Of a stretch of 56,960 nucleotides of DNA, positions 1-56,960 are shown piece by piece. Where the stretch lies: assembly GCA_023511725.1 (NCBI GenBank), contig JAIMAY010000017.1, positions 1 through 56,960 of the forward strand, read 5' to 3'. The position numbers were made by a program, and so were the translations under genes. This DNA comes from Alicyclobacillus sp. (GTDB taxonomy: Bacteria; Bacillota; Bacilli; Alicyclobacillales; Alicyclobacillaceae). Every line of letters starts with the position of its first letter. Position 1 is the first letter of the stretch. Under the pieces are notes generated by a model. It searched no databases and was not told the origin of the DNA. It saw only the letters and a list, made by a program, of their open reading frames with translations.

Positions 1-120
1 GGGATTTGCTGCTCATTGCGCTACAATGTTTCATGTACACGGTGCCTCAGTCTTTGCCGGTTGACCCGCGGAAAATCATGGTCATCGCCGGACTCGACAT
101 AGACACGGAAAGGGACCTGT

Positions 121-1116
121 ATGCTCTACATCGACAATCACAACATCCTCGACGCTACCCTCAACCTGGCGCTCGAGGAGTACGCCCTGACGCATCTCGA
201 TATTGACCAGACGTATCTCATCTTCTACTCCATGACGCCGACGGTGATTGTGGGACGCAATCAGAATACCTTCGAGGAGATCAATGAAGATTTCATCCGG
301 CAACACGGTGTCGTCGTGACGCGGCGCCTCTCCGGTGGCGGCGCGGTGTACAACGACGAAGGTGATCTCAGCTTCAGCTTCATCACCAAGCATGACGCCA
401 ACAGCTTCCGAAACTATGCGCGGTTCACGGAGCCGGTGATTCGTGCCCTGCGTGATCTCGGCGTTCCTGCTGAACTCTCCGGCCGCAACGACATCCTGGT
501 GGACGGCAAGAAGGTTTCCGGCAACGCCCAGTTTGCGACGCGCGGCCGGATGTTCAGTCATGGTACGCTCATGTTTGATGTGAACCTGGACAACGTGGAG
601 CGGGCGCTGAAGCCGCGCCGGGAGAAGCTGGAGTCCAAAGGCGTGAAGTCCGTCCGCAGTCGCGTCACCAACATCCGCCCCTATCTGAGGCGGGACATGG
701 ACATCCACGAGTTTCGGCAGGTGCTCCTCGAGCGCATCTTCGATGGATTGCCCGAGATCCCTCAATATCACCTGACGGATAAGGATTGGCGCAACATCGA
801 GCGCCTGGCGAAGGACCGCTACCGCAACTGGGAGTGGGTGTACGGCCAATCGCCGCCGTTCAATCTACAGCGCACCCGGTACATCGAAGGCGTCGGCCTG
901 ATAGACGTGCGGTTGTACGTGGAGCATGGCCGGATTGAGCAGTGCCGCATCTATGGGGACTTCTTTGGGGAGCGGGACGTTCGTGAAGTGGAACAACGGC
1001 TCACGGGCCTGCGTTATGACCGGGACGATCTCGCCCGCGCCCTCTCGGATCTGGACCTTCGTGCGTACTTCGGACCCCTGACGGGGGATGTCATGTTGGA
1101 CCTGTTGGTCCCTTGA
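121..1116 (+). CDS. lplA: Lipoate--protein ligase A
   Basis: This 331-residue enzyme is expected to activate free lipoate with ATP and attach it to the lysine of lipoyl domains (2-oxoacid dehydrogenases, GcvH) in the cytosol. The N-terminal part carries the biotin/lipoate ligase fold signature RRLSGGGAVYND near residue 70 and the KVSGNAQ segment near residue 130 that holds the catalytic lysine in this family. A C-terminal accessory domain follows, and the length fits the one-chain LplA/LplJ type. The ATG start lies at the beginning of the conserved MLYIDNHN segment. A possible weak -10 (TACAAT, 22-27) lies upstream. It stands alone; the next gene's promoter overlaps its stop codon. Confidence 0.95.
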   Translation: MLYIDNHNILDATLNLALEEYALTHLDIDQTYLIFYSMTPTVIVGRNQNTFEEINEDFIRQHGVVVTRRLSGGGAVYNDEGDLSFSFITKHDANSFRNYARFTEPVIRALRDLGVPAELSGRNDILVDGKKVSGNAQFATRGRMFSHGTLMFDVNLDNVERALKPRREKLESKGVKSVRSRVTNIRPYLRRDMDIHEFRQVLLERIFDGLPEIPQYHLTDKDWRNIERLAKDRYRNWEWVYGQSPPFNLQRTRYIEGVGLIDVRLYVEHGRIEQCRIYGDFFGERDVREVEQRLTGLRYDRDDLARALSDLDLRAYFGPLTGDVMLDLLVP

Positions 1117-1141
1117 CATCCGTCTGCGGCACTTCTACCAT
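1113..1141 (+). promoter_or_regulatory. Sigma-A-type promoter of the GntR gene
   Basis: TTGACA at 1113-1118, a 17-base spacer and TACCAT at 1136-1141. The -35 box overlaps the lplA stop codon, so the downstream GntR gene and operon probably start transcription here, leaving a leader of about 200 bases. Confidence 0.6.
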
Positions 1142-1269
1142 AATGACGTACAGATGAAACAAAATCTTCAGTCAAATATTCGCGACGTCCTCGCACCATT
1201 CGCTCCAGGGGTCGAGCTGGGTATACCGGCATGTCGCTGTTCGATTCTCCGGTGGTTGCTATGACCCGT

Positions 1270-1294
1270 CCCCCCGCCCATTCGACGGGGGGGG
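1270..1294 (+). repeat. GC-only hairpin in the leader of the GntR gene
   Basis: CCCCCCG (1270-1276) can pair with CGGGGGG (from 1286) around a nine-base loop; the right arm continues as a run of eight G. No T tract follows, so it is not a clear terminator. It is about 50 bases before the GntR start and could affect the leader RNA, but its function is unknown. Confidence 0.3.
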
Positions 1295-1346
1295 TACCTT
1301 CAGCGAGAGTTTGTGGATCCAATATCCCAGACGGGAGCAATGATCT

Positions 1347-1994
1347 ATGGAACCTATCAAGATCCGTCCGGCACGCGAGCAGGTGGCTGACGCCCTCAGA
1401 CGGGCCATCTTTACTGGGGAAATCCAGCGCGGTGAGGAACTGACGCAAGAGGCCGTGGCCGCGCAGCTCGGGGTTTCCCGTATGCCCGTACGCGAGGCGT
1501 TCCTCATGCTGGAGCGGGACGGGCTGCTCATGCTCAACAGCCATCGCAAGGCGGTGGTGCGTGGGCTGACAGAGGAAGATATTGTGGATCACTACGACAT
1601 TCGCGCGTTGTTGGAAGGGGAGGCGGCGGCGCGCGCGAGTGTGTCGGAGGAAGTGGCCGACATTCGTGCCGCGTATGAGGATGCGCGCAGTGCAGGACTG
1701 CGTGGAGATGCCGCCGCCTTCGTGGAGGCCAACCAGCAGTTTCACCGTGCGGTCTGGGAGGCGGCAGACAATCCGTATCTGATGCGCTTCCTGGATCAGT
1801 TGTGGCGTGGACTGCCACCCCACCTGCCCGAACTGGTGCCGGTGCAGATGCGGCAATCCTTGGCCGATCACGATCAAATCATGTCCGCCCTCGAGGCGAA
1901 GGACCCGGAGGCGGCGCGCCGGGCGATGCGCCACCACATCCAGCGCAGCCTGCAGCAATTCCTGAACGCGTGGCGATCCGGCAGCGACTCGTGA
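1347..1994 (+). CDS. GntR-family transcriptional regulator (FadR/FCD type)
   Basis: 215 residues: a winged helix-turn-helix at about 8-70 (EQVADALRRAIFTGEI, then VSRMPVREAFLMLERDGLL, typical of GntR) and an all-helical FCD ligand domain at about 75-205 with the acidic and histidine residues that usually bind a metal and a carboxylate effector. A GGGAG ribosome binding site (about 1333) supports the ATG at 1347. It is the first gene before the organic-acid operon at 2.0-6.5 kb and is separated from it by only about 50 bases, so it most likely controls that operon in response to a carboxylic acid. The effector cannot be read from the sequence. Confidence 0.9.
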   Translation: MEPIKIRPAREQVADALRRAIFTGEIQRGEELTQEAVAAQLGVSRMPVREAFLMLERDGLLMLNSHRKAVVRGLTEEDIVDHYDIRALLEGEAAARASVSEEVADIRAAYEDARSAGLRGDAAAFVEANQQFHRAVWEAADNPYLMRFLDQLWRGLPPHLPELVPVQMRQSLADHDQIMSALEAKDPEAARRAMRHHIQRSLQQFLNAWRSGSDS

Positions 1995-2046
1995 GGTGGG
2001 TTTGGCGGCGGGGTGAGGCGTGATCGGCAGACAGGAGGCGAGGCGC

Positions 2047-3038
2047 ATGCAGGAGAACGACCTAGCCCAGGCGGACGAAGGGATGCTGCCGCTGGAAGGT
2101 ATCACGGTCATCGCGCTGGAGCAGGCAGTGGCGGCGCCACTGGCGACAAGGCACCTGGCGGACCTGGGGGCGCGCGTGATCAAGGTGGAGCGCCCTGGCA
2201 TTGGAGACTTTGCCCGCGGCTACGACCGAACGGTTCACGGGCAGTCGAGCCATTTCGTCTGGCTCAACCGCTCCAAACAGTCGCTGGGGCTGGACCTCAA
2301 GACGGAGGCAGGCCTAACCATCCTTCGGCGCCTCGTTGCCGGGGCGGACGTGTTTGTACATAACTTGGCGCCGGGCGCGGTGGATAGGCTGCGGCGCTGT
2401 ATACCCGCGAGAAGACGGGACAAGGCACGTACATCGAGGTGTCGATGCTGGAGGCACTAGGGGAGTGGATGGGCTATCCCTACTACTTCACCGTTTACGG
2501 CGGTGAGGCGCCTCCGCGCACCGGAAGCGCGCACGCGACCATTTATCCCTACGGTGCCTTCGAGACGGCGGATGGCCGTCAGGTCTTCATCGCGCTGCAG
2601 AACGACAGGGAGTGGGCGGCATTCTGTCAGGTCGTCCTCGATGATCCGGTGTTGGCGGAGGATGATCGCTATCGAACGAACGCGGACAGGTTCCGTCACC
2701 GCGACCACCTGGATGCCGTCATCCGGCCGGCTTTGCGGCGACTGACAGCGGACGAGCTGCTGCAGCGTCTGGACCACGCGCGCATTGCCAATGCACCGCT
2801 CAACGATCTGCACGCCTTCGCGTCGCACCCACAGTTGCAGGCGCGCCGGCGCTGGCGGGATGTGGAGACCCCGGGCGGGCCGGTGCGAGCGCTGCTACCG
2901 CCGACCGTGGCGCGCGGATGGCGCGCCCGCATGGACCCGGTCCCGGCCGTTGGTGAGCACACCGACGCCATCCTCGGCGAGCTGGGCTACACGCCCGCGG
3001 AGCGGGAGGCGCTGCGGGAGGCGGGTGTCATTGGCTGA
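2047..3038 (+). pseudogene. Family III (CaiB/BaiF) CoA-transferase, internal deletion
   Basis: The first part (2047 to about 2393) encodes a normal CaiB/BaiF N-terminus (LEGITVIALEQAVAAPLATR, then LGARVIKVERPG and ADVFVHNLAPGAVDRL). The second part resumes at about 2395 in another frame with ALYTREKTGQGTYIEVSMLEA and continues to a normal C-terminus ending at 3038. About 60-70 codons that family members have between these segments are absent, and the join is out of frame, so translation from the ATG at 2047 (AGGAGGCG site at 2033) ends in about 15 aberrant residues at 2460. In formyl-CoA transferase the catalytic aspartate (Asp169) lies in this missing stretch. Within the operon it would have been the acid-activating CoA-transferase. 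A sequencing or assembly deletion cannot be excluded. Confidence 0.85.
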
Positions 3039-3067
3039 AAATGAAACAAGGAAGGGAGACGACGCGG

Positions 3068-3583
3068 ATGCCAGTGAAGCAGGGTTGGAACGGACGCTTC
3101 TACGAGGACTTTGAGGTGGGCGACATCTATCCGCATCCGCTCGGGCGGACGGTGACGCAGACGGACAACATCTGGTTCACGCTCCTCACGCAAAACACGA
3201 ATCCTATCCACTTCGACGAAGTCTACTCCTCGCAGACGGAGTTCGGGCGGCCGCTGGTGGACTCGACGTTCACACTGGCGCTCGTGACCGGGCAGTCGGT
3301 GACGGACATCTCGCAGAACGTGATGGCCAACCTGGGCTGGGATGAGATACGGTTGCCAAACCCGGTGTTCGAGGGGGACACCATCTATTCGTACAGCGAA
3401 GTGCTGGAGAAGCGTGAGTCCAAGTCGCGGCCCAACGTCGGGATCGTGAAGGTACGCACGGTGGGCTACAACCAGCGCGGCCAGGTGGTGATCTCGTTTA
3501 TCCGCACGTTCATGGTGTACAAACGCGGGATGGGTCCCAAGCTGCCCGGCATGCGGGAGGAGCACGAGCTGCCGCGGCCGTGA
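3068..3583 (+). CDS. MaoC-like hydratase (itaconyl-/mesaconyl-CoA hydratase type)
   Basis: 171-residue hot-dog-fold MaoC dehydratase. The hydratase-2-like motif appears as NTNPIHFDEVYSSQTEFGRPLVDSTF (split over residues about 44-70), with the usual Asn/His pair around NPIHFD. The start at 3068 is chosen over the upstream ATG at 3041 because a GAAGGGAG site sits at 3051-3058, nine bases before it. It would add water to an enoyl-CoA; between a CoA-transferase and a CitE-like lyase this matches the itaconyl-CoA hydratase (Ich) position in the Pseudomonas aeruginosa itaconate operon, though mesaconyl-CoA or another branched enoyl-CoA is possible. The reading frame is intact. Confidence 0.8.
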   Translation: MPVKQGWNGRFYEDFEVGDIYPHPLGRTVTQTDNIWFTLLTQNTNPIHFDEVYSSQTEFGRPLVDSTFTLALVTGQSVTDISQNVMANLGWDEIRLPNPVFEGDTIYSYSEVLEKRESKSRPNVGIVKVRTVGYNQRGQVVISFIRTFMVYKRGMGPKLPGMREEHELPRP

Positions 3584-3624
3584 CGCCCGTGGGGTGGCGC
3601 CTGCGGCCAAAGGAGGTGGTATGC

Positions 3625-4458
3625 GTGCACGCATGGCTGTTTGTCCCGGGAAATCAGCCGCATCGGATGGCCAAAGCCCTCGCCAGCGGCGCGGATGTGG
3701 TCATCATCGATTGGGAAGACGCAGTGGCCCCAGATGCGAAGGTGCAGGCGAGGGCCATCACGCTGGACTTCCTCCGATCACGCCCCGTCCCGCCAGCTTC
3801 CGCCCCTGTGTACATACGGGTGCATGCGGCGGGATCGGCCGAGTGGGACGCGGACCTGGCGACGCTTGCCGAGGCATCAAGCCCACGGAAGCTGGCGGGC
3901 GTGGTGCTGGCCAAGGCGAGCCGCCCCGAGGACGTGCGCGACACGGCAGCGCGGCTGAGCGAGGCATTGAGCATCGTGCCGATCATCGAGACGGCGGCCG
4001 GCGTGGAGCGGGTGGCGGAGATTGCTGCGGCGCATCCCGCCGTGGCGCGGCTGGCATGGGGCGCGCTGGATCTTGCGCTTGATCTTGGCCTTCTCACGTT
4101 GCCGCAGGAGTTGGTCACTCATGTGCGCTGCCGGATGGTGATGGCTTCACGAGCGGCTGGGTTGGCGCCGCCGCTGGACGCGGTCTTCCCCGACGTACGC
4201 GATGAAGCCCGGCTTGCGGCGGAGGCCGGTGCGGCACGCCGGATGGGCCTGGGCGGCAAGCTGGCGATTCATCCACGGCAGGTGCCGGTGATTCGCAGTG
4301 CGTTCGCGCCCACGGAAGAGGAGCGGCAGTGGGCGTCTCGCGTCTGCACAGCGTACGAAGCGGCGCTGCGCGAAGGGAAGGGCGCGGTGCAGGTGGACGG
4401 GCGCATGGTCGACAGGCCGGTGTACGAGATGGCGCGGCGGCTGCTCCGTGAGGATTGA
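3625..4458 (+). CDS. CitE/HpcH-family acyl-CoA lyase (citramalyl-CoA lyase-like)
   Basis: 277-residue TIM-barrel protein of the HpcH/HpaI/CitE family. It starts with RSWLFVPG-like HAWLFVPGNQPHRMAKA, then has GADVVIIDWEDAVAP (metal and CoA region), PIIETAAGV near residue 125, GALDLALDLG in place of the usual GxEDFxxDxG, and the C-terminal GGKLAIHPRQV segment. The GTG at 3625 is preceded by AAAGGAGGT at 3609-3617. Expected reaction: Mg-dependent cleavage of a 3-hydroxy-3-methylacyl-CoA such as (S)-citramalyl-CoA to pyruvate and acetyl-CoA. This agrees with the MaoC gene just upstream. Its stop codon overlaps the remains of the next gene. Confidence 0.8.
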   Translation: MHAWLFVPGNQPHRMAKALASGADVVIIDWEDAVAPDAKVQARAITLDFLRSRPVPPASAPVYIRVHAAGSAEWDADLATLAEASSPRKLAGVVLAKASRPEDVRDTAARLSEALSIVPIIETAAGVERVAEIAAAHPAVARLAWGALDLALDLGLLTLPQELVTHVRCRMVMASRAAGLAPPLDAVFPDVRDEARLAAEAGAARRMGLGGKLAIHPRQVPVIRSAFAPTEEERQWASRVCTAYEAALREGKGAVQVDGRMVDRPVYEMARRLLRED

Positions 4459-4473
4459 ATGGCGTGAATCAAC

Positions 4474-5363
4474 ATGAAACGGGGCATCCAACCAGGTTGG
4501 ACCACCGGCTGGCGGCCGCCGCGGGCAAGTTGCTTGGGCTGACCCCGGATGCGCTGGTGCACGCGCTGGGGACGGCGGGGACGCAGGCGGCGGGGTTGTG
4601 GGAGTTTATCGAGAACGGATCGATGAGCAAGCACCTTCACGCGGGTAAGGCGGCATGGAACGGCGTGTTTGCGGCGCTGACGGGGGCGGAGACCATCCTG
4701 GAAGGCCGGCGCGGCTTCCTTGAGGCGATGGCACGTGAGTACGACGTGCACAAGATCACCGACCGGCTGGGAGAGTGGCACAAGATCCGCGAGAACTGCT
4801 TTAAAATCCACGCCAGTTGTCGCCACACCCATCATGCCATTGATCTGGTGCTGCAGTTGGTGCGCGATCACGCCCTCACCCCCGCGGACATCACCCGGCT
4901 GCGCGTCGGAACGTACCCGGTGGCGCTCGACATCACGGACAATCCGGCGCCGGACAGCATCTACGCGGCCAAGTTCAGCCTGCAGTTCTGCACTGCGCTG
5001 GCAGCGGTGCGGCAGCGCGCAGGCCTAGCCGATTTCACCGAGGAGACCTTGCACGATCCGGTGGTCCGCGACGTCCTCTCCCGCGTCGAGGTGTACGTGG
5101 ATGAGGAGTGCGCTGGCAAGTACCCGGACCGGTGGGCGGCGAAGGTGGAGATGGTGACGCGCTCAGGGGAGACCTTCACCGCGCAGACGGACTACCCGCG
5201 TGGTGACTTCGAGAACCCGGTGAGCGCAGGGGAGCTCCGCGCGAAGTTCGAGCAGCTGACAGCAAACGGTCTGCCGGACCATGTCCGGCAGCGTCTGGAG
5301 GCTCGGGTGCTCGCGCTGGAATCCTGGCCGTCGGTGGCGACGTTGTTTGAAGGACTGTGGTGA
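4474..5363 (+). pseudogene. MmgE/PrpD-family protein, 5'-truncated and frameshifted
   Basis: From about 4506 the frame ending at 5363 encodes LAAAAGKLLGLTPDALVHALG and then the rest of an MmgE/PrpD protein (KIRENCFKIHASCRHTHHAID is the conserved Cys/His region). Family members are about 450 residues, so roughly 140-150 N-terminal residues are missing. In another frame, 4474-4506 reads MKRGIQPGWTTG, resembling the segment that normally precedes the AAAA-KLLGL motif, so a second small deletion of about 13-14 bases seems to have removed the short link and shifted the frame. The family includes 2-methylcitrate dehydratase, cis-aconitate decarboxylase and itaconate-operon members. A functional shorter protein from a start near 4455 is possible but unlikely. 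Confidence 0.75.
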
Positions 5364-5376
5364 GGGGGGATCGAAG

Positions 5377-6534
5377 GTGGCGGATCCGGCGTTGGTGGAA
5401 GAGTTGCGAAACGGGGTGCGCAAGATCTGCAGCCGCTTTCCGGGCAGCTACTGGCGGGACCTGGATGCCCGCCGCGCGTATCCGGAAGAGTTTGTAGACG
5501 AGCTGACGAAGGCGGGCTACCTGGCGGCGCTCATCCCGGAGGAGTACGGCGGTGCGGGGCTGGGCGTCACGGAGGCATCCGTCATCCTGGAGGAGATCAA
5601 CCGGTCCGGCGGCAACGCGGGCGCCTGCCACGCCCAGATGTACACCATGGGCGTGATCCTGCGGCATGGCTCTGAAGAGCAGAAGCGGCGCTATCTGCCG
5701 GAGATTGCAGCGGGCCGGCTGCGATTGCAGGCGTTCGGCGTCACCGAACCCACCACGGGGAGTGACACGACGCAGCTGAAGACGACGGCGGTGCGCAAGG
5801 GAGATAGGTACATCGTCAACGGGCAGAAGGTGTTCATCTCCCGCACCGAGCATTCGGACCTGATGGTGCTCCTCGTGCGGACCACGCCGTTGTCGGAGGT
5901 CAAGAAGCGCACGGAGGGGCTCTCTGTCCTGCTGGTGGATTTGCGCGAAGCGGTTGGCAAAGGCCTCACCATCCGTCCCATCCGCACCATGATGAACCAC
6001 TCCACCACCGAGCTGTTCTTCGAGGACCTGGAGGTGCCGGCCGAGAATCTCATCGGCGAGGAAGGCAAGGGCTTTCGATACATCCTCGACGGTATGAACG
6101 CCGAGCGGATCCTGATTGCCGCCGAATGCATCGGCGACGGCCGCTGGTTCATCGACAAGGCGGTGCGTTACGCCAAGGAGCGCGTGGTGTTCGGCCGACC
6201 CATCGGGCAGAACCAAGGCGTTCAGTTCCCCATCGCTCGCGCACACGTGCAGGTGGAGGCGGCGGATTTGATGCGCTTTCGTGCGGCCGAGTTGTACGAC
6301 GCCGGCCTGCCCTGCGGGGCCGAGGCGAACATGGCCAAGCTGCTCGCTGCGGACGCCTCCTGGGAAGCCGCCAACGTGGCGCTGCAGACACACGGCGGCT
6401 TCGGTTTCGCGGAGGAGTTCGACGTTGAACGAAAGTTCCGCGAGACGCGCCTGTACCAGGTGGCGCCCATCTCGACGAACCTGATCCTGTCGTACGTTGC
6501 AGAGCATGTGTTGGGGCTGCCGAGATCGTACTGA
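5377..6534 (+). CDS. Acyl-CoA dehydrogenase
   Basis: 385-residue FAD-dependent acyl-CoA dehydrogenase with N-terminal helical domain, middle beta domain (QAFGVTEPTTGSDT and IVNGQKVFISRTEHSD are the FAD/substrate signatures) and C-terminal helical domain (ERVVFGRPIGQNQGVQF; ALQTHGGFGFAEEFDVERKFRE). The catalytic Glu is not in the usual YEGTSEI position (LYQVAPIS here); Glu in GMNAERILIAAE matches the isovaleryl-CoA-dehydrogenase-type position. The GTG at 5377 follows GAGGGGGG at 5362-5369; an earlier in-frame ATG at 5281 would overlap the previous gene and add unrelated residues. As last gene of the operon it may oxidise a methylsuccinyl-CoA-like substrate, as proposed for PA0879. Confidence 0.9.
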   Translation: MADPALVEELRNGVRKICSRFPGSYWRDLDARRAYPEEFVDELTKAGYLAALIPEEYGGAGLGVTEASVILEEINRSGGNAGACHAQMYTMGVILRHGSEEQKRRYLPEIAAGRLRLQAFGVTEPTTGSDTTQLKTTAVRKGDRYIVNGQKVFISRTEHSDLMVLLVRTTPLSEVKKRTEGLSVLLVDLREAVGKGLTIRPIRTMMNHSTTELFFEDLEVPAENLIGEEGKGFRYILDGMNAERILIAAECIGDGRWFIDKAVRYAKERVVFGRPIGQNQGVQFPIARAHVQVEAADLMRFRAAELYDAGLPCGAEANMAKLLAADASWEAANVALQTHGGFGFAEEFDVERKFRETRLYQVAPISTNLILSYVAEHVLGLPRSY

Positions 6535-6616
6535 TCTGCAAAACAGTTCGCGCATGCGGGGCAAGGGCCAAGCTTCACCCGCCAATACCGCTACGACTCT
6601 CTAGGTGTCCTCGGCC

Positions 6617-6642
6617 TTGCGCACGCTCCCACCCGTGCGCAA
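6617..6642. repeat. Perfect inverted repeat between operons
   Basis: TTGCGCACG (6617-6625) and CGTGCGCAA (6634-6642) form a nine-base-pair perfect hairpin with an eight-base loop, about 85 bases after the acyl-CoA dehydrogenase stop and 40 before the next start. There is no real T tract, so it may be a weak terminator or an operator for the MDR gene. Confidence 0.4.
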
Positions 6643-6682
6643 CAATAGCGATGTCCAGCATGTGGAAAGAGGGTGATCTCGC

Positions 6683-7663
6683 ATGAGAGCGGTGGTTCTG
6701 GATCCTTCCGGTCAACTCAGGGATACCGAACTGGTAAAGCCCTCACCATCCGGCCGTGATCTGCTCGTTCGCGTCGAGGCCGTGGCTGTCAATCCGGTGG
6801 ATACCAAGCAGCGGGCAACGGATACGCCGCGCGTGCTCGGCTTCGATGTCGCGGGTGTGGTAGAGGAGACGGGCCCCGAATGTGAGTGGTTCAGGCCGGG
6901 AGATGCGGTCTTCTATGCCGGCGACATCACGCGTCCGGGCGGGTTCAGCGAGTACCATCTGGTGGACGAGCGGATTGTTGGGCGCAAGCCCAGCACCTTG
7001 ACCTTCGCCGAGGCAGCGGCGCTACCCCTCACGACGCTCACCGCGTGGGAAGGGCTGTTTGATCGGCTGGGGCTGCCGGAGCAGGGCGCGCATGGCACGC
7101 CGGTGCTGCTGGTTGGGGCGGCGGGCGGTGTGGGTTCCATCGCCGTCCAGCTGGCCAAACTGGCGGGATTGCGCGTCATAGGCACCGCCTCTCGGGAGGC
7201 GTCGGCCGCGTGGGTGCGGGCGCTGGGGGCGGAAGGCGTGATCGACCATACGAAACCGTTCCGGCCGCAGTTGGAGGCGCTGGGTCTGCGCGAGGTGCCG
7301 TATGTGTTCTGCCTGAACCTGGTGGATCCCAACTGGGACCCGATGGTGGACGTGCTGGCGCCGCAAGGCAAGTTGTGCACCATCCTGCCGCCGATGGGCC
7401 AGGTGAACTTCCGGCCGCTGTTCGACAAGAGCGCCGCATGGTGCACCGAGTACATGTTCACCCGGGCCATGTTCCAGACGGCGGACATGGTGCGTCAGCA
7501 TGAGATCCTGACGCGTGTCGCGGACCTGGTGGACGAAGGGCGCATCTGCACGACGATGCGTAGCAAGCTGGCCCCCATCTGTGCGGCGACGCTCAGCGAC
7601 GCCTTCGCCCAGCTGCGCAGCGGCCGCACCATCGGCAAGATCTGCCTGGAAGGATGGGGTTGA
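6683..7663 (+). CDS. MDR-superfamily NADPH:quinone oxidoreductase-like protein
   Basis: 326-residue medium-chain dehydrogenase/reductase. A GroES-like N-terminal domain (VEAVAVNPVDTKQR, VLGFDVAGVVEETG, FRPGDAVFYAG) is followed by a Rossmann domain with LLVGAAGGVGSIAVQLAKLAG. The zinc ligands of alcohol dehydrogenases are absent, which points to the zinc-free quinone oxidoreductase branch despite the common database name zinc-binding dehydrogenase. It would reduce quinones or enones with NADPH in the cytosol. GAAAGAGGGTG before the ATG serves as ribosome binding site. It is a single gene, with the next gene convergent, so the context does not reveal a substrate. Confidence 0.85.
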   Translation: MRAVVLDPSGQLRDTELVKPSPSGRDLLVRVEAVAVNPVDTKQRATDTPRVLGFDVAGVVEETGPECEWFRPGDAVFYAGDITRPGGFSEYHLVDERIVGRKPSTLTFAEAAALPLTTLTAWEGLFDRLGLPEQGAHGTPVLLVGAAGGVGSIAVQLAKLAGLRVIGTASREASAAWVRALGAEGVIDHTKPFRPQLEALGLREVPYVFCLNLVDPNWDPMVDVLAPQGKLCTILPPMGQVNFRPLFDKSAAWCTEYMFTRAMFQTADMVRQHEILTRVADLVDEGRICTTMRSKLAPICAATLSDAFAQLRSGRTIGKICLEGWG

Positions 7664-7698
7664 GCAGCCGGGAGCTGGGCCGTCCAGGGGCACCTTCG

Positions 7699-8859
7699 CT
7701 ACGCGTGCGCCCCACTGGGCCCATCTCCGGAAAGCTTCCGTACAACCGCCTCTGTCTCCGCCGCCAGCTGCTGAATGATGTCGGCCGCTGAACCCGTCCG
7801 CACCATCTGCACCCCCTGTCCTGCCCACAGCGACATGTATTCGGCGTTGCCCTCGCGCGCGGCCCAGTTGCGGATGGGGCGGGTCAGGGCGTTCTGAATG
7901 GGGTAGGGCGGAATGCGTACAGGTGCAGCTGCCGGCGTCCGTCCGGTGGTGCTTTCCAATGTGTCGATGAAGGTATTGCGCAGCCCCCGCGCGGGTTTGC
8001 CGGAGAACGCGCGCGTCAGCACGGTGGGGCGGGCGCTGCTGCCAGCATGGCTCTCCGCCAGCAGGGCCTGCCTGTAGGCGGGATGCGCGCCGCTCTCTGT
8101 CGCCGCCAGAAAGGCCGTGCCGAGCTGGACTCCGGCCGCGCCCAAGGCCAGGCACGCCGCGATCCCGCGCCCATCCATGATGGCACCGGCTGCGATGACG
8201 GGGAGCTGCACGGCATCCACGACCTGCGGGACGAGCGCCACCAGCCCCAGCAGCGATGATTCGCCGGTCTTCAGGAAGGCGCCGCGGTGTCCGCCCGCCT
8301 CATACCCTTGGGCGATGATGGCATCCACCCCGGCTCGCTCGAGAAAGAGGGCCTCCTCCACCGAGCACGCCGTGCCCACGATGGTCATGCCCGCCTTCCT
8401 GCAGGTCTGCAGGGTCTCCGCGGATGGGCATCCAAACGTGAAGCTGAAGACGGGTACGCGCTCCTCCAGCAACACCTGAAGTTGTGCGTCGAATTCGCTG
8501 TTCCGCGCAGCCTCGTCATCCATGTGGCGGATCTCGTCGGCAACGTGCTCATCCCAAGGACCCGCTGTCGCGAGATAATCCTTCATTTCCGCCACCGCCG
8601 AGCGCGTCGCTTCATCGTCCGGCACGGACTCCGGGACGAACAAATTGACGGCGAACGGTTTGTCGGTGAGCTCCCGGATCCGGCGCACCGCGGCGCGGAT
8701 GGCATCCGGGCTCATGTAGCCGGCGCCAAGGCTGCCAAGGGCGCCGGCGTTGGATACGGCTGCGACCAATTCCGGTGTGGTAGGTCCTCCAGCCATTGGC
8801 GCTTGGATGATGGGAAGAGAAATGCCGAGCAGTCGAGTCAGCGGGGTTTCCAACCCCAT
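7699..8859 (-). CDS. Nitronate monooxygenase-family FMN oxidoreductase
   Basis: 386-residue TIM-barrel flavoprotein. The N-terminus LGISLPIIQAPMAGG and the segment AVSNAGALGSLGAGYMSPD are the phosphate-site and FMN motifs of the 2-nitropropane dioxygenase/nitronate monooxygenase family; VDAIIAQGYEAGGHRG near residue 185 carries the conserved glycine-rich loop and histidine, and AAGAIMDGRGIAACLALGAAGVQLGTAF binds FMN phosphate. AAGGAGGT lies just before the ATG. It probably oxidises alkyl nitronates such as propionate-3-nitronate, a detoxification role; related proteins act as FabK-type enoyl reductases, but no other fatty-acid genes are near. Confidence 0.88.
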   Translation of the reverse strand: MGLETPLTRLLGISLPIIQAPMAGGPTTPELVAAVSNAGALGSLGAGYMSPDAIRAAVRRIRELTDKPFAVNLFVPESVPDDEATRSAVAEMKDYLATAGPWDEHVADEIRHMDDEAARNSEFDAQLQVLLEERVPVFSFTFGCPSAETLQTCRKAGMTIVGTACSVEEALFLERAGVDAIIAQGYEAGGHRGAFLKTGESSLLGLVALVPQVVDAVQLPVIAAGAIMDGRGIAACLALGAAGVQLGTAFLAATESGAHPAYRQALLAESHAGSSARPTVLTRAFSGKPARGLRNTFIDTLESTTGRTPAAAPVRIPPYPIQNALTRPIRNWAAREGNAEYMSLWAGQGVQMVRTGSAADIIQQLAAETEAVVRKLSGDGPSGAHA

Positions 8860-8897
8860 GGTGGTTACCTCCTTGAATGGAAGACGCGCGGCATCCG

Positions 8898-9617
8898 TCA
8901 GCGCACGAGACGAATCGGTTCCGCCAGGATCTGCTTGCCCTGCGCTTCGGAGATGTAACCGGCGTCCACCATATTGTCGATCACGGCCGCCTGCCGCTGC
9001 CTGGCCAACTCGTAGTTTCGCAGGGGATCGTAGACGCTTGGCGCGTTGGGCAAACCCGCCAGCATCGTCAACTCGCCCGCGTTGAGGGCAGCAGGGCTGC
9101 GGCCGAAGTAGACGTGTGCCGCCGCGGCCAGTCCGTAGGCGCCGTGTCCGTAGTAAATGTCGTTGACGTAGAGCGCAAACGTGTCCGCTTTGCTCATCGT
9201 GTCGTAGAGGCCGATGGCGTCGAGGGTTTCGTGGATCTTCCAGGCGATGGTTTTCGGTTGACCAGCAAGCAGGGTGTTGTGGACAAGCTGCTGAGTGATG
9301 GTCGATCCGCCTTGCAGCGGCCGCCTAGCCAGCGCGTCCACCAGCAGTGCGCGGGCCACCCCGCGCCAGTCGACGCCGACGTTGGAGTCAAAGCTCCTAT
9401 CCTCCGTCGCGATGACAGCCTGTCGGAATACTACAGGGATCTGATCATAGGGGACGAAGGGTGAGCCTTCGGCGGCCAATTGACGGTACACATCCTGCCG
9501 CACCGTTTCTGCGATACGGTGCACGGATGTGTAGTAGAACTTGATACCGTACCATGCGCCGGCCGCCAGCAGGAGGAGCGCCACGCCTAGGCGAATCAGA
9601 CGCCGCAGAGCGCGCAT
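8898..9617 (-). CDS. mtgA: Monofunctional peptidoglycan glycosyltransferase (GT51)
   Basis: 239 residues: a short cytoplasmic N-terminus, one transmembrane segment (about 7-26) and a GT51 transglycosylase domain outside. All five family motifs are seen, including ATEDRSFDSNVGVDWRG (catalytic Glu), GGSTITQQL, and LYVNDIYYGHGAYGL with AAAHVYFGRSPAALN. No transpeptidase domain follows, so it polymerises lipid II glycan strands without cross-linking. It reads in the same direction as the flavin oxidoreductase 38 bases downstream, perhaps as one transcript, without an obvious functional link. Confidence 0.93.
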   Translation of the reverse strand: MRALRRLIRLGVALLLLAAGAWYGIKFYYTSVHRIAETVRQDVYRQLAAEGSPFVPYDQIPVVFRQAVIATEDRSFDSNVGVDWRGVARALLVDALARRPLQGGSTITQQLVHNTLLAGQPKTIAWKIHETLDAIGLYDTMSKADTFALYVNDIYYGHGAYGLAAAAHVYFGRSPAALNAGELTMLAGLPNAPSVYDPLRNYELARQRQAAVIDNMVDAGYISEAQGKQILAEPIRLVR

Positions 9618-9679
9618 GCCGGATCACCTCACCCGGATTGTAGCGTAAAACCGCGCTGGGCGCGCGAAACCCAAGGCAT

Positions 9680-11557
9680 TCAGGTCACCGCAAACTGCGT
9701 CTCGTACAGGGTGTGGTAAAGCGGGCTGGTCTCGAGCAACTCCGCATGGGTGCCGCTGGCCACGATTCGACCGTGATCCAGCACGATGATCTGATCGGCC
9801 CGCAGCACCGTGGACAATCGGTGGGCGATCACGATGGCCGTCCTCCCCTCGAGCAACACCTCGAGGGCGTGCTGGATTTCGCGTTCGACCACGCTGTCGA
9901 GCGCGCTGGTGGCCTCATCCAGGAGGACGATGCGCGCACCGCGCAGCAGTACCCGGGCGATGGCCAGGCGCTGTCGCTCCCCGCCGGACAGCCGGTAGCC
10001 GCGTTCACCCACCACCGTGTGATACCCTTCGGGGAGCGCGGCGATGGTGTCGTGGATCTGTGCGGCTCGGCAGGCTTGCTCCATCTCTTCGAGCGTGGCG
10101 TCCGGTTTGGCCACGCGCAGATTGTTGAACACCGTATCGTGGAAGAAGAACGGATCCTGCGGGACGAGCCCCATCTGTGACCGCAGTGACGCCAGCGTGT
10201 AGCTGCGGATGTCCACACCGTCCAACAGCACCTGGCCGCGGGTGGGGTCGGTGAGGCGTGGGATCAGCTGGAGCAGGGTGGATTTGCCGGCCCCACTCGG
10301 CCCCACCAGCGCCACCGTCTGGCCCGGTTCGACCGTAAGGCGAACGTCTTGCAGCGCCCAGCGCCGTTCGTGTATAGCTGCATGGCCTTCGCGCTGGGCG
10401 CTGTGCGGATACGCGAACCATACCTGCCTCAGTTCGATCCGGCCGCGTAGCCGCTCGGGCACAAGCACGAGCGGTCCGTCGGTGATTTCCGGCGGCTGGT
10501 CGAGTAGGGCAAAGATGCGCCGGAAGAGGGCGATGGACGCGAGGATGTTGACGTGCAGCTGAGCAAGCTGACTGAGCGGTCCGTAGAGACGGGAGAGGAG
10601 AGCGGTGAACGCCACAATCACGCCCAGGCCGATGCGGTGCTGGATGACCAACCACCCCCCGTACCCCCACAGGATGGCCGGACCGATAGAGGAGAACATG
10701 CCCAGCCACATGAACAGCCAGCGCCCGACGAGCGCCTGCCGTACCTGCAATCGCCGCAAGGTGTCGTTGGCCTCGGCGAACGCCGCCTCCTGCACAGGTT
10801 CATGGCCGAACATGCGCACGAGCAGGGCACCACTTACGCCCAGCGTCTCACCGAGCTGGACGGTCATTCGCGACAACCACTGTTGGATCTGGGCTTGAAG
10901 GGCTTGCCTGCGTTTACCCACTTGCTGTGTGGGTAATACGAAGGCGGGCACAATCAGAATGGCCAGCACGGTCAGTTGCCAGTTGAGCTCGAGCATCAGA
11001 ACGAGCGTGGTGGCGATGGTCAGCAAATTGCTGACCAGGCCAACGAGGGTGCTGGTGATGACTGTTTGGATGGCCGTCACGTCGTTCATGATGCGCGAGA
11101 CGAGATCCCCCGTCTGGCGGGAAGCAAAGTACAGCACCGACTGCTGCTGAAGATGGCGGAACAGCGCCATCCGGTAGTCGGCCATCACGCTCTGCGCGAT
11201 GGTGCTGGTCAACCAGTTCTGCAGCACGCCGAGTAGGCCGGTGATCAGTGCTGTCCCAATCAAGACGCCGGTCCACAGCAGGACGCGGTGTATGTCGCCA
11301 CGCGAGATGCCGTCGTCGATGATGCGTTGGGTCAACCACGCAGGCACCGCACCGCCGGCCGATGTCAGCAGGATGACCACGGAAACCAGTAGCGCACGCC
11401 GGAGATAGGGTCGAAACGCACGGAGCATACGCCGGACAACAGGCCAGTCCCAGTGCTCCTGCTTGGCCAACTCACGCATCTGCCAGCGTCCGCCGCGACC
11501 GCCCGCCGCATCGGCGCCGCCGAATCCCCAACCCATGCCGTGTCCGTGCACCCTCAT
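9680..11557 (-). CDS. ABC exporter half-transporter (MsbA/LmrA type)
   Basis: 625 residues: Gly-rich N-terminal tail, six-helix ABC transmembrane domain (about 50-345), and a C-terminal nucleotide-binding domain with Walker A GPSGAGKST, Q-loop LVPQDPFFFHDT, signature LSGGERQRLAIAR, Walker B IVLLDEATSALD with catalytic Glu, and switch His in AHRLSTV. All ATPase residues are present, so it can work as a homodimer. Lipids, peptides or drugs are the usual substrates; the context gives no hint. The N-terminal 30 residues (MRVHGHGMGWGFGG...) are low complexity and the true start may be the ATG a little further in (MRELAKQ). Confidence 0.93.
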   Translation of the reverse strand: MRVHGHGMGWGFGGADAAGGRGGRWQMRELAKQEHWDWPVVRRMLRAFRPYLRRALLVSVVILLTSAGGAVPAWLTQRIIDDGISRGDIHRVLLWTGVLIGTALITGLLGVLQNWLTSTIAQSVMADYRMALFRHLQQQSVLYFASRQTGDLVSRIMNDVTAIQTVITSTLVGLVSNLLTIATTLVLMLELNWQLTVLAILIVPAFVLPTQQVGKRRQALQAQIQQWLSRMTVQLGETLGVSGALLVRMFGHEPVQEAAFAEANDTLRRLQVRQALVGRWLFMWLGMFSSIGPAILWGYGGWLVIQHRIGLGVIVAFTALLSRLYGPLSQLAQLHVNILASIALFRRIFALLDQPPEITDGPLVLVPERLRGRIELRQVWFAYPHSAQREGHAAIHERRWALQDVRLTVEPGQTVALVGPSGAGKSTLLQLIPRLTDPTRGQVLLDGVDIRSYTLASLRSQMGLVPQDPFFFHDTVFNNLRVAKPDATLEEMEQACRAAQIHDTIAALPEGYHTVVGERGYRLSGGERQRLAIARVLLRGARIVLLDEATSALDSVVEREIQHALEVLLEGRTAIVIAHRLSTVLRADQIIVLDHGRIVASGTHAELLETSPLYHTLYETQFAVT

Positions 11558-11661
11558 CCCGCCTCTCTGTCAAGACAATCCCATCATACGCCGCCATGGC
11601 CGCGCGGCGCCAGCCTCACGCCGGTTCGTCCTTGGCCTGGACCGCGTGAGCAACGCAGTTC

Positions 11662-11685
11662 GTCAGTTAGGCTCACCAAACTGAC
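11662..11685. promoter_or_regulatory. Palindromic operator upstream of feoABC
   Basis: GTCAGTTAGG (11662-11671) and CCAAACTGAC (11676-11685) form a 24-base palindrome with one mismatch per arm around CTCA. The TTAGG-CC-AA core recalls DtxR/IdeR-type iron boxes. It lies about 45 bases upstream of the TATAAT at 11731 and is a likely site for an iron-responsive repressor; no such regulator is encoded in the window. Confidence 0.5.
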
Positions 11686-11730
11686 AAACTTTGACCACAA
11701 AAACATGACTCTATCAGTCGACTTTTGATG

Positions 11731-11736
11731 TATAAT
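11731..11736 (+). promoter_or_regulatory. -10 element upstream of feoA
   Basis: A perfect TATAAT. No good -35 is found at 16-18 bases spacing (the best TTGACC, 11691-11696, is 34 bases away), so the promoter may depend on an activator or on the TG bases just before the hexamer. The feoA leader would be about 70 bases. Confidence 0.45.
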
Positions 11737-11811
11737 TCGAAGCGGAAACAGGAGTTCCAGACAGCGTTGAGGCTTCGCACCGGTGGCGAGGCGCGAGGGG
11801 AGAGTGCACCG

Positions 11812-12075
11812 ATGCATGCGAAATGCAGCGATTGCAGCGTGCGGGCAGTGTGCTGCTTGGCGGACCTCCAGGTGAATACAGCAGCTCGGGTGGCGAGCGT
11901 CGAGGGTCACCCGGCATTTCGTCAGCGCATGCTGGCCTTGGGCATCACGCCGGGATCGCCGGTGACCGTCCTTCGCGCCATGCCGCTGGGCGGGCCGATG
12001 GAGATAGAGGTTCGGGGAACACGGCTGGCCATCCGCAGGGATGATGCGGCAGGGATTCGCGTCGCGACCCCTTGA
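11812..12075 (+). CDS. feoA: FeoA domain protein with Cys-rich N-terminus
   Basis: 87 residues with a SH3-like FeoA domain (VASVEGHPAFRQRMLALGITPGSPVTVLRAMPLGGPMEIEVRGTRLAIRRDDAAGI, positions about 28-83, described here by its known landmarks RMLALGITPG and GGPMEIEVRG). FeoA supports the FeoB GTPase permease at the membrane. The start at 11812 is chosen because it follows a GAGGGGAGAG stretch and because residues upstream of it are not FeoA-like. Four cysteines occur in the first 15 residues (C5, C8, C14, C15), which is unusual for a FeoA and suggests metal or Fe-S binding. First gene of feoABC. Confidence 0.9.
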   Translation: MHAKCSDCSVRAVCCLADLQVNTAARVASVEGHPAFRQRMLALGITPGSPVTVLRAMPLGGPMEIEVRGTRLAIRRDDAAGIRVATP

Positions 12076-12154
12076 GGTGTGGGTGAGCGAGGTGCGCAGG
12101 GCTGACGCGGATACAGTGGACGGGCAAGTTGCAGCGTAGAACGGAGGACAGCCC

Positions 12155-14239
12155 GTGAGGATCGCACTCGTCGGAAATCCAAACGTCGGGAAGACCACCC
12201 TTTTCAACGCGCTGACCGGTGCGCACCAGGAGGTCGCGAACTGGCCTGGGACCACGGTGGAGTACGTGGTCGGCCGTGTGCGCGCGGGCGGAGACGGCGC
12301 CGACGTAGAGTTGGTGGATCTGCCCGGCACCTACGCGTTGTCGGCCTACGCGCGGGATGAAAAGGTCACGCGCGATTTCCTTCTCTACGAGAACTATGAT
12401 GGCGTCATCGTCGTCGTGAATGCTGCCAGTTTGGAGCGCAACCTGTTCCTGGTGCTCGAAGTGCTGGAGCTCACACCGCGGGTGGTGGTGGCGCTCAACA
12501 TGGTGGATGCGGCCGAAGCCAACGGCATCCACGTGGATGCGGAGGCACTGTCTCATCGGCTCGGCGTGCCCGTGGTGCCCACGGTGGCCGCGAAGCGCAA
12601 GGGGCTGCAGGAGTTGCTCCAGATGGTGCGCAGGGTGGCGGAAGGATCGCTCGTACCGCTGCGGTCATGGCCTGTTCCGTATCCGGAGGAACTGCGCGAG
12701 ATGCTGCAGCCCATCGCGGCCGAGGTGGCGTCCACCCCTGTCGGCCAGCGGTTGCGCCCGGAATGGGTTGCACTTCGTCTGCTGCAGGGCGACGAGGACG
12801 TGATCCGTCATGCGCAGGTGGTGCCGCAGGGCAGACAGGCGGTGAATCTGGCCCTCTCATGCTGCGCACAGCAGGCCGGTCTTGAAGTGGAGCTCGGCGG
12901 GCAGGCTGTCGCGCTGGATCCAGCCCTGCACAGGCATCTGCGCAGCCAGCAGAGTGAGTTTGAACTGGCGATTGCCGATGCGAAGTATGCGCATATTGCC
13001 GAGATGGTGGTGTCCTGTGTCCGCCGCGCGCGGGTGAAGCGGACGCGCACCGAGGTGCTGGATCAAGTATTCCTCCATCGCTTTTGGGGCTATCCGCTGC
13101 TGGCCGTAATCTTTTTCGTGGCCTTCTGGCTATCCTTCATCGCTAGCGCGCCGCTGTCTGATGACGTGGGCAACCTGATGGCGTGGCTCGGCCGTCAGGC
13201 GGCCGTCGCCCTGGGGCATGCCGGGGCCGCGCAATGGCTGCAGAGCTTGGTGGTGGACGGCCTGTTCGCCGGTATCGGAGCGGTGCTGTCGTTCGTTCCC
13301 TACATGGCCATCTTCTTCGCCATATACCAGATCCTTCAGGACAGCGGGTACATGGCGCGTGCCTCGGTGCTCGTAGACCGGTTGATGCAGATGATGGGGT
13401 TGCACGGCAAGGGCTTCTTTGCCCTCGTCTCGGCGTACGGCTGCAACGTGCCGGCGCTTGCGGCAACACGCGTCATGGAGAATCATCGCGATAGGCTGCT
13501 GACCAATCTGGTGATTCCGTTCATCCCGTGCAATGCCCGGCTCGGTGTGATGGCGGTGATGACGGCAGCGTTCTTCCCGGGTACGCTCGGCGCTTTCGTG
13601 ATGCTGGCGCTGATCCTCATCAGTCTGGGTGTCGTCGCAGGAGCCGCGATGGTGTATCGGCGGACGGTGTTGCCGACGGAGCCGGCGCCGCTGCTCATTG
13701 AACTGCCGGATTATCACATCCCGTCACTGCGGAACGTGCTGATCCCAACCTGGCACCGGGTGTGGATGTTTGTGAGCCGGATTTGGACGTGGCTTCTCTG
13801 GGCCACCATCGCCACCTGGGCGTTGACCTATTTCCCGGTCGGCCAGCCGGTGGACCAGTCGCTGGCCGCCCGCCTCGGCCATCTGATGGCGCCGGTGGGC
13901 CAATGGTACGGATTCGACTGGCGGCTGATGATTGCCATCCTGTTCGGTTTCGTCGCCAAGGAAACGACGCTGTCGACGCTGGGGGTGTTGTATGGGGCGG
14001 GATCGGACGGTGCGTTGGCGCATCTGTTGACGCAATCGATGACGCCGCTTGTCGCGTTCACCTACCTGGTGGTGTACATGCTGTACGTGCCTTGCCTGTC
14101 GACGGTGATCCAGATGCGCCGCGAGAGTGGCAGTTGGGCGTGGACCGCTGTGGGCATTGGGGTCAACGTGACGGTGGCGTTCGGACTTGGCTGGGTGTTG
14201 GAACGGCTCCTGATGCTGCTCACAGGCGCGGGTGGATGA
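12155..14239 (+). CDS. feoB: Ferrous iron transport protein B
   Basis: 694-residue FeoB. The N-terminal G domain shows G1 GNPNVGKTT, G3 DLPGTY and G4 NMVD, followed by the helical GDI-like domain (about 165-275) and a membrane domain with two Gate regions (GFFALVSAYGCNVPALAATR near 420; the second near 600, FGFVAKETTLSTLGVLYG). The Cys in the GCNVP motif is a proposed iron ligand. The start is GTG at 12155 with GGAGGAC upstream. It moves Fe2+ across the cytoplasmic membrane driven or gated by GTP hydrolysis. It lies 79 bases after feoA and 29 before feoC. Confidence 0.97.
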   Translation: MRIALVGNPNVGKTTLFNALTGAHQEVANWPGTTVEYVVGRVRAGGDGADVELVDLPGTYALSAYARDEKVTRDFLLYENYDGVIVVVNAASLERNLFLVLEVLELTPRVVVALNMVDAAEANGIHVDAEALSHRLGVPVVPTVAAKRKGLQELLQMVRRVAEGSLVPLRSWPVPYPEELREMLQPIAAEVASTPVGQRLRPEWVALRLLQGDEDVIRHAQVVPQGRQAVNLALSCCAQQAGLEVELGGQAVALDPALHRHLRSQQSEFELAIADAKYAHIAEMVVSCVRRARVKRTRTEVLDQVFLHRFWGYPLLAVIFFVAFWLSFIASAPLSDDVGNLMAWLGRQAAVALGHAGAAQWLQSLVVDGLFAGIGAVLSFVPYMAIFFAIYQILQDSGYMARASVLVDRLMQMMGLHGKGFFALVSAYGCNVPALAATRVMENHRDRLLTNLVIPFIPCNARLGVMAVMTAAFFPGTLGAFVMLALILISLGVVAGAAMVYRRTVLPTEPAPLLIELPDYHIPSLRNVLIPTWHRVWMFVSRIWTWLLWATIATWALTYFPVGQPVDQSLAARLGHLMAPVGQWYGFDWRLMIAILFGFVAKETTLSTLGVLYGAGSDGALAHLLTQSMTPLVAFTYLVVYMLYVPCLSTVIQMRRESGSWAWTAVGIGVNVTVAFGLGWVLERLLMLLTGAGG

Positions 14240-14268
14240 CCGTCAGATAGACGAGGAGGCGGCCAGAG

Positions 14269-14544
14269 ATGCTGCGGAAGATTGAGGAGGCGTTCGCGCA
14301 CAAGAAGGTTTGGACGATGCAGGAGTTGGCCGCGTTTGTCGGCGTGTCACCGCAGATGGTGCAGGCCGGGGTGGAACAGCTCAAGCGCATGGGCCGCCTC
14401 AGCGAGGACACGGCCGGTCGAATCGAGCACTGCGTGAATCCAACACACCATTGCAATAGTTGTCCCTTCCAAGGGCTGTGCCTGGACGATACCACATCCG
14501 CAAGACGCGTGACGCACATGCTGCGGCCCGGTTCCCCGAGCTGA
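14269..14544 (+). CDS. feoC: FeoC-like winged-helix protein with Fe-S cysteines
   Basis: 91 residues. The N-terminal half is a winged-helix (MLRKIEEAFAHKKVWTMQEL, VSPQMVQAGVEQLKRMGRL). The C-terminal half holds four cysteines, C55, C62, C65 and C71 (HCNSCPFQGLC), the spacing expected of FeoC proteins that bind an oxygen-sensitive [4Fe-4S] cluster. FeoC is thought to protect FeoB from proteolysis or to regulate feo expression. The gene is close behind feoB and its stop codon lies within the terminator hairpin. Confidence 0.88.
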   Translation: MLRKIEEAFAHKKVWTMQELAAFVGVSPQMVQAGVEQLKRMGRLSEDTAGRIEHCVNPTHHCNSCPFQGLCLDDTTSARRVTHMLRPGSPS

Positions 14545-14568
14545 CCGGCGCCGCAGCCCTCGGTTTTT
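14536..14568 (+). terminator. Rho-independent terminator of feoABC
   Basis: CCGAGCTG (from 14536) pairs with CAG and CTCGG (to 14563) with a two-base bulge, followed by TTTTT at 14564-14568. It overlaps the feoC stop codon and ends the operon. Confidence 0.65.
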
Positions 14569-14661
14569 CTCCATCCGCGCAATTCCTTGAATTTTGGAGT
14601 GATTCTCGCGGCTAAACCTGATACATTGGTGCTAACAGACATGCGCGAGGTGGATGCGAAC

Positions 14662-16245
14662 ATGGCCCAGGTGTTACAGGCGGTTTGTCCGGCGACCGGT
14701 CGGTTGATCAGCGAGGTGCCGTGCACACCGCTGGAGCGGGTGCCGCAGGTGATGCAGGTGGCGCGCCGGGGGCAGGGCGAGTGGAGCGCGCTGCCGGTGG
14801 CGACGAGGCTGGGCTACATCCGACGGATGCGGCTGGCGATGGTGGAGCGCGCGGACGAGATAGCGAGCGGCGTCAGTGAGGATGCGGGCAAGGTGCCGGT
14901 GGAGGCGGTGGCGAGCGACCTGCTGCCCGTGCTGGAGGCGTGCCGATTCCTGGAGGAACACGCGGAGAAGCTGCTGCGGCCCACGCGGGTTCCGACGCCG
15001 CTGCTGCTGGTGGGCCGCAAGTCGTGGGTGGAGTGGCGACCGCGCGGGGTGGTGCTGATCATCAGCCCGTGGAACTTTCCCCTGCAACTCAGCCTGGTAC
15101 CGGCGCTCTACGCGCTGGCCGCGGGCAATGCCGTGGTGGTCAAGCCCTCGGAACTGACACCGATGACTGGGGTGTGGATAGAGCGAATGGCGCAGGCGGC
15201 GGGGTTGCCCGAGGGCGTTCTGCAGGTGGTGCAGGGCGCGGGCGATCTCGGTGCCGCCCTCGTCCGCGCACGCCCCGATTTCGTGTTCTTCACCGGATCC
15301 ACGCGCACGGGCCGGCGGATCCAGATGGAGGCGGCGGAGCAGCTGATTCCCACCGTGCTGGAGTTGGGCGGAAAGGACCCCATGCTGGTGTTCGCAGATG
15401 CGCCGCTTGAGCGGGCGGTGGAGGGCGCGGTGTGGGGCGGCCTCTTCAACAGCGGTCAGGTGTGCGTATCCGTGGAGCGCGTATATGTGCAGCGGAGCAT
15501 CTACGACGCGTTCGTGGACAGGCTCGTTCAGGTCGTGGGTACGCTGCGGCAGGGCTATGACGCAGACGCGGACCTGGGCGCCATGACGTCACCCGCGCAG
15601 GTGGATATCGTGCGCGATCACGTCCTCGACGCCCTCGCCCGCGGCGCCCGCCTGCGCTACGGCCCGCATCCGGACGCCTGGCCGTCCGGTCCGGGCCGCT
15701 TCATCCCGCCGCTGGTCCTCACCGACGTCGACCACAGCATGCGCATCATGCGCGAGGAGACGTTCGGTCCGGTGCTGCCTATCATGCCGTTCGATACGGA
15801 GGAGGACGCCGTCGCGCTGGCCAACGACTGCGTGTACGGATTGGCGGCAAGTGTGTGGACACGGGACAAGGCTCGGGCGGAGCGCGTGGCGCGGCGTCTC
15901 GAGTGCGGGAGCGTGGTGATAGGCGACGCCATCGTCAGCATCCTCAACCACCACCTACCGTACGGCGGCGAAAAGGACAGCGGCCTCGGACGCTACCACG
16001 GTCCCGGCGGACTGCGCCTGTTCTGCAGGGAGACCGCGGTGATGGAGCAACGGTTGCCGGCGACGCGCGAGGTGCACTGGTTCCCTTACCAAGGGAAGTA
16101 CGGCCCCCTGCTGGACCTGGTGCGTGCCGCGTACGGTCCCAGACGGCGATGGGGCGCGTTTGCGGGCGCATACTTCCGGTTGTTGCGCGCTTCCCGCGCG
16201 CCACAGCCAACGCCGAAGGAGCCAGGGCCACGCTTGCCAACCTGA
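14662..16245 (+). CDS. Aldehyde dehydrogenase
   Basis: NAD(P)-dependent aldehyde dehydrogenase of 527 residues with all catalytic features: SPWNFPLQ (Asn in the oxyanion hole), FTGSTRTGRRI, LELGGKDP (general base E234) and NSGQVCVS (nucleophile C268). The C-terminus (GLGRYHGPGGLRLFCRE) recalls ALDH3/fatty aldehyde dehydrogenases. GAGGTGG at 14647-14653 favours the ATG at 14662; the ATG at 14641 and TTG at 14587 are alternatives. It is 37 bases upstream of the S1P-lyase-like gene; since S1P lyase releases a long-chain aldehyde, this enzyme may oxidise that product to a fatty acid. Confidence 0.9.
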   Translation: MAQVLQAVCPATGRLISEVPCTPLERVPQVMQVARRGQGEWSALPVATRLGYIRRMRLAMVERADEIASGVSEDAGKVPVEAVASDLLPVLEACRFLEEHAEKLLRPTRVPTPLLLVGRKSWVEWRPRGVVLIISPWNFPLQLSLVPALYALAAGNAVVVKPSELTPMTGVWIERMAQAAGLPEGVLQVVQGAGDLGAALVRARPDFVFFTGSTRTGRRIQMEAAEQLIPTVLELGGKDPMLVFADAPLERAVEGAVWGGLFNSGQVCVSVERVYVQRSIYDAFVDRLVQVVGTLRQGYDADADLGAMTSPAQVDIVRDHVLDALARGARLRYGPHPDAWPSGPGRFIPPLVLTDVDHSMRIMREETFGPVLPIMPFDTEEDAVALANDCVYGLAASVWTRDKARAERVARRLECGSVVIGDAIVSILNHHLPYGGEKDSGLGRYHGPGGLRLFCRETAVMEQRLPATREVHWFPYQGKYGPLLDLVRAAYGPRRRWGAFAGAYFRLLRASRAPQPTPKEPGPRLPT

Positions 16246-16282
16246 AGCGTGCCTAACATCATCCAAGGGAGTGTGAGCGCGG

Positions 16283-17707
16283 GTGCGAACCATCCCGGAT
16301 CGGCCTTGGACGGCCGAGGAGATTCTGCAACAGCTGGAGACCTATCGACAAGACGACATGCGTGCGGAAGGCGGCCGCGTGTGGGCGTACCTCTACGACA
16401 GCGGGTTGCATCACGCCGAGGCCGTCGCCCGCGAGGCGTTTATGCGCTTCCAAGCGCTGAACGCACTCGACTTTACCGTGTTTCCGAGTTTGCTGCGGCT
16501 GGAAAATGAGACGGTGCAGATGACGGCCGCACGCTTCCATCCAGGTCCGGACACCGTCGGTACCTTCACGTCCGGCGGTACGGAGAGTATCATGCTCGCG
16601 GTGAAGGCGGCTCGGGACTGGTTTCGCGACAAAAGGCCCGGCGTGGCTCAGCCGGAAATGGTGATCCCCGTCACCGCCCACGCCGCGTTTCACAAAGCCG
16701 CACACTGGCTGGGGCTGCGGCTTCGCATCCTCCCGGTCGATCCCGTCACCTTCACGGTGGACCCCGCCGCGGTCGAGGCAGCCATCACGCCAGAGACATG
16801 CCTTATCGTAGCGTCCGCGGTGAATTACTCGCACGGCGTGATGGATCCGATAGAGGAACTGGGCCGGATAGCCGAACGCCATGGGGTATGGCTGCACGTG
16901 GATGCGTGCATCGGGGGGTTCCTCCTGCACGACCTGGCGCGGCTCGGTGAAACGGTGCCGGCGTTTGATTTTCAGGTGCCGGGCGTCACGTCCCTCTCGG
17001 TGGACCTGCACAAATACGCCTACGCTCCGAAAGGCGCCTCGGTGGTGCTCTTTCGCACTCGAGATTTCAGAAAATATCAATACTTTGCGTGCACTCGCTG
17101 GAGTGGCTACCCCGTCCTGAACACCACACTGCAGTCCACCAAGTCGGGTGGGCCCTTGGCCGGTGCATGGGCCGTGCTGCACGCCATCGGCGATGAGGGG
17201 TACCTCCAGCTGGCGAAACGGGTCCTCGAGATCCGGAAGCGGTTGGAGCGTGATCTCCCGCAACGGGCCGATGTGCGCGTACTGGGCAGGCCGCAGGCTG
17301 GCCTGTTGGCCCTCGCGTCCGACACCATCCACCTGTTCGTGCTGGCCGATGAGATGCGTCGGCGCGGTTGGTACGTGCAGGTGCAACCGGGTCGCCCCGA
17401 GTACGGACTGGATCCCAGCCTGCACCTGACTGTGACACCTGTGCGTGATCAGCACCTGGATGAATTTCTCGCCGACTTCGCGGAGGCAGCGCGTCGCACG
17501 GCATCAAGCCAGGGTGTGGATGTGAATGCTGTTCTGTCCCGGATGGAATTCGCGCAGGCGGACGTTGATGCGGTTCTCACGGCGGCGGGTGTGGGTCCGG
17601 AGGGATTGCCGCAGGACATGGCAGCGGTGAACACGCTGCTGCGCGTGCTGCCGCCGGAGTTAACGGAGCAATTGTTCATTCATCTGGCCAACACGTGGTT
17701 TCGGTGA
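16283..17707 (+). CDS. Sphingosine-1-phosphate lyase-like PLP-dependent enzyme
   Basis: 474-residue fold-type-I PLP enzyme of the group II decarboxylase superfamily. Landmarks: TSGGTES (96-102, phosphate loop), AHAAFHKAA (132-140, ring-stacking His), HVDACIGGF (205-213, Asp that pairs with the pyridine nitrogen), and VDLHKYAYAPKGAS with Schiff-base Lys244. These four match the S1P lyase (Dpl1p) signatures better than those of glutamate or aromatic amino acid decarboxylases. No transmembrane anchor is present, as in bacterial homologues. GTG start at 16283 with AAGGGAG upstream. A role in splitting phosphorylated long-chain bases or other phosphoamino alcohols is inferred; amino acid decarboxylation remains possible. 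Confidence 0.8.
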   Translation: MRTIPDRPWTAEEILQQLETYRQDDMRAEGGRVWAYLYDSGLHHAEAVAREAFMRFQALNALDFTVFPSLLRLENETVQMTAARFHPGPDTVGTFTSGGTESIMLAVKAARDWFRDKRPGVAQPEMVIPVTAHAAFHKAAHWLGLRLRILPVDPVTFTVDPAAVEAAITPETCLIVASAVNYSHGVMDPIEELGRIAERHGVWLHVDACIGGFLLHDLARLGETVPAFDFQVPGVTSLSVDLHKYAYAPKGASVVLFRTRDFRKYQYFACTRWSGYPVLNTTLQSTKSGGPLAGAWAVLHAIGDEGYLQLAKRVLEIRKRLERDLPQRADVRVLGRPQAGLLALASDTIHLFVLADEMRRRGWYVQVQPGRPEYGLDPSLHLTVTPVRDQHLDEFLADFAEAARRTASSQGVDVNAVLSRMEFAQADVDAVLTAAGVGPEGLPQDMAAVNTLLRVLPPELTEQLFIHLANTWFR

Positions 17708-17735
17708 AGCATCTCTACGTAAAGGAGATGGGCGT

Positions 17736-18959
17736 GTGAACCGATGGGTGGCTCTGCTGGGGTTCGCCCTCCTGATCTGTGGTTCGCAGATGACGTGGCT
17801 CACGTTCTCGCCGGTCACAACAGACGTAGCCCAGGCCATGCACGTATCGGTCGGTCTGGTCGGTGATTTATCAGCGCTGTTTCCCCTGGTGTACATCCTC
17901 ATGGGGCTGCCGGCGGGAAGATGGGTGGACGTTCGGTTTCGGGCGGCGCTGGTGGCCGCCGCCCTGCTCATTGGCGTGCCGGCGGTTCTCCGCGTGCTAT
18001 GGCCGGCATCCTACCCTTGGCAATTCGCGATGCAAGTTTTGCTAGCTATCGGTCAGCCCTTCGTACTCAACGCCATCCCGGCCTTTGCCATGCGCTGGTT
18101 CCCAGAGCAACGCCGGCCGGTGGCCATCGCGCTTTGCAGCGTGGCCATGTTCCTCGGCATTGTCGTCGTGATGCTCATTTCACCGTTCCTCTGGCCGCAC
18201 GGAGGGCTTGCGGCGGTGGAGTGGGGAAGTGCTTTCGTCCCGGTGCTGGGGATGCTCGGTACGTTGCTGGCCGCGTACAAACCGGCCGATCCCGATGCGA
18301 ATGCGGCGCCGCAGGTGCCCGCCACGTCGCTGCGCACCGCCATCGTTCCGCTGCTCAGGGATGGGACGTTCTGGTTGCTGACGGGTCTGCTTGCCATCGG
18401 CGTTGGCCTGTTCGATGCGCTCAACACTTGGCTACAGCCCATCCTCGCCGTGTACGGACTGGGTTCGGTGGCCGGCAATCTTCTGGCCTGGATGACCGTG
18501 GTAGGGATTATCGGATCAGCGGTGCTGCCCCCATGGGCTGCGGCGCGTAACCGTCGACGCGGACTGTTGCGTCTCGCGGTGGGCATCACCACGCTGATGT
18601 TCGTCGCCATGCTGGTGTCGCATGCCATCTGGTGGCTCGTGGTGTGGATGACGCTCGATGGCCTGGTCCTGCTCACCGGTTATCCCGTGATCATGGACTG
18701 GGTGGAGCGATATGTGGGCACTGCAAGGCAGGGCGTCGCCGTGGGTTTCATGATGCTCACAAGTCACATCATGGGCAATGCCCTTATCTTCATCGTGCAG
18801 GCCGTGCTGTCCCATCCGGCGGTGGCCATCGCCGTGATGGGCGCGGCTGCCCTGTGCGGCAGCGTTCTTGCATGGCGGTTGCCCGGAACCATCGTGGCCA
18901 TGGAGCGGCAGCCGCTCCCTCCGGCGGGGGGCGGCGACGGTGTGAACATCCAGACGTGA
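17736..18959 (+). CDS. MFS transporter
   Basis: 407 residues with about 12 hydrophobic segments and the loop 2-3 signature GLPAGRWVDVRFR typical of major facilitator proteins; several residues resemble the NNP/feline-leukaemia-receptor-like branch (MDWVERYVGTARQGVAVGFM). GTG start at 17736 with AAAGGAG upstream. It follows the S1P-lyase-like gene by 28 bases and probably belongs to the same transcript, so it might carry the substrate or product of that pathway. The substrate cannot be predicted. Confidence 0.85.
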   Translation: MNRWVALLGFALLICGSQMTWLTFSPVTTDVAQAMHVSVGLVGDLSALFPLVYILMGLPAGRWVDVRFRAALVAAALLIGVPAVLRVLWPASYPWQFAMQVLLAIGQPFVLNAIPAFAMRWFPEQRRPVAIALCSVAMFLGIVVVMLISPFLWPHGGLAAVEWGSAFVPVLGMLGTLLAAYKPADPDANAAPQVPATSLRTAIVPLLRDGTFWLLTGLLAIGVGLFDALNTWLQPILAVYGLGSVAGNLLAWMTVVGIIGSAVLPPWAAARNRRRGLLRLAVGITTLMFVAMLVSHAIWWLVVWMTLDGLVLLTGYPVIMDWVERYVGTARQGVAVGFMMLTSHIMGNALIFIVQAVLSHPAVAIAVMGAAALCGSVLAWRLPGTIVAMERQPLPPAGGGDGVNIQT

Positions 18960-19042
18960 CCGTCTCGTTTTGCGGTAGTCCGTGATTGACGCGCAGCGGT
19001 GCCCAGAGCGTGAAGACGCAGGGCACCGGTTCACTGCGCTGG

Positions 19043-19438
19043 TCACAGATACGCGCTGGCCGGCGTGTTGGGCAGTTCCTCATCCAATCGTCGGATAATC
19101 CGGTTCTTCTCGTCGAGGATGGCTATCCGAGGACGGAGCCCTCGGGCTTCGCTCTCCGCGACCCACGCGTAACTCATGATGATCACCTTGTCACCCGGTT
19201 GAACCAACCTCGCGGCGGCCCCATTGAGGCAGACTTCACCGCTTCCAGGCTCGCCGGCAATCACGTACGTTTCCAGGCGTGCCCCATTGTTGTTGTTCAC
19301 GACGTGCACTTGTTCGCCCGGTAGAATATCGAGGGCGTGCAGCAGGTCGGTATCGATGGTGATGCTGCCCACATAGTTCAGGTTCGCCCCGGTCACGGTG
19401 GCGCCGTGGATCTTGGCCCTCAGCATGGCGCGATACAT
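19043..19438 (-). CDS. panD: Aspartate 1-decarboxylase
   Basis: 131-residue pyruvoyl-dependent enzyme making beta-alanine for pantothenate and CoA. The self-cleavage site is the Gly-Ser of YVGSITID (S25 becomes the pyruvoyl group); K9, Y58-equivalent and the [11 protein letters not shown] segment are conserved. The ATG at 19438 is preceded by AAAGGAG and matches the family N-terminus [16 protein letters not shown]; the longer frame upstream is not conserved. panB and panC are not nearby, so panD stands as a single gene. Confidence 0.97.
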
Positions 19439-19511
19439 GAGGATACTCCTTTCCATATGGCGATGCGCCGTCGGTGGCCTGACCAGCTCACCGCGGTTAT
19501 TCCATGTTTTC

Positions 19512-19540
19512 GTTATACCCCGCGGACGCGCGGCGGTCCA
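19512..19540 (-). promoter_or_regulatory. Probable panD promoter
   Basis: On the minus strand TGGACC, a 17-base spacer and TATAAC, about 75 bases before the panD start. Confidence 0.4.
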
Positions 19541-19563
19541 GCAGGAGCATGAGGAGAGCCAGA

Positions 19564-19592
19564 TTGTGGCACGGGCCGCCATGGCGTACAAT
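19564..19592 (+). promoter_or_regulatory. Probable promoter of the GH4 operon
   Basis: TTGTGG (19564-19569), 17-base spacer, TACAAT (19587-19592), 34 bases before the GH4 start; divergent from the panD promoter. Confidence 0.45.
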
Positions 19593-19625
19593 CCATGACA
19601 GCAAGCGACGGAGGAGGCGGCGTGC

Positions 19626-20954
19626 ATGGACAAGGGTGACAGGGCGTGGAAGTTGGTGGTGATTGGGGGCGGATCGTCGTATACCCCGGAGTTGGTCGAC
19701 GGACTTGTTCGCTATCACGAGTCGTTGCCCGTGCGCGAGCTTTGGCTGGTCGATATTGAGGCGGGGCGCGAAAAGCTGGAAATTGTCGCGGACTTGGCAC
19801 GACGGATGGTGACCAAGGCTGGCGTACCCATGGATATCCGGACCACGCTGGACCGCCGCGAGGCGCTGCCTGGCGCGGACGCGGTGATCACGCAGCTCCG
19901 GGTGGGCCTGCTCGAAGCGCGGGCGAAGGACGAGCGAATCGCACTGCGGCACGGCTGCATCGGTCAGGAGACCACCGGTGCGGGGGGATTCGCGAAGGCG
20001 CTGCGGACCGTTCCGGTCATCCTCGAGATCTGCCGTGACATGCGCGAGTTGGCGCCGGACGCCTGGCTGGTCAACTTCACCAATCCGGCTGGGCTGGTGA
20101 CAGAGGCGGTGCTGCGGTATGGCGGCGGTGTGCCGTGTGTGGGGGTTTGCAACCTGCCGATCACGACCCGCATGTTCATCGCCCGCCTGCTCAACGTGGA
20201 CCCGGACGCCGTCGAGATTGAGGTGGTCGGGATCAATCACCTGCACTGGGTCACGCGCGTGTGGGTGGAGGGACAGGACATTCTCCCGGACCTGCTCAGC
20301 CGCTACGCGGACCCTCAGCAGCGTGGCGGTATCCCGGCCAATATTCCAGAGTTTCACTGGGATCCGGACCTTTTGCGCAGCCTGAGGGCCATCCCGTGCA
20401 GCTATCTCCGTTATTATTACGCGGCGGATGAGGTGCTGGAGGAGCAGCGCCGCGCCCTGAGCGCCGAAGGTACGCGGGCCGAGGTCGTGATGCGCGTCGA
20501 GAAAGAGCTGTTCGAACTCTATCGCCGGCCAGACCTGCGCGAGAAACCGCCGCAGTTGTCCGCGCGAGGCGGTGCGTACTATTCCGAGGTGGCGTTGCAA
20601 CTGCTCGAAGCAATGCGCAACCATCGTCTCAACATCCAGACCCTCAATGTCAGAAACGGCGGCATCCTCCCCTTTCTTCCGGCCGATGCCTGCATCGAGG
20701 TCAACTGTGTGGTTGGTCGCATGGGGCCACGTCCCATCCCGGTGACAACGGAGGTCTCCCCGGCCATCCGCGGCCTTTTGCAGACCGTGAAAGCGTACGA
20801 GGAGCTCACCATTGAGGCGGCCGTTCACGGGGACTGGCAGAGCGCGTGGATGGCGCTGACGCTGCATCCGCTGGTGCCGTCCGCCGCGGTGGCCAAGCGC
20901 CTTCTCGACGATATCCTGCGTGAGCACGCCCCGTATCTGCCGCAGTTTCGCTGA
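19626..20954 (+). CDS. Family 4 glycoside hydrolase (6-phospho-beta-glucosidase type)
   Basis: 442 residues. GH4 enzymes hydrolyse 6-phospho-glycosides through an NAD- and Mn-dependent oxidation-elimination route. The NAD site is [14 protein letters not shown] at 11-24, [12 protein letters not shown] at 150-161 is the conserved family block, and the metal ligands are C175 (GVCNLP) and H205 (GINHLHW). GGAGGAGG precedes the ATG. Sequence features fit the LicH/CelF/ChbF 6-phospho-beta-glucosidase branch. The neighbouring BadF-type kinase and MFS carrier, rather than a PTS, suggest the sugar is phosphorylated after entry. Confidence 0.9.
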
Positions 20955-21050
20955 ACCCGGGACGGGGGGCTGACGCAGGAAGACGAATGCGGCGAAGCGA
21001 AGGATGACAACGAAGATGCCAGTTCACCACCAACTCGGGAGGGACGCGGC

Positions 21051-22040
21051 GTGTGGTGCCTGGGTGTCGATGGCGGAAACAGCAAAACGGTGGCGGTCGT
21101 GATCGACGGAGACGGCAGGGTCCAAGGTTTGGGTCAGGCAGGAGGGAGTAACTACCAAACCGCCGGTCTACGATCCGCGTCGCGCGAACTGCAGCGCGCC
21201 ACGGAGATGGCGCTGGCCGAGGCGGGCATTGCGAAGGAGGAGCTGGCGTCGGCCGTGTTCGCCTTGGCGGGGGCGGACAGGCCGGTGGATGTGGAGCGGA
21301 TCGAAGGGATGTTGGCGCAGCTAGGTACGCCGCACTGGTCGTTGGTCTGCGACACCCATGCCGGCCTGCGGCTGGGTGGGCCGGCGCAGGTGGGGGTGGT
21401 GCTGATTTGCGGCGCGGGTACAAATGCCTTCGGCCGAAGCCCCGCCGGTGCGGCGGTGCAAACCGGCGGGTTCGGCTGGCTGTTCGGCGATGGTGCGGGC
21501 GGGGACCACTTGGCGAGGCTCGCCTTCCGTGCGGCCATTCGGGCGTGGGAGCACCGTGATCCGCCGACGCTGCTGATGACCCAGGTCCCTGCACACCTGG
21601 GTTTTGCTGACGTACCCGCGATGGTGGAACACTTTCTTGAGCAGCCGTGGCCGCAGATCCCGCTGGAGTTGGCCGAGGTGGTGCATGACGCGGCACGGGC
21701 GGGCGATGCCACCGCCTGCGCGCTGTTGGAAGAGCTGGGCAGGGAGTTGGCACTGGCCGCCCATTCGGTGCTGATACGCCTCGGCTGGCCTGCGGCGCAG
21801 GAGGCGTCCATCGTGTTGATTGGGAGCATCCTGCAAAAGGGCCGGGACCCGCGGGTGCTCAGCCAGCTCTCTCGCGTTCTGGAGGAACGCGGCTGGCGGC
21901 ATCGCCTGGTGATCCCGGAGGCGCCGCCCGTGTGGGGAGCGGCGCTGCTGGCGCTGGACAGCGCGGGCGTGCGGCTGGCGCGGGAGCGGGAGGTCCACCT
22001 CGGGCGCGCGCTGTGGGCACGTCTCAGCAGTTCGGCGTGA
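21051..22040 (+). CDS. BadF/BcrA-type sugar kinase (N-acetylglucosamine kinase-like)
   Basis: 329-residue ASKHA-fold ATPase. The phosphate-1 motif LGVDGGNSKTVAVV is at 4-17, the core includes FALAGADRP and CDTHAGLRLGG, and the adenosine region is VVLICGAGTNAFGRS with GGFGWLFGDGAGGDHLAR, all typical of BadF/BadG/BcrA/BcrD proteins close to N-acetylglucosamine kinase. GTG start at 21051 after GGGAGGG. Together with the GH4 gene 96 bases upstream it forms a small sugar-use unit, possibly for chitobiose- or cellobiose-like sugars. Confidence 0.85.
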   Translation: MWCLGVDGGNSKTVAVVIDGDGRVQGLGQAGGSNYQTAGLRSASRELQRATEMALAEAGIAKEELASAVFALAGADRPVDVERIEGMLAQLGTPHWSLVCDTHAGLRLGGPAQVGVVLICGAGTNAFGRSPAGAAVQTGGFGWLFGDGAGGDHLARLAFRAAIRAWEHRDPPTLLMTQVPAHLGFADVPAMVEHFLEQPWPQIPLELAEVVHDAARAGDATACALLEELGRELALAAHSVLIRLGWPAAQEASIVLIGSILQKGRDPRVLSQLSRVLEERGWRHRLVIPEAPPVWGAALLALDSAGVRLAREREVHLGRALWARLSSSA

Positions 22041-22093
22041 CAGGAGCGCGTCCATCCTTGGACGCCGGCCCGGATTCGCCCGGTGCGCCCCGC

Positions 22094-23305
22094 TCAGGCC
22101 GTCTCATCCGCCACGGCGGTTCCGTGGCGCGGCCCGCGCACGAAGATCACCACCGCAGCCGCCGTCGCGAACGATAGCCCCGCCAGGGTGAACAGCCAGC
22201 GATAGCCGGTCGCCGCATCCGGCGCAGCCACCAGCACCCAACCGCCCACGGCCGGGGCAATCACGGTGGGCAGGATGGAAGCGACACCCCAGATGCCGAG
22301 ATCGCGCGTGATGCGCTGCGGATCCGGCAGGGAATCGAGCGTGAGCGCCCAGCCCGTGGCGCTGAAGCCGCCGTAACCCAGGCCGAACGCCAGCGCGTAC
22401 AGGCTGATCCAGCGCATGTCAGGCCGCAGGGCGAAGCCGGCGGCGGCGAACGCCATCGGCAGGCAGGCCACGGCGGTGAGCAGCGGGCGCCGTCCGCGGT
22501 CCGACAGACGACCGAGCACAAGGCTGCTCACCACAGCGCCTGCGAGCGAAGCGGCTGCGACCCAGGCCGTCTGCTGCCGCGGCGCCGACACGTGCATCAC
22601 GTCGCGGAAGAAGTAGAGCACGAACGTCATCAGCAGCGTCATGCCGAGCGACACCACCGCCTGTGCTGCGAACACGAGAAGAAAGTCCCGCCTGTCGCGA
22701 AAGGCCGGCCGACGCGGCACGCCTTGGCCCGGCGAGGACAAGGCGTCAGGCATCGCCTGCGTGCTCAGATACCCAGCCAGGATGGCTCCAAACATCGGCC
22801 ACAGCGCCCACCTGTCCGGCAGAAGCGCCGCCATAAGCAGTCCCACAATGGTGCCGAGCAGCGTCGCGGCGCCATTGGATCCCGAGAGGGCCCCCCGCCG
22901 CTCGGGCGGCACCGCATCGTTCCACAGCGATTGATAGGCGACGGTGGTCACGCTGTGCCCGGCCATCGTGACCAGGCAAAACACGAAAAACGAAAGGCGG
23001 GTGTACGCCCAGTAGATGCCCGCCAAACCGATCAGGTTGAGCGCGGCGCCGCACGCGATGGCAAGGCGGCGGCTGCGGCGGCTGGCTCTGGATCCGTCCA
23101 CCCACGCGCCCACCGCCACGGGCAGCACCATCCCTGCGAAGGCGCCGGCGGTGGAGAGTTCGGCGAGCGCCTGCGTGTGGCCGGTGGGATCGAGATCGGC
23201 CAGCAGGGCGGGCACGGTGATGGTCAGCAGCGCGGAGGATTGAAAGTTGAGTCCGAAAGCGTAGAGATTGGCCACCACATGTTGCGACCACGCCGAAGCA
23301 GCCAT
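22094..23305 (-). CDS. MFS transporter
   Basis: 403 residues with about 12 membrane segments; loop 2-3 reads VGAWVDGSRASRRSRR and loop 8-9 LGRLSDRGRRP, both MFS signatures, the second almost canonical. The start at 23305 (MAASAWSQHVV) is chosen because residues before it are polar and not family-like, although the AGGAG is about 13 bases away. It faces the GH4-kinase pair tail to tail and diverges from the 4-hydroxyphenylacetate operon regulator; it could be the uptake system for either. Substrate unknown. Confidence 0.82.
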   Translation of the reverse strand: MAASAWSQHVVANLYAFGLNFQSSALLTITVPALLADLDPTGHTQALAELSTAGAFAGMVLPVAVGAWVDGSRASRRSRRLAIACGAALNLIGLAGIYWAYTRLSFFVFCLVTMAGHSVTTVAYQSLWNDAVPPERRGALSGSNGAATLLGTIVGLLMAALLPDRWALWPMFGAILAGYLSTQAMPDALSSPGQGVPRRPAFRDRRDFLLVFAAQAVVSLGMTLLMTFVLYFFRDVMHVSAPRQQTAWVAAASLAGAVVSSLVLGRLSDRGRRPLLTAVACLPMAFAAAGFALRPDMRWISLYALAFGLGYGGFSATGWALTLDSLPDPQRITRDLGIWGVASILPTVIAPAVGGWVLVAAPDAATGYRWLFTLAGLSFATAAAVVIFVRGPRHGTAVADETA

Positions 23306-23405
23306 GGATGTCTCAACGCTCCTCTCTCCCTCTATTGTAAGCGAACTTTCCCATTTCTCTTCGATCTCGCTTGAAATCATATAGGATCTGTTATACGCTG
23401 TAGCC

Positions 23406-24131
23406 ATGGAGAAGCGTCTGAACAAACAGGCAGTTGCTTACGAATGGTTGAAGGCGAGGATCCTGGACGGGACGTTTGGTCCCGGCTACAGGATCGTGAT
23501 CGACCGCGTGGCGCGGGAGATGGGCGTCAGCCCCATCCCCGTTCGCGAAGCCATCCGCCGACTCGAAGCGGAAGGTTTTGTGGAGGTGGAACGCTTCACC
23601 GGTGCGAAGGTCACGCGCATCGACGGGTCCACATACGTGCAGACCCTGGCCGTGCTCGCGGTGTTGGAGGGCTACGCCACGGCACAGGCGTACCGACACC
23701 TCACGACGGAGGACTACGCGCGTTTGCGCGACACCAACGCCGCGATGGAGCGGGCGCGTGAGGACTTCGACCTGACCGCCTACAGCCGGCTCAACGAGCG
23801 GTTCCATGCCATCATCCTCGCACGCTGCCCGAATCCGTACCTGGCTGGACAGGTGCAGGCGGTGCAACAGCGGATGGATGCGGTGCGTGTGTCCGTGTTC
23901 AACCTGATTCCTCACCGCGCCGGCGACTCCATCGCCGAGCACACGGAGTTGATCCGATTGATGGAGGAGGACGCCGGCGAGGACGTGGTGGAACAATTCG
24001 CGCGAAGGCACAAACTGGCGACGCTGGAGGCATTTCGCCGTTGGCAGGCGGTGCACGATGGGTCGCGGATAGACAGGGAGGCAACGGTCGATGCGCTGGG
24101 TTCGCTTTCTGCACGCGGGACGGATTCATGA
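23406..24131 (+). CDS. GntR-family regulator (FCD type) of the hpa operon
   Basis: 241 residues: winged helix at about 8-75 (AYEWLKARILDGTFGPG, VSPIPVREAIRRLEAEGFV) and an FCD domain at about 80-215. Its 3' end overlaps the next gene by 41 bases, so it is co-transcribed with the 4-hydroxyphenylacetate genes and very probably regulates them. This differs from the enterobacterial hpa cluster, which uses HpaA (AraC) and HpaR (MarR). The divergent MFS gene shares the 100-base intergenic region and may be under the same control. Confidence 0.88.
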   Translation: MEKRLNKQAVAYEWLKARILDGTFGPGYRIVIDRVAREMGVSPIPVREAIRRLEAEGFVEVERFTGAKVTRIDGSTYVQTLAVLAVLEGYATAQAYRHLTTEDYARLRDTNAAMERAREDFDLTAYSRLNERFHAIILARCPNPYLAGQVQAVQQRMDAVRVSVFNLIPHRAGDSIAEHTELIRLMEEDAGEDVVEQFARRHKLATLEAFRRWQAVHDGSRIDREATVDALGSLSARGTDS

Positions 24132-24846
24132 GGGTCGCGTCACGGAGGAGGGCGTGCTTCTGGACGAGGGCGGCCACCGAGTGCCGGAGGCGGAGGTCAC
24201 GTGGTTACCGCCAGTGGAGGCAGGCACGGTCATCGGCCTCGCCTTGAACTACGCAGATCACGCCCGTGAACTGGGCCTTGATCTGCCCCGTGAGCCGGTC
24301 CTCTTCATCAAGCCGCCGACAGCCTTGACGGGGCATCGCAGTCCTATCATCTACCCGAGCGGGGCGCAGTACATGCATTACGAGGCGGAGTTGGCGGTCG
24401 TCATCGGCCGGACGGGCCGGCGCATCCGTCGGGAGGAGGCGATGGAGTACGTGCGCGGATACACCATCGCCAATGACGTGACGGTGCGGGACTTCGTGGG
24501 CAACATGTATCGCCCGCCCATTCGGGCCAAGGGATTTGACACGTTTGGTCCGATGGGGCCGTACCTGGTGGACAGGGACGATATTGCGGATCCGCACAGT
24601 CTCGCGGTGCGCACCTACGTCAACGGCGTGTTACGTCAGTCGGGGAACACGCGCGACCTCATCTTCCAGATTGAAACGCTGATTGAGTTCATCAGCTCGT
24701 TCATGACGCTTCGGCCGGGTGACGTGCTGTGGACCGGTACACCGCGCGGGATCTCGCCGGTGAAGCCGGGAGACGTGATTGCCATCGAGATTGAGGGACT
24801 GGGGCGCTTGGAGAATCCGGTGATTGCCGAGGAGGGAGGACGGTGA
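24091..24846 (+). CDS. hpaG: FAA-hydrolase-family isomerase/decarboxylase (HpaG-like)
   Basis: 251 residues of the fumarylacetoacetate hydrolase fold. Metal ligands appear in HYEAELAVVIG (two Glu) and GYTIANDVTVRD (Asp); IGLALNYADHARELG and LWTGTPRGISPVKPGD are family hallmarks. In the homoprotocatechuate path HpaG decarboxylates 5-oxopent-3-ene-1,2,5-tricarboxylate and isomerises the product. Here there is one domain (the E. coli enzyme has two), so another copy or a separate isomerase may be needed. GGGAGG precedes the ATG; the stop overlaps the hpaE start as TGATG. Confidence 0.85.
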   Translation: MRWVRFLHAGRIHEGRVTEEGVLLDEGGHRVPEAEVTWLPPVEAGTVIGLALNYADHARELGLDLPREPVLFIKPPTALTGHRSPIIYPSGAQYMHYEAELAVVIGRTGRRIRREEAMEYVRGYTIANDVTVRDFVGNMYRPPIRAKGFDTFGPMGPYLVDRDDIADPHSLAVRTYVNGVLRQSGNTRDLIFQIETLIEFISSFMTLRPGDVLWTGTPRGISPVKPGDVIAIEIEGLGRLENPVIAEEGGR

Positions 24847-26360
24847 TGGCATTGCCACCGAACGCGGCGGATGCGGCGCGCGTGCTGGCTGAGGTGTCAC
24901 CCGCACGCCACTTCATCGACGGTCAGTTCACAGAAGGCGTCCTTGGAAAGCGGTTTCAGACCGTGAACCCGGCGACCAACGAGGTGCTTGCGGAGGTGGC
25001 GGAGGGGACCGCCGAGGACGTCGACCGGGCGGTTCGCGCCGCTTACCGCGCATTTCAAGAGGGACCGTGGGGTCGGATGTCGGGCAAGGAGAGGGCGCGC
25101 CTGCTGAACGCCATCGCGGACGGCCTGGAGCGCCACGGTGAGGAACTTGCCCTGCTGGAGGTGCTGGACACGGGTCTTCCGATTGCTCAGGCCCGCGGGC
25201 AGGCGGCGCGGGCGGCAGAGAACTTCCGCTTCTTCGCTGAGATGGCCACGCGCATGACCGGCGAGACGTATCCAGTGGGGGACACCTTCCTGAATTACAC
25301 GGTGCGGGCGCCGGTGGGGGTGGCGGGGCTCATCACCCCCTGGAACACGCCGCTCATGTTGGCGACGTGGAAGATTGCCCCCTGCTTGGCGGCGGGCAAT
25401 ACGTGTGTGCTCAAACCTGCCGAGTGGTCGCCGCTCACCGCGACGAGACTCGCCGCCATCATCCGCGACGCGGGGATTCCCGATGGCGTTTTCAACGTGG
25501 TGCACGGCTTTGGCGAGACCGCAGGTGATGCCCTGGTTCGCCATCCGCTGGTGCCGCTGATCTCGTTCACCGGCGAAACGCTCACGGGTCAGACCATCAT
25601 GCGCAACGGTGCGTCGCAGCTCAAGCGCTTCTCGATGGAGCTCGGGGGCAAGTCACCGGTCATCGTGTTCGCCGACGCAGACCTGGAGCGCGCGCTGGAC
25701 GCTGTGGTGTTTGGCGTGTATTCGCTGAACGGTGAGCGGTGCACGGCCGGGTCGCGCCTGCTCATCGAGCGCAGCATCCAGGAGGAGTTCGAGGCACGCC
25801 TGGCGGAGCGTGTGGCGCGCATCCGGCTCGGAGACCCGCTGGATCCGGCGACAGAGGTTGGCCCGCTCATCCACGCGGAGCACCGCCGCCGTGTGGAGGG
25901 CTACCTGGACGCGGGCGTCGCGGAAGGCGCCGTGATGCGTATCGGAGGGCCGGTACCAGAGCACCTGGCGAGAGGCAACTACGTGCGGCCGACGCTGTTC
26001 ACCGGCGTACGCAGCGACATGCGGATCGCCCAGGAGGAGATCTTCGGCCCGGTGCTCGTGTCCATTCCGTTCGCGGACGAGGAGGAGGCCGTCCGCATCG
26101 CCAACGATGTTCGTTATGGCCTCGCGGCCTACGTGTGGACGCGGGATCTGACGCGCGCCCACCGCGTGTCCGCGCGGCTCCAGTCGGGCATGGTGTGGGT
26201 CAACTCGCAGAACGTGCGAGATCTGCGTACACCGTTCGGAGGCGCCAAGCAGAGTGGCATCGGCCGGGAGGGCGGGCACTACAGCTTCGAGTTTTACACA
26301 GAGTTGAAGACGGTACACGTCGCGCTGGGGCAGCATCCCATCCCGCGCTTTGGCGCGTGA
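24846..26360 (+). CDS. hpaE: 5-carboxymethyl-2-hydroxymuconate semialdehyde dehydrogenase
   Basis: 504-residue aldehyde dehydrogenase with TPWNTPLMLATWK, FTGETLTGQ, ELGGKSP (catalytic Glu) and NGERCTAGS (nucleophile Cys). The motif GERCTAGSR and the C-terminal NSQNVRDLRTPFGGAKQSGIGREGG are typical of HpaE-type enzymes. It oxidises the ring-cleavage semialdehyde with NAD. The ATG at 24846 shares one base with the hpaG stop and is preceded by GGAGGGAGGA, which points to translational coupling. Confidence 0.92.
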   Translation: MALPPNAADAARVLAEVSPARHFIDGQFTEGVLGKRFQTVNPATNEVLAEVAEGTAEDVDRAVRAAYRAFQEGPWGRMSGKERARLLNAIADGLERHGEELALLEVLDTGLPIAQARGQAARAAENFRFFAEMATRMTGETYPVGDTFLNYTVRAPVGVAGLITPWNTPLMLATWKIAPCLAAGNTCVLKPAEWSPLTATRLAAIIRDAGIPDGVFNVVHGFGETAGDALVRHPLVPLISFTGETLTGQTIMRNGASQLKRFSMELGGKSPVIVFADADLERALDAVVFGVYSLNGERCTAGSRLLIERSIQEEFEARLAERVARIRLGDPLDPATEVGPLIHAEHRRRVEGYLDAGVAEGAVMRIGGPVPEHLARGNYVRPTLFTGVRSDMRIAQEEIFGPVLVSIPFADEEEAVRIANDVRYGLAAYVWTRDLTRAHRVSARLQSGMVWVNSQNVRDLRTPFGGAKQSGIGREGGHYSFEFYTELKTVHVALGQHPIPRFGA

Positions 26361-26386
26361 TCACGAACGTAGAGGGGTGACGGTGC

Positions 26387-27835
26387 GTGGGTGCAAAGAC
26401 GGGGGCGGAATACATCGGACGCTTGGATAGTCAGCCGCGCGAGGTGTGGATTCACGGTGAGCGCGTGGAGGGGCAGATCTCGGAGCATCCGGCATTTCGC
26501 GGCGTGATCCGCAGCATGGCGCGTCTGTACGACATGCAGCATGACCCTGCGCTCCGAGATGAGATGACCTACGAGGAGAACGGCCAGCGCTACGGCCTGT
26601 CCTGGATGATACCGCGCACGCGGGAGGATCTGGAGCGGCGGGGGCGGATGATGCGGCGCTGGGCGAAGGCGTCCTTTGGCATGATGGGGCGCACGTCGGA
26701 TTACTTAAACGTCGCCATCATGGCTATGGCGCAGGCGAGTGCTTATTTCGCAGGCAATGACCCGCGCTATGCGGAGAACATCCGCAACTATTATGAGTAC
26801 GCGCGAGAGCAGGATCTGACGCTGACGCACACGCTCATCTCGCCGCAGGTCAATCGCGCGGTCAGCGCCAGCCAACAGAAGGATCCGTACATCGTGGCGC
26901 GGGTGGTGGATAAGAATGCGCGTGGCGTGGTGATCCGCGGGGCGCGCCTCTTGGCGACGCAGGGCCCCATCGCTGATGAAATCCTGGTGTTCCCGTCGAC
27001 CGTGCTGCGCGGTGGCCCGGAAGATGCGCCGTATTCGTTCGCGTTCGCCATCCCCAGCAGCACACCTGGCCTGCGCTACATCTGCCGGGAGTCGTTCGAC
27101 TACGGCAGGTCTCACTTTGACCATCCGCTCGCCTCCCGGTTCGAGGAGATGGATGCGGTAGTGGTATTCGATGATGTGTTGGTGCCGTGGGATCGGGTGT
27201 TTCTGCTGGAGGATGCGGAACGCTGCAACAATCTGCACGCAGCCACGCATGCTGTGGTGCACATGGCCTATCAGGTTTTGCACAAGAACATCGCCAAGGC
27301 GGAGTTTTTGCTCGGTCTCGCCGAGAGCATCGTCGATGCTATCGGTATCGGCCAGTTCCAGCACGTGCAGGAGAAGGTCGCGGAGATCATCCTTGCCCTG
27401 GAGACCATGAAAGCGTTTTTACGGGCATCCGAAGCGGACGCGGAACTGGACGAGTACGGCGTGATGACGCCCGCGTGGGCACCGCTGAATGCCGCTCGCA
27501 ACCTGTTCCCGAAGACCTACCCACGGCTGGTCGAGATCATCCAGCAACTCGGCGCCAGCGGCCTCATGGCGATTCCGACCGAAGCGGACGTTCAGTCGCC
27601 CATCCGCGGGGACATCGAGAAGTACCTGCAGGGCCGCAATATCGGCGCCATCGAGCGGCTGAAGCTGTTCCGCTTGGCCTGGGACACGGCGCTCAGCAGC
27701 TTCGGCAACCGTCAGGTTCTGTACGAGCGCTTCTTCTTCGGGGATCCGGTCCGCATGTACGGAGCGCTCTATCAGTCCTATGACAAGTCGAGGGCGGTCG
27801 CACGCGTGCGCGAGTTTCTCGCGCAGGAGGAGTGA
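26387..27835 (+). CDS. hpaB: 4-hydroxyphenylacetate 3-monooxygenase, oxygenase component
   Basis: 482 residues, FADH2-dependent hydroxylase of the HpaB/acyl-CoA-dehydrogenase-like fold. GRTSDYLN places R102 and Y106 and LTHTL places H148 where the Thermus thermophilus enzyme has its catalytic Arg100, Tyr104 and His142. LISPQVNR and SASQQKDPYIVARVV are family blocks. It converts 4-hydroxyphenylacetate to 3,4-dihydroxyphenylacetate and needs reduced flavin from a separate reductase (HpaC), which is not in this operon. GTG start at 26387 after AGAGGGGTG. Confidence 0.95.
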   Translation: MGAKTGAEYIGRLDSQPREVWIHGERVEGQISEHPAFRGVIRSMARLYDMQHDPALRDEMTYEENGQRYGLSWMIPRTREDLERRGRMMRRWAKASFGMMGRTSDYLNVAIMAMAQASAYFAGNDPRYAENIRNYYEYAREQDLTLTHTLISPQVNRAVSASQQKDPYIVARVVDKNARGVVIRGARLLATQGPIADEILVFPSTVLRGGPEDAPYSFAFAIPSSTPGLRYICRESFDYGRSHFDHPLASRFEEMDAVVVFDDVLVPWDRVFLLEDAERCNNLHAATHAVVHMAYQVLHKNIAKAEFLLGLAESIVDAIGIGQFQHVQEKVAEIILALETMKAFLRASEADAELDEYGVMTPAWAPLNAARNLFPKTYPRLVEIIQQLGASGLMAIPTEADVQSPIRGDIEKYLQGRNIGAIERLKLFRLAWDTALSSFGNRQVLYERFFFGDPVRMYGALYQSYDKSRAVARVREFLAQEE

Positions 27836-27841
27836 TCCGCG

Positions 27842-28846
27842 ATGGGCGCAGCCATCGATCATCCCTTTCACATCCTGCGGGCCGGCCACGCGGAGCTGTG
27901 GGTGACGGACCTGGCCGCGGCACGCCGGTTCTACGTGGATATCCTCGGCTTCATTGTCACGGAGGAGTCCGAGACGCAGCTGTTTCTCCGCGGCGTGGAG
28001 GAGCGCGTTCATCACAGTCTGGTGCTGACGAAGGCGCCGTACCCGGCGGTGGCGCACCTCGCGTTCCGTGTGGCCGAGCGCGAGGACCTGGATCGACTGG
28101 CGCGGTTTTACGAGTCCATCGGTTGCTCCGCCATGTGGTTGGACGCAGGCGCCGAGCCCGGTCAGGGGGAGGCGCTGCGGGTGCAGGATCCGTTCGGCTT
28201 CCCGCTCGAGTTCTACGCCGAGATGGCACCGGCCGAGTCGTATCTGCAGAAGTATCATCTGCACCGCGGCGCGGGTGTGCGCAGGATGGACCACTTCAAC
28301 TGCTTCGTCCCTACGCTTGAAAGCTGCCAGGCGCTGTGGCGGGAGCACCTGGGTTTCGGGCTGACCGAGTATGTCGAGACGGATGATCCGCCACGTAGGC
28401 TCAAGGCCGTTTGGCTGCAGCGCAAGGGCAATGTGCATGACCTCGCGCTGATGGAAGGGGCTGGGCCGCGTCTGCACCATCTCGGTTTCTGGATGGATGA
28501 CATGCCCAGCATCATTCGCACCTGCGATATCCTCGGTGGTGCCGAAATGCACACGCACATCGAGCGGGGGCCGGGCCGGCACGGGATCTCCAACGCGTTC
28601 TTCCTGTACCTGCGGGATCCCGATGGGCATCGCATCGAACTCTATACGTCCGACTACCTGACGGTCGATCCCGATCTCGCCCCCATCCGCTGGAGCGCCA
28701 CGGACCCGCGCCGGCAGACGCTATGGGGGCACCCCACGCCGGAGAGTTGGTGGCGGGAGGGGTCGGCCGTGATCGACTGGGGAGCGGGATCCACCGTGCC
28801 TGTGCGCGGAGTGACGGACGAGGGGGCCGCCAGGTGGATCAAATGA
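27842..28846 (+). CDS. hpaD: 3,4-dihydroxyphenylacetate 2,3-dioxygenase (extradiol, VOC type)
   Basis: 334 residues with two tandem VOC/glyoxalase-fold domains (about 10-130 and 148-280). The metal triad is H151 (MDHFN), H213 (LHHLGF) and E266 (RIELYT), nearly the same numbering as the His155/His214/Glu267 set of the Brevibacterium Fe enzyme and the Arthrobacter Mn enzyme. It opens the homoprotocatechuate ring to 5-carboxymethyl-2-hydroxymuconate semialdehyde, the HpaE substrate. Six bases after hpaB. Confidence 0.94.
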   Translation: MGAAIDHPFHILRAGHAELWVTDLAAARRFYVDILGFIVTEESETQLFLRGVEERVHHSLVLTKAPYPAVAHLAFRVAEREDLDRLARFYESIGCSAMWLDAGAEPGQGEALRVQDPFGFPLEFYAEMAPAESYLQKYHLHRGAGVRRMDHFNCFVPTLESCQALWREHLGFGLTEYVETDDPPRRLKAVWLQRKGNVHDLALMEGAGPRLHHLGFWMDDMPSIIRTCDILGGAEMHTHIERGPGRHGISNAFFLYLRDPDGHRIELYTSDYLTVDPDLAPIRWSATDPRRQTLWGHPTPESWWREGSAVIDWGAGSTVPVRGVTDEGAARWIK

Positions 28847-28920
28847 GCCGGCGACGAGCCGGGGGCGCTGCCCTGCTGGTTGGCGCGAAGACTGTTGAAG
28901 CTCGGGAGGAGGTATCGCGC

Positions 28921-29826
28921 ATGGCTGTGCGCGGCGATGTCACGGAGCGGCTGCGCGGCTCCATCGTTCCGATGGTGACCCCGTTTACCGACGATGGGGC
29001 GTTTGACGAAAAGACGTATCGCGAGTTGATTGAGTGGCAGATTGACAGCGGGACGCATGCCATCTCCTGCGCGGGCACCACCGGGGAGCCGAGTTCCCTG
29101 ACGGTGGAGGAGCGCGAGTATCTGTTCGAGGTCACCGTCGATGCGGTCCGTGGGCGGGTGCCGGTGGTGCTAGGGACCGGATCCACCAACCAAGCCGAGA
29201 CCTTACGGCTGACCAAGACCGCGGAGCGGCTGGGCGCAGATGCGGCACTGGTGATTGTGCCGTACTACAATCGCCCGTCTCAAGAGGGGCTGTACCGTCA
29301 CTTCCGAACAGTGGCTGAATCGGTGGACATCCCCATCATCCTGTACAACATCCCGGGCCGCACGGCGGTCAACCTGGAGCCGGCCACCATGGCACGGCTG
29401 CGCCGGGACTGTTCCAATATCATCGGCGTCAAGGAATCGAACAAGGACTTTGAGCAGGTGAGCAAGGTCCTGCATCAGTGTGGCCGAGACTTTCTGCTCT
29501 ATTCCGGGATTGAGCTGTTGTGCTACCCGATGTTGGCACTGGGCGGCGCGGGTCATATCAGCGCCACGGCGAATCTGTTGCCGCGGGAGGTGGCCGATCT
29601 CTATAACCTGGTGGCCGCCGGTCGCTGGAAGGAAGCGATGGACCTGCACTTTTACCTGCTGGAGATCAACGAGGCGCTGTTCTGGGAGACCAATCCCGGT
29701 CCGCTCAAGGCATGCATGGCCATGCTGGGGAAGATTCGCCCGGTCATTCGGCCCCCGCTGGCGTTGCCTTCGGAAGAGATGCAGCAGCGCCTGCGCGGCG
29801 TCTTGCAGAAGTATGGACTCCTGTGA
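28921..29826 (+). CDS. DapA-family aldolase/4-hydroxy-tetrahydrodipicolinate synthase
   Basis: 301-residue class I aldolase TIM barrel. Schiff-base K171 (GVKES), Y142 (LYNIPGR), T53-T54 (GTTGEPSS) and R147 correspond to Lys161, Tyr133, Thr44-45 and Arg138 of E. coli DapA, so by residues it is a genuine DHDPS. Its place as last gene of the hpa operon suggests a second possibility: a pyruvate aldolase replacing HpaI for 4-hydroxy-2-oxoheptanedioate. The start at 28921 follows GGGAGGAGG; a longer upstream frame overlapping hpaD is not conserved. A strong terminator follows. Confidence 0.88.
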   Translation: MAVRGDVTERLRGSIVPMVTPFTDDGAFDEKTYRELIEWQIDSGTHAISCAGTTGEPSSLTVEEREYLFEVTVDAVRGRVPVVLGTGSTNQAETLRLTKTAERLGADAALVIVPYYNRPSQEGLYRHFRTVAESVDIPIILYNIPGRTAVNLEPATMARLRRDCSNIIGVKESNKDFEQVSKVLHQCGRDFLLYSGIELLCYPMLALGGAGHISATANLLPREVADLYNLVAAGRWKEAMDLHFYLLEINEALFWETNPGPLKACMAMLGKIRPVIRPPLALPSEEMQQRLRGVLQKYGLL

Positions 29827-29840
29827 GCGACAAACGAAGG

Positions 29841-29864
29841 GCCCCGGTCTGCGCCGGGGCTTTT
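29841..29864 (+). terminator. Rho-independent terminator of the hpa operon
   Basis: GCCCCGG (29841-29847) and CCGGGGC (29854-29860) form a seven-pair stem with loop TCTGCG, followed by TTTT; 15 bases after the stop of the DapA-like gene. Confidence 0.85.
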
Positions 29865-29915
29865 CGCATGGTATGCTGAGTCTTGGCGAATGCTGCACAC
29901 CGGGAGATGAATCCT

Positions 29916-30935
29916 ATGCTGAGCCTCAGCGTGTTGGACCAATCGCCGATTCCACTCGGCAAGCGGGCATCGGAAGCTCTGCAGTTCACTGTGCGCCTCG
30001 CGCAGGAGACCGAGCGGCTAGGTTACCGCCGTTTCTGGGTGTCGGAGCATCACGCGGCGCCGAACCTGGCGGGATCCAGCCCGGAGGTGCTGATCAGCTA
30101 CCTGGCGGCCAAGACGCAGCGGATACGCCTGGGTTCCGGCGGAGTGATGCTTCCGCACTACAGCGCGTACAAGGTCGCGGAGAATTTCAAGGTGTTGGAA
30201 GGGCTGGCGCCTGGGCGGATCGATCTCGGCATCGGCCGCGCCCCAGGCGGCATGCCGCAGGCGACGTGGGCGTTGCAGGAGGGCAAAAAGATCAACTTTG
30301 ACCAATATCCGCAGCAGGTGGATGATCTCATCGGCTATCTGTACGATGACCTGCCGCCCGGTCACCGCTTCGCGGGGCTGCGTGCGACGCCCGCCATCGA
30401 CACGGTGCCGGAACTGTGGATGCTCGGTTCCAGCGATGAGAGCGCGTTGTTGGCGGCGGATAGAGGTGCTGCTTTCGCTTTCGCGCAGTTTATCAACGGC
30501 GACATGGAGACCGGCGTGGCCGCGATGCACGCGTACCGGCGGCGATTTCAGCCGTCGAGGCTCCACGACGCCCCCAAGGGCTTGGTGGCGGTGTTCGTCG
30601 TCTGCGCCCCGACGGATGAGGAAGCCGAGCGGCGCGCCGCGAGCCTCGATTTGGCGCTGTTGCGCCTGGCGAAGGGTCGCCCGGCGCAGGGCGTGGAGCC
30701 GGTGGAGCAGGCGCTCGCCTATCCCCTCGACGAATACGACCGCTACATTATCCGGGAAAACCGGCGGCGGATGGTGGTGGGATCGCCCGAACGTGTGCGC
30801 GCGAGACTGACCGACCTTGCCGACGCGTACGGCGTGGATGAGATCATGGCGGTCACCACCACATACGCTTTCGAACACCGGCTGGAATCCTACCGCCTGC
30901 TGGCGGAGGCGTTCGCGATGAGGCCCACGGACTAG
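29916..30935 (+). CDS. Luciferase-like (LLM) flavin oxidoreductase
   Basis: 339-residue bacterial-luciferase-like TIM barrel of the MsnO8/YvbT group: LSVLDQSPIPLG at the N-terminus, GYRRFWVSEHHAAPNLAGSSP, IRLGSGGVMLPHYSAYKVAE and GRIDLGIGRAPGG. The group uses FMN or F420-like cofactors with unknown physiological substrate. Start at 29916, ten bases after GGGAG; ATG 29907 is an alternative. It is a single gene between the hpa terminator and a convergent unknown gene. Confidence 0.87.
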   Translation: MLSLSVLDQSPIPLGKRASEALQFTVRLAQETERLGYRRFWVSEHHAAPNLAGSSPEVLISYLAAKTQRIRLGSGGVMLPHYSAYKVAENFKVLEGLAPGRIDLGIGRAPGGMPQATWALQEGKKINFDQYPQQVDDLIGYLYDDLPPGHRFAGLRATPAIDTVPELWMLGSSDESALLAADRGAAFAFAQFINGDMETGVAAMHAYRRRFQPSRLHDAPKGLVAVFVVCAPTDEEAERRAASLDLALLRLAKGRPAQGVEPVEQALAYPLDEYDRYIIRENRRRMVVGSPERVRARLTDLADAYGVDEIMAVTTTYAFEHRLESYRLLAEAFAMRPTD

Positions 30936-30944
30936 CGCCGGCGT

Positions 30945-31313
30945 TCAACTCCGGCTGCCGGCCGCGGGACTCTCCATCTGCCGCAGAAAGCGCGACAGGT
31001 CGTGCGCTACCTCGCCCCTCGGCAAACCCGTGATGCGCAGCTCACCGCGCAGCCGGGTATCAACCATCGCGGCAATCACGAGGTCCTCGATGCGCACGGT
31101 GTCTTTGCACAGGCACGCGGCCACCTGGTCAGCCAGCCGCGCCTGCGTCTCGAGGGTGATCTGCACCTCGGGTTCGTACGCCCGGTGCGTGGCTTTGCTG
31201 ACGACGCGGGCGGAACCCCGCCATTCAAAACGGTTGCCGGTGCGAACAAACGGACCGCCGGTCTGGTGCAGTGCACGCTCCACAATCGCGCGCTGAACGT
31301 CAAGCCGAATCAT
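30945..31313 (-). CDS. Hypothetical protein
   Basis: 122 residues, soluble, mixed alpha/beta composition, no signal peptide, membrane segment or motif that I recognise. Real coding is supported by a GGGAGG site before the ATG, typical codon use and its place 54 bases behind the AbrB-family gene in the same direction. The N-terminus (MIRLDVQRAIVERALHQTGG) looks amphipathic; two Cys-containing segments are not arranged as a metal site. It may work with the membrane protein upstream. Confidence 0.6.
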   Translation of the reverse strand: MIRLDVQRAIVERALHQTGGPFVRTGNRFEWRGSARVVSKATHRAYEPEVQITLETQARLADQVAACLCKDTVRIEDLVIAAMVDTRLRGELRITGLPRGEVAHDLSRFLRQMESPAAGSRS

Positions 31314-31367
31314 GAGGAAATCAAGCCTCCCGAAGCTTCGTGTCGGATGAGGAGTGGTCTCCCCGCT

Positions 31368-32447
31368 TCATGAGGCTGAGCGGGCGGACCTTCGTCCTGC
31401 CAGCCAGCGAACCAGCAGCGGGCCGAGAAAGATGATGGAGAACAATCGCACGGTCTGGAGCGAGACGACGAGGGCGATATTCGCCCCACCGCCCATGGCC
31501 GTGAGCGTGACCGAATCGAGCCCGCCGGGGCTGGTGGCGAGCAGTGAGGTCAGCAGCCCGTCGCCCGTGACCGCGTTCAGGACCCATCCGAGCGCTGCGC
31601 AGATGCCGATGAGCACCAGGGTGGATCCCAGGATGAACGGCAGAAGTATCCCGGCATGCCGCAACGACTCCGCGTCGAACATCAGACCCACGTACAGGCC
31701 CATCACGATATAGGCAGCTGCCGAGAGCAGGGACGGGACGTGAACGGGCCACCCCGTCACGGCGCTGATCACGGTTGGCAGCGCGATGGACCCCAGCAGC
31801 GCACCCGTCGGGACCCGCAGACGGATGGCCATCACGGCCCCCACCACGCCGGCCACCAGGCTCCACAGAAACGCCCACGCGGCGACGTGGACGTCGCCGG
31901 ACACCGGTGACGGATGCGCCTGCACGGACGGTGCGAGGGACTTGGTGATGGCCGCGGCGGACAACACCACGAGGATCAGCCGGATATACTGCATGACGGC
32001 GACCATCTTGGGGTCCGCATCCAGCTCACGGCTCATCGCCACCATGCCGGATGCACCGCCGGGCAGAGCTCCCAGCACGGCCGTCATCGGATCCATGTGC
32101 GCAATCCGGGATAGGATCCGCCCCACCACCAGGCTGAACAGCAGGGTCCCGCCGCCGACCACGACCACGGCATACCAATGGTGCGCCAGCACCGGCAGGT
32201 CCGACACGCGGAACATGCTGGCAATCAGCACGCCGATGATGGTCTGCGCCGCCGCGAACACGCGCCGCGGCATGCGCAACCTGGGTTTTGCGGCTGGCCA
32301 GGGGACCACGCTGAATAGGATGGCCATCACCATCGGGCCTAGCATCCACGCGGCGGGTAGCCGCAGCTGGTTGCACACCAAGCCGGCGCCAAGGCTGAGC
32401 AACAGGAGGCTCCCCCATGAGATGACCCGTCGGTGTTCCATCTTCAT
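31368..32447 (-). CDS. AbrB-family membrane protein (duplicated AbrB domain)
   Basis: 359 residues with about 10-11 membrane segments arranged as two repeats. ALPGGASGMVAMSRELDADPKMVAVMQYIR in the first half and ATSPGGLDSVTLTA in the second are the paired GG-containing motifs of the AbrB/putative ammonia monooxygenase family (PF05145 type), which is unrelated to the AbrB DNA-binding protein. The function of the family is unsettled; transport or regulation has been suggested. A TTGACA promoter lies upstream. Confidence 0.85.
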   Translation of the reverse strand: MKMEHRRVISWGSLLLLSLGAGLVCNQLRLPAAWMLGPMVMAILFSVVPWPAAKPRLRMPRRVFAAAQTIIGVLIASMFRVSDLPVLAHHWYAVVVVGGGTLLFSLVVGRILSRIAHMDPMTAVLGALPGGASGMVAMSRELDADPKMVAVMQYIRLILVVLSAAAITKSLAPSVQAHPSPVSGDVHVAAWAFLWSLVAGVVGAVMAIRLRVPTGALLGSIALPTVISAVTGWPVHVPSLLSAAAYIVMGLYVGLMFDAESLRHAGILLPFILGSTLVLIGICAALGWVLNAVTGDGLLTSLLATSPGGLDSVTLTAMGGGANIALVVSLQTVRLFSIIFLGPLLVRWLAGRRSARSAS

Positions 32448-32517
32448 GACCCGGGCCTCCTCTCCCTTGCCAGTTCCGAACTCTCGACGGGATCACCGCC
32501 GAAAGTCACGCTTACAG

Positions 32518-32547
32518 TGTTACCGCGGGCGGCCAGGGTGTGTCAAG
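32518..32547 (-). promoter_or_regulatory. Promoter of the AbrB-family gene
   Basis: On the minus strand TTGACA (plus 32542-32547), an 18-base spacer and TAAACA (plus 32518-32523), about 70 bases upstream of the start. Confidence 0.45.
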
Positions 32548-32618
32548 TTTCGTGGATCGAAATAATGAGGTACACGGAACTGTGAGGGGGCTGACGTATG
32601 GGGGTGAACCTGGGAATC

Positions 32619-33602
32619 TCAAGCTTGCGTCGGCTGTCCGGCCACGGGTGGGATGTGGCAGCGGTTGCCGCCCGCCAATTTGGCTCGGTACATGGCCTTA
32701 TCCGCCGTTTGGATCAGGTCTGTGAGCGTTGTGCCATGCACGGGATAGATGGCTCCGCCGATGCTCACGCTGGGCGTGATGCACAGGCCGTTCGACGACC
32801 AGGGCGTCCGAAGCCGCTCGAGCAGGCGCTCTGCGATGGCTTCACCCTCCTGGGCCGATTCAATCAGGGCAGCCACGAGGAACTCATCGCCCCCGATGCG
32901 CGTGACCAGATCTCCGGTACGGATGGCCGTGCGCAGGCGTTGCGCCAATTCGCGAAGGTACTTGTCGCCAATGGCGTGCCCGTGGGTATCGTTGATGGTT
33001 TTAAGGTTGTCGGAATCGAGCATGAGGATGACCATGCACAACCCGCGGTCTTTCGCCTCGTTGCGCAGTTGGCGAAGTCTATCGCGCCCGGCCTGACGGT
33101 TGAGCAGACCCGTCAGGCTGTCGTAGTACGCGAGCCGCTCCAGCCGCTGTTCGCGGCGGTACTGGTCCGTCACGTCGCGCACGATGCCGATCACGTGCGT
33201 CACCCGGCCCTCCCGGTCGAGCACGGGACATAGGACCGATTCGCCAATGCTGCCGAAAGCGCGGACGGTGAAGCGCACCGGCTGGCGGAGGACGGCACAG
33301 CGCCGGGTTTGCTGGACAAAATAGTCGGCCAGGTCCTGCGCCGGCAGCTCCGCAGACGGCGCGGCCCCATCGGTCGTCGCTTGCAGATCCTGGTGCCGGG
33401 TTGCTTCGGCGTCGGAGCCCGAGCATCCTTCGCGCAGGCGCGCCGCTGCCCGAGCCGCCACCGGGTTGTGGTACACGAGTTCAAACTCGTCGTCCGCGGC
33501 GGAGCGCAGGATGAACAGCGCGTCCGGCAACTGCTCCAAGACGTGCGAAGGATGCAGCCCGGTCAGATGGGTGAAGTCTTGATCCGTCAACTGCTTCGTC
33601 AT
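32619..33602 (-). CDS. PAS-GGDEF diguanylate cyclase
   Basis: 327 residues: a PAS-like sensor region (about 20-148, ending in VIGIVRDVTDQYRREQRLE) and a GGDEF domain (about 155-318). The active-site GGDEF is complete (237-241), LDSDNLKTINDTHGHAIGD supplies the metal and guanine contacts, and an RTGD inhibitory site at 228-231 is placed five residues before GGDEF. So it should make c-di-GMP with product inhibition. No EAL domain or membrane segment is present, hence a cytosolic sensor. It lies 14 bases behind the gene at 33617 and is probably co-transcribed. Confidence 0.93.
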   Translation of the reverse strand: MTKQLTDQDFTHLTGLHPSHVLEQLPDALFILRSAADDEFELVYHNPVAARAAARLREGCSGSDAEATRHQDLQATTDGAAPSAELPAQDLADYFVQQTRRCAVLRQPVRFTVRAFGSIGESVLCPVLDREGRVTHVIGIVRDVTDQYRREQRLERLAYYDSLTGLLNRQAGRDRLRQLRNEAKDRGLCMVILMLDSDNLKTINDTHGHAIGDKYLRELAQRLRTAIRTGDLVTRIGGDEFLVAALIESAQEGEAIAERLLERLRTPWSSNGLCITPSVSIGGAIYPVHGTTLTDLIQTADKAMYRAKLAGGNRCHIPPVAGQPTQA

Positions 33603-33616
33603 CAGCCGTCTTCCTT

Positions 33617-34072
33617 TCAGCGGCTTTTCTTGCCTCCCGGAAAGACCAGACGAACGTGATCCAGGCCGTGCTTTCGGAACTCCTGATCATACTGTTCCTT
33701 GCGTCGCCAGAGTTTCATTTCCAGTTCCTTCGTCATCTCTTTGTCCGGCCCGGCCGTCATCATGATGTCCCGATAGGCCAGGTGGTGGGACAGCACATCC
33801 CAAAACGTTTCTTCATCGTATTCATCGACCAGCGGCACAAGCTGCTCTTCCATCCGCTCATTCGCGTGATACGCTCCGCACTCATGGCAGTATTCCACCC
33901 AGTCCTGAGCGCCGAACTCGCCGGCGTACGCGTAGATATGGTCGGCGGTGTCGTGCAGGAGCTTGAGATAATCATCGGCCGGATTGGCCCCGTTTACAAT
34001 CCACTCACCGAGGAAGATCAGAGCCAGGAGTGCTCTGTACTGTTCTTGCGTCAGTTCGATGGTCTTGGTCAT
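33617..34072 (-). CDS. Conserved hypothetical protein with a CHEC motif
   Basis: 151 residues, acidic, helical, with no membrane segment. It starts MTKTIELTQEQYRALLALIFLGEWIVNG and contains WVEYCHECGAYHANERMEEQ, where two Cys and two His could bind a metal. I do not recognise a named family. It precedes the diguanylate cyclase by 14 bases in one transcript, so it may belong to the same signalling output, but nothing in the sequence proves this. Confidence 0.6.
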   Translation of the reverse strand: MTKTIELTQEQYRALLALIFLGEWIVNGANPADDYLKLLHDTADHIYAYAGEFGAQDWVEYCHECGAYHANERMEEQLVPLVDEYDEETFWDVLSHHLAYRDIMMTAGPDKEMTKELEMKLWRRKEQYDQEFRKHGLDHVRLVFPGGKKSR

Positions 34073-34288
34073 GGTTCATCACCCGTCGTCCGCCGCATGC
34101 TGCGGAGAAGTGCATAAGTTCACATTCAACTATTGTACAGGCGCGTGCAGGCAGGGGACAAGGCGGGTGGAAGGGACTTGTATCCATTCCAATATATCAT
34201 TCTGGGTGCCTTCGTGAAGTGCAGGGTGCAGGAGTTGTGTGAGCAATTGTCGAATTCAGTGTGGTCAAACGGGTGGGGAGGCTGAACG

Positions 34289-35782
34289 GTGACCGCGGAC
34301 AATCTGCTGTTCCTGTGCGCGGTGTTGGCGGGTACCATTCTGATCAGCGATTGGTCGGCTCGCAGCCGTCCCGACCCGGATAGATTCTACGCGGCGTCTC
34401 GCGGTCTCACCGGTACGCAGAACGGACTCGCCATCGCGGGCGATTTCATCAGCGCGGCGTCGTTCCTTGGCGTCAGCGGCGCCGTGGCGCGGACGGGCTT
34501 CGCAGGGCTGCTGTACGGCGCCTCGTTTCTGCTTTCCTATCCCCTCCTCTGGCTTGTGGCGGAGGCGGTGCACCGGCTTGGGCGTTACACCTTGGCCGAT
34601 GCGCTCGACTCTGTATTTGGGCGTCCTTGGTTGCGCCTTGCCGTCGCTGTGAACACGCTGGTCATCACCATCGCCTATCTGGTGCCGCAGTTGATGGCGG
34701 CCGGCGAACTGGCCCAGGCGTTGCTCGGCTGGCCGCGCGTCGCAGCCATCCTCTGCATGGGCGCCTGGATGACGCTGTACGTGGTCCTCGGGGGCATGCT
34801 CTCGACGTCGTGGATTCAGATTGTCAAGACGGTTCTGCTGCTATCCGGGGCCGGGCTGACGGTTCTGATTGTGGCAGGCCGATCTGGATGGCACCCCTGG
34901 GCCGTATGGCAGGCGGCGCGCGGCGTGTGGGCGGGCACGCAGGGTGCCGGCACCGGCAATGCCTGGGCGACCTTGTCCACGCACCTGCCCATTGTCCTCG
35001 GCACGATGGGCATGCCGCACATCTTGATACGGTTCCTCACGGTGAGGTCCGAACCGGCGGTGCGGCGTTCTCTGGCCACGGCCACCACGGCTTTGGCTGC
35101 CTTTTATCTGCTTGTGCTGGTGCTCGGGACGGCGGCCGCCGCCTGGGGCGCCGCGGGTCCCGCGGCTGGCAGCGACGGGAGCCTGGCCGTCGTGGTGCTG
35201 GCGCGCGGACTCGGCGGCCCGCTCTGGGCCGCGTACATCAGCGCGGTGGCGTTTGCGACCGTGATCGCCGTCGTGACCGGCCTGTTGCTCACGGCGACGG
35301 GCGCGCTTGCGCATGACATCCTGCACCAGGGGTTTGGCCGCGGTGCGGGCAGCGCTTCGCGGCAACTGCGACTGGCGCGGCTGTGCGCCGCGGGCCTCGG
35401 CCTTTTGGCGACGGTCATCGCCAGCACGGCGCACGGCCTCAGCGTCACATCCCTGGTCACGTGGGTGTTCGTGTGGGCGGCCGCCACCCACTCCCCGATG
35501 CTCCTCTGCACCATCTATTGGCGACGGTTTCGGCCGCTCGGCGCGATGTGCGGGATGGTGGCCGGTGCGCTGGTGATGAGCGGTTGGGTCATCGCGCATC
35601 TGCAGCGTGGGGGTCCGGTGGCGGGGGCCGCACCACCCGGCGTGTGGGCCATCCTCGCAGGGCTTGCGGGGTGTATCCTGGGCACCTTCGCCGCCGACGC
35701 TTGGGATGCCTGGCCGCGGGGTGCACGGCGCGAAACCGAGGATGCGGCGGGTGGAGAGGCGGGTTCGCCATGGCGGCGTTGA
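34289..35782 (+). CDS. Sodium:solute symporter (acetate permease ActP-like)
   Basis: 497 residues with about 13 membrane segments, SSS family. DPDRFYAASRGLTGTQNGLAIAGDFISAASFLGVSGAV is the N-terminal ActP-type block and FGRPWLRLAVAVNT, SWIQIVKTVLL follow as in cation/acetate symporters. It should import acetate or a similar monocarboxylate with Na+. GTG start at 34289 after GGGGAGG. Its 3' end overlaps the LytS-like kinase by 13 bases, and acetyl-CoA synthetase lies three genes on, which strengthens the acetate assignment. Confidence 0.88.
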   Translation: MTADNLLFLCAVLAGTILISDWSARSRPDPDRFYAASRGLTGTQNGLAIAGDFISAASFLGVSGAVARTGFAGLLYGASFLLSYPLLWLVAEAVHRLGRYTLADALDSVFGRPWLRLAVAVNTLVITIAYLVPQLMAAGELAQALLGWPRVAAILCMGAWMTLYVVLGGMLSTSWIQIVKTVLLLSGAGLTVLIVAGRSGWHPWAVWQAARGVWAGTQGAGTGNAWATLSTHLPIVLGTMGMPHILIRFLTVRSEPAVRRSLATATTALAAFYLLVLVLGTAAAAWGAAGPAAGSDGSLAVVVLARGLGGPLWAAYISAVAFATVIAVVTGLLLTATGALAHDILHQGFGRGAGSASRQLRLARLCAAGLGLLATVIASTAHGLSVTSLVTWVFVWAAATHSPMLLCTIYWRRFRPLGAMCGMVAGALVMSGWVIAHLQRGGPVAGAAPPGVWAILAGLAGCILGTFAADAWDAWPRGARRETEDAAGGEAGSPWRR

Positions 35783-37503
35783 CCTTTCTGCTGCTCGAAC
35801 GCTGTGCGCTGCTCTTGGTGGGCGCGTTTGCGCTGACGCGCGTACGCGCCTTCCGACACCTCCTGCGGGGGGCTGCGCGCCGGCGCTGGTTGTGGCTCGA
35901 GGCCGGGCTGTTCGCACTGTTCGCGGCGCTCGGCAGCGAGTTGGGCGTGGATGTCCCGCTGGGCAGCCAGCCCGTCGGTGCGTGGTCGTGGCGGCCTGGC
36001 GCCGATGTGCTGCGCGTGGGGCCGGATGCGGTGGCGACCGTGATCGGCGGGCTGCTTGGCGGACCCTGGATTGGCGGTGTGGCCGGGGCGCTGGCAGGGA
36101 TCTGGCGGATCTACATGGGCGGCGCGGAGGCCGGGGCGGCAGCGGTGGCCGCCGTGCTGACGGGCGTGCTGGCGGGATGGACTGCGCGCTTCTTCGCGCA
36201 GGAGGGTATTCTGCCACCGCCGAAGGCCGTGTTTGTCGGTCTGTTCGCGCCGGTGCTATACCTCGGGCTGGTGCTGGCCTTCGCACCGGCGGCAGCGGCT
36301 AACGCTGTCGTGGCCGCCGTGAATCGGATGGGATTGCCGTTGGTCATCGCCGACAGCTTGGCTGTCGGGGTGTTCAGCGCCATCGTGGGTGTGGCACGCC
36401 TGGAGGAGGAGCAAACGGAGGCGCGCGCGATGCAGCGGGCGCTGGCCATCGCCGACAAGGCCCTGCCGCTGCTGCGCTGGGCGCTCGATGCAGACGCCGC
36501 GGCGCGCCTCGCGGGACTTCTTCGGTTGGAAGCCCGGGTGGCGGCGGTGGCGGTATGCGACGGCCATCATGTGCTTGCCCACGACGGAGAGGGGTGCCCG
36601 GCGCACCAGCCGGGCACAACCCCGGCGGGCGATCTCGCGGAAGGTCTGGCCCAGGGCGTCCTCACCGTGGTCCGGGATCCGGCGCGTCTCGGTTGCGCTG
36701 ATCCAGACTGTCCGCTCACGGCCGCGGTGCTTGTGCCACTCCGCGACGGCGACGAGCGCGTGGGGGCGGTGATCTTGTACTGGAGCCGCGGGCGCGTCCC
36801 GAGTTCCGCGGATATCGAGCTGGCACGCGGCTTGGCACGTCTGCTCTCGCGCGAGATCCGGGTCGCGCGTGCGGAGATGCTCCGCGGGATGATCCAGGAG
36901 ATGCGCCTGCGCCATCTGCAGGCGCAGGTCCATCCACACTTCTTGTTCAACACGCTCCATCTCATCTCCGGTCTGATCCGGATGGACCCGGACCTGGCGC
37001 GTCACCTGGTGGTGCGTCTTGCGCAGTTCCTGCGTCTCAGCCTGCAGACCACATCACACCGCCTCGTGCCGCTGGCGCAGGACCTCGATATGGCGCGGGC
37101 GTATGCCGACATCGTGGCCGCGCGCTTTGGTGCGCGCATTCGTATCACTTGGCACGTGGACGAGGCGGCGCTGGACGCCGTGGTGCCGCCGGGGACACTC
37201 CAGCCTCTGGTGGAGAACAGCGTGAAGCACGGCCTCGCGGCCCGGGAGGATGGGGGCCGGATCGATGTGATGATTCGCCTCCTGGACGAGCGGGTTCGCA
37301 TTGAGGTGAGGGATGATGGAGTCGGGTTTCCCGAAGCCGTGTTGAGCGGCGAGACGCCGGGGATAGGTTTGAGCAATGTGCGCCAGCGGCTGGAAGCCTT
37401 GCTTGGTGCGGATTGTACGCTGCACCTCGAGAATCTGGCCGAGGGCGGCGCGCGCGTGTGGTGTGAGGTTCCGCTGCATACCGGCGAGGAGGTGACGGTA
37501 TGA
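35770..37503 (+). CDS. LytS-type sensor histidine kinase
   Basis: 577 residues: an N-terminal membrane domain (about 1-215; 5TM-5TMR_LYT type, with GGLLGGPWIGGVAGALAGIWRIYMGG), a GAF-like region (about 220-365) and a His_kinase/HATPase module. The H-box is LQAQVHPHFLFNTLHLISGLI; ATP motifs are PLVENSVKHGL, DDGVGFP and GIGLSNVRQRLEALLG. The ATG at 35770 overlaps the symporter gene; the response regulator start overlaps its own stop by four bases. The pair most likely senses acetate, pyruvate or a related metabolite and drives the surrounding genes. Confidence 0.92.
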   Translation: MAALTFLLLERCALLLVGAFALTRVRAFRHLLRGAARRRWLWLEAGLFALFAALGSELGVDVPLGSQPVGAWSWRPGADVLRVGPDAVATVIGGLLGGPWIGGVAGALAGIWRIYMGGAEAGAAAVAAVLTGVLAGWTARFFAQEGILPPPKAVFVGLFAPVLYLGLVLAFAPAAAANAVVAAVNRMGLPLVIADSLAVGVFSAIVGVARLEEEQTEARAMQRALAIADKALPLLRWALDADAAARLAGLLRLEARVAAVAVCDGHHVLAHDGEGCPAHQPGTTPAGDLAEGLAQGVLTVVRDPARLGCADPDCPLTAAVLVPLRDGDERVGAVILYWSRGRVPSSADIELARGLARLLSREIRVARAEMLRGMIQEMRLRHLQAQVHPHFLFNTLHLISGLIRMDPDLARHLVVRLAQFLRLSLQTTSHRLVPLAQDLDMARAYADIVAARFGARIRITWHVDEAALDAVVPPGTLQPLVENSVKHGLAAREDGGRIDVMIRLLDERVRIEVRDDGVGFPEAVLSGETPGIGLSNVRQRLEALLGADCTLHLENLAEGGARVWCEVPLHTGEEVTV

Positions 37504-38279
37504 GACCCATTCGCGCCTTGGTGGCGGAGGACGAGTGGGTGGCCCGCGAGGAACTGGTCTACTTGCTCCGCCGCGCGCCCGACATCGAGCTCTGTCCGCC
37601 TGCGACGACCGGCTCGGAGGCGCTTGAGGGGATCTGGCGGTGGCACCCGCATGTGGTGTTTCTCGACATCCACATGCCGGGACCGTCGGGCATGGAGATC
37701 GCCCAAGAGGTCATGAGGCAGCGTACAGGAGACCTGCCCCTCGTCGTGTTCATCACGGCCTACGACACCTATGCGGTCGATGCGTTCGCGGTGGAAGCCG
37801 TGGATTACCTGCTCAAGCCGTATGACGAGGAGCGGCTCCGGCAGACGCTGGAGCGTATTCGCCGGCACCCTGCACTGGCAGATGCGCACACCGGGGAGGC
37901 CCCGTCCGCTGCCTACGGGATGCCTCCGCAGTCCAGTGGCATCCGGCTGTGGCTGCATCAGAGCGAGGGTTGGGTCGTTTTGCCACCCGCGCAGATCTGC
38001 TTTGCGGAGCGCACGGACAGGTACGTCGAGGTGCATACGATGAGCGAGGTCGTGCGGGTGCGGACCACACTTCATGAACTGGAGGAACGTCTTGCGAGCC
38101 CCGTCTTCTTCCGCTGCCACAAGAGCTTCCTCGTCAATCTGGAGCAGGTGCGGGAGGTGCAGCCGTGGGTGAACGGGGCCTACACCCTGATCATGGCGGA
38201 CCCGGCGCGTACCACAGTACCGGTCAGCCGCACGTTTGCAAAGGAACTTCGGCAGCGACTGCGGCAGCTTGCGCGCTGA
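37500..38279 (+). CDS. LytR/AlgR-type response regulator (LytTR)
   Basis: 259 residues: receiver domain at 3-125 with D11, phospho-acceptor D56 (VVFLDIHMPGPSG) and K in VDYLLKPYDEE, then a LytTR DNA-binding domain at about 155-255 (ICFAERTDRYVEVHT, FFRCHKSFLVNLEQVREVQPW, VPVSRTFAKELRQRL). It binds direct repeats in DNA; candidate targets are the promoters of the symporter, acs and the SatP-like gene. It forms a two-component system with the kinase upstream. Confidence 0.93.
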   Translation: MRPIRALVAEDEWVAREELVYLLRRAPDIELCPPATTGSEALEGIWRWHPHVVFLDIHMPGPSGMEIAQEVMRQRTGDLPLVVFITAYDTYAVDAFAVEAVDYLLKPYDEERLRQTLERIRRHPALADAHTGEAPSAAYGMPPQSSGIRLWLHQSEGWVVLPPAQICFAERTDRYVEVHTMSEVVRVRTTLHELEERLASPVFFRCHKSFLVNLEQVREVQPWVNGAYTLIMADPARTTVPVSRTFAKELRQRLRQLAR

Positions 38280-38376
38280 AACCGACATCTTACGCCAGAG
38301 CGCGCCACGCACCGCGGCTTTCATGTATGATGATAGTGGGACAGTGATGAAAGATTTTGTATTTGGAGGTGGCGGC

Positions 38377-38661
38377 ATGGCCGCTGGTGAGCGGGAGCCA
38401 TCGCGGGTCACGCAAGAAAGCGCTTGCGCTGCCCGCGAGCGGAGGGACAGCGTTCTCCCGGTCCGCCGGTGGATCCCGCCCCTGCTCGCGGCGGTCTACC
38501 TGGGTGTCATCACGGCTGTGTCCGCCAATCATGCGCACCTTGCCCCGAGTTGGGCATGGGCCACGGTGCTCCTGTTGTTCCCGTTGAGTGCCATCACCGC
38601 GTGGTGGAGTGCCGCCGGCGGTGTGGAGATTCGGAGGAAGGAGAGAGACGAAGATGGCTGA
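38377..38661 (+). CDS. Small membrane protein preceding acs
   Basis: 94 residues; a charged N-terminus of about 25 residues, two hydrophobic stretches ([17 protein letters not shown] and [19 protein letters not shown]) and a short basic C-terminus. The ATG at 38377 follows TTTGGAGGTGG; upstream in-frame starts lie within the response regulator gene. Its stop overlaps the acs start by eight bases. Small DUF485- or DUF4212-like membrane proteins often accompany acetate symporters, and this may be a counterpart, but I cannot assign it to a family. Confidence 0.65.
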
Positions 38662-40606
38662 TGCGCAGAATCTTGACACGTTGTTGAAGGAGTCGCGCAG
38701 GTTCGAGCCGTCGGAAGAGTTTCGGGCGAACGCCAACTACAGGGATCCCGCCATCTACGAACGCGCCGCGGCGGATCCGGAAGGTTACTGGGCCGAGGAA
38801 GCGCGCAACCTGGATTGGTTCGAGCCGTTCCATACGGTCCTCGAATGGAATCCGCCGCACGCCAAGTGGTTCCTCGGTGGCAAGCTGAACGCGGCGTACA
38901 ACGCCGTGGATCGGCACCGGAAGAGCTACCGTAAGAACAAGGTGGCGTTTTTCTGGGAGGGCGAACCCGGTGACACGCGCGTGCTCACCTATGACGAACT
39001 CGGCCGTGAGGTCGACAAAGCAGCGCACGTGCTCAGCAAACTCGGCGTGAAAAAGGGTGACCGTGTCACCATCTACCTGCCGATGATCCCAGAGTTGCCC
39101 ATCGCCATGCTGGCGTGCGCCAAGATAGGCGCCATTCATTCGGTCGTGTTCGGCGGCTTCTCGGCGAATGCGCTGCGCGACCGCATTTTGGATGCCGACT
39201 CGCGACTGCTCATCACCGCCGATGGTGGGTGGCGGCGTGGCGGGATCGTCCCGCTGAAGCAGAACGCCGACCAGGCTGTGGAAGGTACGGCGATTGAAAA
39301 GGTCCTGGTGGTGCGGCGTATCGGCGAGCAGAGCGGTGCGGCCTGGGTGGAGGGCCGTGACATCTCCTGGGAGGCCGAGATGGCGGCGGCACCGTCGACG
39401 CCCTACCCGGCGGAGCCCATGGACAGCGAGGATATCCTGTTCCTGCTGTACACCTCCGGCACCACCGGCAAGCCGAAGGGCATCGTGCACACCACCGGTG
39501 GCTACCTCACGGGTTGCAATACCTCGATGCGCAGCGTGTTTGACCTGAAGGACGAGGATGTGTACTTCTGCACGGCGGATATTGGCTGGATCACCGGTCA
39601 CACGTATGTGGTCTACGGACCGCTGAGCGCAGGGGCGACCATCGTGATGTACGAGGGTGCGCCGGATTGGCCGGATCGGGACCGGTTCTGGCAACTCATT
39701 GAGAAGTACCGGGCGACCATCTTCTATTCGGCGCCGACACTGATTCGATCGTTCATGAAGTGGGGGACAGAGTATCCCAAGCGTCACGACCTGTCGAGCC
39801 TGCGGTTGCTCGGCACGGTGGGTGAGCCCATCAATCCAGAGGCGTGGATGTGGTTCCACGAGCATGTCGGCGGTGGCCGCTGCCCCATCGTGGACACGTG
39901 GTGGCAGACCGAGACAGGCTGCGCGATGATTGCGCCGCTGCCGGGTCTGGTGGCGACCAAGCCAGGTTCTGCGACGCGCCCCGTTCCCGGCATCGTGGCG
40001 GACGTCGTCGACGAGGAGGGGCGGTCGCTGCCCCCGGATCAGGGCGGTTATCTGGTGCTCAAGCGCCCGTGGCCGTCCATGCTGCGCACCATCTGGGGCG
40101 ACGACGAGCGCTTCCGCAACACCTATTTCGGGAAGTTTGAGGGCATCTACCTGCCGGGTGACGGTGCGCACGTCGACGAGGATGGATATTTCTGGATCCT
40201 GGGCCGCATCGACGATGTCATCAACGTCTCAGGGCATCGCATCGGCACCATGGAGGTCGAAAGCGCGCTGGTGTCGCACCCGGCGGTGGCGGAAGCCGCG
40301 GTCATCGGCCGGCACCATGAGGTCAAGGGTCAGGCCATCACGGCCTTCGTGGTGGTGCGCGAAGGCATCACACCGAGCGATGAGTTGGTCAACGAGTTGA
40401 AGCAGCATGTGGTGCAGCAGATTGGCGCGCTCGCACGGCCGGAAGAGATCCTGTTCACCGCGGAGTTGCCGAAGACCCGCAGCGCCAAGATCATGCGGCG
40501 CCTGCTGCGCGACATTGCCGAGGGCCGGGTGCTCGGTGACACCACGACGCTGGCGGACCCGTCGGTGATTGAGGAACTGAAGCAAAAGTACGCGCATCGT
40601 GAGTAG
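38654..40606 (+). CDS. acsA: Acetyl-CoA synthetase (AMP-forming)
   Basis: 650-residue ANL-family ligase turning acetate, ATP and CoA into acetyl-CoA. Motifs: [19 protein letters not shown] (P-loop-like), [14 protein letters not shown] (acetate pocket Trp and AMP site), [28 protein letters not shown] (hinge) and the C-terminal [12 protein letters not shown], whose Lys is the acetylation target in Acs. Start at 38654 after AAGGAGAGAG. The C-terminus lacks a partner acuABC cluster nearby, so acetylation control cannot be judged from this window. Confidence 0.97.
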
Positions 40607-40838
40607 GCGTACGGCGTGAGGGGGGCGGACGCCGTCCGCACCGGAAGGCGACCGTCTCCCTCCTATCCATCATCCTTCCACAGAGCTTGAAAGGGGGTGC
40701 GAGCCGGCAGCGCGAGATGAGTGCTCCGAGTCGTACGGCGGAGGCTGAAACGGCCGTGGGCCGGTTTGGCCAGGGAAGGCGTATGCTCTTTGTGGGTGGA
40801 AGATTCTATATATTCTGGTTATGAGGAGGCGATCCTCT

Positions 40839-41399
40839 ATGTCGGACAGCGTGCGGATTGCGGATCCGGGCCCACTTGGGCTGGCGGGATTCGGTATCAC
40901 CACCTGCATCCTGAGCCTGATCAACGCGGGCGTCACAAGCGCGGAGGCACTGGGTGTGGTACTGGGATTGGCGCTGTGCTACGGTGGCGGCGCCCAGCTG
41001 CTCGCGGGGATGTGGGAATTTCGGAAGGGCAACACGTTCGGCGCCACGGCGTTCACATCGTACGGTGCGTTCTGGCTGGCCTTCTACTTCATCATCAAGG
41101 CGAACCCGGGCGCAGGTATGGGCGTGTTCCTTCTGTTCTTCGGCATTCTCACGTTCTACCTGTGGTTCGGCACCTTCTATCTCAACAAGGCTTTGTTCTT
41201 CGTCTTTCTGACGTTGTGGGTGGCGTTCCTGCTGCTGGCGTTGCACGGATTTGGTGTGATGGGGTCGCAGGCGGGAGGTTGGATTGGCTTCATCTGCGGT
41301 CTGCTCGCCCTGTATACCTCGGCCGCCACGGTTCTCAATGCCACCGCGGGGCGCGAGGTGTTGCCGCTCGGCAAGCCGCTGCGTCAAGCCGGCGCGTGA
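40839..41399 (+). CDS. SatP/YaaH-family acetate transporter
   Basis: 186 residues with six membrane segments. DPGPLGLAGFGITTCILSLINAG is the GPR1/FUN34/YaaH N-terminal signature (NPAPLGL-type), and GGAQLLAGMWEFRKGNTFGATAFTSYGAFW the second family block. It is a channel-like carrier for acetate or succinate. Start at 40839 preceded by GAGGAGG. It is separated from acs by 230 bases, including a small GC hairpin near 40623, so it may have its own promoter, and completes the acetate module together with the SSS symporter. Confidence 0.93.
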   Translation: MSDSVRIADPGPLGLAGFGITTCILSLINAGVTSAEALGVVLGLALCYGGGAQLLAGMWEFRKGNTFGATAFTSYGAFWLAFYFIIKANPGAGMGVFLLFFGILTFYLWFGTFYLNKALFFVFLTLWVAFLLLALHGFGVMGSQAGGWIGFICGLLALYTSAATVLNATAGREVLPLGKPLRQAGA

Positions 41400-41431
41400 T
41401 GGCGTGGTGGCGAAGCCGCGGAAGGGCGGCG

Positions 41432-42682
41432 TCAGTGGGCGCCGCCTTCGCCGGTGGCTTCACGCACGACGCGTGAGGGACGGGTGCGAGGTCGGTGCAC
41501 CCAGTAGACCCAGAGCGCGTTGAGCAGCAGAAGCAGGCTTGTGGAGAAGAACACCGAACGGATCCCGAAGTATGCGGCCATCTGCCCACCCATCACGGAT
41601 CCGCCGATGTTGCCCAGGTACTGGGCGGATTGATTGTAGCCGAAGACGCGTCCGGACACGGAGCCGGGCGCGTTTTTGCGCACGATGGCGTTGATGCTGG
41701 GGAGTTGACCGGCCATCGCCAGACCCATCAGGAAGCGCAGACCCATGAGTTGCCAGGGGGTGTGCACGAACGCCTGCGGGATGAACAGAATGCCGGTGAT
41801 GATCAGACAGACCAAGAGTACCCTGTGCGGTCCGACCCTGTCTGACAGCCGACCGAGCCACGGTGCTGCCAGCACATTCGCAATCCCCGCAGTTGCCACG
41901 ACGGTGCCGGCGATGAGCGCGATGTGCGGGTGATTGCCGCCGAGCAGTATCTTGACGTACACGGTCACGATGGGCTGGATGGACATGTTGGCGAGTTGCA
42001 GGATGAACGTGGTGATCATCATGGCCCAGATCAGACGTGGGTTGGGGAGCAGCTTCCATACTTCGCGCCGGGGCAGTTGCGCGCGCGGGTTTGGGGTGAA
42101 CTGCTCGCGAACGAACAGCAGCGTGATGATGAATGCGATGAACATCATCAGGCCGGTGAAGTAAAAGACGTTGCGGAGGCCAATCACGTCCGCCAGGTAA
42201 CCGCCCAGCAATGGCCCGACCAGAGAGCCGCCCACCGTACCCGTGTTCAGCGTGCCCAGGGCCCAGCCGGACTGCTCACGCGGGGTTTGGGTTGCCACCA
42301 GTGTGATGGCGGCGGCGATGTAACCGGACACGGCCCCCATCAGGAAGCGAAGTGCCGCCAGCTGCCACACATGCTGGACAAAACCCATCGCCGTGCAGAT
42401 GATGGCCATGCCGAGGCTCGCCCGCAGCAGCATCAGCTTGCGGCCCTTCAGGTCCGCCAGCTTCCCCCACAGCGGTGAGACGATGGCCGACATGAGGAAG
42501 GTGGCACCGAAGGTGATGCCGGCCCACTGTTCCACTGCCGCTGTGTCGCGGATACCGAGTTGCTCGATGTACAGCGGCAGGAATGGCATGATCAGGCTCA
42601 TACCCGATGTCGTTGCAAAGCAGCCGAACCACACGATGAACAGGTTCCGTTTCCAGAGCGGCACGCGTATCCCTTCGATCAT
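41432..42682 (-). CDS. MFS multidrug-type exporter
   Basis: 416 residues with 12 membrane segments; loop 2-3 GKLADLKGRKLMLLRA and loop 8-9 GRLSDRVGPHRVLL are the canonical MFS motifs, and the proline-rich helix 5 motif GSLVGPLLGGYLAD marks drug:H+ antiporters of the MdtG/YfmO kind. It should export hydrophobic compounds across the membrane. It is convergent with the SatP-like gene and a single transcription unit. Substrate unknown. Confidence 0.9.
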   Translation of the reverse strand: MIEGIRVPLWKRNLFIVWFGCFATTSGMSLIMPFLPLYIEQLGIRDTAAVEQWAGITFGATFLMSAIVSPLWGKLADLKGRKLMLLRASLGMAIICTAMGFVQHVWQLAALRFLMGAVSGYIAAAITLVATQTPREQSGWALGTLNTGTVGGSLVGPLLGGYLADVIGLRNVFYFTGLMMFIAFIITLLFVREQFTPNPRAQLPRREVWKLLPNPRLIWAMMITTFILQLANMSIQPIVTVYVKILLGGNHPHIALIAGTVVATAGIANVLAAPWLGRLSDRVGPHRVLLVCLIITGILFIPQAFVHTPWQLMGLRFLMGLAMAGQLPSINAIVRKNAPGSVSGRVFGYNQSAQYLGNIGGSVMGGQMAAYFGIRSVFFSTSLLLLLNALWVYWVHRPRTRPSRVVREATGEGGAH

Positions 42683-42764
42683 AGAAAGTTTTCTTTCACG
42701 AATGATTGTAGTCCCGCGCCCTGTCCCAGGGCAAGACGGCTTCCGTCCCGGTACGCATAGCCTT

Positions 42765-43403
42765 TCACCTCACGAGAGCGTCCCACAGGTTGCCTCGCCG
42801 AACCGGGCGCCCGTGGGCGGGGCACACCCAATCGAAGCTCAGACGCCCCACCTCGCGCAGCGATTGACGCAGCGCTGCCGGATCCGTCGTCAGAATGCCC
42901 GGAGAGGGTAGGAGGCGGCCGCCGCGGGTGGTGACGAGATCGCCCGCAAACAGCACGTCGCCTCGCAGAAACGAGACATGCCCCGGTGTGTGGCCGGGGG
43001 TCGGGATGACTTCAATATTGCCGATCCGGGTCCCCGGCGCATACACCTGATCCACCCGCGGCGCAGGCGGCCGGTAGAACAGGCCGATGGCGCGCCGCAC
43101 ACCGGGTCGGCGGCGTTCTCCACGGATGTAAGGGAGATCCGCTGCGGGAGCCCACACGGTGGCGCTGGTGGCTTCCTGCAGTGCCTTGGCGTTTCCGATG
43201 TGGTCCACGTCATGGTGGCTGATCAGGATGTGAGCCAGATCCCTCGGCTGAAGGCCGATGCGGGCGAGTTCCTCCAGGATCTTGTCTGCCCGGCCAGGCA
43301 TGCCGGTGTCGATGAGGACGGGCTCGTCTCCCAGCACCAGATAGCAGAAGGATCCTCGCGTCGATTCGAGCAGGTGCACGCCAGGTGTCAGTTCCATCGT
43401 CAT
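42765..43403 (-). CDS. MBL-fold metallo-hydrolase
   Basis: 212 residues with the metallo-beta-lactamase metal motif ISHHDVDHIGN (HxHxDH-type, with HHDVDH), PTPGHTPGHVSFL (third His), GDLVTTRGG (bridging Asp) and a late His in CPAHGRPV. Such proteins hydrolyse thioesters, lactones or phosphoesters with two zinc ions; the exact substrate cannot be told. GAGGATGA precedes the ATG. It is a single gene. Confidence 0.9.
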   Translation of the reverse strand: MTMELTPGVHLLESTRGSFCYLVLGDEPVLIDTGMPGRADKILEELARIGLQPRDLAHILISHHDVDHIGNAKALQEATSATVWAPAADLPYIRGERRRPGVRRAIGLFYRPPAPRVDQVYAPGTRIGNIEVIPTPGHTPGHVSFLRGDVLFAGDLVTTRGGRLLPSPGILTTDPAALRQSLREVGRLSFDWVCPAHGRPVRRGNLWDALVR

Positions 43404-43500
43404 CCTCCTCGGGGTGTACCGCTTGGCCTATCCCGCATTCTCCCCCAGTGTACCGCACCCGCTGCTCGGGATGCCTTGTGAAAAGTGGCTCGACGAGCGA

Positions 43501-43526
43501 AAGCCCCGGCCGTGGGGCCGGGGCTT
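43501..43526 (-). terminator. Terminator of the small gene at 43.6 kb
   Basis: An eleven-pair GC-rich stem (arms 43501-43511 and 43516-43526, core GCCCCGGCC) with a four-base loop, followed on the minus strand by a short T run (TTTCGCT). It sits 27 bases after the stop of the small minus-strand gene. Confidence 0.6.
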
Positions 43527-43552
43527 GAGCGCCGATGATCTGACGGTTTGCC

Positions 43553-43759
43553 CTATATCAACACGAACAAGAGGCACGCGAGAGGGATGAAGCACCACAG
43601 AAAGCGGCGTTCGCGGCGATGGTAAGACTCGGTGGCCTCCTCAATCACGTTCAGCACAGCGAGGTCCCGCTCGGACAGGGGCTTGCCGTGCAGCAGCGCC
43701 TCGGAAGGCTTCGTCACGCGCACAGCTGTGAAGCGGAATTCTTCCAGCGAATCGTTCAT
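43553..43759 (-). CDS. Small tail-anchored hypothetical protein
   Basis: 68 residues: a soluble charged part (LEEFRFTAVRVTKPSEALLHGKPLSERDLAVLNVIEEATESYHRRERR, seen as residues 5-52 with landmarks GKPLSERDLAV) and one C-terminal membrane helix (FLWCFIPLACLLFVLI). Coding is supported by AAAGGAGG nine bases before the ATG, a minus-strand TATAAT upstream and a terminator downstream. No known family. The N-terminus faces the cytosol by topology. Confidence 0.6.
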   Translation of the reverse strand: MNDSLEEFRFTAVRVTKPSEALLHGKPLSERDLAVLNVIEEATESYHRRERRFLWCFIPLACLLFVLI

Positions 43760-43816
43760 GCCGGTGCCTCCTTTTACTGCCGGCCTTCACCCGATCATGC
43801 AACTCAGTCTATTCAC

Positions 43817-43822
43817 ATTATA
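43817..43822 (-). promoter_or_regulatory. -10 element of the small tail-anchored gene
   Basis: TATAAT on the minus strand, about 58 bases before the start codon; the -35 is poor. Confidence 0.35.
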
Positions 43823-43881
43823 GACACAAAGTACACAGAAATGCCACGGGTTTGTCACAAAAATGTTGGACGCGGCTTCCG

Positions 43882-43911
43882 GTTGACGGGGTGTAGAGCA
43901 GTTCTTCATAA
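43882..43911 (+). promoter_or_regulatory. Promoter of the LLM-MDR-flavin reductase operon
   Basis: TTGACG (43882-43887), 18-base spacer, CATAAT (43906-43911), about 65 bases upstream of the GTG start. Confidence 0.5.
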
Positions 43912-43977
43912 TGAACGGAGAATTCAGTCACTCTATCGGGCGGTCGTGAAAGGGCCGGCTGGAAGGAGGGCACGGGC

Positions 43978-45231
43978 GTGAAATTCGGCATCTTCTACGA
44001 GCACCAGTTGCCGCGGCCGTGGGCGGAGGATGATGAGCATCGGTTGCTGAAGGAAGCCCTGGAACAGGTCGAACTGGCGGACAGGCTGGGATTTGATTAT
44101 GTGTGGGAAGTTGAGCACCACTTTCTCGAGGAATACAGCCACTCCTCGGCTCCGGAGGTCTTTCTCGCCGCATGCTCGCAGCGAACGCGGCGCATCCGGC
44201 TCGGGCACGGGATTGTCCAATTGCCGCCCGCGTTCAACCACACGGCGCGCGTGGCGGAACGCATTGCCACGTTGGACCTGATCTCGGATGGGCGGGTGGA
44301 GTTCGGTACGGGGGAATCGTCGTCCAACATGGAGCTCGGCGGCTTTCATATTCCGCGTTCGGAAAAGCGGGCGCAATGGGAGGAAGCGTTGGACGCCGTG
44401 ACGCGGATGATGGTGGAGACACCGTTCGCGGGGTACGACGGGCGTTACCTCAAGATGCCGGTACGCAACGTGGTCCCTAAGCCGCTGCAGAAGCCGCACC
44501 CGCCGCTGTGGGTTGCGTGCAGCCGCCGTGAAACCATTCACCTCGCCGCAACCAAAGGACTGGGCGCACTGTCGTTCTCGTTCGTGGAGCCCGAGCAAGC
44601 GAAGGTGTGGGTGGATGACTACTACCGCACCCTGGCGTCGGAAGCGTGTGTTCCGGCCGGCTTCTCGGTCAATCCGAATGTCGCGGTGACCATCCCCTTC
44701 ATGTGCCATCCCGACGAAGCGGAGGCCATTGAGCGTGGGCTGGATGGCGCCCACTTCTTCGGCTACTCGTTGGCCTACTATTACGTGTTTGGCACCCATC
44801 GCCCGGGCCGGACGAACCTGTGGGAGGAGTTTCAGCGCAACCGGTCGAACTTTGGATTTGATCGGCGTATCGCAGCGCAGACCGGGCAAACGCTTGCGGC
44901 GCAGATGTTGGAACAGGGCATCGGATCCCTGCGCGGTGCCATCGGGACGCCGGATCAGATCCGTGAACTGCTGCGGCGGTACGAGGCGGCCGGCGTGGAT
45001 CAGGTGATCTTCGTGAGCCAGGCGGGTCGTAACCGCCATGAACACATCTGCGAATCCATGGAGTGGTTTGCGCGCGAGGTCATGCCGGAATTCAAGGAAC
45101 GGGACGAGCGGCGTCAGCGCGAGAAGCAGGAGCGGCTGGCCGAGGCGGTGGAAAGTGCGCTGGCCCGGCGTCAGCCTCCGCGCACGGCACCGCCCGACTA
45201 CACCGTTCCAGCCGCACCGGAGGTGTTCTGA
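43978..45231 (+). CDS. LLM-class flavin-dependent monooxygenase
   Basis: 417-residue luciferase-like TIM barrel: MKFGIFYEHQLPRPW, FDYVWEVEHHFLEEYSHSSAPEVFLAA, RIRLGHGIVQLPP, GRVEFGTGESSSNMELGGF. A charged helical tail of about 45 residues (EFKERDERRQREKQERLAEA) extends beyond the barrel. GTG start at 43978 after GGAAGGAGG. Members use FMNH2 from a partner reductase; the reductase two genes on (46260) fits this. Substrate unknown. Its stop shares a base with the next start (TGATG). Confidence 0.88.
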   Translation: MKFGIFYEHQLPRPWAEDDEHRLLKEALEQVELADRLGFDYVWEVEHHFLEEYSHSSAPEVFLAACSQRTRRIRLGHGIVQLPPAFNHTARVAERIATLDLISDGRVEFGTGESSSNMELGGFHIPRSEKRAQWEEALDAVTRMMVETPFAGYDGRYLKMPVRNVVPKPLQKPHPPLWVACSRRETIHLAATKGLGALSFSFVEPEQAKVWVDDYYRTLASEACVPAGFSVNPNVAVTIPFMCHPDEAEAIERGLDGAHFFGYSLAYYYVFGTHRPGRTNLWEEFQRNRSNFGFDRRIAAQTGQTLAAQMLEQGIGSLRGAIGTPDQIRELLRRYEAAGVDQVIFVSQAGRNRHEHICESMEWFAREVMPEFKERDERRQREKQERLAEAVESALARRQPPRTAPPDYTVPAAPEVF

Positions 45232-46244
45232 TGACCGTCAATCGACGGATTTTGCTGGTTCGCCGGCCGCACGGGATGCCGATGGCAGACGATTTTGCCA
45301 TCGTGGAGGGTCCGGTTCCGGAACCGGCGGAAGGCGAGATGCTGATCCGCACCCTCTATCTCTCCGTCGATCCGTACATGCGCGGCCGCATGAACGATGC
45401 TCGGTCGTACGTGCCGCCGTTTGCGCTGAATGAGGTGGTGGAGGGGGGCGTGATTGGCCAGGTGGTGGCGTCACGCCACACGGCGTATCGCGCTGGCGAT
45501 ATCGTGGTGGGCACCCTGGGCTGGGCCGACTACAACCTGTCGGACGGGCGCGGGCTGCGCCGGTTGGATCCGAGCGCTGCGCCCATCACCGCAGCGCTGG
45601 GCGTGCTGGGAATGCCAGGCTTGACTGCGTACGTCGGTACCCTCGACATCGGCCGCGTCCAGACAGGCGAAACGTTCGTGGTGTCCGCTGCGGCGGGCGC
45701 GGTGGGTTCTGTGGCTGGGCAGATTGCGAAGATTCACGGGTGCCGCGTGGTGGGCATCGCAGGTTCCGACGAGAAATGCCGTTGGGTCACGGAGGAACTG
45801 GGCTTTGATGCGGCGGTGAACTACCGTGCCGCGGGCTCGCTGGTCGCAGCGCTGCGCGAAGCCTGTCCCAACGGCGTGGACGTGTACTTTGACAACGTCG
45901 GCGGCGACGTGACAGATGCGGTGCTACCGCTCCTCAACGACTTTGCCCGAATTGCGCTATGCGGGCAGATAGCCCTGTACAACCTCGAGAAACCCGACAT
46001 GGGTCCACGCAACTGGAGTTATCTGCTCATCCACCGCGCGACCTTGCAGGGCTTCATCGTGCGAGATCACGCCCATCGCGCCGGGCAGGCTTATGCCGAC
46101 CTCGCGCGCTGGATCCAGGAGGGGCGCATTCGTTGGCGGGAGCACATCGTGGAGGGGCTCGAGAACACCATCGATGCCTTCCTCGGCCTGTTCCGCGGTG
46201 ACAATATCGGCAAGCAGTTGGTCAAAGTCGCTGATCCGGCGTGA
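45231..46244 (+). CDS. NADP-dependent MDR oxidoreductase (CurA/prostaglandin-reductase-like)
   Basis: 337 residues, zinc-free MDR protein of the leukotriene B4 dehydrogenase/CurA group. LYLSVDPYMRGRMND and NEVVEGGVIGQVVASRH mark the N-terminal domain, VSAAAGAVGSVAGQIAKIHGCRVVGIAGSDEKC the NADP site, and VDVYFDNVGGDVTDAVLPLL the family block. It should reduce an enone or enoyl double bond with NADPH. The start at 45231 follows GGAGG and overlaps the LLM gene stop by one base, indicating coupled translation. Confidence 0.92.
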   Translation: MTVNRRILLVRRPHGMPMADDFAIVEGPVPEPAEGEMLIRTLYLSVDPYMRGRMNDARSYVPPFALNEVVEGGVIGQVVASRHTAYRAGDIVVGTLGWADYNLSDGRGLRRLDPSAAPITAALGVLGMPGLTAYVGTLDIGRVQTGETFVVSAAAGAVGSVAGQIAKIHGCRVVGIAGSDEKCRWVTEELGFDAAVNYRAAGSLVAALREACPNGVDVYFDNVGGDVTDAVLPLLNDFARIALCGQIALYNLEKPDMGPRNWSYLLIHRATLQGFIVRDHAHRAGQAYADLARWIQEGRIRWREHIVEGLENTIDAFLGLFRGDNIGKQLVKVADPA

Positions 46245-46259
46245 GACGGAGGCACCGGC

Positions 46260-46904
46260 ATGCTGTCCTTGGATGTGGAGCAACTGCGCTGGCAGGATTG
46301 TTACAAGCTGCTGATTGGCGCCATCGTGCCGCGGCCCATCGCGTTTGTTTCGACGCAGTCGGCGGCGGGGGTGCGGAATCTGGCGGCCTTCAGTTTCTTC
46401 AATGCGATTTGTCCCAAGCCGATGCTGGTATCGTTTGCGCCCATGCGGCGCCCCGACGGGAGCAAGAAGGACACGCTCGTCAACATCGAACAGACGGGTG
46501 AATTCGTGATCAACGTGGTGAGTGAGGATATTGTGCATCACATGAACGAGACGGCGCCCGATTTCCCGTTCGACGTGGATGAATGGGACTACGCGGGGCT
46601 CACTCCGGTGCCATCGCTGAAGGTCAGGCCGGCGCGCATCGCGGAGAGTCCGCTGCAGATGGAGTGTCGGCTGCATCAGGTGCTGCATCTCAGCGAGGAA
46701 CCGGGCGGGGGGAGTTTGGTGATCGGCCGCGTGGTGCACGTGCACGTGCGGCCTGATGCCTATGATCGCGGCCGTATCCTGCCCAACGTGCTGCGCGCCG
46801 TGGGGCGCATGGGTGGTGACGTGTACGCGCGCACCACGGACCGATTTGAGCTGCCACGGCCACCGCTGCCGGAGGCGTTTCGCACTTCCCCCGGCGATTC
46901 GTAA
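46260..46904 (+). CDS. Flavin reductase-like FMN-binding protein
   Basis: 214 residues of the flavin reductase (DIM6/NTAB, flavoredoxin) split-barrel fold: YKLLIGAIVPRPIAFVSTQSAAGVRNLAAFSFFNAICPKPMLVSFAP is the flavin-binding N-terminal block (landmarks PRPIAFVST and NLAAFSFFNAI), then NIEQTGEFVINVVSE. It should supply reduced flavin to the LLM monooxygenase 1 kb upstream and, being the only such gene in the window, could also serve HpaB. It lies 15 bases after the MDR gene. Confidence 0.9.
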   Translation: MLSLDVEQLRWQDCYKLLIGAIVPRPIAFVSTQSAAGVRNLAAFSFFNAICPKPMLVSFAPMRRPDGSKKDTLVNIEQTGEFVINVVSEDIVHHMNETAPDFPFDVDEWDYAGLTPVPSLKVRPARIAESPLQMECRLHQVLHLSEEPGGGSLVIGRVVHVHVRPDAYDRGRILPNVLRAVGRMGGDVYARTTDRFELPRPPLPEAFRTSPGDS

Positions 46905-46907
46905 AAC

Positions 46908-46938
46908 CGGCGCCGCCCTGAGGTGAGGGGCGGCGCCG
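46908..46938. terminator. Bidirectional terminator between convergent operons
   Basis: CGGCGCCGCCC (46908-46918) pairs with GGGCGGCGCCG (46928-46938); 11 base pairs. On the minus strand a GGTTTTAC tail follows, on the plus strand there is no T run, so it suits the minus-strand gene best and may also stop the plus-strand operon. Confidence 0.65.
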
Positions 46939-46958
46939 TCGCATGCTGAGTGTGTCCG

Positions 46959-48107
46959 TCAATCGTCGGCGCAGGCGGCTTCGGCGAGGGCGAGATCGCG
47001 CACCGCGTCTTGAGGTGTGATGAGGCCGGCGCGGTTGGGGTCCTGGCACATGGCACATAGGTCGTACCACCGCGCGCGCACCAGCGCCGCGTACCATCCC
47101 TGCCGATCCGGCAGATTCACGGTCCCCGCATACGGCTGCAACTCCCCCGTCTCGGCGGCTGTGCGCAGCCGCTCCCCGGCGGTACGGACGTGCATCACCG
47201 CGTCCACATCGGGATGGCGCGGAACAGCGGCGAGCAGGGTATCGAGCGCGGGCACTCCGGACGCGGGGACATGGCCTTCGATGCGCAGGGTCTGTGGGAC
47301 CCAGCCCTCCATCACGATGCGACCACGTTCACAGATGATCTCCCAGCGCGTGATCTCCTCCACCTGAGGCAAGCGGGTGAACCCATGGTAATACGTGACG
47401 GGGACGGTCGCGCCATGCTCGTCGCGGTGCAGCGCTGTGGCGAACACCCTGTCATGCGAACCGTCGTCACCCGCCAGGCGGCCGCCGGCGATGGTCTCCG
47501 CTTCGCCGAACCAGTGACGCGCGACCTCGAAAAAGTGCACGCCATGCTCGATGAAGATACCGCCGCTGCGGCGCTCGTCCCAGAACCAATGGCCGTGCGC
47601 CATGACGCGGTGTGCGGCGTTGACCAGGCTGGCCTGTTCCGTGCGCCCGAGCCAGCCGCCGCGCAGCACCTGGGCGACGGCTTCCACGAGGGGACTGTGC
47701 CGCATCACCAGATCGACCACCAACGCCTTTTGGCGTGCGGCCGCCAGGTGCACATTGGCGGCCAGCGCCTCGGCGGACAGGGCTCCCGGCTTCTCCAGAA
47801 ACACGTGCCGTCCGCGCTCCAGGGCGCGACGCGTCAACTCCGCCTGTGTGTCGGGCGGCGTGGCGATGATGACCACGTCCACCTCTGCGCGGTCCACCAA
47901 CTCTTCCGCCGTCGAGTATTCCTCGGGCGGCTGTGCACCTTGGCGCTGCGTCAGCCATGCGTCTACCACCGCGCGCCGTTTGGCGGGAGTGCGGGCCGCC
48001 ACGGCGCTGAGCGTGAACTCGGGTAGGGGTGCCAGAGACTCGGTGAGGAAGGCGGCGAATGCGCCGGCACCGGCAATGCCGACGCGGTACACCGGATGCA
48101 GCGGCAT
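46959..48107 (-). CDS. Gfo/Idh/MocA-family oxidoreductase
   Basis: 382 residues: N-terminal Rossmann domain (YRVGIAGAGAFAAFLTESL, then VDVVIIATPPDTQAELTRRALERGRHVFLEKPGALSAE, with the EKP motif holding the catalytic Lys) and C-terminal alpha/beta domain (HGHWFWDERRSGGIFIEHGVHFFEVARHWFGE with the His usual in the active site). It should be an NAD(P) sugar- or inositol-type dehydrogenase. ATG at 48107 after AAGGAGGAGAAA. It is a single gene; the substrate is unknown. Confidence 0.9.
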   Translation of the reverse strand: MPLHPVYRVGIAGAGAFAAFLTESLAPLPEFTLSAVAARTPAKRRAVVDAWLTQRQGAQPPEEYSTAEELVDRAEVDVVIIATPPDTQAELTRRALERGRHVFLEKPGALSAEALAANVHLAAARQKALVVDLVMRHSPLVEAVAQVLRGGWLGRTEQASLVNAAHRVMAHGHWFWDERRSGGIFIEHGVHFFEVARHWFGEAETIAGGRLAGDDGSHDRVFATALHRDEHGATVPVTYYHGFTRLPQVEEITRWEIICERGRIVMEGWVPQTLRIEGHVPASGVPALDTLLAAVPRHPDVDAVMHVRTAGERLRTAAETGELQPYAGTVNLPDRQGWYAALVRARWYDLCAMCQDPNRAGLITPQDAVRDLALAEAACADD

Positions 48108-48186
48108 CGGTTTCTCCTCCTTCCGCAGTCCATGAAAAATAGGCTCAGACACACCACGCGTCTGAGCCCATTGTAGCACGAGCGTG

Positions 48187-49152
48187 TCAGCCGGCCGTGC
48201 GCTGCCGTGCCAGCCTGCGCGGCCGCCAGACCCGCAGATACTCCGCGGTGAAGTAACTGCCGAGGACGAACAGCGCTGCCAACACCTGCGCCGCGATACC
48301 CTCTCGATTGGGGAACAGGGCGAACCATACGCCCATCCAGTCCGGAATGGAGAAGCCCAGGTCCGTCGTCGGAAGCCATCCGGCCTGCTGCATCTCCTGC
48401 ACTTCCTCCCCCACCATGACAACCAGGACCAATCCGAGAAGGATCCCGGTGAACACCAGCATCTTTTTGTATGGCAGCCTGTTGTGGGCGGCGAACGTCA
48501 GGACGGCCACCAGCGCGGTCAGCGCCAGGCCGGCCAGCGTTCCGAGCAGGACTGTCTGCGATCCGACCTGATACCGCAGGTTTTGCAGGAATAGGACCAC
48601 TTCGAAGCCTTCGCGGTAAATGGCCGAGAACCCCAACAACACGAGGCCGCGCCAGGCCAGGGATACGCCGGTCTGCGCCTCTTGCATCAGTTCCTGTTTG
48701 CGCCGGTTGTGGTGTGCAATCCAGCCGGTCCAATAGATGCGGTGGAAGAACCAATTCATCACGAGCAGCAGCACCAACACGGCGAGCAGACCCGTCGCTG
48801 CCTGGATGTCCAGCTCCGGCGCCTGGACACTGGACAAGAGGCCCACCACCGCAAACCACGTCACGATGGTGACGCCGAACGCAAGGCCGGAACCGGCGGC
48901 GATAGGTTTCCAGAAGCTGTTGCCGGTGCGAACCAATCCTGCGATGATGGCGGACAACACGAGGATGGCCTCCAGCCCCTCGCGGAACACCAAGATACCC
49001 GTGTCGAGGATGGCGGCGGATCGAGAAAGGTGGGATTCGGCAGGGTCCGGCGCCCCTGAGGCGGTGAGTCCCTGCCACACCAACACCGCGACCACCACGG
49101 CGGCCGCAGACCACAGCACAACGGAGCGCACGCGCCGAATGCGATTCTGCAA
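48187..49152 (-). CDS. FTR1-family iron permease (EfeU-like)
   Basis: 321 residues, about eight membrane segments. Two REGxE motifs, ILVFREGLEAILVLSAI (near 55) and SAIYREGFEVVLFLQNL (near 175), are the iron-binding signatures of FTR1/EfeU permeases. An extra N-terminal hydrophobic segment of about 30 residues precedes the usual start. TTG start at 49152 supported by GGGAGGT. EfeO and EfeB partners are absent nearby, so it may work alone or with a ferroxidase elsewhere. A palindromic site and a good promoter lie upstream. Confidence 0.9.
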   Translation of the reverse strand: MQNRIRRVRSVVLWSAAAVVVAVLVWQGLTASGAPDPAESHLSRSAAILDTGILVFREGLEAILVLSAIIAGLVRTGNSFWKPIAAGSGLAFGVTIVTWFAVVGLLSSVQAPELDIQAATGLLAVLVLLLVMNWFFHRIYWTGWIAHHNRRKQELMQEAQTGVSLAWRGLVLLGFSAIYREGFEVVLFLQNLRYQVGSQTVLLGTLAGLALTALVAVLTFAAHNRLPYKKMLVFTGILLGLVLVVMVGEEVQEMQQAGWLPTTDLGFSIPDWMGVWFALFPNREGIAAQVLAALFVLGSYFTAEYLRVWRPRRLARQRTAG

Positions 49153-49243
49153 GCGGATGACCTCCCTGGTTATGTAGAGTTATTCGATGCTGGGGCATCG
49201 TGAAGCGGATCCACCGTGGCCACGGTCGGACAAAACATGACTT

Positions 49244-49260
49244 GTGAAATCAACTTTCAC
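49244..49260. repeat. Inverted repeat at the ftr1 transcription start
   Basis: GTGAAA (49244-49249) and TTTCAC (49255-49260) flank TCAAC. It falls just downstream of the -10 box of the minus-strand promoter, an operator-like position. Confidence 0.35.
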
Positions 49261-49267
49261 GCCACGA

Positions 49268-49296
49268 ATTATAGAGTTCGTAACGTAAAAGATCAA
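49268..49296 (-). promoter_or_regulatory. Promoter of the FTR1 permease gene
   Basis: On the minus strand TTGATC (plus 49291-49296), exactly 17 bases, TATAAT (plus 49268-49273), about 110 bases upstream of the TTG start. Confidence 0.65.
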
Positions 49297-49298
49297 GT

Positions 49299-49314
49299 AT
49301 TAGTCACGACTAAT
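49299..49314. promoter_or_regulatory. Palindrome upstream of the ftr1 -35 box
   Basis: ATTAGTCACGACTAAT has seven-base perfect arms with a two-base centre, abutting the -35 box of the iron permease promoter. A metal-dependent regulator of the DtxR/MntR or Fur type, or an activator, could bind here. Confidence 0.45.
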
Positions 49315-49404
49315 TGTTCTTCAGTTCCGTCATCCGTTGAGGATGGCACACGGAGCCAGGGGAAGAGCAGGCGGACGCCCGTTCCTCGTCCGCCCATCGA
49401 GGTT

Positions 49405-49977
49405 TCAGGGGGCGAGTTGTTTTAACCCAATGCCGATGAGGAGCGTACCGGCGACGATCACGCCCCACTCCCCCAGCCAGCGCGCCAGCACACGCCGGCT
49501 GAGGCGGTTGCCCGCCCAGATGAGGAGATAGCCCCAGACGGCGATGGAGAAGATGATGCGCCAGGTTGCACCGTGATTGGCCAGTGCGGCCCCTGCGCTG
49601 CTTGCGAGGTTGGTGAAGGACAGCGCGAGACCGAGAAGGATCCCGTCTTGGAGTTTCAGCGGACCCGCCACCTGTGACGTGGACACCGGCCGAAATCCGC
49701 GACTGAGCAGCATCCAAGTCCCCACGGCGCAGAGAATGGCGCACGCGACGAACTGAGCCGTGCTCGGCGACACCAACTGCTCCACCCGGTCCGCTGCGTA
49801 CGCGCCCAACGCCGCTGCGCCCAGCCCGATGGCGTTGACCACCAGATTCACGCGGTGGGGAAAGCGCACACCGGCGGCACCATACGCGACACCCACGCCG
49901 GTGTTGTCGAGGTTCGACGCTATCCCCACCAGGTTCACCAGGAGCCACGAGGGTTGGAGGAGGTTTGTCGCGTCCAT
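49405..49977 (-). CDS. YtaF/MntP-like membrane protein
   Basis: 190 residues with six membrane segments. VGIASNLDNTGVGVAYGAAGVRFPHRVNLVVNAIG and GLALSFTNLASSAGAALA are the paired Asp/Asn-containing motifs of the YtaF (sporulation membrane protein) and MntP (manganese efflux) superfamily; NLDNxGVGxAYG is closer to YtaF. It may export Mn2+ or another divalent ion. No good ribosome binding site is seen near the ATG at 49977 except GAAAG. It is upstream of, and in the same direction as, the FTR1 gene, which has its own promoter. Confidence 0.85.
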   Translation of the reverse strand: MDATNLLQPSWLLVNLVGIASNLDNTGVGVAYGAAGVRFPHRVNLVVNAIGLGAAALGAYAADRVEQLVSPSTAQFVACAILCAVGTWMLLSRGFRPVSTSQVAGPLKLQDGILLGLALSFTNLASSAGAALANHGATWRIIFSIAVWGYLLIWAGNRLSRRVLARWLGEWGVIVAGTLLIGIGLKQLAP

Positions 49978-50083
49978 CGGTGATGCACCCCGCTTTCTTC
50001 AAGGTGATCCATTTCATGGCGATGGCGGCTCGAATGAACTGGACAAGTGCCGCGTGTCCGGCGGGCACTGGGCGCGTACCCCG

Positions 50084-50112
50084 TTGCGGGCATCCTGTGC
50101 GCGGTGTATAAT
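50084..50112 (+). promoter_or_regulatory. Promoter of pheB-hom
   Basis: TTGCGG (50084-50089), 17-base spacer, TATAAT (50107-50112), about 90 bases upstream of the pheB start. Confidence 0.65.
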
Positions 50113-50198
50113 CGTTCACAATACGAAGACATCTGTTTACCTGTTGTGTACACGGTGGGGTTCTGCGGAAAACCGCGCCGCGGTGAGGAGGGATCAGG

Positions 50199-50648
50199 GT
50201 GTCCGACGACCCGTATTACCTGATTCGCCGCTCGCATCTGCCGGAGGTGATCCGCAAAACGGTAGAGGTGACGGAGTTGCTGCAGCAACATCCGGAACTC
50301 AGTGTGATGGAGGCCGTCCGGCAGGTGGGGATCTCGCGCAGCGCGTACTACAAGTATAAGGACGTGGCCCGACCATTTTTCTCGGCGGTGGCCGGGCATA
50401 TCGTCACTTTCGCGCTGACGTTGCGCCATCTGCCAGGTGTGCTGTCGGAGGTGCTGAACCTGTTCGCGCGCTGCCGAGGGAACATCCTGACCATCAACCA
50501 GTCGCTTCCGCTGCAGGGGATGGCGACCGTCATCGTCTCGGTGGAAACACGGGACATGACGGCGTCCGTGGAGGAGGTCTTGGACCAGCTGAGGGACCTC
50601 GACGGTGTCACCCAGGCCGTGGTGGTGGGCGAGAGCCTGAGCGGCTGA
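50199..50648 (+). CDS. pheB: ACT-domain protein PheB (UPF0735)
   Basis: 149 residues. The N-terminal half has a helix-turn-helix-like stretch (SVMEAVRQVGISRSAYYKYKD), the C-terminal half an ACT domain (LRHLPGVLSEVLNLFARCRGNILTINQSLP). It matches the PheB/UPF0735 family that in many Firmicutes precedes hom or pheA and is thought to sense an amino acid. GTG start at 50199 with GAGGAGGG. It sits 104 bases before hom, presumably in one transcript, where it may regulate the aspartate-family pathway. Confidence 0.92.
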   Translation: MSDDPYYLIRRSHLPEVIRKTVEVTELLQQHPELSVMEAVRQVGISRSAYYKYKDVARPFFSAVAGHIVTFALTLRHLPGVLSEVLNLFARCRGNILTINQSLPLQGMATVIVSVETRDMTASVEEVLDQLRDLDGVTQAVVVGESLSG

Positions 50649-50751
50649 AGAGGTTGAGGCGTCGGTCCGGCTGGGGCGTGTGACCGTATGCGAGAGCCCG
50701 GGTTGCGCAAGCAAGACGCGTAGACAAACAGAGGGAGAGAGGGAAATCAGA

Positions 50752-52053
50752 ATGGACGTATGCATCGGTCTGCTGGGATGCGGCACCGTGGGCGCAGGTG
50801 TCGTGGAGTTGGTTCGGAGACGCACCGACAAGATTGAGGCACTCACCGGCAGCCGGCCGGTGATTCGGCGCATCCTCGTCCGCAACCCGGATAAACCTCG
50901 GGCGGTTCCCCTCGACAAATCGCTTCTGACCACGCGCGCGGAGGATATCCTCACGGATCCGGAGGTCCGTGTGGTGGTCGAGACCATGGGCGGGATCGAG
51001 CCGGCCCGACAATATGTACTCGCCGCGCTGCGTGCGGGAAAGCATGTGGTGACGGCCAACAAGGACCTGATGGCCCTGCACGGGACAGAGCTTCTGGAGA
51101 CCGCCGCGGAAGCCGGCGTGGACCTGATGTACGAGGCGGCGGTGGGCGGTGCCATTCCCGTCATCCGCCCGCTGCAGGAGTGCCTGACGGCCAATGAGAT
51201 CAGCGAGATCAAGGGCATCGTCAACGGCACGACCAATTACATCCTGTCCAAGATGACGGAGACCGGCGCGGATTTGGGTGAAGTGCTCCGGGAAGCGCAG
51301 GCGCTCGGTTACGCCGAGGCGGACCCGTCCAGCGACGTGGACGGCCTGGATGCCGCCCGCAAGCTCGTGATCCTGGCCACGCTCGCGTTCCACGCCCCGG
51401 TGCGGCTTGACCAGGTCACGGTGCAGGGCATTCGGTCCATCACCGCCGCTGACGTGGCCTACGCGCGCGAGTTGGGTTACGTGATCAAACTGCTCGCCTC
51501 CGGTTCCTGCCACCAGGATAAGGTCGTGCTGCAGGTCCAGCCCACGCTGGTGCCGAAGCATCACCCGCTCGCGCATGTGGATGACGCCTACAACGCGCTG
51601 TTTGTGCGCGGCGATGCGGCGGGCAACCTGATGTTCTACGGCCGCGGCGCCGGATCCCTGCCGACTGCCAGTGCAGTGATGGGCGATGTGATTGAGGTGC
51701 TGCGCGGCATTGGCCTGCCCCAGGTTGGTGTGCGCGGCCCGGCGTGTCTGAGGCGGGTGGAGGTTCGCCCAGATCTGGTGCCGCCTCGCCGCTACTACAT
51801 CCGGATGACTGTCGCCGACAGGCCCGGCGTGTTTGCCCGCATCGCGGGTGTGTTCGGAGACGCCGAGGTCAGCATGGAGACGGTGGTGCAGCGGCGTGGC
51901 GGAAGGGCGTCGGCGGAGGTCGTGATCGTCACCCATGATGTACCGCTGCACCAACTCCAACGGGCCGTGGATCAGGTGGCCTTGCTGGAGAGTGTGGAGG
52001 CCGTCCACAACGTGCTGCCGCTGGAGACGGATGACGAGGTGAGCGACCGCTGA
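50752..52053 (+). CDS. hom: Homoserine dehydrogenase
   Basis: 433 residues with NAD(P) domain (IGLLGCGTVGAGVVEL), catalytic domain (VTANKDLMALHG with Lys, MYEAAVGGAIPVIRPL, GIVNGTTNYILSKM, LGYAEADPSSDVDGLDAARKL with the conserved Glu/Asp/Lys) and a C-terminal ACT domain (about 350-428) for threonine feedback. It reduces aspartate semialdehyde to homoserine, the branch to threonine and methionine. Start at 50752 after GAGGGAGAGAGGG. thrC and thrB do not follow; the next gene is convergent, only ten bases away. Confidence 0.96.
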   Translation: MDVCIGLLGCGTVGAGVVELVRRRTDKIEALTGSRPVIRRILVRNPDKPRAVPLDKSLLTTRAEDILTDPEVRVVVETMGGIEPARQYVLAALRAGKHVVTANKDLMALHGTELLETAAEAGVDLMYEAAVGGAIPVIRPLQECLTANEISEIKGIVNGTTNYILSKMTETGADLGEVLREAQALGYAEADPSSDVDGLDAARKLVILATLAFHAPVRLDQVTVQGIRSITAADVAYARELGYVIKLLASGSCHQDKVVLQVQPTLVPKHHPLAHVDDAYNALFVRGDAAGNLMFYGRGAGSLPTASAVMGDVIEVLRGIGLPQVGVRGPACLRRVEVRPDLVPPRRYYIRMTVADRPGVFARIAGVFGDAEVSMETVVQRRGGRASAEVVIVTHDVPLHQLQRAVDQVALLESVEAVHNVLPLETDDEVSDR

Positions 52054-52063
52054 CCACGCCGTC

Positions 52064-53005
52064 CTAGGAAGATGGGGATTGCGGCATCCAGGCGTGCAGC
52101 ACCTGTCCGTCGGTGCGAATCAGCAGCCAGCCATGCGGCGCGTGACGGCGCAGAACGGCTTCAGCCCCCTCGGCGCCGAGCAGGATGCAGCACTTCGCCA
52201 GCACTTCCAAGGCCACCAGGTCCGGGCCAATCACGGTGCAGGAACTGACGTCCGTACGCGCCGGGCGGCCGGTGCGCGGGTCGACGATGTGGTGCGCGTC
52301 GCCGGTTTCGGTGGGCCACCGGCGGCGGTAGATGCCGCTGGTGGCGACGGCGAGGGACCGGACTTCAAGCACCGCCACATCCTGGTCCGGATGGGCGGGG
52401 TCCGTCACGCCGATCCGCCACGGCCCCGCTTCAGCCTCGCCGGCGCACACCATGTCGCCGCCGGCGTCTACGATGAAGTGCTGAAAACCCAGTCGACGCA
52501 GACAGCGCGCGGCACATTCCACAATCCAGCCCTTGCCAATTCCACCGAGGTCCAGCGCGTATCCCGGGACCACGCGGAGGTACCTGTCGTCGTCACTGAC
52601 CTCCACGCCGGCCTGTATCGCGGGCTCGTATCGCCGTTCGCTGGTGGATGCGGCTGCTGCGTCCTGTGCCTTCAGCTCGCGCCAGGAACGGTCGTAGCCC
52701 GCCTCGGCCAGGTGACGTCCCAAGGCGGGATGGAAGAGTCCGCCCGTATCCCGCCAAGCCTGTAGTGCACGGCGGACGATGGCAGCCGTTTGTGGCGAGA
52801 CCTCGACCCATTCCCCGGCGCGGGCGTTGGCGCGGCTGATCTCACTGTCGGCGCGAAAGCGCGACCAGCGCTGTTCCCATGTGGCCACGAGGTGGCGAAC
52901 ATGATGGGCTGCGGATTGGAGAACGGCTTGATCCACAGCGTCCTCGCTGCGGATCACCATCCGCACGCGCGTGCCGAGTGCTTCGAAGCTATCCTCAAAG
53001 CGCAT
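52064..53005 (-). CDS. apbE: ApbE-family FAD:protein FMN transferase
   Basis: 313-residue ApbE domain: FEALGTRVRM at the N-terminus, FHPALG, GYALDLGGIGKGWIVECAA, FIVDAGGDMVCAG and HHIVDPRTGRPA. It moves FMN from FAD to a Thr or Ser of target proteins. There is no signal peptide or lipobox, so it should be cytosolic. In the last metal-site motif the usual Asp and Thr (AD-x3-T) appear as Glu and Lys (LEVLAK), a variant seen, as far as I recall, in an ApbE branch of Gram-positives. Its ATG overlaps the stop of the Gly/Ser-rich gene (TGATG), so the two are translated together. Confidence 0.93.
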   Translation of the reverse strand: MRFEDSFEALGTRVRMVIRSEDAVDQAVLQSAAHHVRHLVATWEQRWSRFRADSEISRANARAGEWVEVSPQTAAIVRRALQAWRDTGGLFHPALGRHLAEAGYDRSWRELKAQDAAAASTSERRYEPAIQAGVEVSDDDRYLRVVPGYALDLGGIGKGWIVECAARCLRRLGFQHFIVDAGGDMVCAGEAEAGPWRIGVTDPAHPDQDVAVLEVRSLAVATSGIYRRRWPTETGDAHHIVDPRTGRPARTDVSSCTVIGPDLVALEVLAKCCILLGAEGAEAVLRRHAPHGWLLIRTDGQVLHAWMPQSPSS

Positions 53006-53469
53006 CAGGACGCTCCCGTACGACCGTCGACGGGACCGCCGCCGAATCCGCCGAAGCCTGCGCCGGTGCCGGACCCGAAGCTCGAGGAGCCGGATCCGAA
53101 GTCCGATGCGCCGGACCCGAAGCCCGAGGAACCCGCGTCGCTGCCGCCACCGCCCGCGTAGGATCCGGCACCATCCCAGCCGTAGCTTCCACCCTGATCC
53201 CAGCCGCCGTCAGCCTCCGCGGCTCCGCTGGCATCGCTTCCGGACGCCGCGCTGCCCACCGCGGCTGTCCCGGTGGATCCCGTTTGGGCCGTGGTACCGC
53301 CTGACAGATGCAGGGCGAAGGCGGCAAACGCCGCGAACGCACCGGTCGCCGAGATCCAGGCGAGACGGCTGATCCATGACGCGCGCGAGCGGCGCTGCCT
53401 TGTATCCCGTTCCGTCGCTGACGGACGCTGACGTTGTTCGTTCGCGCCGTGAACACGATGCTCTTCCAT
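53005..53469 (-). CDS. Gly/Ser-rich single-pass membrane protein, ApbE partner
   Basis: 154 residues, no known family. A charged N-terminus rich in Arg, Glu and Gln (1-31) is followed by one hydrophobic helix (about 32-56), then a Gly/Ser/Ala/Asp-rich tail with three exact-length seven-residue repeats (SSGFGSG, ASDFGSG, SSSFGSG; 114-134). The last seven residues are DGRTGAS, fitting the ApbE flavinylation motif D-x-x-[ST]-G-A-[ST]. Basic N-terminus predicts N-in, C-out. The ATG at 53469 is nine bases after GGAGG; a TTG at 53478 would add three residues. The overlap with apbE makes it a likely flavinylated carrier. Confidence 0.7.
   Translation of the reverse strand: MEEHRVHGANEQRQRPSATERDTRQRRSRASWISRLAWISATGAFAAFAAFALHLSGGTTAQTGSTGTAAVGSAASGSDASGAAEADGGWDQGGSYGWDGAGSYAGGGGSDAGSSGFGSGASDFGSGSSSFGSGTGAGFGGFGGGPVDGRTGAS
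53069..53131. repeat. Three tandem 21-base repeats
   Basis: Units at 53069-53089, 53090-53110 and 53111-53131, each beginning CCGGA-CCGAAG on the plus strand. They encode the heptad repeats of the Gly/Ser-rich protein on the minus strand, so copy number may vary between strains. Confidence 0.75.
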
Positions 53470-53648
53470 CTCAATCAACCTCCTGCGGGTGCCCCGTCCC
53501 AGGCACCAACTGAAGCATAGCCGGGCGTGCTTGAAATGGGATTGAATCGGTGCGAGGATAGGGCATACTGTGGATCAGTGGGTACGCATTTTTCGTAGAT
53601 TCACTAGCGGCGTGTGAGACTCGGCCGCATCGTCACGGGGGGAGCGCC

Positions 53649-54683
53649 GTGGACAATGTGACGCATGCACTCTGGGGATTGGGGATCTACGGCGGATGGG
53701 CCGCGCTGTCCCACGCGAACCTGCATACGGCACTGGCCGCCGGCGTGTGCACAGCCGCTGTGCTCGGATCCGAGGCGCCGGACGCCGACGTCGTAATCCA
53801 GGTCGTGGCCGGTCCGATTGCCTATCTGCGGCAGCATCGCGCCATCTCGCACAGCATCCCCATGTGGTTTGTCTGGCCACTAGTGATTGCGGCTCTCCTG
53901 AGCCTGTGGCAACCGGGACACTTTGGGTTGTTCTTTTTTGTCGCCTTGGTCGGCGTCCTGATCCACGTAGGGCTGGACGTTCTGACCACGTACGGGACGC
54001 AGGCCCTGTGGCCCCTCTCCGGGCGGCGCTGGGCGTACGACGCGTTGTTCATCGTCGACATCGTGTACCTGATCTGCGGGGCGCTCGGCATCATCCTGGC
54101 GCTGTGGCGGTGGACCGTACCGCAGGCGGCGATGGTGTTCGGCGGGATCGCCGTGGTGTATACGTTGGTGCGGCTTTTGCAGTCGCGAGTGCTGTGGCAC
54201 AGGGTGCGCAGGCAATTTCCTGAGCCTTGGCGGCTGAGCGTCATCCCGGGCCCGCTGCCGTGGTGGTGGAGCTACGTGGCGCAGCGTCCGGAAGCCATCT
54301 CGGCAGGACGGGTCAGGCCAGACGGCACAGCAGAAGCCCAGATCCAGTGGGTGAAGCCGCAGGCGGACTCGGAAGCTGTGCGATTTGCGCTGTCGTCGAC
54401 GCGCGTGGGGAAGGTGTTTCGCTGGTTTGCGCGCCATCTACTCGTGCGGGAGAAGGTGGAGGGAGACACCGTCCGCGTGGTGATGGCGGACGTGACCTAC
54501 CGGTACAACCGGTTGTTGCCATTCACGGCGAGCGTGACCCTCAAGCGTCACGGTGACCGCTTTGAAACGGTGGCCGAATCGGTTCGTGCGCAGGATGTGG
54601 ATATGGGCGCCCTGCTTGAGGATGCGGTCAATCCCGATGACGGTCCGCATCCGTCGGCGGAGTTGGTCGATCCCGGTCGCTGA
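53649..54683 (+). CDS. YfhP/YdjM-like membrane-bound metal-dependent hydrolase
   Basis: 344 residues. The N-terminal part has about five membrane segments and the histidine/aspartate motifs NVTHALWGLGIYGG, GSEAPDADVV, QHRAISHSIPMW and HVGLDVLTTYGTQALWPLS, which define the YdjM/YfhP (LexA-binding-type, DUF457) membrane hydrolase family. The C-terminal 150 residues are soluble and unlike other known domains. GTG start at 53649 after GGGGGAG. The substrate is unknown. The 3' end overlaps the convergent XRE gene by 56 bases. Confidence 0.88.
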   Translation: MDNVTHALWGLGIYGGWAALSHANLHTALAAGVCTAAVLGSEAPDADVVIQVVAGPIAYLRQHRAISHSIPMWFVWPLVIAALLSLWQPGHFGLFFFVALVGVLIHVGLDVLTTYGTQALWPLSGRRWAYDALFIVDIVYLICGALGIILALWRWTVPQAAMVFGGIAVVYTLVRLLQSRVLWHRVRRQFPEPWRLSVIPGPLPWWWSYVAQRPEAISAGRVRPDGTAEAQIQWVKPQADSEAVRFALSSTRVGKVFRWFARHLLVREKVEGDTVRVVMADVTYRYNRLLPFTASVTLKRHGDRFETVAESVRAQDVDMGALLEDAVNPDDGPHPSAELVDPGR

Positions 54684-55137
54684 CCGCCCCCGGCTCGTAC
54701 TGCGCCCGCTGGTCCCGGATGAATTGCGCGATGAGTTGCAGGAGCGAAGACGGGTCTTCCTCGGGCACCGCCTCCGCCAACTGCTTGGCGAAGGTGACGT
54801 AAGGGCGGGATTGTTCCGAAGCGATAAACTGGAAGGTCTCTGGATCATACAGCGCTGCCACGCGCGCCCATGGGTTCCCGCCATCCGGCTCCGGCCTGAC
54901 CTCGCGCAGGGATGGGTCTTCTGCCATCTCCGGCTTGGATTGTTCGGAAAAGTACGACAGGGAGACGCCGAACGCTGCGGATAGGCGGTCGATGCACTGG
55001 AACGACGGGCTCTGCCGGCGGCCCTTCTCGATGGCGTTGAGGTGGCTTACCGAGATGCCGGATCGTTCGGATAACTCCTTGAGCGTCCACCCGCGCTCTG
55101 CGCGCAGGCGTGCCACCTTCTCCGCGAGCGACGCCAT
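54628..55137 (-). CDS. XRE-family transcriptional regulator
   Basis: 169 residues; the HTH is at 4-65 (LAEKVARLRAERGWTLKELSERSGISVSHLNAIEKGRRQSPSFQCIDRLSAAFGVS, landmarks WTLKELSERSG and SVSHLNAIEKG). The tail of about 100 residues contains an acidic helical region but no known sensor domain. Start at 55137 follows GGAGGTGAGG; the longer frame begins before the promoter. It may bind the palindrome in its own promoter. Confidence 0.88.
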   Translation of the reverse strand: MASLAEKVARLRAERGWTLKELSERSGISVSHLNAIEKGRRQSPSFQCIDRLSAAFGVSLSYFSEQSKPEMAEDPSLREVRPEPDGGNPWARVAALYDPETFQFIASEQSRPYVTFAKQLAEAVPEEDPSSLLQLIAQFIRDQRAQYEPGAVSDRDRPTPPTDADRHRD

Positions 55138-55159
55138 CCCCCTCACCTCCGTCGCCCCC

Positions 55160-55200
55160 ATTATAAAAGAAAAACCACCGCAAGTGTACACAATTGTAGA
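55160..55200 (-). promoter_or_regulatory. Promoter and operator-like site of the XRE gene
   Basis: Minus-strand TATAAT (plus 55160-55165) preceded by a weak -35 (TACACT) that is covered by TGTACACAATTGTAGA (plus 55185-55200), whose core ACAATTGT is a perfect palindrome. Autoregulation is plausible. Confidence 0.45.
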
Positions 55201-55212
55201 CGACGGCCGGGC

Positions 55213-55836
55213 TTAGGGATGCGGGGGTGCGGCGAGTTCAGTGTCGTGAGAGACCGCGTAGACCCAGACCGCCTCCCCGGTTTCCCAAGCTCGCCGATCC
55301 GCAAAGCGCTGCAACCAGGCAGGCGGCGACGCCACCTCCGCCTGGATACGCTCCCCTTTGGCCGGCGTTGCGAAGGCGCGCTGGTGAGGCCAACCGAGAC
55401 GCTCGAATGCCCGGCGCGCCCGTTCATTGCGGGCGGGGATGGTGAACAGCGCGTGCGCCGCGGGCCAGCGCCGCCATACGTACCGCAACCACACCCTCTT
55501 GACCAGAGGATTCCAGCCGTGTCCCCGGGCCTCGGGGAAGAGGTACGTGCCGCACTCCACAGCGCCGCCGGGGGAGGGACACAGGTCGACGGGCACGCGG
55601 GTCACTGTGACAAACCCGAGCAGGACACCGTCCTCCGTCCAGGTGCTGCGGATGGCACCCTCATCGACGATTTCACTCGCCCACAGCCGCTCCACCAAGC
55701 GGGTCCACGCGTCCCTGCTGGGATCGGTCAAGGGCCACGCGGGGTCGTGCACGGCGACATCCCAGATATGATCTACCGTACGTTGGCCAAGCCGCCGCAG
55801 GCGCACGCCGCGCGGCGGAAGAGGGGAGAGCGTCAT
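55213..55836 (-). CDS. GNAT-family N-acetyltransferase (RimJ/RimL type)
   Basis: 207 residues with the GNAT core: a first strand VRLRRLGQRTVDHIW, VECGTYLFPEARGHGWNPLVKRVWLRYVW (acetyl-CoA loop in RGHGWN) and ARNERARRAFERLGW (helix after strand 5). The family acetylates N-termini, sugars or antibiotics; the substrate is not evident. Start at 55836 after GAGAGGAGG. It diverges from the XRE pair and shares its regulatory region. Confidence 0.85.
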   Translation of the reverse strand: MTLSPLPPRGVRLRRLGQRTVDHIWDVAVHDPAWPLTDPSRDAWTRLVERLWASEIVDEGAIRSTWTEDGVLLGFVTVTRVPVDLCPSPGGAVECGTYLFPEARGHGWNPLVKRVWLRYVWRRWPAAHALFTIPARNERARRAFERLGWPHQRAFATPAKGERIQAEVASPPAWLQRFADRRAWETGEAVWVYAVSHDTELAAPPHP

Positions 55837-55919
55837 GGGGAACCTCCTCTCGCAGGGTCACGGCTTTGATTATACACATCCACGATTGGAGAAATTTCCT
55901 CCGCCAGAACCTCGGACTT

Positions 55920-55941
55920 CCGATATAATTTATACAATCGG
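55920..55941. promoter_or_regulatory. -10 box within an imperfect palindrome upstream of the XRE pair
   Basis: Arms CCGAT (55920-55924) and ATCGG (55937-55941) enclose a plus-strand TATAAT at 55924-55929. The site lies between the divergent GNAT and XRE genes and may be an operator for the small XRE protein. Confidence 0.4.
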
Positions 55942-55967
55942 GGAAATCGGAAGCGGGGTGTCGGTGG

Positions 55968-56174
55968 TTGGACTCTCTGGGTGAACGGGTGAAGTACTAT
56001 CGCCAGTTGCGCAACCTTTCCGTACGTGAGCTGGCCAAGCGGGCCGGTGTGTCCGTGAGTTATATCTACGCGATTGAGGCGGGATCGCGAGGACACAACA
56101 TTGTCAAGCTGGAGCAGATTGCGAAGGCACTGGGTGTGTCCCTCTCGGATCTGTGGCGGGGACAGGGCGAATGA
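55968..56174 (+). CDS. Small XRE-family regulator
   Basis: 68 residues, essentially only a helix-turn-helix (LGERVKYYRQLRNLSVRELAKRAGVSVSYIYAIEAGSRGHNIVKLEQIAKALGVSLSDL, landmarks SVRELAKRAG and SVSYIYAIEAG). TTG start at 55968; no in-frame ATG or GTG is available upstream and the ribosome binding site (GGGG) is weak. The stop overlaps the next XRE gene start as ATGA, so both are made together and may form a heteromeric regulator. Confidence 0.8.
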   Translation: MDSLGERVKYYRQLRNLSVRELAKRAGVSVSYIYAIEAGSRGHNIVKLEQIAKALGVSLSDLWRGQGE

Positions 56175-56782
56175 ACGGCGTGCCGTGGCAGTGGATGACT
56201 GAAAGGCGCCGTGCGCTGGGGATGTCCCAGCGCGAACTGGCCGAGGGGCTCATGTCGCCCGCTCTGCTGTGCCAGATTGAGCGAGGATGGCGGATACCGA
56301 GTACGGCGGCGCTGGAGCGGATTGCTCCGAGGCTTCAGGTGAGCGTGTCGGATCTGGTGGAGGCGTGGGCACCCTGGCGGAACCAGGCCGCACGGCGGCA
56401 GACGTTGTGGGAAGCAGCCAATGACGACCACACCCCGGTACTGCTCGGCGTTGACGTGCCGGATCCGGTGCTCACTCCGTTCGAAAGCCATGTGTACCGG
56501 GCGCTGGGTGAGGCGCTCTCGGGGAACGTGGCGCTGGCGGATGACCTGCTGACGCGTGCCTGGCGCGGCACGGTGAGGCATGAACTGCTGGTCCGTCGCG
56601 GCCCCCAGGATGCGCTCTTGTTGGAGGTTCTGCAGGGCGCGCACAGCGGCGCACGGAGCCGTACGGACAGACGCCGCGCGCTCGCCGTCGAAGCCAAGGC
56701 GCGGTGCTACATCCAACGGCTGATCCAAAGGCATGCGGCCGCAAGCTACTGGTGGGACAGGGCCCACGCATTTTCTGACTGA
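56171..56782 (+). CDS. XRE-family regulator with long C-terminal domain
   Basis: 203 residues: HTH at about 7-65 (MTERRRALGMSQRELAEG, LLCQIERGWRIPSTAALERIA) and a C-terminal helical region of about 135 residues, with repeats of Arg/Ala-rich helices, that may be TPR-like. It resembles Rgg/SinR-like regulators with a helical peptide-binding tail, but no peptide gene was recognised. The ATG at 56171 overlaps the small XRE gene by four bases. Confidence 0.82.
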   Translation: MNGVPWQWMTERRRALGMSQRELAEGLMSPALLCQIERGWRIPSTAALERIAPRLQVSVSDLVEAWAPWRNQAARRQTLWEAANDDHTPVLLGVDVPDPVLTPFESHVYRALGEALSGNVALADDLLTRAWRGTVRHELLVRRGPQDALLLEVLQGAHSGARSRTDRRRALAVEAKARCYIQRLIQRHAAASYWWDRAHAFSD

Positions 56783-56943
56783 GTGAGTGGTGAATTTCAA
56801 GGATCCACGGGGATGCCGGGGGGACAGAGGCGAACCGCGCGAGAGAGGCAAAAAATACATTTTTGGCTGGAAATCGACAGGAACAGGGTTGACAAATGTA
56901 GAAAGCCTCCATGGGGACCCAAACCCAAGGAGGCGATGCCACT

Positions 56944-56960
56944 GTGAACCGACAGTGGGT
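56944..56960 (+). CDS. 5' end of a gene cut by the window edge
   Basis: GTG at 56944 preceded by AAGGAGG at 56927-56933; only MNRQW is visible. TTGACA at 56889-56894 could be its -35, with no clear -10. The nearby ATG at 56936 is followed at once by a stop codon. The 160 bases between 56782 and here hold nothing else that I recognise. Confidence 0.45.

Follow-up and report, generated by a model that had tools for sequence, protein, structure and literature searches.

A membrane-anchored stalk with a putative flavin-acceptor serine at its last residue, coupled to a signal-less ApbE

Introduction

In Listeria, the surface flavin carrier PplA bears folded FMN-binding domains and is paired with FmnB, an enzyme of the ApbE type. 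FmnB works outside the cell (PMC9973259). ApbE transfers FMN to the last Ser or Thr of the motif D-x-x-[ST]-G-A-[ST], of which the seven residues suffice, and canonical ApbE prefers Thr as the acceptor (PMC12052999). When the motif of known targets is mutated, D to A has a minor effect, and modification falls to about 50% with G to A or A to V (PMC12052999). The engineered flavin-tag is a bare terminal copy of these seven residues that ApbE flavinylates (Tong et al. 2021, as reviewed in PMC12052999), and it performs best at either end of a protein (PMC12052999).

Several other arrangements have been described. MsrQ-like clusters combine apbE with a haem protein of the PF01794 type, from which electrons are thought to be passed to an extracytosolic flavin, and typically include a gene for an FMN-binding domain (Meheust et al. 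2021, PMC8238504). This 2021 survey dropped genes without signal peptides and noted that some orphan apbE genes still had unidentified substrates; others of its substrates are DUF2271 and DUF3570, domains of ~135 and ~420 aa with a conserved [ST]GA[ST] (PMC8238504). FMN_red substrates, mostly from Firmicutes, have their sites on an unstructured C-terminal extension, which in the FMN_red and Flavodoxin_4 substrates serves a folded flavodoxin-like domain (PMC11334425).

Here we describe a pair of genes in the window, by which we mean the whole 56,960-nucleotide stretch of Alicyclobacillus sp. DNA analysed (contig JAIMAY010000017.1, assembly GCA_023511725.1), and the relatives of that pair in other bacteria. 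One gene encodes a small membrane protein, here called the tail protein, and the other an ApbE. How does this locus compare? As in PplA/FmnB, a surface flavin carrier would be joined to an ApbE-type enzyme; the tail is anchored by a transmembrane helix, has no folded flavin domain, and its ApbE is predicted to be cytosolic. Like DUF2271 and DUF3570, it would be a substrate other than FMN_bind traced through orphan apbE genes, and it lacks the flavodoxin-like domain of the FMN_red and Flavodoxin_4 substrates. The MsrQ-like clusters have the same combination of apbE with a PF01794-type haem protein, but the tail locus has no FMN_bind, its ApbE is signal-less, and in the window no haem gene is adjacent. 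The flavin-tag is artificial, whereas the tail appears natural, with its own group of ApbEs and a relaxed D and G. The tail system works like the MsrQ-like cluster and the flavin-tag, and is a member of neither as these are defined.

Because tag and enzyme recur together in dozens of distant bacteria, we propose that they probably represent an overlooked class, a flavin electron carrier with its flavin on the very last amino acid of a membrane stalk. If this is true, ApbE genes missed by a survey that required signal peptides gain a substrate, the extracytosolic flavoproteins known so far gain a carrier that has no folded flavin domain, and attachment of the flavin before export is implied. 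When open papers, which exclude most subscription journals and preprints, were searched for a C-terminal-tail ApbE target or an ApbE/ferric reductase system, no account of this class emerged.

The tail protein and its coupled apbE

The tail protein gene occupies positions 53469..53005 of the minus strand, stop codon included, and encodes 154 aa. An AGGAGG Shine-Dalgarno sequence at 53479-53484, 9 nt upstream, favours ATG 53469 as the start over TTG 53478 of the ORF list. The product has a basic, Arg-rich N-terminus, a single hydrophobic helix (residues ~37-55, 53305..53361), for which the Arg-rich N side predicts an N-in/C-out orientation, and a Gly/Ser stalk whose translation contains the three heptads SGFGSGA, SDFGSGS and SSFGSGT (53065..53127). 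It ends in DGRTGAS (residues 148-154, 53008..53028), an exact match to D-x-x-[ST]-G-A-[ST]. A Pfam search of the protein found no family at E ≤ 0.001, and hence no FMN_bind domain and none of DUF2271, DUF3570, Flavodoxin_4 or FMN_red; in NCBIfam all matches lay far below the cut-off. A gene for a YdjM-family membrane protein (53649-54683, plus strand) is divergent from the tail gene and starts ~170 bp upstream of it.

The stop codon TGA (53007-53005) overlaps the apbE start ATG (53005-53003), and the resulting TGATG (53003..53007, minus strand) couples both genes. The single helix, the three heptads, the DGRTGAS terminus and this overlap, all described in an earlier reading made from the sequence only, are borne out on the 154-aa minus-strand frame.

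The apbE gene (53005..52064, minus strand) encodes a 313-aa FAD:protein FMN transferase, which matches PF02424 with E 2e-59 and 201.7 bits against a cut-off of 25.6. Its solved relatives are 4xdt, 1vrm and 7esa, the family profile matches ApbE structures down to 9e-45, and an AF2 model of the enzyme has a pLDDT of 86.7. The N-terminus reads MRFEDSFEALGT, and both a signal peptide and a hydrophobic segment are absent from it.

Recurrence of the pair

Relatives were sought in 41 genomes of the family to which the window belongs, together with their flanks, and then in scans of named genomes and of the class. One genus of the family after another yielded the tail/apbE pair, and in Bacillota, Chloroflexota and Actinomycetota signal-less ApbEs are preceded by small membrane proteins of N-in/C-out orientation whose stalks have diverged. 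A comparison of the last residues of homologues next to apbE had been proposed in the sequence-only reading; it shows pairs recurring across several phyla. A bare acceptor-like C-terminus on a flexible stalk, coupled to ApbE, is real and is the best reading of the tail.

Within the family the tails end in TPDFRSGAS, SDVQSHAS, PDIRTGGS, PNVRSSAS, PDFGSAAS, GLFGSGAS, LNGFSGAS, SLFGSSAS, PDIITRGS, TPDVRSGGS or PGFTSRAS. Other Bacilli have MRTHAS (Cohnella), TRSRHS (Brevibacillus) and NRTRRS (Anoxybacillus), the last two being relaxed at the -2 position as well. Tails of Chloroflexota end in GRSRGS, ARSRAS or RTGSSR, and those of Actinomycetota in TTGASRALR, TTGASHALP or TTSGS; in some partners, such as the one ending in TTGASRALR, the motif lies 1-5 residues before the end. 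The stalks vary widely in length and sequence, and the final residues vary much less. Pfam and NCBIfam gave no convincing family for the homologous tail proteins, the only significant domain being PG_binding_1 in four members.

Two stalks have features of their own. The stalk of one tail protein (L132) includes an extended run of (GSSSS)n, through which strains may differ in how far the tip reaches. Another, from Anaerolineae (L034), has at ~138-172 a foldable-looking segment, VLFTLDIVQWTESQTGEPMAVVQDENGTLWYVLGTD, ahead of its RSRGS end; the stalks of tail proteins are thus not all simple.

Conservation of the C-terminus

Is the terminal motif more than a chance product of a Gly/Ser-rich sequence? 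In the window alone the case is weak evidence, because [ST]x[AG]S fits ~5% of the 4-mers of its stalk. We therefore turn to the family. Partners of ApbE were chosen by position, a transmembrane helix and limits on length and composition only, and removal of ApbEs more than 70% identical left 61. The expectation was taken from 4-mers of each partner's own stalk, and is thereby matched in composition. An exact [ST]x[AG]S terminus was observed in 31 of the 61 non-redundant partners and expected in 1.16, and chance is rejected at the level of the family by this own-stalk null. A terminal Ser was seen in 40 of 61 (9.6 expected) and is the most conserved position of the family. The nominal P for the terminal motif, 1e-39, is too small since the partners are related, and sets of close relatives were therefore examined separately for codon changes. 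Over the last seven codons, the ratios of synonymous to nonsynonymous changes in these sets were 4:0, 4:0, 4:0 and 5:0; change among close relatives that is mostly synonymous supports selection at the level of the protein on the C-terminus of the tail.

The same codons bear on another explanation, in which the motif merely follows from translational coupling: the end of the tail gene would also provide the Shine-Dalgarno sequence of apbE, and a tail rich in Gly, Ser and Ala would yield [ST]GAS by chance. In the window GGA GCG (Gly-Ala) lies 7 nt before the apbE ATG and could serve apbE, and the frequency of fitting 4-mers in the stalk points the same way. Across relatives, however, the codons differ without a shared Shine-Dalgarno sequence: the last Ser is encoded by TCG, TCC, TCT, TCA or AGT, and the motif is kept where the apbE start lies several or tens of bases off. 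Since the codons of the last Ser vary and changes are mostly synonymous, a Shine-Dalgarno constraint is not the cause, and with the excess over expectation also strongly contradicting it we regard this explanation as very improbable and prefer selection on the protein itself.

What is selected departs from the canonical motif. The sequence-only reading had staked its proposal on the D and G being kept among homologues, and they vary, in register: D stands at -7 in 13/61 partners, G at -3 in 13/61, with H, R, S or A replacing it, and A or G at -2 in 35/61. This variation weakens strict membership of the motif. It does not refute flavinylation, because in known targets D to A has only its minor effect and about half of the modification remains after G to A or A to V. 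Since FMN goes on the last Ser or Thr of the motif, we predict the terminal residue, Ser154 (53010-53008, minus strand), to be the acceptor, in agreement with the position given in PMC12052999. The residue at this position is almost always Ser in the tail family, unlike the canonical preference for Thr. Of the original motif claim, what stands is that DGRTGAS is acceptor-like and coupled to ApbE; its emphasis shifts to the last Ser, with the D and G unconserved.

A distinct group of ApbEs

In a tree of 128 ApbE sequences, 35 rows form a canonical clade (SH-aLRT 99) and 93 rows lie outside it. None of the tail-linked members falls inside the clade, and all 61 fall outside. The groups differ at two positions, which in the window enzyme form the signature E267...K271 (52193..52207, minus strand). 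Glu replaces the catalytic Asp (Asp285 in Vibrio) in 81 of the 93 non-canonical rows, and the Asp is found in 32 of the 35 canonical ones; four residues further on, Lys occupies 84/93 non-canonical rows and Thr 31/35 canonical rows. With numbering matched through spacings of 16 and 28 residues, the triad residues Ser223 and His239 are invariant, and the third member is Glu267 in the non-canonical group in place of Asp. FMN transferase activity of the Glu/Lys type is accordingly predicted rather than guaranteed, given this change from Asp to Glu.

Might the C-terminus instead serve ApbE, or the haem protein described below, as a peptide for docking or regulation, itself unflavinylated, with the true flavin target elsewhere? 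The departures from the motif at D, G and sometimes A would suit such a role, as would the Glu in place of the catalytic Asp. The conserved terminal residue, on the other hand, is the very position that ApbE modifies, and candidate targets elsewhere are lacking. The haem protein was rejected as the target, its alignment having no invariant [ST]GA[ST]. An FMN_bind partner elsewhere in the genome of the window is likewise ruled out: that genome encodes two ApbEs and not a single FMN_bind domain. It is one of 16 genomes among the 41 of the family in which there is no FMN_bind and the ApbEs are all of the high-scoring type; FMN_bind genes elsewhere mostly adjoin low-scoring ApbEs of the canonical type. 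We consider a docking peptide unlikely, and take the terminal Ser as the probable site of modification.

Three ApbEs of the non-canonical group (L151-L153, in genomes G024, G020 and G008) have neither a tail nor a haem gene nearby. The one in G020 (L020/L152) carries in a variable loop a long low-complexity repeat, AEASAEAS...SPSPSP, apparently a hypervariable insert.

Topology of the tail

On which side of the membrane does the tail lie, and where would it be modified? K+R averages 5.05 before the helix and 0.97 after it, the bias having the N-in sense in 54/60 tail proteins, and in four members the PG_binding_1 domain, which binds peptidoglycan, is on the C side. Because of this charge bias and of the wall-binding domains, the tail is predicted to lie outside the cell, N-in/C-out.

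For extracytosolic targets that have been characterised, the modifying ApbE is typically an exported one (PMC12052999), a precedent for a tail flavinylated outside by an ApbE exported without a classical signal; alternatively, the tail could stay in the cytosol. A hydrophobic N-terminus is nevertheless found in 0 of the 61 tail-linked ApbEs against 27 of the 35 canonical ones, which extends to the whole group the absence of a signal peptide pointed out earlier for the window enzyme, and the charge bias and the peptidoglycan-binding domains both argue against a cytosolic tail. Either version strikes us as distinctly improbable, and modification in the cytosol followed by export remains our preferred reading.

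The haem protein

In most loci apbE is followed by a third gene, for a membrane protein of 175-270 aa. Four His are invariant in its alignment (H87, H101, H163 and H176 in locus L002) and have the spacing of bis-His haem ligands. At E ≤ 0.1, 15 of 21 of these proteins match Ferric_reduct of Pfam, the best at 2e-9, and a profile search of the PDB returned only the flavocytochrome set of 8qt6, 8qta and relatives, 8qta being named as the pneumococcal NADPH oxidase in the fold search. An AF2 model (pLDDT 93) gave best Foldseek matches that include NOX and STEAP at high probability, with E 0.04 or worse. Since these E-values are weak, the prediction of a ferric reductase/NOX-like fold draws chiefly on the four His and on Pfam.

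Of the 61 tail-type loci, 59 contain the haem protein, and of the 35 canonical loci none does; 21 of the loci supplied the profile. The window locus, with no PF01794-type haem gene adjoining, is one of the two exceptions. The tail had been proposed as a minimal electron carrier at the cell surface; this role is plausible because a haem protein of the ferric reductase type is almost always adjacent in relatives, although it is absent beside the window copy.

A second pair in the genome of the window, on its contig C54 (G000, L002/L160), has a tail protein of 200 aa with one transmembrane helix, a PG_binding_1 domain (E 4e-18) and the end TTTSASRW. After its apbE comes a membrane protein with conserved His residues, the only haem-profile match of that genome.

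A proposed flavin-tipped stalk

From the coupling of the genes, the topology, the motif shared across phyla, the distinct ApbE group and the haem linkage in relatives, we infer how a flavin might be attached, when, along what path electrons would travel and to what acceptor. The cytosolic ApbE encoded by the neighbouring gene would have the tail protein as its dedicated substrate and would move FMN from FAD onto the hydroxyl of the C-terminal Ser154. Why place the motif at the very end? The C-terminus is the last part of the protein to leave the cytosol, so a terminal position makes sense: modification could take place there before export, and an unfolded chain would stay translocatable. The N-in/C-out anchor would then hold the flavin outside on its flexible Gly/Ser stalk, where it might act as a swinging arm from the membrane haem protein to acceptors in or beyond the cell wall. 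That ApbE flavinylates Ser154 of the tail, and that the flavin-tipped stalk shuttles electrons outside the cell, seems to us likely. The broader proposal, to which we would give roughly even chances, is that cytosolic ApbEs with Ser-His-Glu and Lys write FMN on the stalk-end Ser before export in three phyla, linking haem proteins outward without any flavin-binding fold.

A gene for an iron permease of the FTR1 family (48187-49152, minus strand) shares the strand of apbE and lies ~3 kb past it, with plus-strand genes between, and is a possible hint at iron.
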